DNA from: Oscillatoria nigro-viridis PCC 7112
GTDB taxonomy: Bacteria; Cyanobacteriota; Cyanobacteriia; Cyanobacteriales; Microcoleaceae
DNA length: 64,000 nt
Assembly (NCBI RefSeq): GCF_000317475.1
Contig: NC_019729.1
Coordinates: 1,564,501 to 1,628,500 of the forward strand
Reading direction: 5' to 3'
The notes below the pieces were generated by a model. It was not told the DNA's origin and did not search any database. It saw nothing but the letters and a program-made list of their open reading frames with translations. Positions within the stretch are counted from its first letter, which is position 1, and every line of letters begins with the position of its first letter. A program made the translations under genes and the position numbers. Shown here piece after piece: positions 1 to 64,000 of the stretch.

Positions 1-2
1 AG

Positions 3-3000
3 GATGAAAATGCTAATAAACAAAATGCTAGATACAGATTTTTGCACGATCGCGTTCAACAAGCTGCCTATTCTCTGATTCCCTCAGACCAAAAACAGGC
101 TACTCATCTCAAAATCGGTCAACTGCTCCAACAAAACTTATCAGAAATAGAAAAGGAGGACAAGCTATTTGATATTGTCGGGCATTTGAATTTAGGAATT
201 CGGTTAATTACTCAAGCCCAAGAACGAGAAGCCTTAGCCAGACTTAACTTAGCAGCAGGACAGAAAGCCAGAAATTCTACAGCCTATTCAGCCGCCAGAA
301 GTTTTGTGCAAATAGGGATTGAGTTGCTAACCCCAGACTGTTGGCAAACTCAGTATGAATTAACCCTCAATCTGTATGTAGCTGCGGCGGAAACTGCCTA
401 CTTGAATGCTGATTTTGATGGTATGGAAGAAATGGCCGATCTGGTTTTGCGATCTGCCACAACAATACTAGATAAAGTCAAAATATTTGAGATTCAAATC
501 AACGCACTGACAGCCCAAAGTCAGATGTTAAAAGCGATCGCAGTAGGCAGAAATGCCCTAACACAATTAGGGGTTGAGTTCTCATCGGAACCTGACGAAG
601 CCTTGACAGGCAAAGCACTACAAACCCTTGCCGATCGACTCCAGGGCAAACAGATTGAGGAACTGATTAACCTCCCTGTGATGAGCGATCCTCGGACAAT
701 TGCGGCTATGCAACTGTTAGCAATGTTGTTTTCGCCCATTTTTGCGGGAAATCCTGCCTTGCTGCCTCTGCACGGCTCTACAATGGTCAGTCTATCACTC
801 CAATTTGGAAATGCACCCGCATCAACAATCGGGTATGCAAGTTATGGCATGGTGCTGTCTGTCTTTTTGGGAGAAGTAGAAAAAGGCTATTGCTTTGGTC
901 GAGTGGCACTGAGCGTACTCAATCAGTTGAATGTCCGGGAATTTAAGTCCATAACTTTACTTTTCTTTGGCTGTTTTCTCCAGCACCGTCAAGAAGCACT
1001 AAGGGCAGTAATTATAACGGCAAAAGAGGGCTATATGAGTGGAATAGAAACTGGTGATTTCCTAAATGCTGGCTACAATATTAGTGTTTATTTTGACGAT
1101 AGTTTCTTCGCTGGAGTGAATTTCTCTGATTGGGAACCAGAAATAGAAAATTACTGTGCTGTCTTGGCTCAAGTTAAGCAAGATTCTCCTCTGGGTTATC
1201 TGAAGATGAAAAAACAGATGGCGCAGAGTTTGATAGAAGTTGTCAATCAACCGGATTTATTAATCGGAACCGCCTACGATGAAACGGTGATGATTCCCAA
1301 GCACCATCAGGATCATGAGTTTACAGCTCTCGCTTTTCTCTATATATACAAATTGATTCTTGGCTATCTATTTGGCAACTACACCAATGCCCTAGAATAC
1401 ATAGCCCAAGCTAATCTTTATTTGATGGCAGCAGCCGGAGTAATTCATACTCCGGTTTTCCATTTTTATGCCGGGTTAACCTACTTGGCAGTATTTTCTA
1501 CGCAGTCAGAAATTGAGCGCTCTAAGACTCTCCATTTGGTAGAAACCCATCAAACTACTCTGGCTCAGTGGGCGCGTTATGCTCCGATGAATCACCAACA
1601 CAAAGTTAACTTAGTAGAGGCAGAAAAATGCCGACTTTTAGGCAAGAATTATGAAGCAGGAGATTTGTACGATCGCGCAATTGCCGGAGCCAAAGAAAAC
1701 CAATATATCCAAGAAGAAGCGTTAGCTAATGAACTAGCAGCTAAATTTTATCTGGAGTGGGGCAAAGAAAAATTTGCTTCTGGATATATGGAGGAAGCAT
1801 ACTACTGTTACACCCGATGGGGTGCGAAGGCGAAAGTTGCTTATTTAGAACAGCACTATCCCCAACTACTAGAGGCTATTCTCCAACCGACTAAACGAGC
1901 TATCATATCTGAGGGAACAATCTCTCCCACGCTGATGAGAAGCTTAACTAGCACCAGTAACAGCAACAGCCAGAATTTATGGTTGGATTTTCCGGCGGTG
2001 ATGAAAGCAGCACAAGCTATTTCACAGGAAATTGAATTAGAGAAACTATTAGCCACTTTGATGCAAATTGCGATCGCCCATGCCGGAGCGCAAACCGGAC
2101 TTTTAGCGATCGATCGAGAGGCAAAATGGCTAGTAGTGGCGAAAGCGACTGAAAACCAGACAGAAAAGAGGCATATTCCTTTAGCTGAATGCCAAGAATT
2201 ACCCCAAAGTTTGATTTATTCTGTAGCCAGAAGTCAAACAACGGCGGTTTTTGATAACTTGAGTGCTTCCACTCAATTTGCAGGCGATCGCTATATCATC
2301 ACCCAGCAGCCTAAATCAGCTTTATGTATTCCGATTAGCAAGCAGGGAAAATCGAGCGCGATTTTGTATTTAGAAAATAATCTAACAGTGGGAGCGTTTA
2401 CAAGCGATCGCATCGAAACCCTCCAAATTCTTAGCGCTCAAGCTGCTATATCTATTGAAAACGCCCGTTTGTACGAACAAGTAGAGAACTACTCTCAAAC
2501 CTTGGAAGCGGAAGTAGAGCGAAAAACAGAAGAGTTAAGCCAAAAAGCTTTTGATTTAGAGCATACATTGAAAAATTTACAACAAACCCAAGCACAACTA
2601 ATTCAGAGTGAAAAAATGTCAGCCCTCGGTCAACTCGTAGCGGGAATAGCACACGAAATTAACAATCCAGTTACTTTTATTCATAGCAATCTTCCTCCGA
2701 CAGAAAATTATCTCAAATCTTTGCTGAATTTGCTGGAACTTTATCAGCAAGAATATCCAAAGAAAAGCTCAGCAATTAAAGCAAGGATTGAGGAAATTGA
2801 GTTAGCATTTATCACGGAAGATTTAACTAAGATCCTGCAATCCATGAAAGTCGGAAGCGAACGAATCAAACAAATTATCCTGAGTTTGCGTAATTTTTCT
2901 CGCTTAGACGAAGCAGACATGAAATCTGTAGATTTACACGCCGGACTTGAAAGCACTTTACTAATTTTACAAAACCGCTTCCAAGAAAGTGATAATCAAC

Positions 3001-3395
3001 CCAAGGTACAACTGATTAAAGAGTATGGCAACCTTCCTCGTGTCACCTGTTATGCGAGTGAGATGAATCAGGTATTTCTCAGTATTATTAGTAATGCTCT
3101 TGATGCTCTCAAACAAGTTAGTAAAACTAATAAACAGCCTTTGATTAAGATTCAGACGGAAGTCATAGAAAAAGAGTGGGTAAGAATTGCGATCGCTGAT
3201 AACGGCAGTGGGATTCCTACCCAGATCCAAAAACGCATATTCGAGCCATTTTTTACAACTAAACCTGTGGGTAGCGGTACAGGTTTGGGTTTATCTGTCA
3301 GCTATGCTATTATCAAAAAACATGGGGGTAAATTAACCTGTAATTCGACCGTCAGCAGCGGGACAACTTTTGTAATTGAGATTCCTATAAATTAA
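3..3395 (+). CDS. Multi-domain sensor histidine kinase, C-terminal part (5' end outside window)
   Basis: The frame is open from the first complete codon, so the gene enters from upstream. The visible start [14 protein letters not shown] is the end of the AAA-type ATPase region found in giant Ser/Thr kinase-AAA-GAF-histidine kinases of cyanobacteria. Then come about 600 residues of TPR-like helical repeats, a GAF domain (about nt 2020-2460), a coiled-coil linker, a HisKA box with the phospho-acceptor His in [14 protein letters not shown] (near nt 2650), and an HATPase_c domain with NALDAL, DNGSGIP and GTGLGLSVS (nt 3090-3310). It should be a soluble autophosphorylating kinase; its ligand and partner regulator cannot be told. 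If the usual layout holds, the missing part carries a Ser/Thr kinase domain. Confidence 0.93.
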
Positions 3396-3523
3396 TTAGT
3401 ATAACTTGGGCCAGAGTTCGACTCAAACATTGATGACAAGATGAAACTAGAATTGGCTTAAAAATGGACGGGGGATTTTCGTAATTGGGAAACGGACGAT
3501 CGCATTGGGGACACCGAGTGGTA

Positions 3524-3580
3524 ACCCACATTCCGCACCCTCAACTGGCACACACGCAGTTGGGGTGCCCCGTCCGAGTC
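3524..3580 (+). repeat. Left terminal inverted repeat of the IS1634-type element
   Basis: The arm starts ACCCACATTCCGCACCC and ends GTCCGAGTC. It matches the reverse complement of 5716-5772 over 57 bp with about one mismatch, a long end for an IS. Confidence 0.88.
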
Positions 3581-3762
3581 GATCAGTCGGCTCTAGATGA
3601 GTAGAAATACTCTCGCCTGCCGTGTCAGGTGATCGAGCAAGCGATCGATTCAGTTGGAAAATGTACGAGCGTGTAAATTAACAACAAAAACCAATTATCC
3701 CCCGTGCGACGCGGAGGATAAAAATAGTCTAAACTCAAGTAGCAAACAATCCGCTCGATCGA

Positions 3763-5461
3763 ATGAAACCCGTGCATCAAGCAACTGAACTCGCCGTCTC
3801 TAACCTCGACCATCTTGGTTTAATAGCAGGTCTAGTTGATGAAATAGAAATTGTCCAAAAAATCAATGAGTTAGTAGGGGAACAACCGGGTGAGATTGTC
3901 AGTCCAGGTCTAGCAGTCAAAGCAATGATTATCAATGGGTTAGGGCTTGTTTCCGCTCCATTATACTTATTTCCTAAATTTTTTGAAGGCAAAGCGCTCG
4001 AACATTTAATGGGTGAAGGTATTCAAGCATCACACCTGAATGAATACCGTTTAGGTAGAGTATTAGACAAGCTATATTTAGCAGGCAGCAGCCAAATATT
4101 TACAACTATTGCCGCTTCAGCAGCTCAAAAATTTGAGCTCGATACAGAGACATCCCATTTAGATTCAACTTCCTTTCACCTGCATGGCAAATACGAATCC
4201 GAGCTACCATCTGTATCTGTTATCGAGCCAGAAACGGCGCTAGATAGCGAAGATAGCGAAGATAGCGAGTCAACTAAACCCGTGTCATCTGCCGTGCCAA
4301 TTAAGATTACCTACGGCTACTCCCGCGATCGCAGACCCGACTTAAAACAATTCATTTTAGATTTAATTTGTAGTAGCGATGGAGATGTACCGCTATTTTT
4401 ACGGGTGGGTTCGGGAAATGAATCAGATCGAGCCATATTCGCATCAATTTGTCAGGAGTTTAAACAACAGTTAAACCTTGACAGTTTAATGGTTGCAGAT
4501 AGTGCATTATATTCAGCTCCTAACTTAGAAATGTTAACCAATTTAAGATGGTTAACCCGCGTACCGTTGAGTATCAAGCAAGCGCAGCAACTGGTATCTC
4601 AGTTAAATGAAGCAGAATTTACCCCCAGTTCTGTGAGTGGATATAGCTGGTCAGAACACAAAAGTAATTATGGTGGAATTGAACAAAGATGGCTAGTAGT
4701 AGAGAGCAGTTTGCGACGCGATTCAGACCGACAAAAACTCGAAAAAAACTCAAAAAGCCCAGGCTGAAGCTGAGAATAAACTGCAAGAACTCTCAAAAAT
4801 TGAATTTGCTTGTGCCGCCGACGCTGCCGCCGCAGCTCATCGCTTATCCAAACAACTAAAATTTTACAATATCACCCAAGTTAGTAGCAAAGAAATTACA
4901 GTAAAGACTAATACTAACGATCCAAATGCTCGCGAGAAATCCAGCTCGAAACAGAGATTTAAAGTTCAAGCAAAACTGGAACCAGATACAGGTGCGATCG
5001 CCAAAGAAACCAAAGCCTGTGGCAGGTTTATTCTCGCCACTAATGTGCTGGAAACTCAGCAATTAGAGCCTGACGATATGATTGTGAAATACAAAGAACA
5101 GCAGTCAGCAGAAAGAGGGTTTGGGTTCTTGAAAGATCCGCTGTTTTTTACGGACAGTGTATTTCTCAAGTCGCCGGAAAGAATCGAAGCTTTGGCATTG
5201 GTAATGGGTTTGTGTTTGTTAGTCTATACTTTAGGTCAAAGGTTACTGCGTCACAGTTTGCAACGCACTAATTCCCAATTGAAAAATCAGTTGGGCAAAC
5301 AAACTAATCGACCGACGCTCCGTTGGATTTGCCAGATATTTCAATCAATTCATCTGGTGAGCCTACAAGGGATTCAACAAATTTCTAATTTAACAGCCGA
5401 GCGAATGGCTATATTGAACTTGCTGCCGCTCTCCTGTAAGTCTTATTATTTATTAATCTGA
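3763..5461 (+). pseudogene. IS1634-family (DUF4277) transposase, interrupted by a frameshift
   Basis: The first frame (3763-4767) begins MKPVHQATELAVSNLDHLGL, typical of DUF4277, and carries DDE-type core sequence around SHLDSTSFHLHG and VADSALYS. It stops at 4765-4767 after an A-rich stretch (A7 and A5 tracts at 4742-4756). The continuation KAQAEAENKLQELSKIEFAC and on to AERGFGFLKDPLF reads in the next frame from about 4750 to 5461. Together they give the usual length of about 560 residues. The shift needed is +1 (or -2) within the A tracts. It may be a real mutation, a programmed event or a sequencing error; nothing else in the frame is damaged. Confidence 0.85.
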
Positions 5462-5584
5462 GATCGAGCAGTTTGTTTGATGAGCAAAACTGACAGAAAT
5501 TTCATAAATATTTGATTCAGTAGTGATGTGTAATTATCAGGCTGCTGGAAATATCTGCTGTCGATTAATAGTTAATTATGACGG

Positions 5585-5755
5585 ATGAAGGTGTTGTTAG
5601 ATATCGAGAATCTAGGATTTGCCCGAAAGCAGTTAATTTTCAACTTGCCCCAACAGGTCGATGCGATTGTGACCCAACAGGTCGCGGGTATTTTTGATTA
5701 TTATCTCGGACGAGAGACTCGGACGGAGCACCCCAACTGCGTGTGTGCCAGTTGA
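5585..5755 (+). other. Short ORF inside the right end of the IS element, unrecognised
   Basis: An ATG-started frame of 56 codons begins MKVLLDIENLGFARKQLIFN and runs into the right inverted repeat, where it stops. The first 40 residues look protein-like; the rest is only the translated inverted repeat. It could be the remnant of a host or passenger gene captured with the element, or chance coding. No family is recognised. Confidence 0.2.
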
Positions 5756-5772
5756 GGGTGCGGAATGTGGGT
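5716..5772 (-). repeat. Right terminal inverted repeat of the IS1634-type element
   Basis: The arm runs from GACTCGGACGG to GGAATGTGGGT, the reverse complement of the left arm at 3524-3580. Confidence 0.88.
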
Positions 5773-5903
5773 GGTAAACAAAGGGTGAGTATCCAGCAAT
5801 TCCAATTGTGCCTCTCACCTCCACACTCAAAAAATCTGGGTGAGAGTTAGTCGATCGCAAAAATCACGATTAGATATTCAAAACGCCTAGATTAATGCCG
5901 TAC

Positions 5904-6128
5904 TTACCGCCGCCGTTTCTTCACCTGTTGGTACGGATAGCAGTCAATAACACAATCTCTCATGTAACTCCCTTTGGAATCAGAGTCCATCAGTTCTAAA
6001 TAGACATTATTCGGCACTTCAGAATATAGATAGGTTTTGCCACTATTGAAAACAACCTCCAGAGTAGAAGTGGTTTCGTCATAACCCACAGCTTTTATCA
6101 TGCTGGATTCGACTGGTTGTAGTTTCAT
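5904..6128 (-). CDS. KTSC domain-containing small protein
   Basis: A 74-residue protein if started at the ATG at 6128 (MKLQPVESSMIKAVGYDE). A longer frame reaches 6173 from a less likely start. The pattern SSMIKAVGYD, LEVVFNSGKTYLYSEVP and VYLELMDSDSKGSYMRD follows the KTSC domain, a small beta-rich fold of unknown function that occurs alone in many bacteria and phages. The four-residue motif that names the family reads SKGS here. The tail is basic (KKRRR). It is a single gene next to the IS element, convergent with the element's transposase frame. Confidence 0.7.
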   Translation of the reverse strand: MKLQPVESSMIKAVGYDETTSTLEVVFNSGKTYLYSEVPNNVYLELMDSDSKGSYMRDCVIDCYPYQQVKKRRR

Positions 6129-6287
6129 GATTTCCCGATAAGTAAGGCTACCTGAAAAAAACAGCATACCCAAATCCCGGACTTTTTAAAGAAGTCAGGG
6201 ATCTCAAGCCCGATCGCACCTGAATTTCCCCTAAAATAATTTCTACTCCCTCAATCCAAAATCTCAAATCTCAAATCTAAAATCGAT

Positions 6288-6878
6288 ATGTCTCATTCCA
6301 CCGATATCGTCACCCTCGCCCGCTGGATGGCCGCCGATTTCAGCAACCAAGCCCAAGCCTTTGAAAACCCGCCATTCTTCGCCCACATCCGCGTCTGCAT
6401 GAGACCTTTGCCGATCGAAGTTCTGGACGGGATCAGCTTGTATCTAGAACAAGCCTACGATATCGAACTGAATGTACCGTACCGAGTCCGAGTTTTGAAA
6501 TTAGTCCCGGCGGGCGATCGAATCGACATCGAAAATTATGCCATAGAAAACGAAGAACAATTCTACGGCGCTTCCCGCGACCCGCAACGGCTGCAAGAAA
6601 TCAAAACAGCACAACTGACACTGCTTCCCGGCTGCACCTTTATTACGCAGTGGACGGGCAAAAGCTTCAAAGGGTTTGTCGAACCAGGAAAAGGCTGCGC
6701 GGTGGTCAGAAACGGCAAAAAAACCTATCTAGACAGCGAATTCGAGATAGACCAAGACAAATTTACTAGCCACGATCGCGGACGTGACCCAGAAACCGAC
6801 GCCCACGTCTGGGGAGCCCAGGCCGGCCCCTTTGAATTCACCCGCCGGGCCAGTTTCGCCGACGAAGTTCCGGTTTAA
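6288..6878 (+). CDS. cpcT: CpcT/CpeT-type phycobilin chromophore lyase
   Basis: A 196-residue protein with the CpcT/CpeT fold: LARWMAADFSNQAQAFENPP at the start, then RPLPIEVLDGISLYLEQAYD, PYRVRVLKL, PGCTFITQWTGKSFKGFVEPG and KTYLDSEFEID. CpcT proteins attach phycocyanobilin to the Cys-153-type site of the phycocyanin beta subunit (or phycoerythrobilin for CpeT), in the cytoplasm during phycobilisome assembly. Length and motifs are typical for CpcT. It is not next to phycobiliprotein genes here. It is followed after 111 nt by sqdB on the same strand, which is probably transcribed separately. A heptamer repeat track lies immediately upstream of the start. Confidence 0.92.
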   Translation: MSHSTDIVTLARWMAADFSNQAQAFENPPFFAHIRVCMRPLPIEVLDGISLYLEQAYDIELNVPYRVRVLKLVPAGDRIDIENYAIENEEQFYGASRDPQRLQEIKTAQLTLLPGCTFITQWTGKSFKGFVEPGKGCAVVRNGKKTYLDSEFEIDQDKFTSHDRGRDPETDAHVWGAQAGPFEFTRRASFADEVPV

Positions 6879-6986
6879 TCTCAAAAAACAGAGTACCTCC
6901 TCGGCGAACACGCGCTTATTAAAGGTTCAGAATGCACCAATACCTGGTACATTAACCCAGTATTGGCAAGCAAGATTCACCGTTGA

Positions 6987-8138
<1,152 letters not shown>

Positions 8139-8164
8139 GTTCTGGCCTCTATCTGCGGGGAAAG

Positions 8165-8335
8165 AGCTTTTTAACGAACCGCGAAGGCGCGAAGGGCGCG
8201 AAGTAAGAGAAAAGAGGGGAAGAGAGGGGAAGGCTTCGCAAGTTCTGCATGGAGTTTGCTGTATATTAATACGATCTATCTTTTCGATCTTTTGCTCTGT
8301 GTCCTCTGTGCCCTCTGCGGTTAATTAAAAAATTC
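8165..8335. repeat. Dispersed repeat pair (AACCGCGAAGGCGCG and CCTCTGTGCCCTCTGCGGTTAA)
   Basis: Two halves of a common cyanobacterial intergenic repeat face each other here: AACGAACCGCGAAGGCGCG near 8171, and CCTCTGTGCCCTCTGCGGTT near 8303, the reverse-complement type. A related copy (AATGAACCGCAGAGGGCGC) lies at 27679, upstream of the DUF6816 gene. No gene is seen in this stretch. Confidence 0.55.
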
Positions 8336-8347
8336 CATAAGGTTTTT

Positions 8348-8670
8348 AATGCTGGCTTTTTGGGAATAAATGCCGTAGAAATTCGCACGATTATTCTGTT
8401 GCTTTTGGTTGTTTTGCCGGGATTTTCACCGAGTGCAGTTCGTTCTTATTATTTAATACCGGAATGGGCTGCACTAACGGCGAGTAATCAAAATTACCGC
8501 GCCCGTTAGCGAAGCCCCATATGCTACTGGAACAGAAATATCAATTGCCAGAACAGCACAGGAAATTCACAGAATTAATTGCTTTGCCGAAGGTGTGGGA
8601 TTGCTTTTAGGTGGGATAATTGTATCGATTGGAATTCACGGAGTTTGTATGTTGCCCCCCAGAAACATCA
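8348..8670 (+). pseudogene. Decayed small membrane-protein ORF, two frames
   Basis: Frame 2 from 8348 reads a hydrophobic stretch (TIILLLLVVLPGFSPSAV) and stops at the TAG at 8507-8509. From 8511 another frame continues with protein-like sequence, EAPYATGTEISIARTAQE and GVGLLLGGIIVSIGIHGVC, to about 8670. No plausible start is seen. Two adjacent hydrophobic fragments in different frames suggest a membrane protein gene destroyed by a frameshift and loss of its 5' end. No family is recognised. Chance coding cannot be excluded. Confidence 0.35.
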
Positions 8671-8685
8671 GGAGAGTAATTAGTT

Positions 8686-9327
8686 GTGGTGACGCTGCTA
8701 ACAGAACCCTACTTAAACCAGGCAAGTAAATGGCCGAAAACAGGTCGTCACATTCTGGCACAATTTGATGAACATACGGTCGTAGTGTACCAAGCCTACC
8801 GTCCGGCGATCGGTATTTTTGCAGCGGAACAAGGTTATTTCGGTGGGGAATTTAGTCTGAATCGCATGAGTTGGATTAAGCCCAATTTTCTATGGATGAT
8901 GTATCGATCGGCATGGGGAACAAAACCCGGACAAGAAGTAATTCTGGCTGTTTGGCTGAAGCGATCGGCGTGGGACGAAATTTTAGCATCTGCTGTCCAT
9001 TCTAATTTCGTTCCAGCAGTGTATGGAAGCGAAAAAGAATGGCAACAAGCTGTTAAAAATTCGGCTGTTCGGCTGCAATGGGACCCGGATCGTCACCCAA
9101 GTGGAGCAAAACTGGAACGGCGGGCAATTCAACTGGGTTTGCGCGGCAGTGTTTTAGCCAGTTACGCGGGAGAATGGATTGTTAAAATCGAGGATATTTC
9201 CCAATTCGTGCAGCAACAGCGTCAATATAACGGAGGCGATCGCACGCAATTACTGACTCCTTGTGAGACAGTGTATCCTGTCATCGACCCCGACATCTTC
9301 CAGAGGCTAGGATTATCGGCTCCCTAA
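8686..9327 (+). CDS. DUF4291 domain-containing protein
   Basis: A 213-residue protein starting at GTG 8686, preceded by AGGAGAG about 10 nt upstream. The N-terminal ILAQFDEHTVVVYQAYRPAI, GGEFSLNRMSWIKPNFLWMM and MYRSAWGTKPGQE, followed by LQWDPDRHPSGAKLERRAIQ, are characteristic of DUF4291, a widespread family of unknown biochemical function. No signal peptide or membrane segment is seen. It ends only 13 nt before sqdX on the same strand, so the two are very likely co-transcribed. That places it inside the sulfolipid locus, though a role in sulfolipid synthesis is only a guess from position. Confidence 0.85.
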   Translation: MVTLLTEPYLNQASKWPKTGRHILAQFDEHTVVVYQAYRPAIGIFAAEQGYFGGEFSLNRMSWIKPNFLWMMYRSAWGTKPGQEVILAVWLKRSAWDEILASAVHSNFVPAVYGSEKEWQQAVKNSAVRLQWDPDRHPSGAKLERRAIQLGLRGSVLASYAGEWIVKIEDISQFVQQQRQYNGGDRTQLLTPCETVYPVIDPDIFQRLGLSAP

Positions 9328-9340
9328 GTAACTTATTTTT

Positions 9341-10474
9341 ATGAAAATTGCTCTTTTCACTGAAACATTTCTGCCGAAAATAGACGGCATTGTGACGCGC
9401 CTGATTCACACTGTAGATCACTTGCAGCGCGCGGGCGAACAAGTTATGATATTTTCTCCAGATTACGGGATTAAAGAATACAAAGGCGCGCGAGTTTACG
9501 GTGTGGAGGGTTTGCCTTTGCCGATGTACCCGGAACTGAAAATGGCACTGCCTTCTCCGGCTGTCGGTCGCCAATTACAGCAGTTTAAACCGGATATTAT
9601 TCACGTTGTCAATCCCGCAATTTTGGGATTGGGCGGCATATATTACGGCAAAAAGTTGAACATTCCGATTTTGGCTTCTTACCACACCCATTTGCCGAAA
9701 TACTTGCACCATTACGGTTTTGGAGTCCTCGAACCTTTATTGTGGGAACTGCTCAAAGGTGCCCACAATCAAGCAGAATTGAATCTCTGCACTTCTACAG
9801 CGATGGTGGAGGAACTCAGAATCCACGGCATCGATCGGGTAGATTTGTGGCAGCGGGGCGTAGATACTGAAATGTTTGTCCCGGAATTGGCAAGTCGAGA
9901 AATGCGATCGCGCCTTTCTGCAAATAACCCAGACAGTCCCCTGCTGCTGTACGTCGGCCGCCTCGGTGCAGAAAAAGAAATCGAACGCATCAAACCAGTC
10001 CTCGCAGCGATTCCCGACGCCCGCCTCGCCTTAGTGGGAGACGGCCCGCATCGGCAAACCCTCGAACAATATTTTGCCGGTACACCCACCAATTTTGTCG
10101 GCTACCTCAAGGGGCAAGAACTCGCAAGAGCTTACGCATCGGCGGACGCCTTCATTTTTCCCTCCCGCACCGAAACCCTGGGCTTAGTGCTCCTAGAAGC
10201 AATGGCTGCGGGGACGCCTGTAGTGGCGGCGCGCAGCGGCGGAATTCCCGATATCGTCACCGACGGTGTTAACGGATATTTATTTGACCCCGCCGACGAA
10301 GAAGGAGCACTCGCCGCCACCCAGCGTCTGTTTGCGAATCCCGAAGAACGGGAAACCCTGCGCCAAAACGCTCGCAAAGAAGCCGAACGCTGGGGTTGGG
10401 CCGCCGCTGCAGCACAACTCCAGCGGTACTATCAATCAGTGGTGTTTGCCCAGTCTGTGCCCACAGCGGCCTAA
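9341..10474 (+). CDS. sqdX: Sulfoquinovosyl transferase (SQDG synthase)
   Basis: A 377-residue GT4-family glycosyltransferase with two Rossmann-like domains. MKIALFTETFLPKIDGIVTR with a glycine-poor loop opens the acceptor domain, and IIHVVNPAILGLGGIYYGKK and SYHTHLPKYLHHYG follow. The C-terminal donor domain has YVGRLGAEKEIE, ALVGDGPHR and the E-x7-E motif PSRTETLGLVLLEAMAAGTP. Together with sqdB 1.2 kb upstream this fits SqdX, which transfers sulfoquinovose from its UDP form to diacylglycerol at the membrane. Length is normal. It lies 13 nt after the DUF4291 gene. Confidence 0.94.
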   Translation: MKIALFTETFLPKIDGIVTRLIHTVDHLQRAGEQVMIFSPDYGIKEYKGARVYGVEGLPLPMYPELKMALPSPAVGRQLQQFKPDIIHVVNPAILGLGGIYYGKKLNIPILASYHTHLPKYLHHYGFGVLEPLLWELLKGAHNQAELNLCTSTAMVEELRIHGIDRVDLWQRGVDTEMFVPELASREMRSRLSANNPDSPLLLYVGRLGAEKEIERIKPVLAAIPDARLALVGDGPHRQTLEQYFAGTPTNFVGYLKGQELARAYASADAFIFPSRTETLGLVLLEAMAAGTPVVAARSGGIPDIVTDGVNGYLFDPADEEGALAATQRLFANPEERETLRQNARKEAERWGWAAAAAQLQRYYQSVVFAQSVPTAA

Positions 10475-11061
10475 ATGTCAGGACAGGATCTGTAGCACCT
10501 TTAAACATCACCGCCAGCTTAGCTTCGCTGTTCGATCGTCAGTTGGTAGTGAAGGGGGATATTTTCAAAGACCGATCGAACTTTTTTGCTGCATAAATTA
10601 CCGTCGCTATCCTGCTGTGGCGTTTACCATTAAACTATGAGTAAGCTCTGTAGAAATGCCTTGCGCGCTGCTTTCATAGCGCCCTTTACCTGACCGGATA
10701 CGGTCGCCGAGTGCGCTAAAAGAGTCACACCGCGCGCTGGGGCCGAGCACAGAGCGTCAAATCCACATTGCACTCTCGATCGAACTAAAGCCTGTCACCT
10801 AATTTTCAGGCTAGCAGTTTTGCGAACTCAAGTTCAGCTTGAATTGACGAACCCTCATCAGTATCGAGGTTGTAAAAAAGATCGATCGAGCATACATAAC
10901 AAGCAAACTGAAGTTGCGTGCGCCACTTTTGAACTCACGATTCATCAAAGCGACAAGCGAGTGCCGATGCGCTTGCAAACAAATTCAAGAGTTTGCACCG
11001 CCGCCGAATCTCGCGCAGATCGACCTGCGGTCAGTCTACCCCTCTGAGCAAGCAGTTAATC
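10475..11061. other. 587-bp intergenic region before the adenylate cyclase gene
   Basis: No convincing gene is present. Short open frames here (for example 10820-11047) have no protein-like composition. The open frame of the downstream gene runs back to 10993, but the better start is at 11062. The stretch may hold a long 5' untranslated leader. No terminator or riboswitch is recognised. Confidence 0.5.
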
Positions 11062-13719
11062 ATGACATTCTCCAATACTGGTAGCGTTCTGGCTACACTG
11101 ACTCAAGTCAATTTTATGGGGGCATTGACCTCCCGTGTTAAGAGCCTGCCAGTTCCTGAATTAGTGTGCCTGCTGGACTTTATCACGGCTGAATTTCAGC
11201 AATTTATCCGGGCGATGGACCTGATTAACAATGAAGCACTCGAAAGTCTCTTAGAGCAACTTTTAGATGCCTTCACTGTCAAAATTGGTCAAATTCTGCA
11301 AGCAGACCGGACAACAATTTTTTTGGTTGACTCCAACAAAAATCAACTGTGGCACAAAACAGTCGATCCACTTACGGGCGAGGATGTAGAAGTGCGCTTG
11401 CCGATGGATGCAGGCATTTTAGGTTACGTAGCAACAACCGGAAAATCGATAAATGTCGCCGAAGCTCGATCGCACGAGTATTTTAATTCCGAAGTAGACG
11501 AACCACCGGGCTACCAGATCGGAACCATCCTCTGTATGCCAATTTTTAGCAGCAAGAGCCAACACGAACCCGTAGCCGTGGTCAGACTGTTAAATAAAGC
11601 TGGCAATGTCTCCTTTAGCGAGGAAGACGAACAGCAGTTCCAGGCTTTTGCAGATTCGATCGGGATTATTCTCGAAAGCTGTCAGTCTTTCTACGTCGTG
11701 GCCCGCAACCAGCGAGGGGTTGCCGCACTTTTGAGAGCCACCACGACTTTGGGTCAAAGTCTTGACTTGGAAACAACTTTGCGCTCTGTCATGGATCAAG
11801 CTCGCGACTTGATGCAGGCCGATCGCAGCACGCTATTTTTGTTAAATCGGGAAACCAACGAACTCTGGACAAAAGTTGCCAAGGCCGACGGTACAACGAT
11901 GATGGAAATCCGTATTCCTGCGAATAGGGGAATTGCTGGCTACGTGGCTTCGACTGGTCAACCTCTAAATATTACAGATGCTTACGACGATCCCCGCTTT
12001 GACCCCTCTACAGACCAGCAAACGGGATACCGCACTCGAACTGTCTTGTGTATGCCGGTCCACAACGCTAAAGGTGAGCTGATCGGGGTAACTCAGCTAA
12101 TTAATAAGAACCAAGGTACTTTCACCCCTTCCGACGAAGAGTTTTTGCGAGCGTTTAATTCCCAAGCGGGAATGGCGTTGCAAAATTCTCAACTGTTTCA
12201 GAACGTGATGGTGGAAAAGCAGTATCAGAAAGATATGCTGCAAAGTCTTTCTGATGCAGTGATTTCCACGGATTTGAAGGGGCGAGTTGTGACGATCAAC
12301 GAAGCAGCCCTAGAATTGTTGGGCTGTCCGGTAAATCAAGCTAAAAGCAAACACAATCTTCAGATTTGGGAAGATAAACTGGTGAATCGCTATGTTTGGG
12401 AAGTTGTGCCGATCGACAATTTGCAATTTCGACTAGAAGACAGTCTCAAAAATGCTGCCAGACATTACGTTCCCGAACAAAGTTTAACGGTGGGACTGTT
12501 GGTAGAAAAAACGCTCAATTCCCAACAAAAAGAAGAAGAAGGAGAAGAAAGTTATATTTTGGCCGTGCCCGATCGCGCGGAGCCTAATTTATATTACGCT
12601 TGGGGCGAAAACCGCGCGTGGACTGAGGAAGTAGCGCTGGCAGAATTAGCTAATGCCCAATCTCTATTTGCGCTGCGAAATTCTGCCCTGTATCACCCTT
12701 ATTGTCCGCTGCCCATCCCCGCCTCTGGAATTAAAGTAATTGAACGCAGTTTGAATTTGACTGTCAACCCGCTGCTAAATCCAGAAGGCGGCGTGCGGGG
12801 GGGTTTAGTGGTACTCGAAGACATCAGCCGCGAAAAGCGGATGAAAAATACGATGTACCGCTACCTAACTCCTGGAGTCGTAGATAAAGTGATGGCCTTG
12901 GGTGAAGGCGCCCTGATGGTGGGCGAACGCAAAGAAGTGACTATTTTGTTTTCCGACATTCGCGGCTACACCACGCTGACCGAAAATTTGGGAGCGTCCG
13001 ATGTGGTATCCCTGCTGAACCAATATTTTGAGACGATGGTCGAGGCTGTTTTCCACTACGAAGGCACTTTAGACAAGTTTATCGGCGATGCTTTAATGGC
13101 GGTTTTCGGCGCGCCCCTGCCGCTGAATCCCCCGGAAAGTCACGGTTGGATGGCGGTTCAGTCGGCTTTAGATATGCGTCGCCGTTTGAAAGAGTTTAAT
13201 GATTCTCGCCCCGGCGCAGATCCGTTTCGCTTCGGAATTGGGATTAGTTCCGGAGAGGTGGTTTCGGGAAATATTGGTTCCCAAAAGCGAATGGATTACA
13301 CGGTAATCGGGGATGCGGTGAATTTGAGTTCGCGATTGGAACAGCTTACAAAGGAGTACGGATGCGATATAATTTTGAGCGAATTTACATACAGTTTGTG
13401 CCGCGAAGGGATTTGGGTGCGAGAGTTAGACAAGGTTCGGGTTAAGGGCAAAAATCAGCCAGTTGGTATTTACGAGTTGCTGCAAAATAGTTCTGAACCC
13501 ATCGACGGGGAAACCGTTCGGTTTTTGGAACTTTACAGCAACGGTCGGGATGCTTATATTGCTAGAAATTTTCACAAAGCTATTAATTGTTTTGAAGCCG
13601 CTTTAGCTATGCGACCGAGCGATCGACCTGTGGAAGTTCACCTCGACCGCTCCCTGAGCTATTTGGAAGTACCCCCGCCCGAGGATTGGGACGGCGTGCA
13701 TACGATGACAACTAAGTAG
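11062..13719 (+). CDS. GAF-GAF-PAS adenylate/guanylate cyclase
   Basis: An 885-residue class III nucleotide cyclase, started at ATG 11062 (MTFSNTGSVLATLTQ) because the upstream in-frame extension looks untranslated. Two GAF domains follow (about residues 50-190 and 215-370, each with the ADRxTxFL pattern: QADRTTIFLVD and QADRSTLFLLN). Next is a PAS-like segment from about residue 385 (SLSDAVISTDLKGRVVTINE) with an insertion. The catalytic domain (about 620-785) has the metal-binding Asp residues in TILFSDIRGYT and KFIGDALMAVFG, plus the DYTVIGDAVNLSSRLEQ signature. The C-terminal tail resembles one TPR repeat. It likely makes cAMP in response to a small ligand bound by the GAF domains. A REC-kinase gene follows after 151 nt. 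Confidence 0.93.
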   Translation: MTFSNTGSVLATLTQVNFMGALTSRVKSLPVPELVCLLDFITAEFQQFIRAMDLINNEALESLLEQLLDAFTVKIGQILQADRTTIFLVDSNKNQLWHKTVDPLTGEDVEVRLPMDAGILGYVATTGKSINVAEARSHEYFNSEVDEPPGYQIGTILCMPIFSSKSQHEPVAVVRLLNKAGNVSFSEEDEQQFQAFADSIGIILESCQSFYVVARNQRGVAALLRATTTLGQSLDLETTLRSVMDQARDLMQADRSTLFLLNRETNELWTKVAKADGTTMMEIRIPANRGIAGYVASTGQPLNITDAYDDPRFDPSTDQQTGYRTRTVLCMPVHNAKGELIGVTQLINKNQGTFTPSDEEFLRAFNSQAGMALQNSQLFQNVMVEKQYQKDMLQSLSDAVISTDLKGRVVTINEAALELLGCPVNQAKSKHNLQIWEDKLVNRYVWEVVPIDNLQFRLEDSLKNAARHYVPEQSLTVGLLVEKTLNSQQKEEEGEESYILAVPDRAEPNLYYAWGENRAWTEEVALAELANAQSLFALRNSALYHPYCPLPIPASGIKVIERSLNLTVNPLLNPEGGVRGGLVVLEDISREKRMKNTMYRYLTPGVVDKVMALGEGALMVGERKEVTILFSDIRGYTTLTENLGASDVVSLLNQYFETMVEAVFHYEGTLDKFIGDALMAVFGAPLPLNPPESHGWMAVQSALDMRRRLKEFNDSRPGADPFRFGIGISSGEVVSGNIGSQKRMDYTVIGDAVNLSSRLEQLTKEYGCDIILSEFTYSLCREGIWVRELDKVRVKGKNQPVGIYELLQNSSEPIDGETVRFLELYSNGRDAYIARNFHKAINCFEAALAMRPSDRPVEVHLDRSLSYLEVPPPEDWDGVHTMTTK

Positions 13720-13870
13720 TAGATCGTATTACATCGGAGCGATCAAAAGTAAAAAGATTTGATGAAGTTTTGAGATATTCCTTATGACAGAGTTAAGAAG
13801 TGTAAAAATGTGAAATCATAAATCGGATGCCATATAAAAGTTTAGAATTTATTTCCAGGCTAGCAATTAA

Positions 13871-15013
13871 ATGAGTTATTTATCTGTTCCGAATGCCACA
13901 AAAGCCGATCGGATTCTGGTGGTAGACGACGCACCAGATAATGTTTTGTTGGTTCAGACAATCCTAGAAGAAGAAGGTTACGAAATTAGCACGGCGGAAA
14001 ACGGCTTTTCTGCCTTGAGTCAAATTGACAAGTCAGCCCCGGATTTGGTGCTGCTAGACGTGATGATGCCGGGAATGGACGGTTACGAAGTCACTAAACG
14101 AATCCGACAAAATAAGGAATTGCCCTTTATCCCAATTTTGCTGATTACAGCTCACGACAGTGCTAGCGTAGTCCAGGGACTTGACATGGGAGCAGACGAT
14201 TTCATCCGCAAACCAGTTGAAATGGACGAACTGCTGGCGAGGGTACGATCGCTCCTGCGGCTCAAACACAGCGTAGACGAGCGCAATTCGATCGCCCTCC
14301 AGCGCGAAGATTTTGTCTCCCGACTCGCTCACGACTTGCGGACGCCCCTCGTAGCAGCCGATCGAATGCTAACTTTAATGCAGCAGGGAGCTTTGGGAGA
14401 AATTTCCATTCCCATGCGCGACGCTTTCGGCACGATGGTTCGCAGCAACCAAAACCTGATCGCCATGGTAAATATGCTGCTGGAAGTCTACCGCTACGAA
14501 GCAGGCCGCAAATCCCTAAGTTTCGCTGCCGTGGACTTGCGCCAGCTTATTACTGAGGTAGCTGAAGAACTAGCTCCCCTAGCGGATGCTAAAGGTTTGT
14601 CGGTAAATTTAGACTTGACAGAAAGTGCAGAAAGTGCGCCGATTGCGAAGTATCCGGGCGATCGTCTGGAACTGCACCGCTTGCTGACAAATTTAATCGG
14701 AAATGCGATTAAATTCACCGACAGCGGCTCAATAGATGTCAGCTTAAAAGCTGCCAATTCACCTGCTTATACAAGCTTCAAAAACCAACCGCTGGCATGG
14801 GTAATCATCGAAATCCAAGACACCGGCGCAGGCATTTCTTCCACCGAACAAGCAAAGTTATTTGAAAGGTTTGGCCCGGGAACTCACAAGAAATCCGGTA
14901 CAGGTTTGGGACTGCACCTCTGCCGCCAAATAGTCGAAGCTCACCGCGGCACGATCCAGGTAAAATCAGAGTTGGGCAAAGGCAGTTTATTTACTATTCG
15001 CTTGCCTTGTTAG
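13871..15013 (+). CDS. Response regulator-histidine kinase hybrid
   Basis: A 380-residue soluble protein with an N-terminal receiver domain (residues 14-130: ILVVDDAPDN, phospho-acceptor Asp in LVLLDVMMPGMDGYE, Lys in FIRKPVEMDEL). It is followed directly by a histidine kinase core: HisKA with His in FVSRLAHDLRTPLVAADRM, and HATPase_c with NLIGNAIKFTDSG, IQDTGAGIS and GTGLGLHLCRQI. This REC-HK order is common in cyanobacteria and means the kinase is itself controlled by phosphorylation from another kinase. The output regulator is not encoded nearby. It is preceded by the cyclase gene and may share its signalling context. Confidence 0.93.
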   Translation: MSYLSVPNATKADRILVVDDAPDNVLLVQTILEEEGYEISTAENGFSALSQIDKSAPDLVLLDVMMPGMDGYEVTKRIRQNKELPFIPILLITAHDSASVVQGLDMGADDFIRKPVEMDELLARVRSLLRLKHSVDERNSIALQREDFVSRLAHDLRTPLVAADRMLTLMQQGALGEISIPMRDAFGTMVRSNQNLIAMVNMLLEVYRYEAGRKSLSFAAVDLRQLITEVAEELAPLADAKGLSVNLDLTESAESAPIAKYPGDRLELHRLLTNLIGNAIKFTDSGSIDVSLKAANSPAYTSFKNQPLAWVIIEIQDTGAGISSTEQAKLFERFGPGTHKKSGTGLGLHLCRQIVEAHRGTIQVKSELGKGSLFTIRLPC

Positions 15014-15163
15014 AGCGGTATAATTAACTCAAACTTTGGGGTGCGAAAAGCGTACATTACTAAAGATAAACTGTAATTGTAGGCTGCAAAGTGCATACCT
15101 AATCGAATTATGGTTAATTTACCCGATGTCATATAATTACTTGGCAACCGAATAAATGGCAAT

Positions 15164-15994
15164 ATGTCTAACTGTCCAGTGTGCGGTGCTGAATACATAG
15201 AAGAAAAAGCAGAGTTTTGCTCGATTTGCGGCTGGGATTTGACTCCCTACCCGCAACGTGCTAAGCCTTCCAAAACTTATTTAAAAAAAGAACAAGTTAG
15301 ATTGCAGTGGGCAAAACAAATGTGGGAATTGGCCCGCAACCAACAAAATTGGTCAGCTAAATTTGATGAGTTGCAGGGGGAATTGCAGCAAAATGCGATC
15401 GCCCGCACGTACCTTCAATCTCAGTTAGAATGGGTTCTGTACCGCCTCGAACAACTAAACCCCGAATTGATTGTCAGCACTCTACTGCGGCTGGAAGACA
15501 AAATCGGCGCCATACCTGACTCAACTCCGGCTATCTCCGAAGTGGGGATGGACTACCGACAACTGACAAAGCTATTAGAAACGGGAAAATGGCGCAAAGC
15601 TGACGAACACACTTGGGAAATCTTGCTGCAAATCGCTGTTAGGGAAGACGAAGGCTGGCTGAGTGCAGCCGATATTGACAGTTTTCCTCCTACAGACCTT
15701 CGCACGATCGACCAACTTTGGCAACAATACAGCAGCGGGCGGTTCGGGTTGAGCGTGCAGCAGCAGATTTGGGAAACTAGCGGGGGTAATTATACTGAAT
15801 TTTGCGATCGAGTCGGCTGGAGAGTCAAGGAAAATTGGAAATATTACAGCGAGCTCTCCTTCAACGAAGATGCTCCCCCCGGACATCTTCCCGTCACCGC
15901 ATGGAGGCAGCGCGCCTGTTACGGTGCCGGTAAACTCACCGCAGCAGAAAACTTTGCCCGCATCGCTGCGAAACTGGCAACGGGCGATCGGTAA
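15164..15994 (+). CDS. Zinc-ribbon GUN4 domain protein
   Basis: A 276-residue protein. The N terminus is a four-Cys zinc ribbon (CPVCGAEY ... CSICGWD). A helical, Gln-rich linker with coiled-coil character follows (residues 45-115). The C-terminal GUN4 domain (about 125-275) shows DYRQLTKLLETGKWRKADEHT, FPPTDLRTIDQLWQQYS and GRFGLSVQQQIW, then PGHLPVTAW. Stand-alone GUN4 binds porphyrins and stimulates Mg-chelatase. Fusion to a zinc ribbon suggests one of the accessory GUN4-domain proteins that cyanobacteria carry in addition to true Gun4, perhaps a porphyrin- or heme-sensing regulator. That role is inference. Confidence 0.85.
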   Translation: MSNCPVCGAEYIEEKAEFCSICGWDLTPYPQRAKPSKTYLKKEQVRLQWAKQMWELARNQQNWSAKFDELQGELQQNAIARTYLQSQLEWVLYRLEQLNPELIVSTLLRLEDKIGAIPDSTPAISEVGMDYRQLTKLLETGKWRKADEHTWEILLQIAVREDEGWLSAADIDSFPPTDLRTIDQLWQQYSSGRFGLSVQQQIWETSGGNYTEFCDRVGWRVKENWKYYSELSFNEDAPPGHLPVTAWRQRACYGAGKLTAAENFARIAAKLATGDR

Positions 15995-16052
15995 TCATCA
16001 AAAAAAAATCAAAATCGACATTAACTGCTATAATCAAAACTGTTTAGCAACT

Positions 16053-16368
16053 GGGGCTGTGGCTCAGATGGATAGAGCAAGCGCCTCCTGAAGAATCGGG
16101 CACCCCGCGAGGAAACTCTGGGAGTGAATGTGGTCAAATTTGGTGAAACCTAAAGAGTTCGTGGGTTCCTAGGACTCTAAGGCAATACCAAGCCAAGCCT
16201 GAGTTCAGCGCGATTAAACAATCGCCTATATTGAAATCAGGAAGGTTTAGAGACTAGACGGTCACCACCTAAAAGCTGCAAGCCTATGGTGAAGGTATAG
16301 TCCAGAGAGTGGGGAAACTCACACAAATCTGAAGCGCTAGGTCGCCGGTTCGAACCCGGCCAGTCCCG
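16053..16368 (+). tRNA. tRNA-Arg(CCU), interrupted by a group I intron
   Basis: The 5' half starts GGGGCTG (16053-16059), with D arm GCTC...GAGC and the anticodon 5' strand AGCGC. The loop CTCCT ends at 16089. The 3' half begins AAGCGCT at 16332 and has the T arm GCCGGTTCGAACCCGGC and acceptor strand CAGTCCC with discriminator G at 16368. Spliced together the halves give a 7-nt loop CUCCUAA with anticodon CCU on a 5-bp stem AGCGC/GCGCT, and a 7-bp acceptor stem with one G-U pair. CCA is not encoded. A terminator-like hairpin follows. Confidence 0.95.
16090..16331 (+). ncRNA. Group I self-splicing intron (242 nt) in tRNA-Arg(CCU)
   Basis: The intron sits between the last anticodon nucleotide (U, 16089) and the following A. 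It begins after U and ends with G (16331), as group I introns require. The core elements R and S are readable as AGAGACTAGACGGTC (about 16246-16263) and AAGGTATAGTCCAGAGAGTG (about 16293-16312). GGGAG at 16120-16124 can pair with the 5' exon end CTCCT as the internal guide, with a U-G pair at the splice site. There is no open reading frame for a homing endonuclease. The small size suits the IC3 subgroup known from bacterial tRNA genes. Confidence 0.92.
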
Positions 16369-16393
16369 TTAAAAATCAAGAAAAATTAACAGG

Positions 16394-16427
16394 AGGAGGG
16401 GAAAGCTTAAGTTTTGCTCCTCTTTTT
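16394..16427 (+). terminator. Intrinsic terminator after tRNA-Arg
   Basis: GAGGGGAAAGC and GTTTTGCTCCTC form a hairpin around a TTAA loop and are followed by six T residues, 25 nt after the tRNA end. Confidence 0.7.
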
Positions 16428-16713
16428 TGCATATCCGCTAAGGAATTCGCCCAAGGACGAATACTTGCTTGAAGACGAGGACTTACCCAGAACCTCTCTC
16501 TAGAGTCCATCTGAAATCTAAAATCTCAAATCACCTGTTTATGCCCCACCACCAGCGTAGAGTCCATCTAAAATCTAAAATCTAAAATCTAAAATCCTAC
16601 GATCCCCCGACCCTTTTTTAAATTTTAATTTTTAATTCCTGTTAGTGGGCTATACGTGCGGTATTTTTTGTTATGGTTCCTTTGTGAGTTACATAAAATT
16701 TTTATAGGTTTAG
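16428..16713. repeat. Intergenic heptamer repeats and duplicated AGAGTCCATCT motif
   Basis: TAGAGTCCATCTGAAATCTAAAAT near 16502 (written here only as a motif) recurs near 16559 as TAGAGTCCATCTAAAATCT, followed by four copies of the heptamer AAAATCT. No gene is seen. This is one of several AAAATCT/AAATCTC tracks in the window (6250, 23455, 25805, 34345, 34700). Confidence 0.6.
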
Positions 16714-17304
16714 ATGTGGTTAAGAATCAATTCAAACACGCAGCGTTACAAGCGTTTGAACACTTCACGCAGTTTTTGGTTCCTAGTAGGGCTTTTGATG
16801 GCGTGTTGGTTTGGCTATCAGCACGTTAAGAGCGAATTTCAGAGACCCCAAGCTTTGTTAGTTCTAGGTGGGGCTACGGAGCGAGAGGTGTTTGCGGCCA
16901 AATTTGCTCGATCGCATCCTGAATTGCCGATTTGGGTGTCGTCTGGCAGCAATCCGGAGTTCGCGGAATGGGTGTTTTCAGAAGCGGGAATTGAGTCCGA
17001 CCGCGTGCACTTAGACTACAGAGCGGTAGATACGGTAACAAATTTTACCACTCTGGTAGATGAATTGAAAGCTCAAGGGATTGAGAGCGTGTATCTGATC
17101 ACTTCTGACGATCATATGCGGCGAGCTCAGATTATCGGCGAAATCGTGCTCGGCAGTCGAGGCATTAGCTTTAAGCCTGTGGCAGTTCCGTCTGGGCGAA
17201 CCCCCGAACCGATGCAAAAAGCTGTTCGCGACGGCGCTAGGGCTATTCTTTGGCTGACAACCGGTTATACGGGTGCTAACTTCACCCAAGCCCGAATTCA
17301 ATAA
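16714..17304 (+). CDS. YdcF family (DUF218) membrane-anchored protein
   Basis: A 196-residue protein with one N-terminal transmembrane segment (SFWFLVGLLMACWFGYQ, residues 20-38) and a DUF218/YdcF domain: ALLVLGGATEREVFAAKFA, LPIWVSSGSNPEF, DYRAVDTVTNFTTLV and VYLITSDDHMRRAQIIGEIV. The domain has a Rossmann-like fold; E. coli YdcF and SanA are members, tied loosely to envelope integrity, and the biochemical activity is unknown. The domain should face the periplasm. It is a single gene. Confidence 0.85.
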   Translation: MWLRINSNTQRYKRLNTSRSFWFLVGLLMACWFGYQHVKSEFQRPQALLVLGGATEREVFAAKFARSHPELPIWVSSGSNPEFAEWVFSEAGIESDRVHLDYRAVDTVTNFTTLVDELKAQGIESVYLITSDDHMRRAQIIGEIVLGSRGISFKPVAVPSGRTPEPMQKAVRDGARAILWLTTGYTGANFTQARIQ

Positions 17305-17474
17305 ACCCAGGGAAGGATTAAGCAAGTTTTAAATTTTTTCCATTCCCTCTGGTTTGAAAACTTGTCTCCGATAGCGATTTAACGAACCGCCAAGACGCTG
17401 ATGACAAATGCGTAAAAGAAGAGACAAGAAGGATTAGTTTAAAATTAGTAGATGAACTTCAAAAGCTAAAGTTA

Positions 17475-18014
17475 ATGACCGACCAAATTCTGCCGCAGGT
17501 TCTAGAGCAAATTTTGAGTGACAGCAAGACTGCGGATGCTGTTTTTTCGGCTTTGGTGCCGGCTTTAGGCGAGGTGTTAAATTGCGATCGGGTCTTTCTC
17601 TACCTCCGCAATCCTGAAACGCAAATGGGCAGAGTACCTTACTGCTGGCGTCGCAACTCAAACTATCCCGAGGTTTGGGACGCGGAATGGAAAAAAGAAC
17701 CAGAATCTTTAGGAGAAGAAGACCCTTTATTTGCAGCAGCTTTGCGAACTGAACCTTCGATTTTTGTTGAGGATGTTGAAACAGCAAATCCTGAAGTTGT
17801 CAACAAAAATTTTGAGGCCAAAGAGTTCGGACATCGAGCTTTGATTCACGCTCACCTTTGTGCTGACGGCTTATTGTGGGGGGTTTTGCAGCCTTGTATG
17901 TTCGATCGCCCCAGAGTTTGGACTGACTTCGATCGCCAAGTTATCGCAGCAGTTACAGAAAAAATTTCGCCTTTAGCTGTCGCTTATGTCAGAGGCATCG
18001 TACAAGCGCAATAA
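17475..18014 (+). CDS. GAF domain protein
   Basis: A 179-residue protein that is essentially one GAF domain: AVFSALVPALGEVLNCDRVF at the start, FLYLRNPETQMG, DVETANPEVVNKNF and RALIHAHLCADGLLWGVLQP. Single-domain GAF proteins of this type are common in cyanobacteria. No Cys typical of bilin attachment in cyanobacteriochromes lies in the expected segment, so a chromophore is not supported. No output domain is fused. It probably binds a small molecule or acts as an adaptor. Confidence 0.8.
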   Translation: MTDQILPQVLEQILSDSKTADAVFSALVPALGEVLNCDRVFLYLRNPETQMGRVPYCWRRNSNYPEVWDAEWKKEPESLGEEDPLFAAALRTEPSIFVEDVETANPEVVNKNFEAKEFGHRALIHAHLCADGLLWGVLQPCMFDRPRVWTDFDRQVIAAVTEKISPLAVAYVRGIVQAQ

Positions 18015-18126
18015 AATAGGTTTGTAACGAGGAGTCTTCGTTCTCACTACAAACCTGTAACGATGTTTTTTATCTATCAAACCAGCTTTCTTCGTAAGTT
18101 GTTATACAAAACATCCTCCAAGCAAA

Positions 18127-18765
18127 TCAGCGCCCCAAATCGTGCATGGCATTAATCTCGATCGCACATCTTTGAGTCAGCGCTTCCAACTCCTCGCGAT
18201 CCGAGGAACCGGGCGCTTCAATTAGCTTGCCAATTCGCACCGTCAGCGGCACCGGACGCGGCAATCCCGAACCTTTCGATGCAATGGCGTGAGTTCCCCA
18301 CAAACTAACAGGCAACAGCGGGGCTTTTGCCTTAGCAGCTATCAGGGCCGCACCTAATTTAGGTTCAGTAATTCTGCCGTCTGGCGTGCGAGTTCCCTGC
18401 AAAAATACACCCGTCGCCCAGCCATTTTCCAAAGAGTTGATAGCAGATCGAATTGCACTGCGATCGGCACTTTCCCGCTTCACTGGATAAGCACCGTAAA
18501 GCGTAATTGCCTGCTTCAAAATAGGAACTTTAAATAACTCTTCCTTCGCCATAAATGCGACCGGCCGCCTCATGCAATTAGACAAAATCGGCGGGTCAAA
18601 ATCGCTGGCATGATTGCTGACTACCACCAGCGGCCCTTCTGTCGGAACATTTTCTGCACCGTAGATGCGGCCTCGAAAGTACAGGTGCAGCATCGGGCTG
18701 ACAATTGACCATTTGAATAAATAGTAGAGAAGTAAACTTTCGACTGGTTCGCGACTTTTGCTCAC
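18127..18765 (-). CDS. plsC: 1-acyl-sn-glycerol-3-phosphate acyltransferase
   Basis: A 212-residue PlsC-family acyltransferase. The catalytic HX4D motif is NHASDFDPP, followed by FMAKEELFKVPILKQ, a PVKRESADRSAI segment and the substrate-binding block GVFLQGTRTPDGRI (family EGTR). It adds the second acyl chain to lysophosphatidate, the step after PlsX/PlsY in membrane lipid synthesis. It ends the minus-strand plsX-fabH-fabD cluster but is separated from fabD by a pstS remnant and repeats, so it may have its own promoter. Confidence 0.92.
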   Translation of the reverse strand: MSKSREPVESLLLYYLFKWSIVSPMLHLYFRGRIYGAENVPTEGPLVVVSNHASDFDPPILSNCMRRPVAFMAKEELFKVPILKQAITLYGAYPVKRESADRSAIRSAINSLENGWATGVFLQGTRTPDGRITEPKLGAALIAAKAKAPLLPVSLWGTHAIASKGSGLPRPVPLTVRIGKLIEAPGSSDREELEALTQRCAIEINAMHDLGR

Positions 18766-18827
18766 AGAAAACCTGAGATTTTAAATTACATCGAATATTA
18801 GCCTATCAGATCGAGTCCGTTTGAGAT

Positions 18828-18988
18828 GATTCGGCGGTTGAAACCGCTCTCGAGAGTCAAACGAAGTTCGCCTGCGCGGACTGAAGAATATAGTCCGCGC
18901 AGGCGGACTTTGCTTGCGTAGCGCCAGAATTTATGCTGGCGGACTATTTGCTTGTGTAGCGCCAGAATTTATGCTGGCTTTGCAAAGG
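18828..18988. repeat. Palindromic repeat cluster (GTCCGCGCAGGCGGAC type)
   Basis: GCGGTTGAAACCGC, then GTTCGCCTGCGCGGACTG and AGTCCGCGCAGGCGGACT form inverted pairs. Two direct copies of TAGCGCCAGAATTTATGCTGG (stated as a motif of about 20 nt) follow at about 18918 and 18957. A related GTCCGCATAGGCGGAC element ends the TPR ORF at 37.7 kb. Confidence 0.65.
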
Positions 18989-18989
18989 C

Positions 18990-19400
18990 TCAATTTCCGG
19001 CCAGCATAGCTTTCTGTCCTTCCGAAGAAGTCGCGTAGCCCAAGAAATCCTTAACTGCTTGGCTAGGAGGATTTTTGTAGGTGTAGTACAACTGCCGCTT
19101 GTAAGGATAGTTTCCCGCATCCGGCGTCGCACCGTTAACGGGAACAACGCGCACCGTTTTCTGATTGGCTACTTGAGCGAAAGTCGCATAGCCAATGCCG
19201 TTGTTGCCTAAAGCTTGCAGCAGGGGAGTTGTCGCATCTCGATCGAGCGTGGTAATATTTGCCGTCGTGCCAAACTCGCCACCTCCGAGCACTTGTTCTT
19301 TAAAGGTTTGGTGAGTGCCGCTAACTGCCGGTCGATTTATCACTTTAATAGGGCCCGCCGGGCCGCCGACTTTCGACCAGTCTTGAGCATTTCCCCAATT
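18990..19400 (-). pseudogene. pstS: PstS phosphate-binding protein, C-terminal remnant
   Basis: About 137 codons encode the C-terminal half of a PstS-type phosphate-binding protein: NWGNAQDWSKVGGPAGPIKV, NRPAVSGTHQTFKEQVLGGG, TPLLQALGNNGIGYATFAQV and AVKDFLGYATSSEGQKAM. The signal peptide and first lobe are missing. The homology begins abruptly at about 19400, next to a hairpin (CAACAGGCAA ... TTGCCTGTTG, about 19407-19435). Functional PstS is about 320 residues or more, so this is a truncated relic, probably left by a rearrangement. It separates fabD from plsC. Confidence 0.85.
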
Positions 19401-19514
19401 TGCACAACAGGCAATATTCGGATTTGCCTGTTGTGCTATTTGTTTTTCGGCAATTTTCAGGCCTGTTAACTCTCTATTTTCTAACCTGCCATTTAATAAC
19501 AGGCTAAAAATAGA

Positions 19515-20396
19515 TTAAGCCGGCAAATCTGCAAAACTGCTAACATTTACCAACGCTAAATCGGGACAAGTCCGTTTGATCAAACCTGTCAGAACTTTGC
19601 CGGGGCCAATTTCCACTACCCGATCGATTCCTTGTTGCGGCAATTGCAGGGAAATTTCTCGCCACCGCACGCCTTTGGTCATTTGCTGAGTCAACCGCTG
19701 CTTTAAAGTGGCTGCGCTGGTAGTGGCTGACGGTTCTGCGTTTGAGAGCACCAGCATTTTTGCATCGGAAAATCTTGCAGACTTTAAGGCTAGTTGAAAC
19801 TCTGCCGCGACTGATGCCATCAGGGGAGAGTGAAACGCACCGGAAACATTCAATTTAACAGCGCGTTTGACTTTGATTTTGGCAAGCAAATCTTCTACTG
19901 CTGCGGGCGTTCCAGAAATCACGACTTGTGCTTCGCTGTTGTCGTTTGCCAGCACTACGTCTCGGCTGTATTGAATTTGCAGTTCTAGTTCCTGCCTGTC
20001 GAACCCGATCAAAGCCACCATTTGCCCGCCGGAGGCAGTGTCCATGAGTTCGGCGCGGCGTTTGACTAAGCGCAATCCGGTTTCAAAATCAAAGACGCCT
20101 GCTGCGTAGAGGGCAACGTATTCTCCTAAACTGTGACCGGCAACTACCGCTGGTCGATCGCTTTTTTCTCGCACTAAGTCGGCCAAAATACTTTCTACTA
20201 CGAACAAGCAAGGCTGAGTGTAGAGAGTCCGAGATAATTTTGCTTCTTCTTTTTGGCAAACTTCCGGGACAGACCAACCTAAAATTTCTTTAGCTAGCTC
20301 AAATTTGGCTTTGGCTGTTGGCAAGTTTAATAAGTCTGCACCCATCCCGATCGCCTGGGAACCTTGTCCGGGAAATACCCATGCTGTTTTAGTCAT
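19515..20396 (-). CDS. fabD: Malonyl CoA-acyl carrier protein transacylase
   Basis: A 293-residue protein with all FabD landmarks: the N-terminal AWVFPGQGSQAIGMG, the nucleophile elbow VVAGHSLGEYVALYAAG with the catalytic Ser, the oxyanion Gln of PGQGSQ, the Arg in RLVKRRAELM, and the catalytic His in LNVSGAFHSPLM. The C terminus has VVEIGPGKVLTGLIKR. It loads malonyl groups onto ACP to supply fatty acid elongation in the cytosol. It lies in the order plsX-fabH-fabD on the minus strand. An imperfect hairpin (CTATTTTTAGCCTG / CAGGTTAGAAAATAG, 19473-19511) just after the stop could end transcription. Confidence 0.97.
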   Translation of the reverse strand: MTKTAWVFPGQGSQAIGMGADLLNLPTAKAKFELAKEILGWSVPEVCQKEEAKLSRTLYTQPCLFVVESILADLVREKSDRPAVVAGHSLGEYVALYAAGVFDFETGLRLVKRRAELMDTASGGQMVALIGFDRQELELQIQYSRDVVLANDNSEAQVVISGTPAAVEDLLAKIKVKRAVKLNVSGAFHSPLMASVAAEFQLALKSARFSDAKMLVLSNAEPSATTSAATLKQRLTQQMTKGVRWREISLQLPQQGIDRVVEIGPGKVLTGLIKRTCPDLALVNVSSFADLPA

Positions 20397-20936
20397 TTTT
20401 CCGGTAATCTGCTAATTGGTGGTTGCTAATTGGTGATTGCAAAAATTCTTTCTTTCCCGCTTCTAAGTTCGCTCGCTGGTATCCGCTATCTTTCGGTTAA
20501 CGAACTATCTACTCGCGACTCATAATTATAACATCTAACTGCGATTTTTACCAGGTTTATTTTTTTTTGCTACTTTAATTTGATTAATAGGCGTAGCACA
20601 ATTTTCAACCTTCAAACCGGGAAAGTCGATCGAAGAATAGAGGATTTTCCATTTCAGCACGCCCTTGTCAATAACTGCTGTCCGGGTGGTGCACTGCTGC
20701 GAACCTTGCCCTATGTATGGCGTGTTAAAGGATTTGTATTTTTCAAGGGTCGCACTCCCAACTATCACGCTTGGCAAGTTTCAAGCTGCCAAATATTATA
20801 CCAGTTCTCAAACAGAATAAAATTGCTGGCCCGCGATCTCAACCCATACTTCATCAGTGATTCTCTATCGAAAATCAAAAATGGTATTACCGTGATTCCC
20901 CTATCGAAAATCGCCAATCGAAAATCGAAAATCGCT
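20397..20936. other. 540-bp gap between fabH and fabD
   Basis: The stretch holds degenerate heptamer repeats (CTATCGAAAATC and AATCGAAAATCG near 20860-20935). On the minus strand, 20535-20777 is a possible 80-codon frame with a TTG start (LPSVIVGSATLEKYKSF ... LYSSIDFPGLKVENC). Its composition is partly protein-like, but no family or ribosome binding site is recognised. In many cyanobacteria fabH and fabD are closely linked, so this gap looks like an insertion. Confidence 0.4.
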
Positions 20937-21938
20937 TTACCTTCCCCATTGAAAAATCGCAGCCCCCCAAGTCAAACCTGCACCGAAACCAGCAGCAGCA
21001 ATAGTATCGCCCGCTTTAACTTTACCCAGACGCACGGCTTCGTCTAAGGCAAGGGGAATTGAAGCCGCTGAGGTATTGCCGTAATTCGCCAAATTGCTGA
21101 TTACTTTTTCGGGGGGAATTTTTAGCCTTTGGGCAACTGCATCGAGAATTCGCTGATTGGCTTGGTGCAACAACAGCCAGTCAATTTCTGCTGCTGTGAC
21201 ATTTGCCCGAAACATAGCTTTTTCTATGACTTCCGGCACTTTTTTCACGGCAAAGCGATAGATTTCTTGACCATTCATTGTGATGGGATGAAATCCGCCA
21301 ATTCCGACGCTGACGCCTTCAATTAATTTTTTTGACTCGGCTTTGTAAGCCAAATTGAGAGAGGAATTTTGCGTGCCGTCGCTGCGAATTTCAAACCCCA
21401 AAAAGGAATCGACTTCTGAAGCTTGCAATACCACCGCACCTGCACCGTCTCCAAATAGAATGCAAGTACCCCGATCCGACCAATTCACCCAGCGAGATAA
21501 AATATCTGCTCCGATCAGCAAAACATTTTGATAAACCCCTGTCCGAATGAACTGCGAGGCTGTAACTAAACCAAAAACAAAGCCCGAACAAGCTGCTGTC
21601 AAATCAAAAGCCACAGCTTTTGTCGCGCCCAACTGATATTGAATTTTACTGGCAGTGCCAAACAAATCGTCAGGACTGGAAGTCGCCAAAATAATCAAAT
21701 CGATATCTGTCGGCGAAATTTCTGCCATGGCGATCGCAGACAGCGATGCCTCCGTGGCTAAATCGCACAAAGAAGTGCGATCGTCCGCCAGCCTGCGGGA
21801 GCGAATGCCCGTGCGCGCCCCAATCCACTCGTCATTCGTTTCTACTATCTGACTCAAACCGTTATTATCCAGCGAAACCTGCGGTGTACAAGAACCGCTA
21901 CCCGTGACGGCAATGCCGAACCCTGATTGCTGCAACAT
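20937..21938 (-). CDS. fabH: 3-oxoacyl-ACP synthase III
   Basis: A 333-residue KAS III. The catalytic triad is visible: Cys in DLTAACSGFVFGLVTA, His in DWLLLHQANQRILDAVA and Asn in ISNLANYGNTSAASIPLAL. ETNDEWIGARTGIRSRR near the N terminus and the glycine-rich end AAAGFGAGLTWGAAI are typical. It condenses acetyl-CoA with malonyl-ACP to start fatty acid synthesis. plsX lies 159 nt upstream on the same strand, a common linkage (plsX-fabH-fabD). Confidence 0.97.
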   Translation of the reverse strand: MLQQSGFGIAVTGSGSCTPQVSLDNNGLSQIVETNDEWIGARTGIRSRRLADDRTSLCDLATEASLSAIAMAEISPTDIDLIILATSSPDDLFGTASKIQYQLGATKAVAFDLTAACSGFVFGLVTASQFIRTGVYQNVLLIGADILSRWVNWSDRGTCILFGDGAGAVVLQASEVDSFLGFEIRSDGTQNSSLNLAYKAESKKLIEGVSVGIGGFHPITMNGQEIYRFAVKKVPEVIEKAMFRANVTAAEIDWLLLHQANQRILDAVAQRLKIPPEKVISNLANYGNTSAASIPLALDEAVRLGKVKAGDTIAAAGFGAGLTWGAAIFQWGR

Positions 21939-22097
21939 TCCTCTCCATTTATGAGCGATCCATCTAGAAATTAAAAATTAAAAACTACCAATTAAAATTT
22001 TTAAACTGCTGAAATTACTTTTTTTTAAGCAAAACAGTTGGTTTAAGCTGACATTTTTAATTTTACATTTTTAATTTTTAATTCCTACTTACTGCCT

Positions 22098-23147
22098 CTA
22101 ATTCACAGCTTCTTGTTCCAGAGCGCTTTGGTGATTGGACGATCGAATTCGCTCCAGCACTTGGTTGTCAATAGCCTCCTTCGCCAAACGAATGGCATTA
22201 AAAATCGAGGCAGCTTGAGACGAACCGTGGCTGATAATGCAAACTCCAGCAACGCCCAATAGCAAACCGCCACCGTGTTCAACGTGGTCTACCCGCTGCT
22301 TAAAGCCCTTGAGGCTTTCTTGCAGGAGGGGAGCGCTAATTTGATTTTTGAGTCCGGCAGCCAATTCTTCCTTAAGCACTTGCACCACGACTTCGCCCAC
22401 CGCTTCGGCAAACTTCAACAACACGTTGCCGACAAACCCGTCGCAGACAATCACGTCGAAGTTCCCCGACAGCACGTCGCGGCCTTCGGCATTGCCCACA
22501 AAAGGAATGTTTGGGTTGTCCACCAATAACTGGTGAGTACGTACCGCTGCGTCGTTGCCTTTAGAAGGTTCTTCGCCAATGTTGAGCAGGCCGATTTTAG
22601 GTTCGGCGACGCCCAGCACGCACTGGCTGTAAATAGTTCCCATAAGAGCGAACTGCTCCAAAAATTTGGGGCGGCAGTCCACATTAGCGCCGACATCGAG
22701 AATGAGTACAGAGCTGCCCGGTACCATTGTCGGCAAAACCGCACCGATCGCAGGGCGATCGATTCCGGGGAGCCGGCCCAACCTGAGCAGGGCAGCAGCC
22801 ATTGCCGCGCCGGAGTGACCGGCGGACACCACAGCATCAGCTTGCTGCTGCTTTACCAAGTTCATCGCTACGTTAATCGAAGCGTTGGGCTTGCGTTTGA
22901 GGGCACTCAAAGGTTCTTCGTGCATTTCCACCGCTCCTTCTGAAGGAACGATTTCTAGCTGACCTTTAGAGACGCGGCCGATCGCGTCTTGTTGCCGGAG
23001 CGAGTCTTCTATTTGCTGCGGGTCGCCCACGAGCAAAATCTCTACGCCTAATTCTTCTTGTGCCTTAAGCGCTCCAGCTACAACTTCGGCGGGGGCATGA
23101 TCCCCACCCATAGCGTCTATTGCAATTCTTGCGCGTGTCGATCCCAT
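22098..23147 (-). CDS. plsX: Phosphate acyltransferase PlsX
   Basis: A 349-residue protein from ATG 23147 (MGSTRARIAIDAMGGDHAPA). The open frame continues upstream to 23252 but the extension is not conserved-looking. IAIDAMGGDHAP, EPLSALKRKPNASINVAMNL, VSAGHSGAAMAAALLRLGR, GANVDCRPKFLEQFA and CDGFVGNVLLKFAEAVG are family signatures. PlsX converts acyl-ACP to acyl-phosphate for PlsY, linking fatty acid and phospholipid synthesis. It is the first gene of the minus-strand lipid cluster, divergent from dacB. Confidence 0.96.
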   Translation of the reverse strand: MGSTRARIAIDAMGGDHAPAEVVAGALKAQEELGVEILLVGDPQQIEDSLRQQDAIGRVSKGQLEIVPSEGAVEMHEEPLSALKRKPNASINVAMNLVKQQQADAVVSAGHSGAAMAAALLRLGRLPGIDRPAIGAVLPTMVPGSSVLILDVGANVDCRPKFLEQFALMGTIYSQCVLGVAEPKIGLLNIGEEPSKGNDAAVRTHQLLVDNPNIPFVGNAEGRDVLSGNFDVIVCDGFVGNVLLKFAEAVGEVVVQVLKEELAAGLKNQISAPLLQESLKGFKQRVDHVEHGGGLLLGVAGVCIISHGSSQAASIFNAIRLAKEAIDNQVLERIRSSNHQSALEQEAVN

Positions 23148-23367
23148 TGACCAATGTTTGAGAAACACTAAAAATTCTACCAGGAAGTCAGGAGCGTGAA
23201 TCCAGAAGTCTGAATAAAGAACTAAAATCCACTCGCTACGGCGATCGGACAATTGTCATTTCCGACTACTCTGATAGAGCTTGTTTTGTCACTACTTTAC
23301 TATTTTTGACTGCAAATTGAAAAAATCAATGAAATAGTTTACACGACCGCAAGCACTTGAGTCCGGC

Positions 23368-23480
23368 AACCCCGGATTCATCCGTGGAGCGAGAAAAAAG
23401 CTCCCCATCCTCATCACTTGCCCCCGGATTTATCAGTGGGAGCGCTTTCTTCAATCTGAAATCTAAAATCTAAAATCGAT
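23368..23480. repeat. CCCCGGATTCATCCGTGG motif plus heptamers
   Basis: A small palindromic motif CGGATTCATCCG (23373-23384), a degenerate second copy (CCCCCGGATTTATCAGTGG, 23421-23439) and the heptamer run AATCTAAAATCTAAAATCG with GATTGACT occur here between plsX and dacB. The same composite (palindrome, degenerate copy, heptamers, CGATTGACT) recurs at 34625-34733, so it is a dispersed unit. Confidence 0.6.
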
Positions 23481-23498
23481 TGACTTTAGGAGTAAAAA

Positions 23499-24833
23499 AT
23501 GCTGGATTTATTTAGCTCAGGAATCTTATCTCTGTGGCTGGACATGGCCGGGGTACGCAGTGTCGGGTCTAATGCTGCGTCAGTGCTGGCTTGGCGGGGA
23601 GGGATACCCGGGTTAGTGGTGGCTGAAGATTTGGCTTTTGGGGGAATAGATGCGGCAAATCCAGACTTGCCGGCAGAAGCGACGGTGCGGGAATATTTAA
23701 AAGAGTTGAAAGACAAGAACCTGATTGATGGGAATCAGGGAATTTGGGTGCAAGCGGGAATGGTGCCGCTGGTAAGTCAGCAGGGCAAGACGCTGATGCC
23801 TGGGGCTTCTCTGACTAAGATTGCGACTTCTCTGGCGTCGCTGGAGACTTGGGGCCCGGATTATCAGTTTGAAACGCGGTTCCGGGGAACGGGGCCGATT
23901 AGGAATGGGGTGTTGGAGGGAGATTTGGTGGTCAGCGGCGGGGGCGATCCGCTGTTTGTGTGGGAGGAGGCGATCGCCGTTGGCAATGCTCTCAATCAAA
24001 TGGGTATCGAGCGCGTGGCGGGCAATTTGGTGGTGACAGGCAATTTCCGCATGAATTACGAGTCCGATCCTTTGGCTGCGGGGGAGATACTGCGGCAAGC
24101 TCTTGAGGGTAGCAATTGGCCTCCGGACGTGGTGGCAATGTATTCTAAGATGGCTCCAGGAACTAGAAAACCGCAAGTAACGGTTGCCGGCAGCGTCATT
24201 GCTGAGAAATTTGTGAGTTCGGGGCATTTGCTGCTGAAACGCCGATCGCTCCCTTTAGCCGAAATTCTCAAGCAGATGAACGTCCACAGCGATAATGAAA
24301 TGGCTCAGATGCTGGCCGACGATTTGGGCGGGGCCAAGATAGTGCAGCAGCAAGCGACTTGGGCTGCGGGGATGCCGGAGGAGGAACTTCAATTAGTTAA
24401 CGGTTCGGGATTGGGAGTGGAAAATCAGATGTCTCCGAGGGCCGCTTGTGGGATGATGCAGGCGATAGCCCGCAACCTTCAGACTACTGGGCTGACGATT
24501 GCTGACTTGTTTCCGGTGTCCGGGCGCGATAAAGGCACTGTGGAACATCGGCACATTCCGCGATCGGCTGTGGTGAAAACTGGTACTTTGGACACCGTAA
24601 TTGCTTTGGCTGGAGCCATACCCACGCGCGATCGGGGTTTAGTGTGGTTTGCAATTATTAATCGCGGCACCGATTGGGACTCTTTGAGGGCGCAGCAAGA
24701 TATATTTTTGCAAAAATTGGTGCAGCAGTGGGGAACAGCATCGATTTTGCCACTAGCAATTACACCGCACATTGACGGCGCCAGACCTGCCTTGGGGGCA
24801 GCAAATCGCAGCGATATTTTGGTCGGAGGTTAA
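23499..24833 (+). CDS. dacB: D-alanyl-D-alanine carboxypeptidase (peptidase S13, PBP4-type)
   Basis: A 444-residue protein preceded by TAGGAG. It has the penicillin-binding motifs in order: SxxK in PGASLTKIATSLASLETWG, SxN in VHSDNEMAQMLADDLGG and KTG in AVVKTGTLDTVIALAG. The segment VVSGGGDPLFVWEEA is typical of the S13 family. These enzymes trim or cleave D-Ala cross-links of peptidoglycan in the periplasm. A classical signal peptide is not obvious at the N terminus, though LDLFSSGILSLWLDM is hydrophobic. The gene is divergent from plsX. Confidence 0.9.
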   Translation: MLDLFSSGILSLWLDMAGVRSVGSNAASVLAWRGGIPGLVVAEDLAFGGIDAANPDLPAEATVREYLKELKDKNLIDGNQGIWVQAGMVPLVSQQGKTLMPGASLTKIATSLASLETWGPDYQFETRFRGTGPIRNGVLEGDLVVSGGGDPLFVWEEAIAVGNALNQMGIERVAGNLVVTGNFRMNYESDPLAAGEILRQALEGSNWPPDVVAMYSKMAPGTRKPQVTVAGSVIAEKFVSSGHLLLKRRSLPLAEILKQMNVHSDNEMAQMLADDLGGAKIVQQQATWAAGMPEEELQLVNGSGLGVENQMSPRAACGMMQAIARNLQTTGLTIADLFPVSGRDKGTVEHRHIPRSAVVKTGTLDTVIALAGAIPTRDRGLVWFAIINRGTDWDSLRAQQDIFLQKLVQQWGTASILPLAITPHIDGARPALGAANRSDILVGG

Positions 24834-24914
24834 GAAATAGGGGTTGAGTTGGGGTTCGGGGAAGGAGCACTGACAAAATAGCTTAGAATTGGAACAAGAC
24901 TATTGTGCAAGAAG

Positions 24915-25199
24915 ATGATCAAACTGCGATTGAAGAGATACGGGAAAAAACGCGAGACCAGCTACCGAATTGTAGCGATGAACAGTTCTACTCGCCGCGA
25001 CGGCCGTCCCCTAGAAGAGCTCGGCTATTACAACCCCAGAAATAACGAAACCAGGCTGGATGTTCCAGCGATTGTCAAGCGCCTGCAAGAAGGCGCTCAG
25101 CCAACTGACACCGTGCGTGACATCCTGAGAAAAGCCCATGTATTTGAACAAGTCGGAGCCGGAGCCAACGTTGAATCCAGCACAGCAACAGCCAGCTAG
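24915..25199 (+). CDS. rpsP: 30S ribosomal protein S16
   Basis: A 94-residue protein from ATG 24915 ([20 protein letters not shown]); the frame is open a little further upstream but S16 starts here. [19 protein letters not shown] and [19 protein letters not shown] are characteristic. It is an assembly protein of the small ribosomal subunit. The end of the gene overlaps the start of the KH-domain gene downstream, the normal rpsP-khpA linkage, so the two are translationally coupled. Confidence 0.97.
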
Positions 25200-25659
25200 T
25201 CCCAACTATGCTGGACTGGTTAAGTTTTTAATTGGGCCTTTTTTAGAGACCCCAGGCTCTTTGCGGGTTGATTGCGAACTGCACCCGCGCCAATCGCGGG
25301 TCTGGGTGAGGCTGGCTTTTGAAGATCCGGACAAAGGCCGGGTTTACGGTAGGGGCGGACGCAATATTCAGGCAATTAGAACTACGCTCGAAGCGGTGGC
25401 GCAGACGGCGGGTCAGTCCCTCTACTTAGATATATACGATCGTGAAGCGAGCGATCGCGGATCGGGCCCGCCCAGAGGCGATCGCGAGCGCCCGGATCGC
25501 GACCGCCCGGATCGCGGCTCGCGGGAGCCGCGAGGCGACTTCCGACCCCGGACGCCGCCTCCCTCGCCGAGTCCCTTAGCTAGCAGAACTCCGAGAGAAC
25601 AACCTCGCCGTACTAACACACCTACGTTTAGAACGAGCAGAAATACTCCCGGTTATTAA
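25138..25659 (+). CDS. khpA: KhpA-type KH domain RNA-binding protein with Arg/Asp/Pro-rich tail
   Basis: The core ([20 protein letters not shown], then [20 protein letters not shown] with the GxxG-type loop GRGG) is the single KH domain of KhpA/YlqC. The first 11 residues overlap rpsP in another frame. An alternative start is TTG 25171 ([15 protein letters not shown]), which has GGAG motifs just upstream. After the KH domain a low-complexity tail of about 70 residues is rich in Arg, Asp, Gly and Pro ([18 protein letters not shown], then PPSPSPLAS). Typical KhpA is about 80 residues, so the disordered tail is an extension, perhaps adding RNA contacts. Confidence 0.88.
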
Positions 25660-25912
25660 CTAACTGCAGAGCCAAGAAAGAATTTTAGATTTTAGATTGC
25701 CTGTTGTAGACTTTGTATTACAAGCCCCGTTAGATTTGAGATGGCCGGTTTTGCGATCGGAAACAAATGTAAAATTTTAAATTTCAAATGTCAGCGGCAT
25801 CAGGTTAATCTAAAATCTAAAATTTCCCATCTAAAATCTGAAATAGCCTGACTTAATAGAAGGGAGATTTGATTTGTGCCTCAAGCACCAAACTCATTTG
25901 GGAGCTAAATCT
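25660..25912. other. Intergenic stretch with AATCTAAAATCT-type heptamers
   Basis: Degenerate heptamer tracks (TTTAGATTTTAGATT, 25682 on; AATCTAAAATCTAAAATTTC, 25808 on) fill much of this gap. No gene is seen. The phoH side holds the strong hairpin listed next. Confidence 0.5.
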
Positions 25913-25959
25913 AAAAGACGCCTTAGATACTAGGTAAAACCTAGTAACGGGCGTCTTTT
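25913..25959 (+). terminator. Two-tier hairpin upstream of phoH (terminator or small-RNA 3' end)
   Basis: The outer arms AAAAGACGCC (25913-25922) and GGCGTCTTTT (25950-25959) pair perfectly over 10 bp. Inside, ACTAGGT and ACCTAGT (25929-25945) form a second 7-bp stem with an AAA loop. The run of T residues at the 3' side suits an intrinsic terminator in either direction. A smaller hairpin (GTGC-CTCAA-GCAC, about 25876-25888) lies just upstream. Possible 3' end of a small RNA; the role is not proven. Confidence 0.65.
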
Positions 25960-26033
25960 AGTTCGCAAATAGTGACGGGTTGAACGTTTAGTTGTTAACT
26001 TTTAATTGCTTATTTGGAGGAGCTTATGTTGGC

Positions 26034-26987
26034 ATGAATGAAAAACTAATAATAGAGTTACCGAGCATTCAAAGCGCAATGTCGCTGGCCGGTAATCAAG
26101 AAGAAAACCTGAAAATGATCTCTAAGCAAACCGGTGCTAACCTGGTAATGCGAGGGCAAGAACTGCTGATTTCTGGCACAAAAAGTCAAGTAGAATTGTG
26201 TCATAAATTAGTGCGATCGCTCTCCGACTATTGGAAATCAGGCAAAAATATTACCGGAGTTGAAATCCAGACAGCGCGCCAAGCTTTGGATACCAACCGC
26301 CAAGGCGATTTACAAGACTTGCAGCGAGACGTTCTAGCCAGAACCCGCCGCGGCGAAGAAATTAGAGCCAAAACCTTCAAGCAGCGGCAATACGTCCAAG
26401 CAGTACGCACGCACGACCTGACATTTTGCATTGGCCCCGCTGGTACTGGCAAAACATTTCTAGCTGCTATTTTCGCCGTCCAAGCCCTGTTGAGCAAGCA
26501 GTACGAACGGCTGATTTTAACCAGGCCAGCCGTGGAAGCTGGCGAAAAATTAGGGTTTTTGCCCGGAGATTTGCAGCAAAAAGTCGATCCGTATTTGCGC
26601 CCGCTTTACGACGCCCTGCAAGAAATGATCGACCCGGAAAAAATGGCTGATTTAATGGAAAGAGGCTTGATCGAAGTAGCTCCTTTAGCTTATATGCGGG
26701 GGCGCACTCTCAGCAATGCTTTCGTAATTTTGGACGAAGCTCAAAATACGACGCCGGCTCAGATGAAAATGGTGTTGACTCGTCTGGGCTTTCGATCGAG
26801 AATGGTAGTGACGGGCGATATCACTCAAACAGATTTGCCGCCAAACCAACAGTCGGGATTGTCAGTCGCCCAAAACATTCTACGCAACGTTGAGGGCATT
26901 GCTTTCTGCGAATTCTCTCAGGCGGATGTGGTGCGACATCCTCTAGTGCAGCGGATTGTCGCTGCTTACGAACTGCACGAAAAATAG
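26034..26987 (+). CDS. PhoH family P-loop ATPase
   Basis: A 317-residue protein from ATG 26034 (MNEKLIIELPSIQSAMSLAG). The N-terminal half has a small KH-like region. The PhoH ATPase domain has Walker A FCIGPAGTGKTFLAAIFAV, TRPAVEAGEKLGFLPGD, Walker B AFVILDEAQNTTPAQMKM and the sensor GDITQTDLPP. PhoH proteins are cytoplasmic ATPases linked to RNA metabolism and phosphate status. A GGAGG box at 26016-26020 is placed better for ATG 26026, which would encode only Met-Leu-Ala before TGA overlapping this start (ATGA). Confidence 0.93.
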   Translation: MNEKLIIELPSIQSAMSLAGNQEENLKMISKQTGANLVMRGQELLISGTKSQVELCHKLVRSLSDYWKSGKNITGVEIQTARQALDTNRQGDLQDLQRDVLARTRRGEEIRAKTFKQRQYVQAVRTHDLTFCIGPAGTGKTFLAAIFAVQALLSKQYERLILTRPAVEAGEKLGFLPGDLQQKVDPYLRPLYDALQEMIDPEKMADLMERGLIEVAPLAYMRGRTLSNAFVILDEAQNTTPAQMKMVLTRLGFRSRMVVTGDITQTDLPPNQQSGLSVAQNILRNVEGIAFCEFSQADVVRHPLVQRIVAAYELHEK

Positions 26988-27035
26988 TCAGTAGTCAGTA
27001 GTTAGTAGTCATTAGTCATTAGTCAGCAGTCATTG
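26985..27035. repeat. TAGTCAT/AGTCAGT heptamer tract
   Basis: Degenerate 7-mers of the type AGTCAGT, AGTTAGT, AGTCATT follow the phoH stop directly. Related tracts occur at 28585, 32430 and 40047. Confidence 0.7.
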
Positions 27036-27106
27036 GTTGATTGTTAGTTGTTGTTGATTATAATTCTCAAAGTCCAATACCCAATACCCAATTCCAAAAT
27101 TAAATT

Positions 27107-27511
27107 ATGCCTAACCTGAAAGAATTCTTGGAAGCTTGCGAACAATTGGGAACGCTGCGTTTAATCGTGACTAGCAGCGCGGCGGTGCTGGAAGTGCGCG
27201 GTTCAATTCACAAGCTGTTTTATGCGGAGTTGCCGAAGGGTAAATATGCCAATATGCACGCCGAAATATTTGAGTTTCACCTAAATATGGATAAAATAAA
27301 ACAGGTGAAGTTTGAAACGGGTGAGGCGAAAAGAGGGAATTTCACTACTTATGCAATCCGTTTTATCGACGAACAAAATGAGGCTGCTTTGAGCGCGTTT
27401 TTGCAGTGGGGAAAGCCGGGGGAATACGAACCGGGACAGGTAGAAAGTTGGCACGAATTGAAGGAAAAATACGGGGAGGTTTGGGAACCTGCACCTGTTG
27501 AGGCGCTTTAA
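27107..27511 (+). CDS. HutX/ChuX-like heme utilization carrier protein
   Basis: A 134-residue cytosolic protein with the HutX/ChuX-like fold pattern: LKEFLEACEQLGTLRLIVTS, VLEVRGSIHKLFYAELPKGK, YANMHAEIFEFHLNMDKIKQ and ETGEAKRGNFTTYAIRF, ending AFLQWGKPGEYEPGQ. Members in proteobacteria bind or hand over heme inside the cell. In cyanobacteria a heme or tetrapyrrole role is likely but undemonstrated. It is a single gene, downstream of phoH after a repeat tract, and psbA lies 1.3 kb away. Confidence 0.75.
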   Translation: MPNLKEFLEACEQLGTLRLIVTSSAAVLEVRGSIHKLFYAELPKGKYANMHAEIFEFHLNMDKIKQVKFETGEAKRGNFTTYAIRFIDEQNEAALSAFLQWGKPGEYEPGQVESWHELKEKYGEVWEPAPVEAL

Positions 27512-27765
27512 AACATAGGTTTTTTCACCTTTAAATTGCATATAGGGGGCGGGCATCCTGCCCAACCTCTACTCCCCACAAGCAGAACATTTATGTTTGT
27601 GCGACAGGCATCTTGCCAGTTTATGAAAATGGTAGAAAGTAAGATGTTTAACTGATTTGTTGTCTAATTTTTGAATTAATGAACCGCAGAGGGCGCAGAG
27701 AACGCCCAGAAGAGATAAAGAAGAGAAAGAGAGACAGAAAGTTAGTTGTTTGAATGTAATTGGGT

Positions 27766-28542
27766 ATGAAGGTAATTTGGAGTTTTTGTTTGGCTTTGCT
27801 GGTGTTGCTGTGGGGTGGCGGTGCGAGAGCGGGGGTTTTGGGCGATCGCATATCAAGTTTTCCCAATTGGGAAAGCAAGCCTCCTATCGCTGTAGCTAAG
27901 GGAGATTTGGTATATCCCGATTGGATGGCGGGGAATTGGAATGTTGCTAGCACTTTGGTAGATTTAGCCGCTCCTTTAGCGCCAAATATTGTCACGCCAG
28001 GGTTTGAAAGCAACCGCCAGTATTTGCAGCAGCCGGTATTATTTAAAGTGCGATTTCAACCTGAAAAAAATATTGGCTTAATTTCTAATTATACATTTAA
28101 AAAGGCTCAAAATATTGTAGCCGATCGCACTTTTAACGGTTTGAGTATTGCCCAGGCTTATTTAGGCGACGGTGGCGTACTTTCGGTAAAAGTCGATCCG
28201 ACCAATCCCAACCGCCAAATTACAGTTTTGAAAGGGGAACGCCAATTAATTTCGATTGTTACCAGTCGGGGAACTGAGACGCCGAATCCTTGCGAGTTTG
28301 TGTCTACAGAGATTTCTCAGCAGGTGTTTCGGGGAGAGTCTGATATTTATTTAAACGAGGTGGAAACAACAACGGCTTATCGAGTTGTTGGAGGTGGGAA
28401 AAATGGCGATTCTGCGAGTAAAAGAATTGAGGCCGATCAGGTGACAGCGATTTATTTGTCGCCGCAAGACCCGGATTATTTCGCTGCTGGGGGGCATCCT
28501 GTGGCTCTGTACCGCTATCGGTTGGAGTTGGTGCCGGCATGA
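27766..28542 (+). CDS. DUF6816-type secreted or lumenal protein
   Basis: A 258-residue protein from ATG 27766 with a clear signal peptide (MKVIWSFCLALLVLLWGGGA, cleavage near ARAG). The mature part includes LVYPDWMAGNWNVASTLVDL, VLFKVRFQPEKN, VADRTFNGLSIAQAYLG and a C-terminal DQVTAIYLSPQDPDYF. This conservation pattern belongs to an uncharacterised family seen in cyanobacteria and plastid-bearing organisms (DUF6816, from memory). It should act in the periplasm or thylakoid lumen. It shares the strand with psbA, 325 nt downstream, but repeats and a separate promoter lie between. Confidence 0.7.
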   Translation: MKVIWSFCLALLVLLWGGGARAGVLGDRISSFPNWESKPPIAVAKGDLVYPDWMAGNWNVASTLVDLAAPLAPNIVTPGFESNRQYLQQPVLFKVRFQPEKNIGLISNYTFKKAQNIVADRTFNGLSIAQAYLGDGGVLSVKVDPTNPNRQITVLKGERQLISIVTSRGTETPNPCEFVSTEISQQVFRGESDIYLNEVETTTAYRVVGGGKNGDSASKRIEADQVTAIYLSPQDPDYFAAGGHPVALYRYRLELVPA

Positions 28543-28789
28543 TTAAGCTGGGGAGTATGTCACTTTTGCAGCCCTCCGCTAGAAATAGGAGTTAGGAGTC
28601 AGGAGTCAGAAGCCAGGAGAAAAGAGTCAGAAGGCAGAAGTCAGGAGCCAGAATCAGTGTTTTTACAAATATGAGATGCTCCCTTAAGCTGTCATCTCGA
28701 TCTACCTAGCAATGGACTTTTTTCGCCCATCTCTCTCCTTACATCAGCTTTCCTAATCACACTCATCAGTTTAACTGTCGCCACACCCC
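28543..28789. repeat. Intergenic GGAGTCAGAAG-type repeats upstream of psbA
   Basis: A tract of degenerate 7-mers (AGGAGTCAGGAGTCAGAAG, 28589 on) separates the DUF6816 gene from the psbA promoter region. No gene is seen. Confidence 0.55.
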
Positions 28790-28818
28790 TTTACAAACCT
28801 TAACGATAGGCGTAATAA
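28790..28818 (+). promoter_or_regulatory. Candidate psbA promoter
   Basis: TTTACA (28790-28795) and TAATAA (28813-28818) are 17 nt apart, about 50 nt before the start codon, as in the sigma-70-type promoters of cyanobacterial psbA genes. The alternative -10 TAATAT (28816-28821) would give a 20-nt spacer. Confidence 0.5.
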
Positions 28819-28866
28819 TATAAACATCATCCGAACATTGACAAATTCATACGCAATCATAAAACC

Positions 28867-29949
28867 ATGACAACGACCTTACAGCAGCGCTCTAGCGCCA
28901 ACGTCTGGGAACGCTTCTGCGAGTGGGTAACATCCACCGACAACCGCATCTATGTAGGTTGGTTCGGCGTCTTGATGATTCCCACCCTGCTCAGCGCCAC
29001 CATCTGCTACGTCATCGCCTTCATCGCTGCCCCACCAGTGGACATCGACGGCATCCGCGAACCAGTAGCAGGTTCCTTAATGTACGGCAACAACATCATC
29101 ACAGGTGCAGTTGTCCCCTCATCCAACGCCATCGGCTTGCACTTCTACCCCATCTGGGAAGCAGCTTCCCTCGATGAGTGGCTGTACAACGGCGGCCCTT
29201 ACCAATTGGTAATCTTCCACTTCCTGATCGGTGTATTTTGCTACATGGGTCGCGAATGGGAACTGTCCTACCGCTTGGGAATGCGTCCTTGGATCTGCGT
29301 CGCTTACTCTGCACCAGTAGCAGCAGCAACCGCAGTATTCTTGATCTACCCTATAGGACAAGGCTCCTTCTCTGACGGTATGCCCTTGGGTATCTCCGGT
29401 ACATTCAACTTCATGATCGTGTTCCAAGCCGAGCACAACATCCTGATGCACCCCTTCCACATGTTGGGAGTTGCCGGTGTCTTCGGTGGTAGCTTGTTCT
29501 CCGCCATGCACGGTTCCTTAGTTACCTCTAGCTTGGTTCGCGAAACCACCGAAACCGAATCGCAAAACTACGGTTACAAATTCGGTCAAGAAGAAGAAAC
29601 CTACAACATCGTCGCAGCCCACGGCTACTTCGGTCGTTTGATTTTCCAATACGCTTCCTTCAACAACAGCCGTTCCTTGCACTTCTTGTTAGGTGCATGG
29701 CCAGTAGTCGGCATCTGGTTTACCGCTTTGGGTATCTCCACGATGGCGTTCAACTTGAACGGTTTCAACTTCAACCAATCGATTATCGACTCTCAAGGTC
29801 GCGTCATCAATACTTGGGCTGATGTCATCAACCGCGCTAACTTGGGTATGGAAGTAATGCACGAGCGCAACGCTCACAACTTCCCGCTTGACTTGGCTGC
29901 TGCTGAAACTACTCCTGTAGCAATGGTTGCTCCTTCGATCAACGGCTAA
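28867..29949 (+). CDS. psbA: Photosystem II protein D1 (high-light-type isoform by residue 130)
   Basis: A 360-residue D1 protein with all cofactor ligands: Tyr161 (YZ), Asp170, Glu189, His190 and His198, and the full set of transmembrane segments. Residue 130 is Glu ([10 protein letters not shown]), the state of the D1:2 or high-light form; low-light D1:1 has Gln. Residue 144 is Cys. The C-terminal extension after Ala344 ([15 protein letters not shown]) is removed by CtpA before Mn-cluster assembly. Cyanobacteria carry several psbA genes, so this is one copy. GC-rich third positions and few rare codons suit high expression. Confidence 0.98.
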
Positions 29950-29968
29950 GTTTTAGCTTTTGATTAAT

Positions 29969-30005
29969 CACAAAAAGCGCTCCTAGAAATAGGGGCGCTT
30001 TTTGT
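29969..30005 (+). terminator. psbA intrinsic terminator
   Basis: AAAAAGCGCTCCTA and TAGGGGCGCTTTTT pair around a short loop, followed by GTTTGGGG, about 20 nt after the psbA stop. Confidence 0.85.
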
Positions 30006-30124
30006 TTGGGGGAAAAATTATAGTCTCAACGAGATTGTCATGTATCATGATAGAAGGAATACGCTGCTTGTAGTTCTTTTGCTCCCATAGAGCATAAAAG
30101 CCTTCTTTATGGAGTTGCATTCTT

Positions 30125-30907
30125 ATGACAGTCACTACAGAAAATTCAATTAGAGCATTGCTGTCAAACACTGAGGAGGTGATGTTGGGTGAGCTGAGTT
30201 TAATCAAACATTCCTTAGAAAAGCTGTTTGAATCTGATGAAGCGCGGATTCCTAAAGAAGAATCATTTAAATATCTGTTGAAAATTGTTGAGGTGTCAGA
30301 ACGGATTAGAGCCGCCAAATATCCACGTCAAAAATCTGATATTTATTATTCTGAATACAGACCATTTTTCAGCGAACTTAAAGCAAAATATAGTGAGTTT
30401 TTAGCACGTGATACCTTCAAAGAAATTGAAGCTCATGAAAAATACATGGATGGCTTTAGGGAATTAATCATAGCTCTGGGTATTATGCTGTTTGCGTTTG
30501 AAGAAATAGATCGAGTACGCCAATATGGAGCTCTCTACACGGGTATGGTGGGACTATCAGAGCTTTTAGAAGAATATCTTCTCTACTTCCCACAAGACTT
30601 AATAGAGTACCTTAAGAATATAACATTGGCATTTTTAAATGATTCTAGCCTAAAACCGGATAAAGCCAATCAGAAGGAATCTGTTTTTTCATATTTAGTT
30701 GGATTAAAAAACACTGCTAGAGCAGTATTATGGCAAATCGAAGAAAACCGAACAAGAAGTGAAAAACAACCTTCGATAGACTCTCATTCAAATCAAATCT
30801 TTACTCGTGAATTGCAAATTCAGAAGAACCAAGCTGCAATCGATTGGGCAAATTCACGACTAGAACAAATAGAAACTATTAGCGAAGCAAAAGGATGGAA
30901 ATTGTAG
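30125..30907 (+). CDS. Unknown protein paired with a PIN-domain gene
   Basis: A 260-residue, strongly charged, mostly helical protein of no recognised family. It has no signal peptide; the one hydrophobic stretch (LIIALGIMLFAFEEI, about residues 118-132) is short. The C terminus (QIFTRELQIQKNQAAIDWAN onward) is coiled-coil-like. It ends 1 nt before the GTG start of the PIN gene, so the two are surely co-translated. A gene in this position would often be the antitoxin of a VapBC-type pair, but those are about 70-100 residues, and no ribbon-helix-helix, AbrB or Phd motif is visible. AT content is higher than in flanking psbA. Confidence 0.7.
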   Translation: MTVTTENSIRALLSNTEEVMLGELSLIKHSLEKLFESDEARIPKEESFKYLLKIVEVSERIRAAKYPRQKSDIYYSEYRPFFSELKAKYSEFLARDTFKEIEAHEKYMDGFRELIIALGIMLFAFEEIDRVRQYGALYTGMVGLSELLEEYLLYFPQDLIEYLKNITLAFLNDSSLKPDKANQKESVFSYLVGLKNTARAVLWQIEENRTRSEKQPSIDSHSNQIFTRELQIQKNQAAIDWANSRLEQIETISEAKGWKL

Positions 30908-30908
30908 A

Positions 30909-31391
30909 GTGATTGTAATTCTAGACTCTAATATTCTTGCTTTGTTGGTTACGCCTCTTGATGAAAAATTTTCGGAAGATGAGAAGCTAGGCACGGAGAT
31001 TCATCAATGCACAAAATGGTTTGAACGCCTATTGTCGAAAGGTGCGCGTATAATTGTTTCTGATATCTGTGATTATGAAGTTAGACGCGAATTCATTCGT
31101 ATTAAAAGCAAAAGTGTTCAAGAGTTAGACAACCTGAGAGATTTAATTGAATTTAAACCAGTAACTTTTGCTGTGCTAGAAAAGGCTGCCGAACTATGGG
31201 CTGAAGCAAGATATCTGAGTCAATCTAATAAAATCAAGGAGAACATTGATGTAGACTGCATTATGGCTGCTCAATGGTGTCTACTCAAAGAGCAATATCC
31301 TGGTCGTAAAATCATTATTGCAACTAAAAATATTAAAGATTTTCAACGTGTTACCGATTGTGATGTTTGGCAAAACATTACTTATTTATAG
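30909..31391 (+). CDS. PIN domain putative ribonuclease
   Basis: A 160-residue protein with a GTG start. The acidic PIN residues are visible: Asp6 in MIVILDSNILALLV, the Glu region DICDYEVRREFIR, Asp in IDVDCIMAAQW and the distal Asp in IIATKNIKDFQR. PIN proteins are Mg-dependent RNases, usually toxins of VapBC modules. Here the partner is a 260-residue unknown protein directly upstream. The long insertion before the first helix (PLDEKFSEDEKLGTEIHQCT) is unusual for VapC and fits the less studied stand-alone PIN group. Confidence 0.82.
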   Translation: MIVILDSNILALLVTPLDEKFSEDEKLGTEIHQCTKWFERLLSKGARIIVSDICDYEVRREFIRIKSKSVQELDNLRDLIEFKPVTFAVLEKAAELWAEARYLSQSNKIKENIDVDCIMAAQWCLLKEQYPGRKIIIATKNIKDFQRVTDCDVWQNITYL

Positions 31392-31653
31392 TAATTTACG
31401 AGTTAGATAAAATGTCAGGTAAACTTCAGATATGCCAGAGCATAAGTGCCTTCCACATTTTACCTTCAGACTTTTAGCCGATTTCTGAGCGGGAGAGTGT
31501 CAAAATTAAATATGGCTCCTAAGCTGTTAAAGATGCCAGGATAGTTTCAGTTTAGCTGTGCCCAGTTCCTGAATCTCAGCAAAAACAAATGTAGCGTATC
31601 GGGAGTAGCTCCTCACCGTGTCTAGCGCTCTATCTCTAAGGAGGATTTGTATT

Positions 31654-32424
31654 ATGAAAGATGGACAAGAAGTACGCCGCGTCTCCACAGCCGTCATTGC
31701 CGGTGTTTGCGGGTTGGCTTTACTGGCGGGAGGGGGCATTGCCTGGTGGACCGCGAACCGTTCGCCAACCCCCGCAAATACGCAATCTTCTGCTCAAACT
31801 ACCGCTCCGCCGCTGTCCCCAAGTCCTGCGGAATCTCCTGCTGTAGTTATCCCCGTACCCCCTCCCAATCCTGTACAAGTGCCACAGGTTCAGACGCCAC
31901 AGGTTCAGACGCCACAGGTTCAGACGCCACAGGTTCAGACGCCGCAGGCTCTAGTCCCAAAGTCGCCGCAGCCAAAGCCGTTGCCGCAGACTGATGTTCA
32001 GACAGTGCAAGTCTACTGGGTTAAAGATGCGAGCGGCAAATTTGAGGGAGTTCCGACGAAAGTAGCTGTCAAACAAGCTGACAAGCCTGATGCAGCTTTA
32101 CAAGCTGCTTTTAACAGTTTGTTGGCTGGGCCCAAGGATGCAACTGTTTCTAGCGAAATTCCTAAGGGGACAAAACTGCGGAGTTTGAGTGTCAAGAATG
32201 ACGGAGTGTATGTCGATTTGTCGGCCGAATTTACTTCGGGGGGAGGGAGCAATTCGATGACTGGCCGGTTAGGGCAAGTTATCTATACGGCTACGAGTTT
32301 ACAACCGAATACCAAGGTTTGGATTTCGGTGGAAGGGAAGCCATTAGAACTTTTAGGCGGCGAAGGTTTGGAGGTGGCTCAGCCGAGTACCCGCGAAAGT
32401 TTTGACAAAAATTTTCCCCTTTAG
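31654..32424 (+). CDS. GerMN domain lipid- or membrane-anchored protein
   Basis: A 256-residue protein from ATG 31654 after AAGGAGG. One N-terminal transmembrane segment (VIAGVCGLALLAGGGIAWWT) is followed by a Pro/Gln/Ser-rich linker containing the pentapeptide VQTPQ four times. The C-terminal GerMN domain has VQVYWVKDASGKFEGVPTKV, LQAAFNSLLAGPKDA, GTKLRSLSVKNDGVYVDLSA and GRLGQVIYTATSL. GerMN is a periplasmic domain first seen in spore germination protein GerM; in cyanobacteria its role is unknown but probably envelope-related. Confidence 0.87.
   Translation: MKDGQEVRRVSTAVIAGVCGLALLAGGGIAWWTANRSPTPANTQSSAQTTAPPLSPSPAESPAVVIPVPPPNPVQVPQVQTPQVQTPQVQTPQVQTPQALVPKSPQPKPLPQTDVQTVQVYWVKDASGKFEGVPTKVAVKQADKPDAALQAAFNSLLAGPKDATVSSEIPKGTKLRSLSVKNDGVYVDLSAEFTSGGGSNSMTGRLGQVIYTATSLQPNTKVWISVEGKPLELLGGEGLEVAQPSTRESFDKNFPL
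31884..31950 (+). repeat. 15-bp tandem repeat encoding VQTPQ
   Basis: Four near-identical copies of CAGGTTCAGACGCCA lie in the linker of the GerMN protein. Slippage here would change linker length in steps of five residues without breaking the frame. Confidence 0.85.
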
Positions 32425-32425
32425 T

Positions 32426-32548
32426 AATTATGAGTCATTAGTTAGGAGTCATTAGTTAGGAGTCATTAGTCATCGGTCTGAAGGCAGAGAGTAGGGATTG
32501 ATAACTGATGACTCATGGCTGATGACTCGTGACTGGGGGCTGGGGACT
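32426..32548. repeat. AGTCATTAGTT-type heptamer tract
   Basis: Degenerate AGTCATT, AGTTAGG and GATGACT units fill the space between the convergent GerMN and ArsR genes. Confidence 0.7.
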
Positions 32549-32553
32549 AATTT

Positions 32554-32907
32554 TCAGTGCTTCGTAGTGAGGCTAAATGCCCGAAAGTGTAGGGCTTGCT
32601 GTTCGATCCGGGTGGCAAGCCGATCGCACACCATATTACACAGCTCAAAAATTAACTCGTCTTGCACCTTATAATAAGCTGAAGTTCCTTCACTCCGGCG
32701 AGTGAGGATACCAGCTTGGAGCATGAGTTTTAGGTGCTTAGAAACATTGGCTTGACTCGTTTGAGTAGCTTCCACCAATTCTTGCACGCATTTTTCGCCG
32801 TCGCGAAGCAAGTTCAAAATTCGTAAACGCATGGGTTCGCTCAAAATACTGAAATACTCAGCAACTTGTTGCACAACCTCTTGCGGGACAGGCTGGGATG
32901 ACTTCAT
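32554..32907 (-). CDS. ArsR family winged-helix transcriptional regulator
   Basis: A 117-residue protein from ATG 32907 (MKSSQPVPQEVVQQVAEYFS). The fold is typical ArsR/SmtB: SILSEPMRLRILNLLRDGEK, then the recognition helix in ATQTSQANVSKHLKLMLQAG and the beta wing RRSEGTSAYYKV. The only Cys of the helical region is in EKCVQEL (alpha-3), with another near the C terminus (ELCNMVCDRL). Metal sensing through the usual CxC is therefore not evident. The target is unknown. It is the last gene on the minus strand after efp and accB, separated by 69 nt from accB. Confidence 0.88.
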   Translation of the reverse strand: MKSSQPVPQEVVQQVAEYFSILSEPMRLRILNLLRDGEKCVQELVEATQTSQANVSKHLKLMLQAGILTRRSEGTSAYYKVQDELIFELCNMVCDRLATRIEQQALHFRAFSLTTKH

Positions 32908-32976
32908 CAAACTCACCGGAGAGAAGTGATCGGGAAATATTAGCATTTATTCTGTCCATAACAATAAAGTAATCCT

Positions 32977-33534
32977 TCAATCCGGATTAATTCGCATCAA
33001 CACTTGACCGTATTCGACAGGTTCGCCATTTTGAACTAAAATTTCCATCACTTGACCGGAGACTTCATCAGCATCGATCTCGTTCATCAGCTTCATCGCT
33101 TCGATAATACAGACTGTCTGGCCGACCTTGATGCGATCGCCCACATTGACAAAAGGCGGCTCGTCAGGAGCAGCAGCGCGATAAAAGGTTCCTACCATCG
33201 GCGAGATAATTGGCACCCATTTGGTATCGACAGAAGCAGGTACGGCAGCAGGTACGGCGACAGGGGCGACGGGTACAGGGGCTGCCAGATCCGCTGCTAA
33301 ATTTTGGTCAACCGCAGGAGGTGACGCTAAGGTGGGGCTAGGAACCGCGCCCAACAGGCTCGGAGCCACAGTCGCGACGGTAACAGGGAGCGCAGCAGAG
33401 GTGGCTGGTGAACTTGCCAGAATGCCTTTGCGTACTGTCAGTTCAATATCCCCACTTTTTAAGGTGAGTTCCGAAATGCCAGTTTTGTCTAATACAGTTA
33501 GCAGGTCACAAAGCTGGTTTAAGTCTAGTTGCAC
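32977..33534 (-). CDS. accB: Biotin carboxyl carrier protein of acetyl-CoA carboxylase
   Basis: A 185-residue protein. The N-terminal MQLDLNQLCDLLTVLDKTGI is followed by an Ala/Pro/Val-rich mobile linker (residues 45-100). The C-terminal biotinyl domain has the biotin-accepting Lys in IIEAMKLMNEIDAD and ends NGEPVEYGQVLMRINPD. It carries CO2 between the carboxylase and transferase of acetyl-CoA carboxylase, which supplies malonyl-CoA to the FabD/FabH genes found elsewhere in this window. It follows efp on the same strand, a gene order typical of cyanobacteria. Confidence 0.97.
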   Translation of the reverse strand: MQLDLNQLCDLLTVLDKTGISELTLKSGDIELTVRKGILASSPATSAALPVTVATVAPSLLGAVPSPTLASPPAVDQNLAADLAAPVPVAPVAVPAAVPASVDTKWVPIISPMVGTFYRAAAPDEPPFVNVGDRIKVGQTVCIIEAMKLMNEIDADEVSGQVMEILVQNGEPVEYGQVLMRINPD

Positions 33535-33734
33535 AGCAGATTCAAGGGTAATTGAGAATTGAAAATTGAGAATTGAAAATTGAAAATTCAGAACCAGGCG
33601 CAGCTAGGATAATTCACCTAGTTTGGAGGCAAAAAGGATAGTTTTTAAGCTGTGAGCGATGAGTATTGAATTTTAACTTCTTTAACTCATAACTCAGAAC
33701 TCAAAACTAAAAACTCCCTTTTCCTCCCTCGTTT

Positions 33735-34292
33735 CTACTCTCGGCCGAGGTACTTGTCTTCACGAGTATCAATCCGAATCCGTTCTCCAATGGAAATAAA
33801 TAGAGGCACCATAACCTGAGCTCCGGTGGAGACGATCGCGGGTTTGCTGCCACCAGTGGCAGTATCTCCTTTGACTCCCGGATCGGTTTGCAGCACTTCC
33901 AAGACAACAGAGTTGGGCAGTTCCACTTCCATGATTTGGTCGTTCCAGCGCAGGATGCTGACTTCCATCCCTTCACTGAGGTACTTGACACGATCGCCTA
34001 TTTGCTTAGCATTGAGGCGACTTTCCTCGTAAGTTTCCATATCCATAAAGACGAAATCGTCGCCCTCTTTATAGGTATGCTGCATCACACTCTTTTCCAG
34101 GTTGGCTTGAGGCATAGTCTCGCCCGCCCGGAAGGTTTGTTCTACTACGTTTCCGGTTTGGACGTTTTTTAATTTTGTCCGCACGAAAGCCGAGCCTTTT
34201 CCTGGCTTGACGTGGAGGAATTCGATAACCCGCCACACGCCGTTATTCCATTCAATTGAAACACCTGGTCGAAAGTCGTTACTGGAAATCAT
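33735..34292 (-). CDS. efp: Elongation factor P
   Basis: A 185-residue protein from ATG 34292 ([20 protein letters not shown]). Three beta-barrel domains are present, with the loop Lys in [39 protein letters not shown] and the C-terminal signature [23 protein letters not shown] helps ribosomes through polyproline stretches; the Pro-rich linkers and repeats of several proteins in this window would be its clients. It is followed by accB. Confidence 0.97.
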
Positions 34293-34846
34293 ATAAATTT
34301 TTGCGGGCAATCCCGTCGCCTTGGCGGCACGGGGGAACTACAGTCAGTCGATTTTAGATTTGAGATTTTAGATTTGAGATTTACTCTCGCATTGAATTTG
34401 GGAGATTGAACCTTGGTCTAAAATTTCGATCTCTCCACGACAGGAGTCTGGGGATTGTATCCGTTTTTGAGCGGGGTCAGCTTAAAGCCGCACTCTAGCT
34501 GACGGCATCAAAAAGCAATTGGCATTTTATTTTACCGTTCAAAGGGAGCAAGTGCTGTACTGAAATGTTAATGGCAGTGGGCAGCGGGCGGTTGTCAGTT
34601 GACAATCAAGCATCCAGGATGCAAGCCCCCGGATTCATCCGTCCAGAAATCAAAAACCTGTATCCGATCGAGGAGCCCCCGAATTTATCCGTGAGCTCGC
34701 CTCTAAAATCTCAAATCTCAAATCGATTGACTGTTGCTAGTGGGCAACTCCCTCCCGGGCCAAACCAACAGACACTTTAGATAGGTAGCAGCTTAGAGGG
34801 CGGGCAGCGCTGTGGGAAGATAAGAGAGGCAATAAAAGTTAAAGTT
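34293..34846. other. 554-bp divergent region between efp and the cyclophilin gene
   Basis: The stretch contains the heptamer run TTTTAGATTTGAGATTTTAG (34343 on), the palindrome CGGATTCATCCG (34630-34641) with a degenerate copy (CCCCCGAATTTATCCGTGAG, 34676 on), and AAAATCTCAAATCTCAAATCG before GATTGACTG. The composite matches that at 23368-23480. Promoters of both flanking genes must lie here but no clear boxes stand out. No gene is seen. Confidence 0.5.
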
Positions 34847-35971
34847 ATGTTGCATTGGCCTAATTTCTCGATCGATACGTGCAAGCGCTGGGTCAAAACC
34901 GTCGCTTTAGCACTCTTGCTGTTCACTCTCTCCCTGAGTTTCAGTGCAGTTTCCCATGCCAAACGCCCCAGCAGCAGCATGCCTGCGGGGAATGCGATTA
35001 CGGACGGCCGGGCGCTGCTGCGCTTCGCTTTACCTATTGACAATCAGACTGTGCGAGAGTTGCAAATCAGTCTCGAAGACATTGGCAACCACATACGATC
35101 TAAACGTTGGGGCCCCATTAGCAGCGATGTCAGCAAGGCTTCCAGGATTCTCAACCTTCGGGAATCTGACCTTTTAGAGAGTATTCCCGACGCGAAAAAG
35201 CCGGAAGCTGAGGCGCTAGTTGCAGGAGTCAAGGAGAAAATTGCTCAACTGGAAAAGGCTGTTGAGGCTAAAGACAGGGACAAAGTGATTGACTTGAAAG
35301 CCACAATCCTAGGTTCGGTAGGCGAAATCGAAGAGTTGATGGTGAAAAAGTTTCCGTTTGAAGTGCCTGCCAAGTATGCTAATCTGCCTCAACTGAAAGG
35401 GCGCGCTACTGTGGCCGTACAAACTGAAAAAGGCGAAATTACTGTTGTGGTTGACGGCTACAGCGCCCCGGTTACGGCTGGTAATTTTGTGGATTTGGTC
35501 GATCGAGGTTTTTATGACGGTTTGCCGTTTATTCGATCGGAAGAATCCTACGTTTTGCAAACGGGAGACCCCGAAGGCAAGGAAGTTGGTTTTATTGACC
35601 CAGCTACTGGCAAATACCGGAATATACCGCTAGAAGTGCTCGTCAGGGACGAAAAAGAACCTATTTACGGGATTACTCTAGAAGATGCGGGGCGTTATCG
35701 CGACGAACCTGTTTTGCCTTTTTCTGCTTTCGGTACAGTGGCCATGGCCCGTACAGAAACTGACCCTGATAGCGCTTCTTCTCAGTTTTTCTTTTTCTTG
35801 TTTGAACCTGAACTCACGCCCGCTGGCCTGAATCTGTTGGACGGCCGCTATGCTGTTTTTGGTTACATGATTGAAGGCAAAGAAGTTTTGGAGCAACTGA
35901 AGCAGGGAGACAAGATTGTATCTGCTAAGGTAGTTAAAGGAATCGAAAATTTGGTGCGACCTCAAGTTTAA
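34847..35971 (+). CDS. Lumenal cyclophilin-type peptidyl-prolyl isomerase (TLP40/CYP38-like)
   Basis: A 374-residue protein. A signal peptide (VKTVALALLLFTLSLSFSAV, cleavage near SHA-K) sends it to the periplasm or thylakoid lumen. An N-terminal helical domain (residues 50-165, with AEALVAGVKEKIAQLEKAVE) precedes a divergent cyclophilin domain (VPAKYANLPQLKGRATVAVQ, APVTAGNFVDLVDRGFYDGL, GTVAMARTETDPDSASSQFF). This is the architecture of plant TLP40/CYP38 and its cyanobacterial homologues, involved in photosystem II assembly. The active-site Arg of ordinary cyclophilins is not conserved in the group, so isomerase activity may be weak. Confidence 0.92.
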   Translation: MLHWPNFSIDTCKRWVKTVALALLLFTLSLSFSAVSHAKRPSSSMPAGNAITDGRALLRFALPIDNQTVRELQISLEDIGNHIRSKRWGPISSDVSKASRILNLRESDLLESIPDAKKPEAEALVAGVKEKIAQLEKAVEAKDRDKVIDLKATILGSVGEIEELMVKKFPFEVPAKYANLPQLKGRATVAVQTEKGEITVVVDGYSAPVTAGNFVDLVDRGFYDGLPFIRSEESYVLQTGDPEGKEVGFIDPATGKYRNIPLEVLVRDEKEPIYGITLEDAGRYRDEPVLPFSAFGTVAMARTETDPDSASSQFFFFLFEPELTPAGLNLLDGRYAVFGYMIEGKEVLEQLKQGDKIVSAKVVKGIENLVRPQV

Positions 35972-35976
35972 TTAAT

Positions 35977-36160
35977 GACGGCGATTGAAATCGCTTTTAC
36001 ACCAAAGTGACGGCGATTGAAATCGCTTTTACACAAACAAAGCCCGCCTGCGCGGGCTGAAAAAATCAATAGTGACAAGCAGTGAACTGTTTTCTAAATA
36101 AAGGTAACGGCGATTGAAATCGCTTTTACACAGACAAAGCCCGCCGGATCTGGCTGGAAA
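35977..36160. repeat. Three copies of GACGGCGATTGAAATCGCTTTTAC and a GCCCGC palindrome
   Basis: The 14-bp hairpin unit GCGATTGAAATCGC, with flanks, occurs at 35977, 36009 and 36106. AAAGCCCGCCTGCGCGGGCT (36040 on) is a second palindrome, with a degraded relative (AAAGCCCGCCGGATCTGGCT) at 36136. They follow the cyclophilin stop and may also stop transcription. Confidence 0.8.
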
Positions 36161-36212
36161 AATAGATAATTTTTATAGTTGCGTTATTGAAATCAGGAAT
36201 TTAATCTAAAGT

Positions 36213-36527
36213 ATGGCAATTTTAGAACTTTTTTTGGTAATTGGTTTGGGCGGATTCGCAGGCTTGTTAATTGTAAAAAATGTCCAGGAAAGCCAGCAAA
36301 AACAGCGGTTAGACGAGGCTTTTTATCAGTTGTTAGAAACTCAAAACAGTCAAATTTCATTGATTCAACTGGCGGCTAATGCTAGGGTTCAGGCTGAAGT
36401 TGCTCAGCAGTATTTAACTCGGCAAGTTAAGATTTTTTCGGCGGTTTTAGAGGTAGATGATGAAGGGGATACTTTTTATAGGTTTCCTAGGTTGCGCTTG
36501 CCGCCGAGTTCGGGTAAGGAATGGTGA
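36213..36527 (+). CDS. Small membrane-anchored protein with winged-helix-like domain
   Basis: A 104-residue protein with one N-terminal transmembrane helix (LELFLVIGLGGFAGLLIV) and a cytoplasmic part. ISLIQLAANARVQAEVAQQY, then VLEVDDEGDTFYRFPRL, resemble the small winged-helix segment seen in many cyanobacterial membrane-anchored proteins, in which an LxxxAxxxxxxAxxYL motif precedes an E/D-rich turn and YYRF. Function unknown. It ends 32 nt before thiL and may be co-transcribed with it. Confidence 0.7.
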   Translation: MAILELFLVIGLGGFAGLLIVKNVQESQQKQRLDEAFYQLLETQNSQISLIQLAANARVQAEVAQQYLTRQVKIFSAVLEVDDEGDTFYRFPRLRLPPSSGKEW

Positions 36528-36559
36528 ATTGAGAAAGTGCGATCGACTAATTCAAAATT

Positions 36560-37690
36560 ATGCAAGTTAAAGATATCGGTGAACAAGGTCTTTTAAGAAT
36601 ATTGCAAAAATTCTGCCCCGCAGAGATAGTGGGTGATGATTGCGCTGTCATGGCTGCAAATCTCAACCAATCTCTGGCTATCACTACAGATATGTTGGTG
36701 GATGGAGTGCATTTTAGCGATCGCACTACGGGGCCTTATTACGCAGGATGGCGCGCCGCAGCGGCAAATTTGTCGGATCTAGCTGCGATGGGAGCAAGGC
36801 CTCTGGCGGTGACTGTAGCCCTCGCTGTGGCGGCGGATACTGCTGTGGAGTGGGTGGAAGAGTTTTATCGGGGGATGACGGCTTGCTTGCAAGAATATGA
36901 TACGCCGATCGTCGGTGGCGATGTTGTGCGATCGCCCGTGGTGACGGTGGCGATTACGGCTTTTGGACAAGTTGAGTGCGATCGTACCATTAGTCGGTCA
37001 AATGCGCGATCGGGCTGGGCGATTGTGGCTACCGGCGTTCACGGAGCCTCCCGCGCGGGATTAGAATTGCTGTTAAATCCAGAATTCGGGCAAAATCTTA
37101 CAGAAGTCGATCGAGCTTCTTTAATTCTCGCTCACCAGTGCCCTAAACCGAGGCTGGATGTTTTGCCGGTTGTTTGGGAAATACTGGGTTGTGAAGGTGC
37201 GATGGAACCCCCCCTCAGTCCCCCCCTTAGCAAGGGGGGGAAGCAAGATTTCAATTCTCCCCCCCTTAGCAAGGGGGGGCCGGGGGGGGTTAATTCCCCA
37301 ATTGCTAAGGGGGGGCCGGGGGGGGTTCAATCCTCAATTGCAATTGCGGGAATGGATAGCAGCGACGGTTTAGCAGATGCGATTATTCAAATTTGTCGGG
37401 CTAGCGGTGTTGGCGCAAAAGTCGATCGCACCAAAATACCGATTCCCGATATTTTCAGCGAAATAGTATCACCCGAAAAAGCTTTAGATTGGGCCTTATA
37501 CGGCGGCGAAGACTTCGAGTTAGTGCTGTTTTTGCCGATCGCAAATGCTAAATTATTAGTCGAAAAAATCGGTGATGGTGCTGCGATTGTGGGAACAGCT
37601 ACGGAGAGCACCGATATCTGGTTGACTGATAGCAGCGGTATCGATCGTGATACTGTATTAAAGCTCGATCGAGGATTTCAACACTTCTAA
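36560..37690 (+). CDS. thiL: Thiamine-monophosphate kinase with in-frame repeat insertion
   Basis: A 376-residue ThiL, longer than the usual 320-340. IVGDDCAVMAAN, TTDMLVDGVHFSDRTTGPYY, GWRAAAANLSDLAAMGARPL and GGDVVRSPVVTVAITAFG form the N-terminal ATP/TMP-binding half. AGMDSSDGLADAIIQICRAS and LYGGEDFELVLFLPI belong to the C-terminal half. Between them, residues about 216-257 (EPPLSPPLSKGGKQDF through SKGGPGGVNSPIAKGG) come from a palindromic C/G repeat inserted in frame at 37205-37328. The enzyme makes thiamine diphosphate. The insertion sits in a loop just before the conserved MDSSDGL motif and is probably tolerated. Confidence 0.93.
   Translation: MQVKDIGEQGLLRILQKFCPAEIVGDDCAVMAANLNQSLAITTDMLVDGVHFSDRTTGPYYAGWRAAAANLSDLAAMGARPLAVTVALAVAADTAVEWVEEFYRGMTACLQEYDTPIVGGDVVRSPVVTVAITAFGQVECDRTISRSNARSGWAIVATGVHGASRAGLELLLNPEFGQNLTEVDRASLILAHQCPKPRLDVLPVVWEILGCEGAMEPPLSPPLSKGGKQDFNSPPLSKGGPGGVNSPIAKGGPGGVQSSIAIAGMDSSDGLADAIIQICRASGVGAKVDRTKIPIPDIFSEIVSPEKALDWALYGGEDFELVLFLPIANAKLLVEKIGDGAAIVGTATESTDIWLTDSSGIDRDTVLKLDRGFQHF
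37205..37328. repeat. Palindromic C/G repeat element inside thiL
   Basis: The element starts GAACCCCCCC and ends GGGGGGGTTC. Inside are two copies of CCCCCCCTTAGCAAGGGGGG (37221 and 37259 on) and one inverted form, ATTGCTAAGGGGGGGCCGGG. It is translated as PPLSKGG and SPIAKGGPGG units. Repeats of this CCCCTTAGCAAGGGG type are intergenic palindromes in many cyanobacteria; here one is kept in frame in an essential gene. Confidence 0.88.
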
Positions 37691-37702
37691 ATTATCTCGC
37701 TT

Positions 37703-37751
37703 GTCCGCATAGGCGGACTTAGTTTGTGTAGACGCGGTTTCAACCGCCTGG
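37703..37751. repeat. GTCCGCATAGGCGGAC repeat overlapping a gene end
   Basis: TTGTCCGCATAGGCGGACTTA is followed by GACGCGGTTTCAACCGCCTGG, both palindromic and related to the cluster at 18828-18988. It supplies the last codons and stop of the minus-strand TPR ORF. Confidence 0.7.
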
Positions 37752-38384
37752 TATTTTGCTGTTATTGTAGGCAGTAGCCAGATTATTTTGAGTTTGCGTC
37801 CATTTTTCACTACCGGGTTCGCGATTATTTAAAACTATTTGATAACCAGTAATGGCAATTTCAATATTGTTCGCTTTATTCCCACTGGGAAAGTCACTAA
37901 TATGAATACTCAAATTTTCAATAAGACCGATAATTGAGCTAATAGTTTCTGAGTTTTCGCCGGCAATTAACTTATGCGCCACTTGCTGTAAAGTCTCGGC
38001 AAAAGTGGCATTGAGGAGATGTTGTCGCCCTTCCAGCATGGGGTAAATTACTGCTACATCCCCGTTGCTATCTTGTTCGGCTTGCAATAATTCTAGGAAA
38101 AAGTTTGCATACTCTTGGAAATTTTCACTGGCAGAGTTATTGCTATCTACGTCATCGTTAACCTCGATGATTTCCGCTAGGTAACGGGCTAGATGTCGGA
38201 GGAATTTAGCGCCATTTTCGCCTCCTTGTTCTGCCAACGTTGATGCTACTAACTCGCAAGTTTCCAGAAATCCGCGATCGAGTAATTCTGAGTTATCCTG
38301 TAATATTTGCGGTTCGTCTCCGTTGGGGGCATTCAGCAGGGTGTGAATTAATTGCAGATAGGCTTGGGCGCGCTTTTCTTCCAT
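37740..38384 (-). CDS. TPR-type protein, probably truncated by a repeat
   Basis: A 214-residue protein resembling the N-terminal part of cyanobacterial TPR proteins: EEKRAQAYLQLIHTLLNAPN at the start, AEQGGENGAKFLRHLARYLA, FLELLQAEQDSNGDVAVIYP. It ends with a single TPR repeat, EIAITGYQIVLNNREPGSEK and QNNLATAYNNSKIPGG. Full-length relatives continue with many TPR units and often a CHAT domain. The last few codons lie in the repeat at 37703-37751, so the rest of the gene seems to have been lost when that repeat arrived. Whether the short form works is unknown. Confidence 0.65.
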   Translation of the reverse strand: MEEKRAQAYLQLIHTLLNAPNGDEPQILQDNSELLDRGFLETCELVASTLAEQGGENGAKFLRHLARYLAEIIEVNDDVDSNNSASENFQEYANFFLELLQAEQDSNGDVAVIYPMLEGRQHLLNATFAETLQQVAHKLIAGENSETISSIIGLIENLSIHISDFPSGNKANNIEIAITGYQIVLNNREPGSEKWTQTQNNLATAYNNSKIPGG

Positions 38385-38439
38385 TTTGGGGAGTTGTGAA
38401 TAACACCGGGATTTATTTTAGCATGATTTTACGATATTT

Positions 38440-38636
38440 TGTAGGGGCGGGTTCGCCAACCACATATAACAATTACCAACCATCTATATAAACCCGCCCT
38501 GCCACCACCTAGAACCCACGTCAGCCTACAATTTGCCTCGCATCGCCCAAATGTAAATGATGATTGTTGGTTGGTGGGGGCGGGTTTTTGAGATTGTTTA
38601 TTTCAGGCAATTATGGTTGGTGAACCCGCCCCTACA
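38440..38636. repeat. MITE-like inverted-repeat element (about 196 bp)
   Basis: The left arm TGTAGGGGCGGGTTCGCCAACC (38440 on; about 20 nt matched) and the right arm GGTTGGTGAACCCGCCCCTACA (ending 38636) are inverted. A second inverted pair, AAACCCGCCCTGCCACCACC (38489 on) and GGTGGGGGCGGGTTT (38571 on), lies within. There is no ORF. It fills the gap between the truncated TPR gene and the desulfurase gene. Confidence 0.8.
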
Positions 38637-38765
38637 GGATGTATGAAAGATTATTTTGATTGTGCGGGGGTGGTGATAAACCGGGTTTTTGAGAGATACT
38701 TCATTACAGTCGATAAAAATCGTAAAAACCGGGTTTCTTGGGAATTTTAACCGCAGATTTTCCTG

Positions 38766-39956
38766 CTAACGTCTAGATAATGCTACTTTGGGCATTAATC
38801 TATCCAAAATTTGCTCGATCGCAATTACTGTCCAATCAATATCAGCTTCTGTGGTTTCTCGTCCTAGAGTCAATCGAATTCCACCAACTGCGCCGATTTC
38901 GTCATATCCCATTGCTAATAATATCGGACTGGGAGTTAGTTTGCCGCTGCTACAAGCAGAACCGGAACTAATGCCAATTCCTGCTAAATTTAGCTGCCGC
39001 ACTAGAGTTTTGCCTGTGATTCGCCCTGTATCTCTCTGTTGATAAGGGCGAGAGGAAGGGGAGATTATGCAAAAACTGACGTGGTGCGGCAGCCGACAAT
39101 ATCGATCGCCAGTTGGTACTAAACTGGGTACGTGGGATAATCGGTCAAAAAGTCGATCGCGCAATGCAATTAACCTCGGCGTTTCCACATCTATTTCCTG
39201 CAAAGCTAACTCCGCCGCCACCCCAAAACCGACGATTGCCGGCAGCGCTTGTGTCCCGGAACGCAGTTTCAATTCTTGCCCGCCGCCCCCCAACATTGGC
39301 ACTAATTCTACTCCCGGACGCACGTAAAGCGCGCCTGCACCTTGCGGCCCGTAAAGTTTGTGACTGGAAACCGAAAGCAAGTCTACGGGCAGTTTCTGCA
39401 CGTCAACTTGCAGCTTGCCGGCAACTTGAACTGCATCGGTATGAAACATGATATTGCGATCGCGCGCAATTTGTCCTAATGCCTCGATTGGTTGCAGCGT
39501 GCCAACTTCGCTTTGTCCGTAAATGATTGAAATTAACACTGTATTCGATCGCAGCGACTCTTGCAAATCCAAAGGGTGAATTCGCCCAAATTTATCCACT
39601 GGTAGGCGCGTCACTTCCCATCCCAACTGTTCGAGTTGTCGCGCCGGTTCTGCTACTGCGGAGTGCTCTACGCTGGAGATAATAATATGCTGCGGCTTTG
39701 TATAAAGACGGGCAATTCCCATAATTGCCAAATTGTCTGCTTCTGTGCCGCCACTGGTAAAAATCATCGATTCCGGTAGCGCGTTAATCAAGCTAGCAAC
39801 CTGCATTCTTGCTAATTCTAAAGCTGTCGCCGCCCTTTGTCCCCACTCGTGCAAGCTGGAAGGATTACCCCACTGTTGAGTCAGGGCTTTTTGCATGGCT
39901 TGAATCGCTTCTGGGCGTGCGGGTGTTGTGGCACTATAGTCGAGATAAATTTGCAT
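38766..39956 (-). CDS. Cysteine desulfurase (NifS/IscS type)
   Basis: A 396-residue class V aminotransferase from ATG 39956 (MQIYLDYSATTPARPEAIQA). The PLP Lys lies in LSVSSHKLYGPQGAGALYVR, with TGGTEADN-type FTSGGTEADNLAI, VEHSAVAEPA and HTDAVQVAGKL. The active Cys loop is GISSGSACSSGKLTPSP. The position of Cys and the long loop match group I (NifS/IscS), which provide sulfur for Fe-S clusters and thio-modification. It is a single gene, without iscU or iscA neighbours here, so which pathway it serves is open. Confidence 0.95.
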   Translation of the reverse strand: MQIYLDYSATTPARPEAIQAMQKALTQQWGNPSSLHEWGQRAATALELARMQVASLINALPESMIFTSGGTEADNLAIMGIARLYTKPQHIIISSVEHSAVAEPARQLEQLGWEVTRLPVDKFGRIHPLDLQESLRSNTVLISIIYGQSEVGTLQPIEALGQIARDRNIMFHTDAVQVAGKLQVDVQKLPVDLLSVSSHKLYGPQGAGALYVRPGVELVPMLGGGGQELKLRSGTQALPAIVGFGVAAELALQEIDVETPRLIALRDRLFDRLSHVPSLVPTGDRYCRLPHHVSFCIISPSSRPYQQRDTGRITGKTLVRQLNLAGIGISSGSACSSGKLTPSPILLAMGYDEIGAVGGIRLTLGRETTEADIDWTVIAIEQILDRLMPKVALSRR

Positions 39957-40046
39957 GATTTTAAAGGAATAAGGAATAAGGAACAAGGAAGAGATACACA
40001 GCACGCTTTTTAGCGATCGCTATTTTACCTTTCAGGTGGATCTACT

Positions 40047-40103
40047 TAATGACTAATGACTAATGACTAATGACTAATGACTAATGACTAATGACTAATG
40101 ACT
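40047..40103. repeat. Perfect AATGACT tandem heptamer (about 8 copies)
   Basis: ACTAATGACTAATGACTAAT continues without error for about eight 7-bp units. The tract provides the stop codon of the minus-strand zinc-binding protein ending at 40095. Confidence 0.9.
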
Positions 40104-40499
40104 TCCTGGTTTGCAGACGTTGTAGTCTTCGTGCGACAAAACTTTTTGGGGAATTAAGAAAGTGCCGCAATCTTCACAAAGCATTCTGTAGTTGCGAGTT
40201 ACAGGAATACTGATTATCAAACGGTTGTGACGCAGGCGTTTGCCGCCGAAATCTCTGTAATTCTTATTTTCGCCCAAAGCTGCTATAATTGCCCGGGCTT
40301 TAGTGACTACGTGGTCGGGCAGACCTCTGAGATCGATGATATCTCTAGCAAATGATGCTTCCCTCTCTTGTTTTTTGGTTTGTTTTTGTGTCAGCACTTC
40401 AACGAAATGCTGCTGCGCCAGCAACTCTTGCGTGCAGCGATGGCACGCTTTACCATATCCTTTGTGACCGCACGGAAAAATTCTTTTTCTTTTAGCCAT
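40095..40499 (-). CDS. DUF7682-like zinc-binding small protein
   Basis: A 134-residue protein from ATG 40499 (MAKRKRIFPCGHKGYGKACH). Two Cys/His pairs, FPCGHKGYGKACHRC near the N terminus and MLCEDCGTFLIPQ near the C terminus, suggest zinc binding. Between them lies a basic helical stretch (QKQTKKQEREASFARD, then DIIDLRGLPDHVVTKARAII). Related proteins occur as single genes in many cyanobacteria; the family name is from memory and function is unknown. The last codon and stop fall in a heptamer tract. Confidence 0.7.
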   Translation of the reverse strand: MAKRKRIFPCGHKGYGKACHRCTQELLAQQHFVEVLTQKQTKKQEREASFARDIIDLRGLPDHVVTKARAIIAALGENKNYRDFGGKRLRHNRLIISIPVTRNYRMLCEDCGTFLIPQKVLSHEDYNVCKPGSH

Positions 40500-40690
40500 A
40501 AAGCAGCGGTATAGGGTTTGACCCACGCCCCTGAATGCTGCTACCCTACCAGTGATGCTTCCGGCATCGAGGCAGTTCTACAAGACGTAAAATCTATTCC
40601 CTTGCATAAATTTAATAGGTTGTAACTTTACTCGATCCAATAGCTTTGAACTGTGGTTCGGCTAATAACCTCTATATTTTTTAAACTTTT

Positions 40691-42355
40691 GTGGCTGTAT
40701 TGTATTATCATTTACTCGGTTTCTGTTGTGCGGGGCTGGTGGCGATCAATCTGGCGGGCTGCGGACAAACAAAGCAAGACGTGCAGAATTTACCTCTCAG
40801 TCTGGCTCCATTGCCTCAAGACCCCTTGTTGCAAGTATACTTCAATCAGTCGATCGCTTCGAGTTATACAGAGCCTTACCGCCAGCAAACTAGACCTGGA
40901 GATGATTTAGAAAACTCGATCGCTGTGGCCGTAGCCAGTGCTGGATCGACGGTAGATGTAGCGGTTCAGGAGTTTCGCTTGCCCGGGATTGCGAGGGTTT
41001 TGGCCGAACGAGGGCGATCGGGAATTAAAGTGAGATTAATTGTCGAACATATGTATAGTCGCCCTTGGAGCGATTTTACAGCGCAGGAGTTAGCGAAATT
41101 ACCGGAAAGAGAGCGCGATCGTTATAACGAATTTGTGCAACTTGCCGATCGCAATAAAGACGGTAAATTGACTGCCGATGAAATCAAGCAAAATGATGCT
41201 TTGGTAATTGTCAAGGATGCGGGTATTCCTGTAATTGACGATACTGCTGACGGCAGTAAAGGCAGCGGTTTGATGCACCACAAATTTGTAGTAATTGACG
41301 GCAAAACCGTAATCGTCACTTCTGCTAATTTTACAACAAGCGATATACACGGAGATTTCAAGACAGCAGCAAGTCGCGGCAATGCGAACAATTTGCTGAA
41401 AATTGAAAATCCTCAATTAGCGCAACTATTTACTCAAGAATTTAACATCATGTGGGGCGACGGGCCCGGAGGCAAACCGGACAGCAAATTTGGCATCAAA
41501 AAGCCGTTTCGTCAAGTGCAAAAAGTGAAAATAGGAAATGCGACAGTTGCGGTGCAATTTTCGCCGACTTCCCAGACTTTGCCTTGGGAAAAAAGCCCTA
41601 ACGGTTTGATAAATCGAACTTTGGGTAGTGCGAAAAAGTCGGTTGATTTGGCACTGTTTGTATTTTCGGCTCAGCGGTTGTCAAATACTTTGGAAATTGA
41701 AGCTAGCCGGGGAGTTGCGGTGCGAGCTTTAATAGACTCTAATTTTATTTATCGCTCTTACAGTGAAGGGTTGGATATGATGGGGGCGACTTTGATGCAA
41801 GATTGCAAGTTAGAAACTGACAATCGCCCTTGGAGAAAGCCGCTGACTGCGGTGGGAGTGCCGCTGTTACCAATGGGCGATCGCCTGCACCACAAATTCG
41901 GCGTTGTGGACGGCAAAACGGTGCTTACAGGTTCTCACAACTGGAGTGAGGCGGCAAATCGCGGGAATGACGAGACGCTGCTGGCGATCGAGAGTCCCAC
42001 AGTTGTGGCCCATTTTGAGCGGGAGTTCGATCGGCTTTACAAAGGTGCAACCTTGGGAATTCCCGCCCGAATCAAACAGAGAATTGACGCTAAGAAAAAA
42101 GAGTGCGATTCACTACAAGCAGCATCAAAATCTCCGAGTGCTAAACCTCAGATTGCTCCGGGTAAAAAGTTAGTTAATTTAAATGCAGCGAGTCAGGAAG
42201 AATTAGAAACCTTGCCTGGGGTTGGCCCGAAGTTAGCCGAGAGAATTATTGCAGCGCGGCAACAGCAACCTTTCACCTCTTTGGAAGATGTGGCACGGGT
42301 ACAGGGAGTCGGCGACAAGATTTTAGATAAATGGCGCGATCGAGTAACTTGGTAG
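40691..42355 (+). CDS. Phospholipase D-like lipoprotein with EF-hand and HhH (ComEA-like) domain
   Basis: A 554-residue protein from GTG 40691. A lipobox (LVAINLAGC, Cys24) makes it a lipoprotein. Two HKD half-sites are complete: HHKFVVIDGKTVIVTSANF (residue 196 on) and HHKFGVVDGKTVLTGSHNW (residue 400 on), so the PLD active site is intact. Inserted in the first half is a canonical EF-hand loop (DRNKDGKLTADE, about residues 152-163). The C terminus (VNLNAASQEELETLPGVGPK, then FTSLEDVARVQGVGDKILDK) is a double helix-hairpin-helix DNA-binding domain as in ComEA. The combination points to a secreted, Ca2+-binding nuclease or DNA-processing enzyme rather than a lipid hydrolase. Confidence 0.88.
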   Translation: MAVLYYHLLGFCCAGLVAINLAGCGQTKQDVQNLPLSLAPLPQDPLLQVYFNQSIASSYTEPYRQQTRPGDDLENSIAVAVASAGSTVDVAVQEFRLPGIARVLAERGRSGIKVRLIVEHMYSRPWSDFTAQELAKLPERERDRYNEFVQLADRNKDGKLTADEIKQNDALVIVKDAGIPVIDDTADGSKGSGLMHHKFVVIDGKTVIVTSANFTTSDIHGDFKTAASRGNANNLLKIENPQLAQLFTQEFNIMWGDGPGGKPDSKFGIKKPFRQVQKVKIGNATVAVQFSPTSQTLPWEKSPNGLINRTLGSAKKSVDLALFVFSAQRLSNTLEIEASRGVAVRALIDSNFIYRSYSEGLDMMGATLMQDCKLETDNRPWRKPLTAVGVPLLPMGDRLHHKFGVVDGKTVLTGSHNWSEAANRGNDETLLAIESPTVVAHFEREFDRLYKGATLGIPARIKQRIDAKKKECDSLQAASKSPSAKPQIAPGKKLVNLNAASQEELETLPGVGPKLAERIIAARQQQPFTSLEDVARVQGVGDKILDKWRDRVTW

Positions 42356-42377
42356 TTAAGTTCGTACTCCTGAGATG

Positions 42378-42486
42378 TTGCACCATTCTCAATTACTTGT
42401 TTAGGAACAGGCTTTTCGGCCTGTGAAGCGAGAAAATTCACTCTTTGTGGAACAGGCCGAAAAGCCTGTTCTTGAGAATGGTGCAA
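42378..42486. repeat. 109-bp inverted-repeat element
   Basis: TTGCACCATTCTCAA (42378) and TTGAGAATGGTGCAA (ending 42486) are perfect inverted ends. GAACAGGCTTTTCGGCCTGT (42405) and ACAGGCCGAAAAGCCTGTTC (42452) are perfect inner arms. The left side has a 12-nt spacer that the right side lacks. There is no ORF. It lies downstream of the PLD gene and could fold into a long hairpin in RNA. Confidence 0.9.
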
Positions 42487-42683
42487 GATGTGAGTAGTCA
42501 GGACTCCCTTCCTGACTCTACAAAGTTCACAGTCATAACTTCCGTCCTTCCTTTAGCAACTCAGCATCCAAGACTCAAGCCCTTACTAGAAACCTATTGG
42601 AGCTACTTTGACAACACATCAGCTCTCAAGTTAAAATAACTCCTCAACAAAATGCTATCTATTCACATTAGAGGTAGAGAGAG

Positions 42684-43328
42684 ATGAAACACGCCAGATT
42701 TATTACGGGGAGGCCACAAATCAAATTCCTAGGTATTTTGGTGGGGGCTTTTTTTTTGACGCTAGCAGCTTTCACAGTTAGCGCCCAGCAGACTAGCGAA
42801 GCACAATTTAGGGTCAAGAACGAAAACGCTTTTAATATTAATTTGATTCAATTTAAGCGCACAGAATATGTAGGTTCGTGTGCCGGTACTGTCTTCTCCC
42901 CTGATTCGCAAAGCGCTCGATTTGTCTCCAGCAAGACTCCTCCCGCCCCAAACAGGAGGGTGGTGATTAAAAATGTGACTGATGGCATGGATACTAACCC
43001 CTATCCCTACACAGACAGAAGTTACAATAAAGGTGAGTTCTCCGAGGATTTTGCATTTAAGTTGGGTAACAGCCACAAAACAAGAACTTTTTCGGTTTTA
43101 GAGGGAGAAAATAAGTTTGTCTATGAAATTAAAGAAAATGACCAAGTTATAGAACAGGGTACGCTTACGGCTGAAGTTTCTATACAAAGCTTAGGTACTT
43201 TTCCCCGTCAGCAAATTTGTGAAGATAAGGTAGAATGTCGGGATACTTCTGATTGTCGCGACAGTAAAGGCCGAAAAAGGAGTTGCAGACGAGAGTGTTT
43301 TCCTGTTCAACAGTGTCGCTGTCCGTAA
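42684..43328 (+). CDS. Secreted protein with Cys-rich C terminus, unknown
   Basis: A 214-residue protein with a signal peptide (FLGILVGAFFLTLAAFTVSA, cleavage after SAQ). The mature part is beta-rich, containing GSCAGTVFSPDSQSARFVSS. The C-terminal 40 residues hold eight Cys (ICEDKVECRDTSDC, then RRECFPVQQCRCP), which would form disulfides outside the cytoplasm. Start ATG 42684 is preceded by GAGAGAG. No family is recognised. A hairpin at 43420-43445 may end its transcript. Confidence 0.65.
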   Translation: MKHARFITGRPQIKFLGILVGAFFLTLAAFTVSAQQTSEAQFRVKNENAFNINLIQFKRTEYVGSCAGTVFSPDSQSARFVSSKTPPAPNRRVVIKNVTDGMDTNPYPYTDRSYNKGEFSEDFAFKLGNSHKTRTFSVLEGENKFVYEIKENDQVIEQGTLTAEVSIQSLGTFPRQQICEDKVECRDTSDCRDSKGRKRSCRRECFPVQQCRCP

Positions 43329-43419
43329 TCAGTTTCTGCCCTCAATTTTTTTTAAATTAACTGCAGAAGACAAAGAGGAATAACAAACCAGAAATAAGAT
43401 AAGTTTTTTTCCAGGGAAG

Positions 43420-43445
43420 AGGGGCAACCACGGGGGATTGCCCCT
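43420..43445. terminator. Hairpin between convergent genes
   Basis: AGGGGCAA and TTGCCCCT pair over 8 bp around CCACGGGGGA, between the unknown secreted protein and the antiporter gene. There is no strong T run, so function as terminator is tentative. Confidence 0.5.
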
Positions 43446-43462
43446 CCCAAAAAATTGTTAGT

Positions 43463-44563
43463 TTAAGTAATCGGGTGAAAGTAAAATGCTGCTCCTAACA
43501 CGGTGTATGTTGCTAAAAGCAGCACTCCTTCGAGCCAATTAGAACGCCCGTCGAGACTAATTAGATTGGCAATTGTCACGGCAATGGCAACTGCAACTAC
43601 TTCAAAGGGATTGAAGTTTAAATCCATCGGCTGATGAATCACTAATCCGATAATCACCAACACGGGCGCTACCAGCAAAGCAACTAGCAAACTCGAACCC
43701 ATCGCGACAGAAACTGACAAATCCATATTGTTTTTCATCGCCACTCCCACCGCAGTTACATATTCAGCCGCGCCGCCAACAATCGGCAACAGAATTACCC
43801 CTGTAAACAGCGGCGTCAATCCCAATCCTTTGGTAGTTTCTTCGACAACACCCACGAAAATTTCTGATTCAAAAGCAACGGCAACAGTTGAGGCAACTAG
43901 CACTCCTAGCCACAGCCACAAATTCGGTTTGTGCGTAGTAGATTCATCTTTGGTATTTTGAGGATTTTCTGACTCTAGTTCTAGTAACCCAACTTCGTAA
44001 AGATAGCTGTGGGTTTTTAATGAAAATAGGAGAGTTAGAGCGTAAACTGCAATTAGGACGATCGCAGTTATTAAGGAAAGATTCTGAATGGCTGCGGGTT
44101 CGACTCCATTGGATGTATAAATTACCATTGTCGGCAGCAGGATTGCAATCACTGCTAGAGTCATCGTGGAACCGTTCACCCGCGCGATTATTGGCTTGAA
44201 TTCCTGTTCTTTGTAGCGGATTCCTCCTAGCAGCATGGAAAATCCCATGACTAAGAGCAAGTTGCTGATAATTGTACCGGTTATGCTGGCTTTTACAATG
44301 TCAATTAAGCCAGCTTTCAGGGCAACTATGGCAATAATTAATTCCGTAGCATTGCCGAAGACTGCATTTAATAAGCCGCCTATGGATGGGCCTGTAACGA
44401 TCGCCACTTCTTCTGTTGCTGTGCTCAACCAAATCGCCAGAGGTATAATGCCTAAAGCGGATGTGATGAAAACTGCCAGGGAACCCCAGTGCAAATACTC
44501 AGCGGCGATGGAAATGGGGATAAAAATTAACAGCGCTATGGAAAGAATCTTTTTGATTGACAT
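43463..44563 (-). CDS. Ca2+/H+ antiporter, CaCA family (CAX)
   Basis: A 366-residue membrane protein with 11 or so transmembrane segments. The two alpha-repeat motifs are clear: LLNAVFGNATELIIAIVALK in the first half and LLPIVGGAAEYVTAVGVAMK in the second, each with the ion-binding Glu. An acidic loop (LELESENPQNTKDEST) separates the halves. It exports Ca2+ (or other divalent ions) in exchange for H+ at the plasma membrane. A divergent Uma2 gene lies 195 nt away; no operon partner is seen. Confidence 0.95.
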   Translation of the reverse strand: MSIKKILSIALLIFIPISIAAEYLHWGSLAVFITSALGIIPLAIWLSTATEEVAIVTGPSIGGLLNAVFGNATELIIAIVALKAGLIDIVKASITGTIISNLLLVMGFSMLLGGIRYKEQEFKPIIARVNGSTMTLAVIAILLPTMVIYTSNGVEPAAIQNLSLITAIVLIAVYALTLLFSLKTHSYLYEVGLLELESENPQNTKDESTTHKPNLWLWLGVLVASTVAVAFESEIFVGVVEETTKGLGLTPLFTGVILLPIVGGAAEYVTAVGVAMKNNMDLSVSVAMGSSLLVALLVAPVLVIIGLVIHQPMDLNFNPFEVVAVAIAVTIANLISLDGRSNWLEGVLLLATYTVLGAAFYFHPIT

Positions 44564-44757
44564 AGGAACTCGGATGGTGTACGGAAGGGTAAGGTCGAGT
44601 TGTCGGGGCGATCGTCAAGTTGATTTTACACTATTCAACTATTCTCTGACTATTCTGGTGGCGAGTGCGATCGATAATTGGGAATTTTTAACCGCCAATG
44701 CACCCAGATCGAGGCAGATTGAATATAATAGAATTATATCGACATCGGTGAAAAGAT

Positions 44758-45507
44758 ATGTCTCAATCTGTAGTGCCAGTTGTTGAATCAAAGCAAATTG
44801 ATACTTCACCCACCTTGACCTTTGAAGAATACCGTTCCTATCAAACTGATTCCGATCTACAATATGAACTGTACAAAGGCAAATTAATTCCGATGCCAAC
44901 CGCAACAGTTTTACATATCAAAATTTGCGAATATTTAGTTTACAAATTGCAGCGTTACCTAGCGGAACACAATCTTGACTTAGTAGCAAAAACAGGTCTG
45001 GGAGTAAGAACAGAAGAAGATACCTCTCGGATTCCTGATGTAGTTGTTTGCACTCAAAGTCTTTTGGAACAAGCTGCCGCTAGACCAGGTTCTGGTATCC
45101 TCGATTTTGAGGAAAAGCCCCTGTTAGTCATAGAGGTAGTGAGTCAAAATCGGCGCGCCGATTATGTGATTAAACGAGCTGAGTACGAACTAGCTAACGT
45201 GCCTGAATATGTAATTGTTGACCCTACACCTAACAAAGAACTGGTGCGAGTTTTAGCCTTTCCTGAAGGTGAAGACATCTATACACAAACAGATTTTGTG
45301 CCGGGGCAAAAAATGGTGTCTGTAGTATTTCCCAATCTGACATTATCAGTGAGTGAAATACTGTCTCCGCCATTAGTTGAAGGGTTGATTAAAGCAGAAC
45401 AAGCTCGGTTCCAGGAACTTGAGCAGCAAGCTGATGAGCAGCGCCAACGGGCTGAAAGATTGGCGGTGAGGTTGCGAGAATTAGGAGTAGATCCAGATCG
45501 CATTTAG
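44758..45507 (+). CDS. Uma2 family (DUF820) putative restriction endonuclease
   Basis: A 249-residue protein. TLTFEEYRSYQTDSDLQYEL, YKGKLIPMPTATVLH, RIPDVVVCTQSL and LLVIEVVSQNRRADYV define Uma2, a PD-(D/E)XK-fold family expanded in cyanobacteria. The acidic catalytic positions (D in IPDVVV, E in VIEVVS) are present. A C-terminal coiled coil (QARFQELEQQADEQRQRAER) ends in LRELGVDP. It shares about three quarters of its residues with the Uma2 genes at 61.9 and 62.9 kb. Actual nuclease activity is unproven for the family. Confidence 0.9.
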   Translation: MSQSVVPVVESKQIDTSPTLTFEEYRSYQTDSDLQYELYKGKLIPMPTATVLHIKICEYLVYKLQRYLAEHNLDLVAKTGLGVRTEEDTSRIPDVVVCTQSLLEQAAARPGSGILDFEEKPLLVIEVVSQNRRADYVIKRAEYELANVPEYVIVDPTPNKELVRVLAFPEGEDIYTQTDFVPGQKMVSVVFPNLTLSVSEILSPPLVEGLIKAEQARFQELEQQADEQRQRAERLAVRLRELGVDPDRI

Positions 45508-45732
45508 GAGCTTGGACGACCCAGAATTCATGAGTTAATTGTTATTAGTTATATCAAATCCGCGCTGCATCGGAATTATTCAGATATCTATGCTCGACCT
45601 CTGCGTGAATCCGCGTTCACCCATTGTCATCGGCGGTTGCAAAATTCTCTTTTTTTAACCGCAGATACAGGCAGATAAACACAGATAAACGCAGATGAGT
45701 TAGATCTATCGATCGCGCTTGATACTGTGCAA
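45508..45732. other. Intergenic region with CAGATAAAC repeats
   Basis: AACCGCAGATACAGGCAGAT and the tandem CAGATAAACACAGATAAACG (about 45675) belong to a dispersed cyanobacterial repeat family. No gene is seen. Confidence 0.5.
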
Positions 45733-46353
45733 CTATTCAACCCAACGCACCCGAACAAAATGAGCTTCGCGTCCCCAGAAGTCGTGACTTACAGTAATAT
45801 CAACCACACTCAAATTAAACGGAATAGCAGTTGTGACGTAACGCTGAGCCAGAGATCCCACATCAGGAGCTAACTGAGCAGCCGCAGCCGCCGCTGCACC
45901 CAAACCTAACAGTTGCAGAATGGGCCCCCGAGGCAGGGCTAAATGGATGCCGACAGCAAGTCCTGCCGTCAGCAGCATTGCCACCGACAAATTCGTGCCA
46001 CAGCGGGGATGTACAGCTAAATCCCACTCTCCGCTGGCAATCCGCTGCAAAGCCTCGCGCACTGCCTGACGCAACTGTGCAATGTTAACGTGGCCATAAA
46101 GATAAAACCCTTGGTCTGTGGACATCCCGCCCAATAACTCATTATCGGCTCTTGCTGTGGTCGCACCAAGCGATTGGCTTAGTACCCAAACCGTAGCGTG
46201 TTCCAAAGCATGAACTTGACGCAAAGTCAAGACTTCCTTCAAACCGGGCACAAAATTGAGTTGTCGCAACAAATCAGCATCTTGAGTCCGCTGCGGCGCA
46301 AAGTCGAAGGGAAACTGGCCGGTGCGCCCGGAAGCAGAAGCAGTAGTTGTCAT
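45733..46353 (-). CDS. DUF6391-like membrane protein with HxxEH motif
   Basis: A 206-residue protein. LRQVHALEHATVWVLSQSLG contains an HxxEH arrangement and is followed by GGMSTDQGFYLYGHVNIAQL and LAVHPRCGTNLSVAMLLTAG, then one or two hydrophobic segments (GLAVGIHLALP, LLGLGAAAAAAAQL). The pattern matches an uncharacterised family in cyanobacteria and plastids (DUF6391, from memory). Inverted zinc-peptidase chemistry is suggested by HALEH but not shown. It is a single gene. Confidence 0.7.
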   Translation of the reverse strand: MTTTASASGRTGQFPFDFAPQRTQDADLLRQLNFVPGLKEVLTLRQVHALEHATVWVLSQSLGATTARADNELLGGMSTDQGFYLYGHVNIAQLRQAVREALQRIASGEWDLAVHPRCGTNLSVAMLLTAGLAVGIHLALPRGPILQLLGLGAAAAAAAQLAPDVGSLAQRYVTTAIPFNLSVVDITVSHDFWGREAHFVRVRWVE

Positions 46354-46529
46354 ATCAAAACGCCTCCATTAACTCCATTAAGTGGATATTTAACATTAGC
46401 AATTCGTTGAGAAAAAGCCGATCGTAAATTATCAATAGTTTTGACTTTAAAACCCAGCAATGGCAGGTTTGGTGCAAAAAATATTAGCCCTCAACCTGCC
46501 CTTACTAATAGATCGCACTTATTCCCAGT

Positions 46530-47243
46530 TTATCGTTCGAGGCGCTGGCCGTCGCGGAACACTCCCGGAAACCGCCGGCCACTGGTATCGATAATTGTGC
46601 CTTTGCCGTGAGGTAATCCCTTACGGAACTCTCCCTGATAGCGGATACCGTTAGAAAACGCGCAGCTACCCCTAGCATCGAGTTCTTGATTAAAGAACTG
46701 TCCCGAACACCGGGTACCGTCAGCGCGGGTGAACACTCCCGCACCTAAAGGCTTGCCCCCCAAAAATTGACCGACAAAGCGATCGCCGTTAGCAAAAATG
46801 AATTGTCCCTGTCCAGTCGGCGTACCCACTTTCCAATCCAGAGAAAACGGCCCTATATAGCGATCGCCATTAGTAAAAATAGCTGTCCCGGAGCTAATTT
46901 TGCCATCTCGGAATATGCCCTCGACGCGGGCGTCGTCCTTAAATATAAATTGTCCTCGACCGTTTGGCTGGCCGAGACGGAATTGCCCCTCATAGCGATC
47001 GCCGCTGGAATATACGTATACCCCCGTGCCACTCGGCAAACCGTTAACGAAGTCTCCGATGTAGCTATCGCCATCGTCGTAATCGCACCTAACTCTACCT
47101 GTAGGGATAGCTGGCACGCAGCGACCGGTTTTAGCTCCTGTTCCTTGCGCCATTGATGGCAAGGGATAAGTCGCGTAACTACCAATTCCCAACACAGATG
47201 TAACTAATAGAGCGATTCCACTGGTTTTAAAACGGGAAATCAT
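46530..47243 (-). CDS. MORN repeat protein, secreted (copy 1)
   Basis: A 237-residue protein with a signal peptide (GIALLVTSVLGIGSYATYP) and about seven MORN repeats such as YIGDFVNGLPSGTGVYVY and YEGQFRLGQPNGRGQFIF, ending YQGEFRKGLPHGKGTIID. MORN repeats form an elongated beta sheet that can bind lipids or proteins. The next gene upstream on the same strand encodes a paralogue with nearly the same layout, so the two came from tandem duplication. A role at the cell envelope is likely but unproven. Confidence 0.9.
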   Translation of the reverse strand: MISRFKTSGIALLVTSVLGIGSYATYPLPSMAQGTGAKTGRCVPAIPTGRVRCDYDDGDSYIGDFVNGLPSGTGVYVYSSGDRYEGQFRLGQPNGRGQFIFKDDARVEGIFRDGKISSGTAIFTNGDRYIGPFSLDWKVGTPTGQGQFIFANGDRFVGQFLGGKPLGAGVFTRADGTRCSGQFFNQELDARGSCAFSNGIRYQGEFRKGLPHGKGTIIDTSGRRFPGVFRDGQRLER

Positions 47244-47346
47244 TAACTAAGTCTCTCCTATACGCTTCTGGATATTATTTTGCTTCGTCATTTGTCTTTT
47301 GTCCGATTTCTGGTCAAAAGTGGCCTGAAAACCTCAATATTATGCT

Positions 47347-48111
47347 TTACGAAAATCCGCGTTTGCCGTTGCGATATACCCCCGGAAAGCGCCTGCCGCT
47401 AGCATCGATCATCGTTCCGACACCGTGAGGCACTCCCTTTCGCAATTCTCCTTCATAGCGCGTACCGTTCGGGAAAGTGCAGGTGACACTAGCGTCAAGT
47501 TCTTGATTAAAAAATCTGCCTGAACAGCGAGTGCCGTCTTTGCGTACTAATACCCCTGGGCCAAAGGGCGAACCTGCAAAGAATTGTCCTTCATAGCGAT
47601 CGCCATTGGAGTAAAAAAATTGACCCCGCCCTGCAGGTTGGCTGCTAATGGCATCAGTCTGAACGTTCCTGACGACTGCAAACTCTCCGACGTAGCGCTC
47701 GCCGTTGGGGAAAACGACCGTCCCCGATCTCATCGTGCCGTCTTGGAACACGCCTGTGTAGCGGGCATCATCTTTAAAAATGAATGTCCCTCTACCATCT
47801 GGCACTCCTTTCCGAAATTGTCCTTCGTAGCGATCGCCATTAGCGTACACGTAGACTCCATTGCCGTCGGGCAGGCCGTTGACGAAATTTCCCTCGTAGT
47901 TATCGCCTCCCTCGTAATTGCATTTCACTCTCCCCGTCGGAGGGTTTCCTTGGCAGAAGGGAGGGCGTTTTCCTTCTTCGGGTTTTGCCTCTGGTTTTGG
48001 CTCTGGTTTTGGTTGAGCGATTAATGGCTGGGGATTCAAGAGATTAGTGGCGCTTCCGATACAAGAAGCAACTAATATCACCATCCCTAATTTTTGAATT
48101 GAACTGAGCAT
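47347..48111 (-). CDS. MORN repeat protein, secreted (copy 2)
   Basis: A 254-residue paralogue of the neighbouring MORN protein, with a hydrophobic N-terminal segment (LGMVILVASCIGSATNLL), a Lys/Pro/Glu spacer (QPKPEPKPEAKPEEGKRPPF) and about eight MORN repeats (YEGNFVNGLPDGNGVYVY, YEGQFRKGVPDGRGTFIF and so on, to YEGELRKGVPHGVGTMID). VASC could be a lipobox. It is on the same strand as the Pro-rich lipoprotein gene upstream, but a strong terminator hairpin separates them. Confidence 0.9.
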   Translation of the reverse strand: MLSSIQKLGMVILVASCIGSATNLLNPQPLIAQPKPEPKPEAKPEEGKRPPFCQGNPPTGRVKCNYEGGDNYEGNFVNGLPDGNGVYVYANGDRYEGQFRKGVPDGRGTFIFKDDARYTGVFQDGTMRSGTVVFPNGERYVGEFAVVRNVQTDAISSQPAGRGQFFYSNGDRYEGQFFAGSPFGPGVLVRKDGTRCSGRFFNQELDASVTCTFPNGTRYEGELRKGVPHGVGTMIDASGRRFPGVYRNGKRGFS

Positions 48112-48263
48112 GGGAAATCTCCTTTGACTTCTATTAGTGATAGAGCTTTTACAAAAGCTAAGACTCGCTGAAAAGTCTTCTATTTTTTAATCCCTAATGT
48201 TTCTTCCCAGAAGCGACTAACTCACTCTATGTTAATTTTACCTTCAGATTCGATATCAGCCAT

Positions 48264-48305
48264 AAATGCTAAGGGCAAAAATTTGAGTTTTTGCCCTTAG
48301 CATTT
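48264..48305 (-). terminator. Strong bidirectional terminator hairpin
   Basis: AAATGCTAAGGGCAAAAA (48264-48281) and TTTTTGCCCTTAGCATTT (48288-48305) pair perfectly over 18 bp around TTTGAG. It lies just after the stop of the Pro-rich lipoprotein gene on the minus strand. Confidence 0.88.
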
Positions 48306-48326
48306 TTCATGCTTTAATGTCAATTT

Positions 48327-50246
48327 TCAGCGCCGCGTTGAGCTATTCGGATTTAACAGACGGCTAATAACTGCATTGGCGGGTTTTTGTTCGCGACTTG
48401 CAGGTTTTTCGCCCACACCTTTGGCAACCTCAACGCCGTTTTCCTCTAGGATTACAACTGGATCGGCTCCGGGCTTGATATCCACCCGCTTGACCAACAC
48501 TTGTCCGTTAGACAACCGCTGCCCTACTTTGACATATCGACTTGTTGGTTCATTCGGTACTTTGACAATCACTTGCGTCTCGTTCCCGACTTTTACCACC
48601 CCGCTAACTTCAGTACCTGTAGCGAGGTCAGTAGAAGGCGGTGGCGGTGGTGCTGGAACTACGGGTATCTGCGGAGGGGGTGGGGGATTGGGGTCTCTCC
48701 ACTGGGGCGGCCGCTTGTCTACTGGCAGTTCCGGCAGATCCGGCACTCCTATGGGTCTAGCTGCAATTGGCTGGGGCGGGCGCGGGGGTGCTGGACGGCG
48801 CGGATTCCTACCGGTAGTTGGTGATGAAGTTGGACGGCCGCCCACTTGAGGCGTATTCAGCCCCGGAACTTGGCGCGGGGAGCCAACTTGTGCGCCTTCG
48901 CCTCCTGGAAAACCAGGCTGTCCAGGGCGACTGCCCAATTGAGGCGCATTGACTCCCGGAACTTGGCGCGGGGAGCCAACTTGTGCGCCTTCGCCTCCTG
49001 GAAAACCAGGCTGTCCGGGGCGACTGCCCAATTGAGGCGCATTGACTCCCGGAACTTGGCGGGGCGAGCCAACTTGCGCGCCTTCGCCTCCCGGCAGAGA
49101 AGGATCTCCGGGGCCCGCTAGGCGGCGCCCTAATGGCGGGGGGCTTAGCCCCGGCACTTCTGGCAACGAAGCTAATTGCCGACCCAGGGCTTTCTCGCCT
49201 TCTGGCTGACGATTTGTCCGAGTTTCGGATAGAACTGGCAGAAGAGGCGCTTTTGCGATAGTTCGCCCCTCATAGTCTTGATCGCGGAGGGCTGCATCCA
49301 CTCTGTTCTTGCCCTGCCGCCAAACTGCTTGCAGCATATTGATTCGCGTCACGCAGGACAGTTCCCCCCTTCTTACTGTCGGCGGTCGATATACCTCAAT
49401 TGCCTCGGCAATTTCCGGCACTATGGAACACCGGAGAGCATCAGGAGGCGATTTTTCTCCGTAAATATCCCACAAGTTTGAGGCTGTCACATATTCACCT
49501 AGGGCCTTTTCTATTCTTCTGAAGAATGGTCGGTTAGTTAGGAGTAACTCTCGTCTGGTTGAATTCTTTTCTCCTTCTCTTCCGTAAATAGTAGTAACCA
49601 ATGTACGCAGATCTGTACTGTACTCAGAGTTTTGTGTGGTGTCGTCTAGCAAAGCCTGAAGCGTCCTGAATTCGCTGACCACGCCTCTTGCTGTCGGGCT
49701 GAGATTGATTTGGGGAGCGGCCGGGCCTTTAAGCTTAGTTCCTCCAATTTGGACTGGGCGGGATAGTTCTGGCAGTTTAGGTATCATGGCCACCTGTCGC
49801 TGTGGCAGTTTGGGCAACGGATTGACTGTCATCGGCCCTGCTGGGATTCCGCCCGGGACATCGCCAACTCCCGGAGGGTTTTGAACCGCGATCGGCGGCA
49901 GCGGCCCAAAGGGGTCTAACTGAGAAGGATTGGCTGTCAAAGGGCCTTGGGGCACTGGCTGAAGCGGAAGCGTTGGATTCCTGTCCTTTTTGTCGCCGAT
50001 ATTTGTTTGAGCCTGTCTGGCTCGTTCGTCTGGGTTAGTCGATCGAATTAACCCTGGAGGCTGGGCCGCTACTACTGGAGACTGGAATGTCTGAGTTCCT
50101 GGGGTGGGGCTGGCAGAGGCTGCCGGAGACGGAGAGGCTGCACTGGGGCTGGGGCTGGGGCTGGCTGTGTTGCTGCCCTCGCCACCGCAGCCTGCGATCG
50201 AGAAAGCTAGTAGTCCTATAGTTGCAAAATATAAAAGTTTGTGCAT
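48327..50246 (-). CDS. Pro-rich lipoprotein with 31-residue repeats
   Basis: A 639-residue protein from ATG 50246. The lipobox FSIAGC (signal LLYFATIGLLAFSIAGC) marks a lipoprotein. A long Pro/Ser/Ala linker, a helical segment (about residues 195-320, VVSEFRTLQALLDDTTQNSE), then a repeat block (GQPGFPGGEGAQVGSPRQVP, 31-residue period) and a Pro-rich stretch follow. The C-terminal domain (TGTEVSGVVKVGNETQVIVK, RYVKVGQRLSNGQVLVKRVD) resembles the small beta domain of pilus or secretion accessory proteins of PilP type. It is a likely envelope-spanning linker protein; no operon partner identifies the machine. Confidence 0.75.
   Translation of the reverse strand: MHKLLYFATIGLLAFSIAGCGGEGSNTASPSPSPSAASPSPAASASPTPGTQTFQSPVVAAQPPGLIRSTNPDERARQAQTNIGDKKDRNPTLPLQPVPQGPLTANPSQLDPFGPLPPIAVQNPPGVGDVPGGIPAGPMTVNPLPKLPQRQVAMIPKLPELSRPVQIGGTKLKGPAAPQINLSPTARGVVSEFRTLQALLDDTTQNSEYSTDLRTLVTTIYGREGEKNSTRRELLLTNRPFFRRIEKALGEYVTASNLWDIYGEKSPPDALRCSIVPEIAEAIEVYRPPTVRRGELSCVTRINMLQAVWRQGKNRVDAALRDQDYEGRTIAKAPLLPVLSETRTNRQPEGEKALGRQLASLPEVPGLSPPPLGRRLAGPGDPSLPGGEGAQVGSPRQVPGVNAPQLGSRPGQPGFPGGEGAQVGSPRQVPGVNAPQLGSRPGQPGFPGGEGAQVGSPRQVPGLNTPQVGGRPTSSPTTGRNPRRPAPPRPPQPIAARPIGVPDLPELPVDKRPPQWRDPNPPPPPQIPVVPAPPPPPSTDLATGTEVSGVVKVGNETQVIVKVPNEPTSRYVKVGQRLSNGQVLVKRVDIKPGADPVVILEENGVEVAKGVGEKPASREQKPANAVISRLLNPNSSTRR
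48845..49125. repeat. 93-bp tandem repeat in the lipoprotein gene
   Basis: About three copies of a 93-bp unit (translated GEGAQVGSPRQVPG and NAPQLGSRPGQPGFPG) lie within the gene; the first two are almost identical, the third diverges. The frame is kept. Confidence 0.88.
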
Positions 50247-50348
50247 TGCCGATCGTCCCCAAATGCTTAATTTCAAGATCTCCAACAAGGCTTTGCAATT
50301 ACAGCCTGTTGCCGTTTATAAGTTTATCAAAAATTTGGGTTTTAAACC

Positions 50349-50365
50349 CCGTCCTAAAAGGACGG
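50349..50365 (+). repeat. Left-end hairpin of the TnpB element
   Basis: CCGTCC-TAAAA-GGACGG forms a perfect 6-bp stem 60 nt before the tnpB frame, as subterminal palindromes do in IS200/IS605 elements. Confidence 0.65.
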
Positions 50366-50440
50366 CTTTAATTGTAACGTATTAATAACTTACTGAAGAT
50401 TTTATGCTGGAGCCTATAGTATAAGATGGGAGGTAAGACC

Positions 50441-51631
50441 ATGTTAGTTTTTGAGTTTAAGGCCCACGGAAAATCGAATCAGTTCAAAGCAGTAGACGAA
50501 GCAATTCGTACCGCTAAGTTTGTCCGCAATAGCTGTTTGCGTTATTGGATGGACAACAAGAAAGTGGGCAAAAACGACTTAAATAAATACTGCGCCGTAC
50601 TAGCTCGCGATTTTCCCTTTGCCGACGAACTCAACTCAATGGCAAGACAAGCTAGTGCAGAACGGGCATGGTCTTCTATCTCCCGATTTTACGATAACTG
50701 CAAGAAAAATATTCCTGGTAAAAAAGGGTATCCACAATTTCAAAGAGATGGCCGCTCGGTGGAATACAAAACCACTGGATGGAAACTTGCTGACGATCGG
50801 AAATCAATCAACTTTACGGATAAAAAAGGAATTGGACGATTAAAACTAAAAGGCACACGCGATCTACATTTTTACCAAATTAGCCAAATAAAAAGGGTGA
50901 GATTAGTCAAACGTGCTGATGGCGTGTACGTCCAATTCTGTGTGGATGTCGATAGAAAAGAAAACACAGAACCCTCTGGTACTACGATCGGATTAGACGT
51001 GGGATTGAAGGAATATTACACCGATTCAAACGGAAATACGGTTGAAAATCCGAGGTTTTTAAGAAAAGGTGAGAAAGTCCTCAAACGCTATGGGCGTCGC
51101 GTATCCCGGAAAGTGAAAGGTTCAATAAACAGGGGCAAAGCTCGGCAGATTCTAGGTAAGCGCCATCTCAAAATAAGTAGACAACGTAAAGACCATGCTG
51201 TGAAATTAGCAAGGTGCGTAATCTCATCGAACGATGTAGTAGTCTACGAAGATTTGAGAATCAAAAATATGGTGAAGAATCATTGTCTGGCTAAGTCCAT
51301 TAATGACGCATCTTGGTATCAATTTCGTGTTTGGCTTGAATACTTTGGAAAAGTGTTTGAAAAAATCACGGTTGCGGTGAATCCCCAATACACCAGTCAA
51401 GAATGCTCTAGCTGCGGTCAAATCGTGAAAAAAACGCTATCTACAAGAACTCATGCTTGTCAATGTGGTTGTGTCTTGGATCGGGACGAAAACGCAGCTA
51501 GAAATATCCTTAGTCGAGGATTAGGTACGGTAGGGCATACCGGAACCTTTGGTCTTGAACCAAGCAACTCTTTGGGAGAATTAGTCTCTACTGTTGCTGG
51601 AGAAATCCTGCCTCAGCAAACTGGCTCGTAG
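50441..51631 (+). CDS. tnpB: RNA-guided endonuclease TnpB
   Basis: A 396-residue protein from ATG 50441, which has GGGAGGT 7 nt upstream; an in-frame ATG at 50426 is weaker. The N-terminal region FVRNSCLRYWMDNKK and GYPQFQRDGRSVEYKT is the OrfB_IS605 wedge. The RuvC residues are intact: Asp186 in TIGLDVGLKEYYTD, Glu270 in VVYEDLRIKNMVKN and Asp349 in LDRDENAARNIL. The zinc finger is CSSCG...CQCGC. TnpB uses a guide RNA from the element's 3' end (omega RNA) to cut DNA. This copy looks active. The reading frame end and the right end, where the guide is made, follow each other closely. Confidence 0.95.
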   Translation: MLVFEFKAHGKSNQFKAVDEAIRTAKFVRNSCLRYWMDNKKVGKNDLNKYCAVLARDFPFADELNSMARQASAERAWSSISRFYDNCKKNIPGKKGYPQFQRDGRSVEYKTTGWKLADDRKSINFTDKKGIGRLKLKGTRDLHFYQISQIKRVRLVKRADGVYVQFCVDVDRKENTEPSGTTIGLDVGLKEYYTDSNGNTVENPRFLRKGEKVLKRYGRRVSRKVKGSINRGKARQILGKRHLKISRQRKDHAVKLARCVISSNDVVVYEDLRIKNMVKNHCLAKSINDASWYQFRVWLEYFGKVFEKITVAVNPQYTSQECSSCGQIVKKTLSTRTHACQCGCVLDRDENAARNILSRGLGTVGHTGTFGLEPSNSLGELVSTVAGEILPQQTGS

Positions 51632-51819
51632 ATCAAAGAATCCCCACGCCTTCAGGCTCGGGAGTGTCAACTGTGTTCGATGTTATGCGATCGCTTGAAA
51701 ATTGCCAAGTTTTCGTGACGATCCGATCGGGTTCTTCGGGCGCTGGGTTTTCTGGAGCAAGTTAGGATATCAATGGCGGTCGTTGTGGGAAATATTGAAG
51801 CAATCAAGGTATTTAGATC

Positions 51820-52467
51820 ATGGCAAAAGTGATTCTCAAGCGGATTTGGCGATCGGGCTTTGTTTTTGCGACCGTTTTGGTGGGTGCGGGATCTGTGGGG
51901 GGCGGCGAGGTGCATTCTGATTCACATCAGCCAGCAACCCAGGTGATGACATTGATGCCCGATGGGAGTTCCCAGCAGCCCGCTCGCGCTATAACGGGAT
52001 CGGGATTGACAACGGGCAAATTGTACTCTCAGTTTTGGAACCCATCCAATTCTGGTGCCAAACCCCCAGCAAATCAACCGGCTCAGCCACGGCGGAATCC
52101 ACAGGTATTTCAAGCTAAAATCAAGCGCCGCGCTGGCGGGACGCCGGTGATTGATGTGGTATTTAACGGCAACAAAACTTTTGAGATGATTGTCGATACC
52201 GGGGCGAGCGGCACTTTGATTTCTCAGCAGATGGCTACTGCACTGGGAGTGAGGCCGGTGCGTACCGTGAGAGCGGGGATCGCTGACGGTAGCTTTGTCG
52301 AGTTCCCGATCGGTGTGGTGCGATCGATTCGGGTTGGGGGTGCTGCGATCCAAAATGTCGAAGTGGCGATCGCGAAACAAATGCCAATAGGTCTGCTCGG
52401 CCACGATTTCTTTGGCAATTACGATGTCAAAATTAAAAAAGATGTTGTAGAATTTTATGTCCGCTGA
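51820..52467 (+). CDS. Retropepsin-like aspartic protease, membrane-anchored or secreted
   Basis: A 215-residue protein. A hydrophobic N-terminal segment (RSGFVFATVLVGAGSVGGG) and a low-complexity spacer (PANQPAQPRRNPQ) precede a single aspartic protease domain. The catalytic triad is in FEMIVDTGASGTLISQQMAT, the flap region follows, and the second motif is PIGLLGHDFFGNYDV. Like retroviral and cyanobacterial retropepsins it should act as a dimer, in the periplasm. It lies just downstream of the TnpB element but on its own. Confidence 0.85.
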   Translation: MAKVILKRIWRSGFVFATVLVGAGSVGGGEVHSDSHQPATQVMTLMPDGSSQQPARAITGSGLTTGKLYSQFWNPSNSGAKPPANQPAQPRRNPQVFQAKIKRRAGGTPVIDVVFNGNKTFEMIVDTGASGTLISQQMATALGVRPVRTVRAGIADGSFVEFPIGVVRSIRVGGAAIQNVEVAIAKQMPIGLLGHDFFGNYDVKIKKDVVEFYVR

Positions 52468-52893
52468 GAGTGAGCGGATTCGGAAACCGATTTTTGCTCA
52501 ACTGGTTTGAAGTTATTCCCAGCCCAGTCAAAACTGTTTAATCTATTCCTTAAGGCAGTAGTCAAAGCCCGCCATCTGTGGTAATCTTTTCAGTGTTTCA
52601 ATAGCAACCTACCGTTGAACAATTCGTGAAAATTCGGCGGCAAAAGCAGGGTGGCTGTTGGTGAGATCGGTAACAGCCTCCGACTGTGCATTCACAGTAC
52701 AGGGCAAGGCAATCAATTAAACAATTCCGAAAGCAGGTCGAAATTAGTTCCCAAAACGCTGTGTCTAAGGGAATTTTGCTGGGCTTTGTTCAGCCGGAGC
52801 CGAGAAAATATGTAAACTGATTAGCGGAAGATGTTCCGCAAAATCGGAAATCATGAAAATCGAGAAATTAATTATTGTAAATAAGGTATTCGC
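52468..52893. other. 426-bp intergenic region before gpmI
   Basis: No gene and no strong repeat is seen. Some segments can pair (CTGGGCTTTGTTCAGCC, 52781 on), which leaves room for a small RNA or leader, but nothing recognised. Confidence 0.4.
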
Positions 52894-54492
52894 ATGGCAC
52901 AAGCGTCTGTATCTCCTGTAGTGCTGATTATTCTAGACGGCTGGGGTTATCGTGAAGAAAAAGACGGAAATGCGATCGCTACTGCAAAAACACCCGTGAT
53001 GGACAGTCTCTGGGCCGCTTATCCCAGAACTCTGATTAAAACATCGGGCCGGGCGGTAGGGCTGCCAGATGGGCAAATGGGCAACTCAGAGGTTGGTCAC
53101 TTGAATCTGGGCGCGGGCCGGGTGGTTCCTCAAGAGTTGGTGCGGATCTCGGATGCAGTGGAAGATGGTTCTTTGCTCAACAACCGGGCGCTGGTTGAGC
53201 TTTGCGAGAAAGTCAGCGCCACGGGCGGCAAGTTGCACCTGACTGGTCTTTGTTCTGAAGGTGGGGTTCATTCCCATCTCAGTCATATTAAGGGTTTGCT
53301 GCAATTAGCAAAAGCACGGGGAATTTCTGATGTTTGCATTCACGCCATTACAGACGGTCGTGATACTACTCCGAAAGAGGGTGTCGAAGCTCTAGGCAAG
53401 ATTCAAAGTTATATCGCAGAGGTAGGGGTCGGTCGGATTGCGACCATTAGCGGCCGCTACTACGCGATGGACAGGGACAAGCGCTGGGATCGCGTCCAGC
53501 GCGCTTACGAGGTGATGACGACTGAGGGTGCTCCTGACGGTCGATCGGCTGTGGATGTGTTGCAGGCCTCCTATGCGGTCGGAGTGACCGACGAGTTTGC
53601 TGTTCCGACTCGGATTGCTCCGGGGGCTGTGGCATCCGGGGATGGGCTAATTTTCTTCAATTTTCGCCCGGACAGGGCTAGAGAATTGACTCAGGCTTTT
53701 GTATCTCCCGATTTTAAGGGGTTTGAACGGCAGTTAATTGAGCCCCTGGCGTTTGCGACTTTTACTCAGTACGACCCGAAACTGTCGGTAATGGTGGCTT
53801 TTGAACCGCAGAATTTGAACAATATTCTGGGCGAGGTGATTTCTAAGCACGGTTTGCGGCAGTTGCGGACGGCGGAAACTGAAAAGTACGCTCATGTGAC
53901 TTATTTTTTTAATGGGGGTCTGGAAGAGCCTTTTGCAGGGGAAGACCGCGAGTTGGTGCAGAGTCCGATGGTGGCTACTTACGATGAGGCGCCCCAGATG
54001 TCGGCGGACTTGGTGACGGATGGGGTGGTGACGGCTTTGGGAAAAGGCATTTATTCGTTTGTGGTGATTAACTACGCTAACCCGGATATGGTTGGTCATA
54101 CGGGGAGGATGGATGCGACGATAATTGCGATCGAAACTGTGGATAAATGTTTGGGGCGGCTGTTGAGCGCGATTAGTAAAGCTGGAGGTACGGCAATTAT
54201 TATTGCTGACCACGGCAATGCTGAGCAGATGTTTGACGAGGACGGGAATCCCTGGACGGCTCACACTACTAACCCCGTGCCGTTTATTCTGGTAGAAGGC
54301 GAAGGTCTGAAGATTCCGGGTCACGGAACGGATGTTCCTCTGAGGGCTGACGGTTGTTTGGCGGATATTGCGCCGACAATTCTGGAGCTGTTGAGGTTGC
54401 CTCAGCCCCCGGAGATGACGGGACGCTCTATGATTCGATCGGCTGAGTTTGAAGTTCGTGCCAATCGCACTCCGGTGCGAGTCCGATTGTAG
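52894..54492 (+). CDS. gpmI: 2,3-bisphosphoglycerate-independent phosphoglycerate mutase
   Basis: A 532-residue iPGM of normal length. VVLIILDGWGYREEKDGNAI supplies the first metal Asp, GQMGNSEVGHLNLGAGRVVP holds the catalytic Ser65, HAITDGRDTTPKEGVEALGK follows, and the C-terminal metal ligands are in NYANPDMVGHTGRM and IIIADHGNAEQMFDEDG. The enzyme interconverts 3- and 2-phosphoglycerate in glycolysis and in drawing carbon from the Calvin cycle. Cyanobacteria use this Mn-dependent type for PirC-regulated carbon flow (known in Synechocystis). Confidence 0.97.
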   Translation: MAQASVSPVVLIILDGWGYREEKDGNAIATAKTPVMDSLWAAYPRTLIKTSGRAVGLPDGQMGNSEVGHLNLGAGRVVPQELVRISDAVEDGSLLNNRALVELCEKVSATGGKLHLTGLCSEGGVHSHLSHIKGLLQLAKARGISDVCIHAITDGRDTTPKEGVEALGKIQSYIAEVGVGRIATISGRYYAMDRDKRWDRVQRAYEVMTTEGAPDGRSAVDVLQASYAVGVTDEFAVPTRIAPGAVASGDGLIFFNFRPDRARELTQAFVSPDFKGFERQLIEPLAFATFTQYDPKLSVMVAFEPQNLNNILGEVISKHGLRQLRTAETEKYAHVTYFFNGGLEEPFAGEDRELVQSPMVATYDEAPQMSADLVTDGVVTALGKGIYSFVVINYANPDMVGHTGRMDATIIAIETVDKCLGRLLSAISKAGGTAIIIADHGNAEQMFDEDGNPWTAHTTNPVPFILVEGEGLKIPGHGTDVPLRADGCLADIAPTILELLRLPQPPEMTGRSMIRSAEFEVRANRTPVRVRL

Positions 54493-54506
54493 TAGGGACG
54501 CTGCAG

Positions 54507-54890
54507 TAGGGACACGTCGTCGTGCATTGGTGTCAACTTAAGCTGTCATCCGCCCAGTCCTCCCGCCCATCCGGTAGTCCGCCAGGGAATGAATTCCCTG
54601 TCTAATAGCAAAAGTCCTCTCAAGAGGACTAATGAGTTTAAAAATTCCGCGTTGCTGGATTGGGGTATGAAATTTGTAAGGGCAATCCCCCTGTGGTTGC
54701 CCCACCGCTGACAGCGTAAGCTTAGAATTACCCCATCAGGCAAAATCATACTTGGATTCAGCAGCACCAAAAATTCTTCTTTTCAGTCCTCTTAAGAGGA
54801 CTTTCGCTTTGAGACAGGGAATTCATTCCCTGGCGGACTGGCGGACTAACAGCTTAATTTGACAACAATGGGTACGATGCTGTGCCCCTA
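54507..54890. repeat. 384-bp MITE-like palindromic element
   Basis: Ends near TAGGGACACGTCGTCGTGC (54507) and the inverse of GTACGATGCTGTGCCCCTA (ending 54890) are imperfect inverted repeats. They continue inward through TTGGTGTCAACTTAAGCTGT (54527) against the inverse of its partner (ending 54868), and TCCGCCAGGGAATGAATTCC against its mirror at about 54816-54840. AGTCCTCTCAAGAGGACT (54609) and AGTCCTCTTAAGAGGACT (54785) are inner palindromes in their own right. The middle (about 150 bp) codes for nothing evident. It fills the gpmI-secG gap. Confidence 0.85.
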
Positions 54891-54966
54891 AGCGAGTTTG
54901 TGCGCGATCGACTGAATTTGATATGATGATTGATTACCGATTACTAATTACCAATTACCCCAGATT

Positions 54967-55206
54967 ATGAATATTGTTTCTGTGTTACAAGTTATCTGGT
55001 CTTTGTCTGCTTTAGGACTTGTGGTTTTTGTGTTGCTGCACAGTCCTAAAGGCGATGGCATTGGAGGGATTGGCGGACAAGCTCAATTGTTTACCAGCGC
55101 CAAGAGTGCAGAAACAAGTCTGAACCGGATTACTTGGGGTCTGTCTATTGTTTTTATGGGTTTGACTGTGATTTTGAGTGCTGGTTGGTTGGCGCCTAAG
55201 TTATAA
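54967..55206 (+). CDS. secG: Preprotein translocase subunit SecG
   Basis: A 79-residue membrane protein with two transmembrane helices (SVLQVIWSLSALGLVVFVLL and WGLSIVFMGLTVILSAGWLA) and the conserved loop LHSPKGDGIGGIGGQAQLFT between them. It is the accessory subunit of the SecYEG channel in plasma and thylakoid membranes. Length is normal. It lies on the same strand as gpmI but is separated from it by the palindromic element. Confidence 0.93.
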   Translation: MNIVSVLQVIWSLSALGLVVFVLLHSPKGDGIGGIGGQAQLFTSAKSAETSLNRITWGLSIVFMGLTVILSAGWLAPKL

Positions 55207-55218
55207 GATTCAATATCA

Positions 55219-55362
55219 CGGGCGAGACGCCCGTGCCACATGAGCTCAGGGGCGAGACGCCCGTGCCACATGAGCTCAGGGGCGAGACGCCCGTGCCACA
55301 TGAGCTCAGGGGCGGGACGCCCGTGCCACATGAGCTCAGGGGCGAGACGCCCGTGCCACATA
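55219..55362. repeat. 30-bp tandem repeat, five copies
   Basis: The unit, read as GGGCGAGACGCCCGTGCC followed by ACATGAGCTCAG, is repeated at a fixed 30-bp period (55221, 55251, 55281, 55311, 55341). One base differs in copy four, and the last copy lacks the tail. Each unit has a small palindrome (GGGCGAGACGCCC). There are no unique spacers. It follows secG directly. Confidence 0.95.
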
Positions 55363-55426
55363 AATAAATATTGTGGGGTGGGCTTCTAGCCCGCCCTAAA
55401 GATGTAATTTAAGTGCGGTTGCAAAA

Positions 55427-56152
55427 ATGCGGTTGGGGAAAGTGACATTAAAACCTCGATTGCTGGCTGGTTTGGGATTGGCTGTATGTTGTTTTAGCCT
55501 GATAATTTTTAGTCAGGTTAATACTCCAGCCGCGAGTCTTTCTTCTCTCCCGAATAGTTTGCCGAATCCACAGGTTCACCCTTTGCCGCCAACGCTGGCG
55601 AATTGGCAAGATTCCACCGATAGCGGTGATTATTTTGACCGGGTTAAGCCACCGAATTTCGGTCATTTGCTGTGGTCGAAGTTTCCGATTCAGGTTTATG
55701 TTGAGCGTCCAGTTGATGCTAATAAGTCTGAAGAATGGGTGGCGGCTGTGTTGGATGTGGTGCGGGAATGGGGGGTTTATTTGCCTTTGGAAGTAGTGGA
55801 TAGTTCGGAGGTGGCTGATATTAGGATTTTACGTCGGACTCCGCCTTTGCGTCAAGGGGTTTTGCGATCGCGCTCTGGAGAGGCTACCTATGAATTGTAC
55901 GCCCGTCGGGATGGGGATAAAACTGTGTTATCTCATCGGTTTTCGGTTTATTTGAATCCGACTCAAGTGGGTAAGTATATTCCGGCGACGGCGCGGCACG
56001 AGTTGGGTCACGCTTTGGGAATTTGGGGCCACAGTTTGATGGAAACTGATGTGCTTTATTTTTCTCAGGTGAGAAATCCTCCGCCTATTTCAGCGAGAGA
56101 TGTTAATACTTTGAAGCGGGTTTACGAACAGCCGACTCGGTTGGGGTGGTAA
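55427..56152 (+). CDS. Secreted metzincin-like zinc protease
   Basis: A 241-residue protein. A signal or anchor segment (LLAGLGLAVCCFSLIIFSQV) precedes a Pro/Ser-rich region and a matrixin-like peptidase domain: FPIQVYVERPVDANKSEEWV, VVREWGVYLPLEVVDSSEVA, and the extended zinc site TARHELGHALGIWGHSLMET with its catalytic Glu. The last part SARDVNTLKRVYEQPTRLGW closes the domain. Genes of this type are frequent in cyanobacteria as periplasmic or extracellular peptidases; the substrate is unknown. The Nudix gene follows after 37 nt. Confidence 0.87.
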   Translation: MRLGKVTLKPRLLAGLGLAVCCFSLIIFSQVNTPAASLSSLPNSLPNPQVHPLPPTLANWQDSTDSGDYFDRVKPPNFGHLLWSKFPIQVYVERPVDANKSEEWVAAVLDVVREWGVYLPLEVVDSSEVADIRILRRTPPLRQGVLRSRSGEATYELYARRDGDKTVLSHRFSVYLNPTQVGKYIPATARHELGHALGIWGHSLMETDVLYFSQVRNPPPISARDVNTLKRVYEQPTRLGW

Positions 56153-56189
56153 TATTAGTTTTGATATGTAAAATCGTGTCAGTAAAAAG

Positions 56190-56657
56190 ATGAAAGATGA
56201 AGCTTTTGGCATTGTGCCAGTTTTTGCGACTGAAACTGATAGTTTGTTTTTGTTGATTCAACATCAAGCGGGACATTGGGCGTTTCCTAAAGGTCACGCG
56301 AATCAGGGAGAATCTGCTCTAGAAACGGCGAAGCGGGAGTTTGAGGAGGAAACTGGCATCCGCGATTGTGAAGTGATTGAGGAGCCTATTTTTGTGGAAC
56401 GTTATTCCTTTGTTAAGGAAGGGAAGCCTAGTTCTGTGGAACATTATTCCTGTGCGAAGGAAGGGGAATCAATTGAAAAGACTGTTACTTATTTTTTGGC
56501 TTTTGTAAATTCTATGGAAGTTCAGTTGCAAGTAGAGGAAGTTCAAAATTCGGTCTGGAGTTCCTTTGAGGATGCAGTTAAGCTGATTACTTTTGATGGG
56601 AATCGGCAAGTTTTAAGGGAAGTCAAAGCATTTTTGGACGCGAGGAAGGAGTGTTAA
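56190..56657 (+). CDS. Nudix hydrolase with internal duplication
   Basis: A 155-residue Nudix protein. The Nudix box is GESALETAKREFEEETGI after WAFPKGHANQ, close to the bis(5'-nucleosyl)-tetraphosphatase (Ap4A) type. Between the box and the C-terminal strands there is an in-frame direct duplication: VERYSFVKEGKPSS then VEHYSCAKEGESIE (nt about 56393-56475). This adds about 14 residues to a surface loop near the active site. It starts 37 nt after the protease gene on the same strand. Likely a nucleotide-clearing enzyme; exact substrate unknown. Confidence 0.87.
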   Translation: MKDEAFGIVPVFATETDSLFLLIQHQAGHWAFPKGHANQGESALETAKREFEEETGIRDCEVIEEPIFVERYSFVKEGKPSSVEHYSCAKEGESIEKTVTYFLAFVNSMEVQLQVEEVQNSVWSSFEDAVKLITFDGNRQVLREVKAFLDARKEC

Positions 56658-56917
56658 CGAGTGTTGGAGACACACACTTGTTTATGTAGGATGTGCATTG
56701 TTCACTTTACGCTATAAGTAGCCTGTTAAAGCACTTTGTGCGTCCGCGACTGTTAATATCTAGTCCGGTTATACGATCGCAATTAAGTTTGTAGTAAGGA
56801 CTTTAGTGCTTAGTGACTGCAAGCTTTAAGAGAGAGCTCGATTCCTTACTACAAACAAATTATTTGGTTAGATGCCCAACTTCTTCAATAAGTCGGGTAT
56901 CTAGGTATTCGGTGTGA

Positions 56918-57397
56918 TTATTTGTTGATTTTCTGCGCTTCTGCGTGGTGTTGCAAGCGAGAGAAAACGTTGTAGGCATCGGGGCCGGGATTGCCATGTT
57001 CGACTGCACCGTCGATGGGGCCGTCGATGGCTTTCCAAGCAGGAATTCCGCCTTTTAGTTCGGCTACTCTTCTAAAGCCTGCTGCGCGGAGAAGATTGGC
57101 AGCTTCGGCGGTTTGTTCGTCGTTTTCGCCGTAGATGTAGATGTCGCGGATGGGTTCTAAACTGGATTGTGCTCGATCGACTAATTCGTATATTGGCATG
57201 GGTACGGCGCCGGTAATGTGGCTTTTGGCGAAGGTTTCAAAGTCGCGGGCGTCGATGATTGTGAGTCCGGGTTCGCCCCAATCTAAACGCGCTTTGAGGT
57301 CGTGGCTAGAGGCTTGAGCTTTTAAACCGGGAGGGGTGGGAGTAAAGTCGGGAAGTTTTTCTTTGATGTTGGAAATTTGGTCTGGAATAGTTTTCAT
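56918..57397 (-). CDS. Rhodanese-fold protein lacking the catalytic Cys
   Basis: A 159-residue protein from ATG 57397; the frame is open to 57430 (GTG). The rhodanese domain is clear: GLTIIDARDFETFAKSHITG, AVPMPIYELVDRAQSSLEPI, AANLLRAAGFRRVAELKGGI and PAWKAIDGP. The active-site loop normally has Cys (C-x5-R pattern), but here it reads IYIYGENDEQTAEA with no Cys. Sulfur transfer is therefore not expected and a binding or regulatory role is more likely. It is divergent from the three-gene ATPase operon. Confidence 0.85.
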   Translation of the reverse strand: MKTIPDQISNIKEKLPDFTPTPPGLKAQASSHDLKARLDWGEPGLTIIDARDFETFAKSHITGAVPMPIYELVDRAQSSLEPIRDIYIYGENDEQTAEAANLLRAAGFRRVAELKGGIPAWKAIDGPIDGAVEHGNPGPDAYNVFSRLQHHAEAQKINK

Positions 57398-57430
57398 GGG
57401 TAAACTGTTGTTGAATGTTTTGATTGCCAC

Positions 57431-57803
57431 TGCAATGTAACAAGATGCTTAAGTTGAATTCGTCTTTCTAAAGGCAGAATCGAGCATTGAACTAAAGTCG
57501 CAGTTACGCTAATTTGCTGGTTGTTAGCTGCGGTTGGGATCGCTACATTTGTTGAGGTTGCTAGAGCGTAGCGGGCTGTGCTTAAAATTGTTTCGATCGC
57601 ATTTAGTGTGGAGAATGTGAAGTGCGATAGATTGTTTGATTCGCTATTTTATCAAACAATCACATTTTAGTCAATGCCTATTATTTTTAAATTAACTTTG
57701 CATAAGTTGTGCATAGCGTCGCGCGGATTTTTGCGGAAAAGTTTAAATGTTTCTCAGCAAGGTTTCTGGTACACTTTAAAAGTAAAAACAAGTATTTAAA
57801 GGT
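57431..57803. other. Divergent intergenic region before the ATPase operon
   Basis: This 373-bp gap contains a perfect palindrome (next entry) and AT-rich DNA leading to the operon start. The best -10-like box near it is TACACT (57770-57775, GGTACACTTTAAAAG); no convincing -35 was found. No gene is seen. Confidence 0.5.
57630..57661. promoter_or_regulatory. Perfect 11-bp inverted repeat, candidate operator
   Basis: GATTGTTTGAT (57630-57640) and ATCAAACAATC (57651-57661) are exact inverses around TCGCTATTTT. It lies about 145-170 nt before the winged-helix gene and between divergent genes, so it is more likely an operator or hairpin in a leader than a terminator. The first gene of the operon encodes a DNA-binding fold that could bind it. 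Confidence 0.5.
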
Positions 57804-58529
57804 ATGAATATGTCTGAGAATAGTGAAATTGCGGTGCCTATAACTTTGACACCAGAAGAGCAAGCGGTGTGGGATGCGAAGGCGAAAGTTCGGGTACTGC
57901 TGAATTTGTGGGATTTGAGCGGCGGGAAGATGAAGGTGAAAAAGGGGGATTTGACTAAGCGAATTGTGCGGACTAATGAGACGAGTCAGAGATATGTGGA
58001 AGTGCTCGGCGAGTTGCAGGCGACTGGGGCGATCGAGTATTCGCTGGTAAATCGGGTGACGCTGGTGGAATTGACGGCGAAGGGGAAAGAAGTTTTAGCG
58101 CAGGGGCTGAAAAGTCGGGATTCTCTGTTTGAGTTTGACGGTTCTCAAATTGGTACTCGGCTGGGAAATTCTTTGTTGAAGTGGATTCGGCATCAGGATG
58201 GTGCGGCAAGTGTTGCGGTTGAGAAGGGGAAGGCGGATGCAGGGGCGATCGCATCCTATGAGGATTTTAAGTCTCAAGCCCTTGCCCTATTTGAGAAATT
58301 GGACAAAGGCTACAACTACATGGGACTTGTCCCAATCTGGCATCTGCGCCGTGAGCTAGGGGAACAGGTTAGCCGGGAGAATTTCAAAGACTTGATTATG
58401 CAGATGCAGGCCGATCGTTTATTTTATCTCCAAAGTGGAGAGGCTCGTGGAGCAACTGATGAACAAAAGCAAGACTCGATCAGCGATGACATAAGAGGTC
58501 TTTTATTTTTCGCTAGCAAACCATCTTGA
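57804..58529 (+). CDS. Winged-helix protein, first gene of ATPase-nuclease operon
   Basis: A 241-residue protein of no named family. The first part (LTPEEQAVWDAKAKVRVLLN, KGDLTKRIVRTNETSQRYVE, LVNRVTLVELTAKGKEVLAQ) has the shape of a winged helix. A second helical/wing-like segment lies at residues 150-235 (SQALALFEKLDKGYNYMGLV, PIWHLRRELGEQVSRENFKD, QADRLFYLQSGE). The whole suggests two tandem winged helices, a common DNA-reading module. It ends 17 nt before the ATPase start, so they are co-translated. It could be a regulator of the operon or a structural DNA-binding subunit; the sequence does not decide. Confidence 0.7.
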   Translation: MNMSENSEIAVPITLTPEEQAVWDAKAKVRVLLNLWDLSGGKMKVKKGDLTKRIVRTNETSQRYVEVLGELQATGAIEYSLVNRVTLVELTAKGKEVLAQGLKSRDSLFEFDGSQIGTRLGNSLLKWIRHQDGAASVAVEKGKADAGAIASYEDFKSQALALFEKLDKGYNYMGLVPIWHLRRELGEQVSRENFKDLIMQMQADRLFYLQSGEARGATDEQKQDSISDDIRGLLFFASKPS

Positions 58530-58546
58530 GATTGAGGCAGAAAACA

Positions 58547-60367
58547 ATGACTGATCCGTATACACCGTTTGAAGAAGCACGCAAGCAACAGCCGAATCCT
58601 TTCAAATTGAAACCCATCGTAAGCGCGGATGAGGTTTGGGGTGAAGTCGTAACTGATCTCCCTGACCTCAACCAACAGGTTGACCAAACAATCTATAAAG
58701 CAATTTCTGAAGTCCGCCAAAAATATTCTGATAAAATCGGGATTGCAGTCAAAGGTGATAGAGGCACAGGCAAAAGTCATACAATCCACCGGATATGGAA
58801 AACTATTGAGCGTGAGGGCGGAGCTGTATTTGCCTACATCCCTCAATTTACTAACGCTAGTCGAATTGACTCCCATGTACGATTCTATCTTTCACTCAGC
58901 TTTAAGCACCAAGATGTCAGAGGAGTAACGCAATGGCAGCAACTTGCTGCGTCTATGATTGCGACTCTTAAGGGAACAGAATTTGAAGAAAAATACCAGC
59001 CCTATCTTGAAAAATGCCATCATCCTGAAGAATTAAGGAAATACCTCATTCAAAATCTCAACCAACCTCAAAGATATGAATTTATTGATGAGGTAATCGA
59101 AGCAATCTTAGAATCTCAACATGACCTTGACTTTAATTTTTTGAAAGCCGTTTTATTTCTCATATTTAGATCGGCTCCAATCGCTCAAGTTGGTATGGCT
59201 TGGATTCAAGGTATAGATCATCCTGAAACCAAGCAAAGGGGTTTACCAGAGTTTTCGCAGCAAGAACAAGATGCAAAGTCTATTTGGTTCATAGAGCAGA
59301 TATGTAAGCTTGCTGGAGTTTCATCACGCCCCGTATTGATTTGTTTCGATCAACTAGACCAAGTTAGTGTCGGTAATGACTGCGGAGATAGCGCTGCTCA
59401 AATAGTAGCTAGCTGCATAGATAGAATTTACTTTCAATGTAGCAATGTACTTCTCCTCTGTTGCGTTATTAGCGACACCTGGAAGGAAATTGAACAAATG
59501 GGAAGTGGCATACCCGATCGTGTAGGACAAAGGTCTGTAGCTACAAACCCACCTACTTCTGATCAGATGTTAGAGCTTGTTAAATTGAGGCTAGCTTGGT
59601 TTCACAGCAAAAATAATCTAAATTCTGATGATTACCCTAATTTATATCCTTTTGATGCTAATCAAATCAGAGGTATTGCAAGTAAAGCTGCTGGTGTGCG
59701 AGACTTGATGAAATGGTGTGCTGAACAATTTGATTCAGTGGAAATTGTAGATCCAGGAACTTCAACGAGAGACCCGATCAACAATAAACAGCAAGAGTTT
59801 CTGGATTCTTATTCTGAACTCTTGAATCGAGTTTCAGTCCCCGAACAAAACGATGATCAGTTAGCTGCTATTATTGCCTCTACAATGGCAATGATTCCTA
59901 AATGTGGAACAGAAAATGTAATAATTACTTCGGTTACACATATTAATCAGGCAGGTCACGATCTACATTTGATTATTGAGGGCCACGATTCTCTTCAACA
60001 AAAAACAGTAAGAATTGGAGTCAGAGTTTCCGAAACTTTGACGGGCATGACATTCAATGCAGTAATGCAACGACTGTTGAAATATGCCAAACATAACATT
60101 ACTCGTGGTTGCTTAGTCCGCTCAACACCCGTTCCCCTCAGTTGGAAGAAAGGCAAACAGCTTGAAGAAAAACTTGTACAGGAACAAGGAGGTGAAGTTG
60201 TTGTTCTAAAGAAGGATGAGATCAAGCCTTTAGCAGCACTTCATCAAATTTACGAGGAGGCTGAGAACTACGGGTTTACTAAGCAGGAAGTGATTGACTT
60301 CGTTCAAGAATTAAACCTGGCTGCTAAAAATCCACTACTTTGTGAAATTCTAAGCGCTCCTACTTAA
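58547..60367 (+). CDS. P-loop ATPase, central gene of the operon
   Basis: A 606-residue protein from ATG 58547 (MTDPYTPFEEARKQQPNPF) with GAGG upstream. The Walker A motif is AVKGDRGTGKSHTIHRIW (residues 70-78) and Walker B is PVLICFDQLDQVS (about 265-272). Arg-rich helices (DRVGQRSVATNP, ELVKLRLAWFHSKN) follow in the lid. Layout resembles ORC/Cdc6-type or STAND-like AAA+ ATPases. The C-terminal part (VRIGVRVSETLTGMTFNAVM, then RGCLVRSTPVPLSWKKGKQL) is a separate alpha/beta domain not recognised. It is 1 nt from the nuclease gene. It likely couples ATP to DNA or RNA remodelling with its two neighbours. Confidence 0.8.
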   Translation: MTDPYTPFEEARKQQPNPFKLKPIVSADEVWGEVVTDLPDLNQQVDQTIYKAISEVRQKYSDKIGIAVKGDRGTGKSHTIHRIWKTIEREGGAVFAYIPQFTNASRIDSHVRFYLSLSFKHQDVRGVTQWQQLAASMIATLKGTEFEEKYQPYLEKCHHPEELRKYLIQNLNQPQRYEFIDEVIEAILESQHDLDFNFLKAVLFLIFRSAPIAQVGMAWIQGIDHPETKQRGLPEFSQQEQDAKSIWFIEQICKLAGVSSRPVLICFDQLDQVSVGNDCGDSAAQIVASCIDRIYFQCSNVLLLCCVISDTWKEIEQMGSGIPDRVGQRSVATNPPTSDQMLELVKLRLAWFHSKNNLNSDDYPNLYPFDANQIRGIASKAAGVRDLMKWCAEQFDSVEIVDPGTSTRDPINNKQQEFLDSYSELLNRVSVPEQNDDQLAAIIASTMAMIPKCGTENVIITSVTHINQAGHDLHLIIEGHDSLQQKTVRIGVRVSETLTGMTFNAVMQRLLKYAKHNITRGCLVRSTPVPLSWKKGKQLEEKLVQEQGGEVVVLKKDEIKPLAALHQIYEEAENYGFTKQEVIDFVQELNLAAKNPLLCEILSAPT

Positions 60368-60368
60368 C

Positions 60369-61856
60369 ATGAATCTTGGAATCATTAAGGGTATTCAATT
60401 ACCAGCTTGTGATGTTGACCTGCTAACATTAGGCAGGCTAATTGCTGTACCATTCAGGCAAAATATCAGAGAAGGTGAGGTACTCTGGCTCTATCCCAGT
60501 CAACACCTTCCTGATAATCTTAGCCTCGATCAATACTATCAGACTCAATATTTGACGAAGGCGGAAAGTGCATTTGCTGAACTTCAAACATATCCTATTC
60601 AGATTAAAGTATGGGCGCGTTGTGAATATCATTGGCGGATTAATCCACAACAAAAGTACCTTCTAGAGAAGATTGCCAAGTCAACCGTTTGGAAATTGGA
60701 AGCTTTGGAACATATTTTTGCACAATACCAAGTTCTCAAGCTATTGATTTTACGAGTTTATCGCCTGTCTAATCCTTGCGTAGTCAATGTGCAAACAGAG
60801 TCAGGAGCCTTCTATTGGCCGCAGCGCGACGATGTGATGGCAATGAATAGCGAGATTGATACTCCGGTGATTTCTGAAGCTAGTTTTTATCAGCGTAAAG
60901 CTCTCTTGGTGGCGGGAGAAGTCTATCCTTATAAATATTTAGAAGCTTTGCAGTTGCAAGTTGAGGAAATTGGTAGTAGCAACTTAGCTGCCAATCCGCT
61001 CAACGATGATATCAAAATGTTTCTAGGTTGGTCGGAAAAATTACCCACAACACAACCAGACCCGGATTTAGCATGGATAAGTGCGATCGCACAAATCGGA
61101 AACTCTAGCGATGGTAATACATTTGAAAAGTTAGTCCGCAAAAGTTTTGTCAAGCTAGGTTTTGTCAATTCTAACACCAATCCGAAAGCTAGTCTCAATC
61201 CAGAATCGACAGGCGGCGCTGGTGGTTTAGACTTTTATTGCGAGACTCCCTATCCAGTAGCGGGAGAGTGCAAAGCTAGCAAATTTGAAAGTGTACCTAA
61301 TAGTGTAACGGCTCAACTAATTCATTTAGGTTTGACTCACTTGGGTCAAGATAAGTTCGATCGATCCGTTAAAATTATTTTGGCGGCTGGGCCTTTAACT
61401 AATCCAGCTAATCAAGCAGCTATTGGTAGTAAAATGAACGTAATTCGCCCTGAAACATTGCAAAAGCTGGTTGAACTGAAAGCTAAGCAACCAGGTTCGA
61501 TCGATTTATTACAGTTAAAACCTTGTTTAGAACAACAGCCGTTTGGTGAGGAAGCCGATGCTAAGGTTAATCGCTATATTGACGAGGTGCGGGAAAAGCT
61601 TAAAGTGCGATCGCACATAGTTCAGCTAGTCAAAGACTTTTTGGAAAGAACAAAATCAACAAGTGTTGAATTTAATCAGCTTCACGGTGCTTATGCCTTT
61701 TCTATGTCGCCCCAACCTTCTTTAAAATATGAAGAAATGCACCAAATTTTAATAGAACTTTCCTCACCTTTGACGGGTTACTTAGGGCGAATTAAAGGCG
61801 AAAATTGGCAAAGCGATCGCTTTTATTTCCTGCGCGACTTGCCGCTAGATGATTGA
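60369..61856 (+). CDS. DUF1802-like protein fused to a PD-(D/E)XK nuclease domain
   Basis: A 495-residue protein. The N-terminal half (LPACDVDLLTLGRLIAVPFR, EVLWLYPSQHLPDNLSLDQY, IKVWARCEYHWRIN, LKLLILRVYRL) matches cyanobacterial DUF1802 from memory. The central part is a restriction-type nuclease: Glu253 in GNTFEKLVRKSFVKLGF, Asp288 in GGAGGLDFYCETPYPV and Glu300-x-Lys302 in AGECKASKFE. The C-terminal 150 residues are helical. Start ATG 60369 is 1 nt after the ATPase stop. An intact PD-(D/E)XK core beside an ATPase and a DNA-binding protein is a typical pattern for mobile-DNA defence or DNA repair. No phage-defence family is recognised. Confidence 0.78.
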   Translation: MNLGIIKGIQLPACDVDLLTLGRLIAVPFRQNIREGEVLWLYPSQHLPDNLSLDQYYQTQYLTKAESAFAELQTYPIQIKVWARCEYHWRINPQQKYLLEKIAKSTVWKLEALEHIFAQYQVLKLLILRVYRLSNPCVVNVQTESGAFYWPQRDDVMAMNSEIDTPVISEASFYQRKALLVAGEVYPYKYLEALQLQVEEIGSSNLAANPLNDDIKMFLGWSEKLPTTQPDPDLAWISAIAQIGNSSDGNTFEKLVRKSFVKLGFVNSNTNPKASLNPESTGGAGGLDFYCETPYPVAGECKASKFESVPNSVTAQLIHLGLTHLGQDKFDRSVKIILAAGPLTNPANQAAIGSKMNVIRPETLQKLVELKAKQPGSIDLLQLKPCLEQQPFGEEADAKVNRYIDEVREKLKVRSHIVQLVKDFLERTKSTSVEFNQLHGAYAFSMSPQPSLKYEEMHQILIELSSPLTGYLGRIKGENWQSDRFYFLRDLPLDD

Positions 61857-62803
61857 GATACGTCAAGGGCGATTAAGAGCGGGATAGATTCGCTCGCGCG
61901 TACTTTATCCAATTTCCTATACAGCATCAGGATCTACGCCCAATTCCCGCAATCTCGCCGCCAACCTTTCAGCGCGTTGATGCTCCTCTTGGGCACGTTG
62001 ACCCTGCTCTTGGGCGCGTTCGCGTTCCATTGCAGCTTCCTGTTCGAGTTGCCGCAATTGAGCGTTTTCTGCCTTAACTAACTCCTCTACCAATGGCGGG
62101 TTTAGTATTTCATCCACCGATAAAACCAGATCGGGAAATACTACAGACACAATTTCCTCACCAGGCAAGAAATCTGTATACGTGTAACCATCTTCACCTT
62201 CAATCAATGCAAAAAGCCTAATTTTTTGCTTACCAACTTTAGGGTCAACAATGCAATATTCTGGCACATTCGCTAATTCGTACTCTCCGCGTTTAATCAC
62301 GTAATCTTCGCGGCGATTTTCGCTGACAACTTCTACCACTAACAGCGGCTTTTCATCAAATTCGAGGATACCTGCACCTGGTCTAGCAGCAGCTTGTTCC
62401 AAAAGACTTTGAGTGCAGACAACTACATCGGGAATCCGAGATTTATCTTCATCTGTTCTCACTCCCAGACCCGTTTTTACTACTAAGTCGAGATTGTGTT
62501 CAGCTAAGTAACGCTGCAATTGGTAAACTAAATATTCGCAAATTTTGATGTGTAAAACTGTGGCTGTTGGCATCGGGATTAATTTGCCTTTGTACAGTTC
62601 ATATCTTACATCAGATTCTCCTTGATAAACTCGGTATTCTTCAAAAGTTAATGTCGGCAAAGTATCGAGCTGTTTTTCTTCGACTGCTGGCACAACAGAT
62701 TGAGACATATATTTTTACCTATCTCGATAGTTTTCTATTATACTAAATTTTGATTTTAACAGTATAGGCTTCGGTTCGGCAAAGATCGCCCTTCTTGACT
62801 CCA
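61835..62803. repeat. Segmental tandem duplication, unit 1
   Basis: The stretch from CGACTTGCCGCTAGATGATT (61835) is repeated from 62804 at about 968-bp offset. Unit 1 begins inside the last codons of the nuclease gene and includes one Uma2 gene. Confidence 0.9.
61917..62708 (-). CDS. Uma2 family (DUF820) putative restriction endonuclease, copy A
   Basis: A 263-residue Uma2 protein. TLTFEEYRVYQGESDVRYEL, KGKLIPMPTATVLH, RIPDVVVCTQSLLEQAAARP and LLVVEVVSENRREDYVIKRG show the family core with its acidic residues. The C-terminal coiled coil QLRQLEQEAAMERERAQEQG is longer than in the neighbour. It is convergent with the nuclease operon; 61 bp separate the stops. Nearest relative is the Uma2 at 44.8 kb, with which it shares long identical stretches. 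Confidence 0.9.
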   Translation of the reverse strand: MSQSVVPAVEEKQLDTLPTLTFEEYRVYQGESDVRYELYKGKLIPMPTATVLHIKICEYLVYQLQRYLAEHNLDLVVKTGLGVRTDEDKSRIPDVVVCTQSLLEQAAARPGAGILEFDEKPLLVVEVVSENRREDYVIKRGEYELANVPEYCIVDPKVGKQKIRLFALIEGEDGYTYTDFLPGEEIVSVVFPDLVLSVDEILNPPLVEELVKAENAQLRQLEQEAAMERERAQEQGQRAQEEHQRAERLAARLRELGVDPDAV

Positions 62804-63700
62804 CGACTTGCCGCTAGATGATTGAGATACGTCAAGGGCGATTCCCTTCGGGATATCTTCGCTTCACGTACTTCATCCAAGTTCCTACACAGCATCAGGA
62901 TCTATGCCCAATTCCCGCAATCTCGCCGCCAATCTTTCAGCTTTCTGCAATTGAGCTTGTTCTGCCTTAATTAACCCTTCTACCAATGGCGGATCTAAAA
63001 TTTCATTGACTGATAATCTCAGATTGGGAAATACTACAGATACCATTTCCTCACCCGGCAAGTAATCTACCTGTGTATAAACGTCATCACCTTCTGGAAA
63101 TGCCATAACTCGCACCCGCTGTCTGTTTTGTGTCGGATCGACAATCACATATTCCGGCACGTTAGCCTGTTCGTATTCTGTTCGTTTAAGTACATAATCT
63201 GCCCGCCGATCTTGGCTCACTACTTCTACTACAAATAAAGGTGTTTCGCTCAAGTCTAAGATGCCAGAACCAGGTCTGGCAAGAACTTGTTGCCACAAAC
63301 TTTCTGTGCAAACAACTACATCGGGAATGCGGGATGTAGCATCTTCGGTTCTGACTCCCACAGAAGTTTTTACGACTAAATCTAGATTGTGTTCAGCTAG
63401 GTAACGCTGCAATTTGTAAACCCAAAATTCGCAGATACTGGTGTGTAATGCGCTAGCCGTTGCCATCGGTATTAATTTGCCTTTGTACAATTCATATTTT
63501 ACATCGTCATTGCTTTGATAAACTCTGTATTCTTCAAAAGTTAATGTGGGCGAAGTATCGATCTGTTTTTCTTCGACTGCTGGCACAATAGATTGAGACA
63601 TATATTTTTACCTATCTCGATAGTTTATTATTATACTCAATTTTGATTTTAACACTCAAGGCATTGAGTACGAAAAGATCGATCGCCCTGATTGACAATC
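62804..63700. repeat. Segmental tandem duplication, unit 2
   Basis: Begins with the same tail of the nuclease gene (CGACTTGCCGCTAGATGATT) in a place where no nuclease gene precedes it, then carries Uma2 copy B and a copy of the upstream region (CCTATCTCGATAGTTT). It diverges from unit 1 beyond about 63700. Confidence 0.85.
62885..63601 (-). CDS. Uma2 family (DUF820) putative restriction endonuclease, copy B
   Basis: A 238-residue Uma2 protein, tandem duplicate of the preceding one: TLTFEEYRVYQSNDDVKYEL, KGKLIPMATASALH, RIPDVVVCTESLWQQVLARP, LFVVEVVSQDRRADYVLKRT. Its coiled coil is shorter (LIKAEQAQLQKAERLAARLR), which accounts for the length difference. Substitutions are spread over the whole gene, so the duplication is old enough to have diverged or has been under different selection. 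Confidence 0.9.
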   Translation of the reverse strand: MSQSIVPAVEEKQIDTSPTLTFEEYRVYQSNDDVKYELYKGKLIPMATASALHTSICEFWVYKLQRYLAEHNLDLVVKTSVGVRTEDATSRIPDVVVCTESLWQQVLARPGSGILDLSETPLFVVEVVSQDRRADYVLKRTEYEQANVPEYVIVDPTQNRQRVRVMAFPEGDDVYTQVDYLPGEEMVSVVFPNLRLSVNEILDPPLVEGLIKAEQAQLQKAERLAARLRELGIDPDAV

Positions 63701-63734
63701 AAGCAATTTGATCCGGTTAAATATTTAGTTCAGT

Positions 63735-64000
63735 TCACCATTTGGGCGATCGCTGTAATAAGGCTGTAGCTGCCTCGCTGTCGAGAGGTTTAGAGAAAAA
63801 GTACCCCTGACCGTACTCGCAGCCGATCGCCCGCATTTGAGCCAACTGGGCGGCGGTTTCGACCCCTTCTGCCACTACCTCCATCCCCAAACTGCGGGCC
63901 AGCATCACGATCGCCCGCACGATTTCCAAATTTTCACCCGTTTCTCCGATGCGACTGACAAAAGAGCGATCGACCTTCAAAATATTAATCGGAAACTTGT
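63735..64000 (-). CDS. EAL-domain protein, C-terminal end (5' part outside window)
   Basis: The frame is open to the window edge. The visible residues KFPINILKVDRSFVSRIGET, VRAIVMLARSLGMEVVAEGV, ETAAQLAQMRAIGCEYGQGY and FFSKPLDSEAATALL are the end of an EAL (c-di-GMP phosphodiesterase) domain, with the Asp of KVDRSF and the Glu of VAEGVE, both metal or substrate ligands, present. Such proteins often carry GGDEF and sensor domains upstream, which cannot be seen here. Confidence 0.93.
   Translation of the reverse strand, partial: KFPINILKVDRSFVSRIGETGENLEIVRAIVMLARSLGMEVVAEGVETAAQLAQMRAIGCEYGQGYFFSKPLDSEAATALLQRSPKW

What the first reader, a model, noticed from the sequence alone, without database searches (positions are those of the whole stretch)
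57804..61856. Three-gene wHTH / P-loop ATPase / DUF1802-PD-(D/E)XK operon: candidate undescribed defence or DNA-processing system
Three genes lie 17 and 1 nt apart. They encode a tandem winged-helix protein, an ATPase with intact Walker A (GDRGTGKS) and B (CFDQLD), and a DUF1802-like protein fused to a nuclease core with Glu253, Asp288 and Glu300-x-Lys302. The trio is followed by two Uma2 nuclease-like genes. DNA reader + motor + nuclease is the build of many antiphage and DNA-repair systems, but the set is not a combination I recognise. Function is inferred from architecture alone.
Basis: partly seen in the sequence, partly recalled or inferred. Interest (0 to 1): 0.75.

Follow-up and report, generated by a model that had tools for sequence, protein, structure and literature searches.

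The report
Mosaic cyanobacterial defence exchange locus
Three neighbouring genes in a cyanobacterium form a probable, previously undescribed anti-invader system whose ATPase and nuclease parts are swapped independently between strains, and whose place is sometimes taken by other, known or suspected kinds of antiviral system.

Summary
The three genes are real and intact: winged-helix-like protein (g1), AAA/STAND-type ATPase (g2), DUF1802 plus Mrr-like nuclease (g3). Catalytic residues are invariant in 51 of 51 complete trios. No library names the trio. g2 had no match in plasmid, phage or viral records, g3 none in plasmid or viral records.

The locus is a mosaic. In 20 same-genus trios (17 shown to lie at one chromosomal site) the g1 head is conserved, while g1 tail, g2 and DUF1802 start form five ATPase classes and the nuclease core four. 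They reassort: 13 of 20 combinations occur, and trees reject shared history. This replicates in a second family. The window's own nuclease is 96-99% identical in DNA to that of a genome whose ATPase is unalignable.

Six loci carry another payload behind the same g1 head: PLD-SNF2 helicase (3) or a Bunzi-like pair (3); five keep the g3 tail behind it.

Best reading: an undescribed ATP-dependent nuclease defence system in a cassette-exchange locus. Defence function and mechanism are inferred; both structure predictions failed.

The parts
57727..57803 (+). Conserved upstream block (promoter region) with a possible operator: degenerate inverted repeat TTTGCGGAAAA..TTTCTCAGCAAGG at about 57730-57762
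   Evidence: Block conserved upstream of g1 in the 28 same-genus loci aligned, including both PLD-helicase variants. The repeat is perfect in G292, G219, G293 and has one mismatch in G092, G109, G285, G301; it is degenerate in the other 21, the window included, which instead has a perfect repeat about 177 bases before the start. No chance control was run for these repeats.
57804..58529 (+). g1: winged-helix-like protein, 241 aa; constant head (aa 1-150) and class-matched tail (aa 151-241)
57804..58274 (+). Constant left arm (head of g1); window DNA similarity to 20 same-genus loci with a non-class-A g2 ends at 58271-58274
   Evidence: 20 of 20 such loci compared; the two PLD variants end at 58251; G219, G295, G300, G301 were not given to this call
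58547..60367 (+). g2: AAA/STAND-like ATPase, 606 aa, class A; Walker A aa 70-77, Walker B aa 266-271
58275..61005 (+). Exchange cassette I as carried by the window: g1 tail + g2 + DUF1802 part of g3; no BLASTN match to the same-genus loci of other classes, 84% to G269, 72% to a genome of another family (G020, HSP 58128-61857)
60369..61856 (+). g3: DUF1802 domain (aa 10-177) fused to an Mrr-like PD-(D/E)XK nuclease core (E253, D288, E300-x-K302), 495 aa
61006..61730 (+). Exchange cassette II: nuclease core of g3 (class b), 96-99% identical in DNA to G033 (from codon 241 on) although the ATPases of the two are unalignable
61731..61856 (+). Constant right arm: C-terminal tail of g3; part of it is also found behind the alien payload in 5 of 6 swapped loci
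56918..57430 (-). Left flank gene of the site (rhodanese-like by recall; no family scan run); not part of the system
61917..62708 (-). Uma2-family gene, right flank of the site; convergent, not part of the operon

Best explanation
The trio is an undescribed anti-invader (phage and/or foreign DNA) defence system, sitting in a defence-exchange locus. Shown: a recurrent three-gene operon with intact ATPase and nuclease motifs; a mosaic in which one cassette (g1 tail + ATPase + start of DUF1802) and a second cassette (nuclease core) are exchanged independently between a constant regulator-like head and a constant nuclease tail; substitution of the interior by a PLD-SNF2 helicase or by a Bunzi-like pair. 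Inferred mechanism: the g1 head binds its own promoter and keeps whichever payload lies behind it quiet until infection; the g1 tail and the DUF1802 start contact the ATPase (they change with it); the ATPase assembles on or senses invading DNA and uses ATP to license the Mrr-like nuclease domain of g3 to cut it. The nuclease is a plug-in module. Allele turnover reflects an arms race with inhibitors or with the recognised target. How self DNA is spared (no methyltransferase among the three proteins) is unknown.
For: 52 of 66 g1 hits have g2 and g3 behind them; catalytic residues invariant in 51 of 51 complete trios. 20 same-genus trios: ATPase classes A-E, nuclease classes a-d, 13 of 20 combinations, no association (4756 of 5000 shuffles reach the observed mutual information). 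AU tests reject the four ATPase classes with more than one member in nuclease data (p 5e-4 to 2e-34) and the four nuclease classes in ATPase data (p 1e-3 to 1e-77). Segment test: g1 211-241 (partial r 0.93) and g3 1-90 (0.59-0.70) track the ATPase, the nuclease core does not (-0.05 to 0.06); without class A 0.88, 0.23-0.47 and -0.15 to 0.01; replicated in 20 trios of family f33 (0.95; 0.61-0.86; -0.12 to 0.08). Other payloads behind the same g1 head: PLD-SNF2 helicase in G299, G255 and G056 (by 62% identity); BnzB in the two scanned (3.7e-62, 9.8e-62) of three loci of one architecture; the g3 tail lies behind the payload in 5 of 6. In G058 the trio locus and the Bunzi-like locus share 62 identical bases upstream of the g1 start and g1 heads 85% identical. 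Patchy presence: 43 of 291 phylum genomes have a g3 hit above 300 bits (my count).
Against: No functional datum. PADLOC gives no match at E<=1 for g1 or g3 and only weak local ones for g2, best 15.7 bits to Avs2. Both structure predictions failed, so fold, oligomer and contacts are untested; co-variation of segments could reflect linkage as well as contact. DNA binding by g1 rests on weak profile matches. The neighbours of the window's site look like ordinary chromosomal genes, not a defence island, and there was no hit on phage, plasmid or viral contigs, where many defence systems are carried. The ATPase family has stand-alone paralogues without g1 or g3, and three g1-g2 pairs showed no g3. 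One swapped locus (L146) lacks the g3 tail and keeps a whole g1; in L148 the tail match is only 19 residues. Same site is shown for only 17 of the 20 trios. No genome-wide control for the mosaic pattern was run.
Confidence: 0.68

Rival explanations
1. A barrier against incoming or plasmid DNA (restriction-like or Wadjet-like in effect) rather than an antiphage system: the ATPase recognises a form of DNA and the nuclease destroys it, mainly limiting transformation and plasmids.
For: Mrr-like nuclease core; none of the three proteins matches a modification enzyme; no carriage of g2 or g3 on the 72,556 plasmid records searched.
Against: The alternative payloads include a Bunzi-like pair, known as antiphage (recalled), and absence from plasmids is only weak evidence.
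Confidence: 0.2
2. A housekeeping DNA repair or chromosome maintenance module that happens to evolve fast.
For: Stable position beside the same genes in 17 of 20 trios; a stand-alone ATPase paralogue lies near a 1241-aa SMC-like ORF in L050 (SMC is recall from its N-terminus).
Against: Patchy presence, decayed or remnant-only loci (G295, G499, G470, G077), hypervariable interior with conserved flanks, replacement by defence-type genes.
Confidence: 0.06
3. A kin- or self-recognition (allorecognition-like) locus: diversity is maintained so that strains differ, and the nuclease acts on non-kin DNA or in contact-dependent antagonism.
For: Many deep alleles with free reassortment, mostly at one site.
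Against: No secretion or surface family among the matches of the three proteins; alternative payloads are of intracellular defence types.
Confidence: 0.05
4. A mobile element remnant (for example a Tn7-like TnsA/TnsC pair) rather than a defence system.
For: AAA-type ATPase next to a PD-(D/E)XK nuclease resembles TnsC plus TnsA in outline (recall).
Against: No TniB or TnsC family among the Pfam hits shown for g2 (one search shows 25 of 32 families); no further + strand ORF of 90 aa or more between the flank genes; position is fixed in 17 of 20 trios.
Confidence: 0.01

Closest known systems
Type I restriction specificity (HsdS) domain shuffling (recalled)
   Same: Domains swapped by recombination between constant stretches, giving many combinations at one locus.
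   Different: Here the swapped parts are an ATPase with the ends of its neighbours, and a nuclease core; no methyltransferase or HsdS match among the three proteins.
Core defence hotspots, e.g. in Pseudomonas aeruginosa (PMC10250203, search listing only)
   Same: Different defence systems occupy the same chromosomal place between conserved genes.
   Different: Here the exchange points lie inside genes: the head of the regulator-like gene and the tail of the nuclease gene stay behind around alien payloads (5 of 6 loci).
BrxR/CapW-type and CapK-CapS regulators (PMC9122601 abstract and outline; PMC13373217 passages)
   Different: g1 homologues have no WYL or STAS match; the g1 tail co-varies with the ATPase, so it is probably also a structural partner; it is cut short in 5 of the 6 swapped loci.
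BREX and BREX-related ATPase systems (PMC12839542, outline and passages)
   Same: ORC/Cdc6- or STAND-like ATPase with winged-helix partners.
   Different: No BrxC/D family match for window g2, no PglZ or methyltransferase match; neither 'cyanobacteri' nor 'DUF1802' occurs in that text by word search.
DS-41 of DefensePredictor (NCBIfam NF053860; PMC13092281, one passage)
   Same: 10 of 24 g2 homologues match its ATPase model weakly, best 1.9e-6.
   Different: Window score 15.7 bits against a cut-off of 370; no DS-41 model matched g1 or g3.
Bunzi (BnzA/BnzB)
   Same: A Bunzi-like pair occupies the interior of three related loci behind the same g1 head.
   Different: It is an alternative payload; the window trio has no match to its models. 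The first gene of the pair matches BnzA only at 0.0061.

Membership tests
BREX / BREX-related | BrxC/D-type ATPase | tested here: not met
   PF10923 not among the window g2 hits at E<=1; 0.057 and 0.14 for two stand-alone paralogues
BREX / BREX-related | PglZ and methyltransferase in the operon | tested here: not met
   The three proteins match neither; genes farther away in other genomes were not scanned
Mrr-like (type IV) restriction nuclease | PD-(D/E)XK core with E..D..ExK | tested here: met
   Residues 51 of 51; Mrr_cat in 19 of 26, best 4.4e-5; window itself 0.089, 13.4 bits against a cut-off of 21
Mrr-like (type IV) restriction nuclease | Core superimposes on a solved PD-(D/E)XK fold | tested here: inconclusive
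   Model pLDDT 38, no fold search made with it
Mrr-like (type IV) restriction nuclease | Cleaves modified DNA | not testable with these tools
   Needs an assay
DS-41 | NF053860 above cut-off | tested here: not met
   15.7 of 370 bits
AVAST (Avs STAND) | Large Avs protein with STAND plus C-terminal sensor repeats | tested here: not met
   Local match of 93 residues to a 1375-column model, 15.7 bits
Bunzi | BnzA and BnzB in the window trio | tested here: not met
   No match; BnzB is found in swapped loci
P-loop ATPase Sll1717 family (NF047389) | Score above the family cut-off | tested here: inconclusive
   13 of 24 homologues at E<=0.1, best 3e-9, cut-off not shown; window not matched at E<=1
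Defence system of any kind | Protects against phage or foreign DNA | not testable with these tools
   Inferred from genetics only

The most novel reading that the evidence does not exclude
A combinatorial bacterial immune locus: a constant regulator head and a constant nuclease tail act as exchange arms between which ATPase-sensor cassettes and nuclease cassettes are shuffled independently by recombination, and into which entirely different defence systems are dropped and placed under the same promoter and regulator. Diversity is thus generated by domain shuffling in a system that is not restriction-modification, in several cyanobacterial families.
Probability: 0.5. Interest if true: 0.87.

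Novelty: new variant of a known kind. Interest (0 to 1): 0.77.

Why it matters
If true, it adds an undescribed ATPase-nuclease defence family spread through many cyanobacterial families, and it shows immune diversity made by exchange of an ATPase module and a nuclease module as separate parts. It gives a direct search handle (g1 head and g3 tail as bait) for further payloads, and natural chimeras that suggest which surfaces must match (g1 tail, ATPase, DUF1802 start) and which need not (nuclease core).

Tried and rejected
Sequence and profile searches against PDB gave nothing usable: single proteins and profiles (the top hits of g2 at 0.033, YTH domains, are taken as chance). AlphaFold with the few sequences allowed (4 rows for g3, 3 rows for g2) failed (pLDDT 38 and 47). 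A Foldseek search of the g2 model gave nothing at E<=0.001; the first row is a carboxyltransferase, and EcoT38I, MspJI and SPARDA chains stand among the first 20 rows, which would fit an inactive nuclease-like fold in the C-terminal third of g2, but this is a hint, not a result. Plasmid, phage and viral collections: no relative of g2 or g3 on plasmids or of g2 on phages, none for the profiles of g3 and g2 on viral contigs (a pattern-based scan); g1 was not searched there, nor g3 on phages. The single genome-contig scan used g2 alone, reaches close relatives only, and found 3, so presence outside cyanobacteria is not settled; DUF1802 rings in 2 of 14 control genomes, Synechococcus elongatus and Deinobacterium chartae. 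An operator shared by all loci: the inverted repeat is good in 7 of 28 loci and degenerate in the rest, so only a candidate. First assignment of nuclease classes from the whole g3 tree was misleading because the DUF1802 half follows the ATPase; it was replaced by a tree of the core alone. Searches used the earlier whole-g3 classes; one search repeats the test without classes. Considered and rejected: Uma2 genes as part of the system; Tn7-like remnant; contig chimeras as the cause (G033 and G264 are single-contig genomes, and 20 loci share the left break). Rows dropped before counts: only trios with g2 over 560 aa and g3 over 430 aa entered the trees and segment tests (51 of 52 trios among 66 g1 hits); broken or contig-cut copies (for example G001, G209, G219, G300, G301, L044, L154) were left out, and of the f33 loci L170, L176 and L177 were left out.
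Full report
WHAT IS THERE. The window holds three + strand genes at 57804-58529, 58547-60367 and 60369-61856, 17 and 1 bases apart. I call them g1, g2, g3. g3 carries DUF1802 (8.2e-18) at residues 10-177 and a weak Mrr_cat match at 247-367 (0.089, below the cut-off); among 26 homologues scanned one by one, DUF1802 is found in 26 and Mrr_cat in 19 at E<=0.1, best 4.4e-5. g2 is an AAA-type ATPase: AAA_16 in 23 of 24 homologues, best 7.8e-10, KAP_NTPase in 20. g1 has only weak winged-helix matches. PADLOC and NCBIfam name none of the three. The word DUF1802 occurs in one paper of the library, a soil network study by its title (listing only). The host is a cyanobacterium by its named relatives (Microcoleus and Hormoscilla records); its own genus is not named by the tools.

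THE TRIO RECURS. g2 relatives occur in 190 of 291 genomes of the order, but this counts stand-alone paralogues too. A g3 profile found matches in 64 of 291 phylum genomes of at least 95% completeness; by my count of that table 43 of 291 have a hit above 300 bits, the rest being short DUF1802 proteins or remnants. In the loci examined, 66 g1 hits were found, 61 with a g2-class ORF right behind (one of them, G295, a scrap) and 52 with all three genes in order; five lack g2 (G255, G299, G300, L146 and a broken g1 in L045), and three apparently intact g1-g2 pairs had no g3 (L047 first copy, L069, L070). The loci had been chosen for a g2 or g1 hit. In the 51 complete trios the nuclease residues E253, D288, E300, K302 and the ATPase residues G73, G75, K76, F267, D268 are invariant (that call numbers g2 +7). 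g2 had no match in plasmid or phage records, g3 none in plasmids, and profiles of g3 and g2 none in viral contigs.

ONE SITE, MANY ALLELES. g1 is found in 28 of 29 same-genus genomes, one copy each. The loci divide as follows: 20 complete trios; 2 with a broken member (G001 g2 in two frames, G209 g3 short); 3 cut by a contig end (G219, G300, G301); 2 with another payload (G255, G299); 1 decayed (G295). In G303 the left flank gene lies 507 bases from a contig end, so absence of g1 there cannot be told. Of the 20 trios, 17 show flank genes of the window's site (G294 one such gene, G302 on the right side only); G092, G291 and G292 do not. Where found, flank genes are 86-97% (the gene at 52894), 76-98% (55427), 82-98% (56918), 64-97% (56190) and 64-90% (Uma2) identical to the window's. 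g1 is 54-86% identical, but g2 is 88% in G269 and only 25-29% in the other 18, and g3 runs from 38 to 74%.

TWO CASSETTES. A tree of g2 puts the 20 trios in five classes that are interspersed with other families: A (window, G269), B (6), C (1), D (3), E (8). A tree of the g3 nuclease core alone gives four classes: a (5), b (5, with the window), c (2), d (8). They combine freely: 13 of 20 combinations among 20 genomes, and 4756 of 5000 shuffles reach the observed mutual information, that is, no association. AU tests reject ATPase classes A, B, D, E as clades in nuclease data (p 5e-4, 6e-5, 1e-7, 2e-34) and nuclease classes a-d in ATPase data (p 1e-3, 1e-76, 1e-77, 4e-47) (the groups were named after seeing trees, which the test does not allow for). 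In 30-residue windows, leaving out class A, g1 211-240 are 88% identical within and 59% between ATPase classes (0 of 500 shuffles), g3 1-30 are 91 against 57 (0 of 500), while g3 241-420 do not follow the ATPase class (376 to 486 of 500) and g1 1-150 do not either (62 to 373 of 500). A test without classes, partial rank correlations given the g1 head, agrees: ATPase core with g1 211-241 r=0.93, with g3 1-90 r=0.59-0.70, with the nuclease core -0.05 to 0.06; leaving out class A 0.88, 0.23-0.47 and -0.15 to 0.01. It repeats in 20 trios of another family, f33: 0.95, 0.61-0.86, -0.12 to 0.08. In f33 the whole DUF1802 part (1-210) follows the ATPase (0.61-0.86); in the genus residues 91-210 do so with class A (0.47-0.65) but hardly without it (0.06, 0.35, 0.06, 0.00), where they are 75-91% identical throughout. 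So the right edge of cassette I is not the same in all comparisons.

THE WINDOW ITSELF IS A MOSAIC. Against G033 the DNA identity is 89-98% in g1 codons 1-160, 38-48% through g2, 38-54% in g3 codons 1-200, then 96-99% from codon 241 to the end. BLASTN from the window ends at 58271-58274 in the 20 same-genus loci with non-class-A g2 that were compared, and resumes at 60990-61014 (nuclease classes a, b) or mostly 61731-61752 (c, d; G277 also has a short piece at 60990). The interior matches G020, of another family, at 72% over 58128-61857. The 15 genus genomes with a g2 match in the order search had one match each, so exchange between copies inside one genome is not the likely source. In family f20 trios of different classes stand in tandem: two complete ones in L046, two complete ones and one with a broken g1 in L045.

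OTHER PAYLOADS. In G299 and G255 the g1 head (151 and 147 aa) is followed at the same site by a 1089/1083-aa protein with SNF2 and helicase C domains and a PLD-like match just under its cut-off (PF00176 1.3e-16 and 3.2e-16; PADLOC models DrmD, C3a139 HKD+Snf2 and PLD_Helicase at 2e-15 to 7e-6). G056, of another genus, has the same type, 62% identical, behind a full-length g1. In G058, G246 and G289 (f33) a g1 head of 101-102 aa is followed by a two-gene set; the second gene matches BnzB of Bunzi (3.7e-62 for G058, 9.8e-62 for G289; G246 was not scanned but has the same architecture), the first one PDC-M09A (1.5e-13, 3.4e-10) and BnzA only at 0.0061 in G058. Directly behind these payloads lies a piece of the g3 tail in 5 of 6 loci: L106 (34 residues, 82%), L112 (27, 70%), L148 (19, 68%), L149 (32, 75%), L150 (32, 78%); L146 lacks it and keeps a g2 scrap before the helicase instead. 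In G058 both a trio and the Bunzi-like set exist; the 62 bases before the g1 start are identical in the two loci. So the trio and known or candidate defence types are alternatives between the same two ends. Loci with only remnants (G499 with g1 head and g3 tail; G470, G077 and G210:C32 with a g3 tail) suggest that the system is also lost.

HOW IT PROBABLY WORKS. Steps shown: operon, catalytic residues, exchange cassettes, substitution. Steps inferred: (i) g1 head as a repressor of its own promoter, from its constancy across payloads, the conserved upstream block and a partly palindromic stretch; (ii) g1 tail, ATPase and DUF1802 start as one assembly, since they change together; (iii) the ATPase as sensor or motor that licenses the nuclease; (iv) the nuclease core as an exchangeable cutting module; (v) an arms race or varied targets as the reason for turnover. 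Protection of self DNA is unexplained. I put about 0.68 on defence with this general mechanism.

COMPARISON. It works like the domain shuffling of type I specificity subunits (recall) joined to a defence hotspot (PMC10250203, listing only), with a regulator in the manner of BrxR (PMC9122601, abstract and outline) or CapK/CapS (PMC13373217, passages). It is not a member of BREX, DS-41, AVAST or Bunzi by the tests listed. The claim that it is undescribed rests only; subscription papers, supplements and DefenseFinder were not searchable.

LIMITS. No experiment; no usable structure; genomes unnamed; draft genomes in part; quick trees; classes drawn from the same data. Whether other genes of these genomes show the same pattern was not tested beyond the flanking genes of the site.

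Noticed in passing
L036 6064-8007, L045 2381-4486, L046 2945-4861, L050 13775-15832: Stand-alone g2-like ATPases without g1 or g3, next to a PhzF-like gene in family f20 and near a 1241-aa SMC-like ORF in L050; possibly a housekeeping branch of the family from which the system arose (PhzF and SMC are recall from sequence starts).
   Followed up: partly
L147, L159, L160, L163: Remnants of the g3 tail without a trio, all near a GAGKVGST/GAGRVGST (dehydrogenase-like) gene and a MutM-like gene; the same pair flanks the f20 locus L036, so the site may be shared between families (gene names by recall).
   Followed up: partly
G000:C1:420728-421249: A second, stand-alone DUF1802 protein (open frame 213 aa, 1.6e-65) in the window's genome; the family also rings in 2 of 14 control genomes, Synechococcus elongatus and Deinobacterium chartae.
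   Followed up: no
window 58547-60367, about aa 458-553 of g2: The best-scored part of the poor g2 model is a beta-rich alpha/beta stretch; restriction enzymes are among weak fold hits, suggesting an inactive nuclease-like domain in the ATPase (nothing at E<=0.001).
   Followed up: partly
window 55083-55361 (-): ORF made of a tandem peptide repeat (MWHGRLAPEL), looks like translated repeat DNA.
   Followed up: no
L045 (G121) and L046 (G104): Trio alleles whose nearest relatives are alternatives at one site in the window's genus stand side by side as tandem trios in family f20.
   Followed up: partly
L047 6057-8673, L069, L070: g1-g2 pairs with no g3 detected behind them; in L047 a complete trio follows directly. 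What takes the place of g3 in L069 and L070 was not looked at.
   Followed up: no
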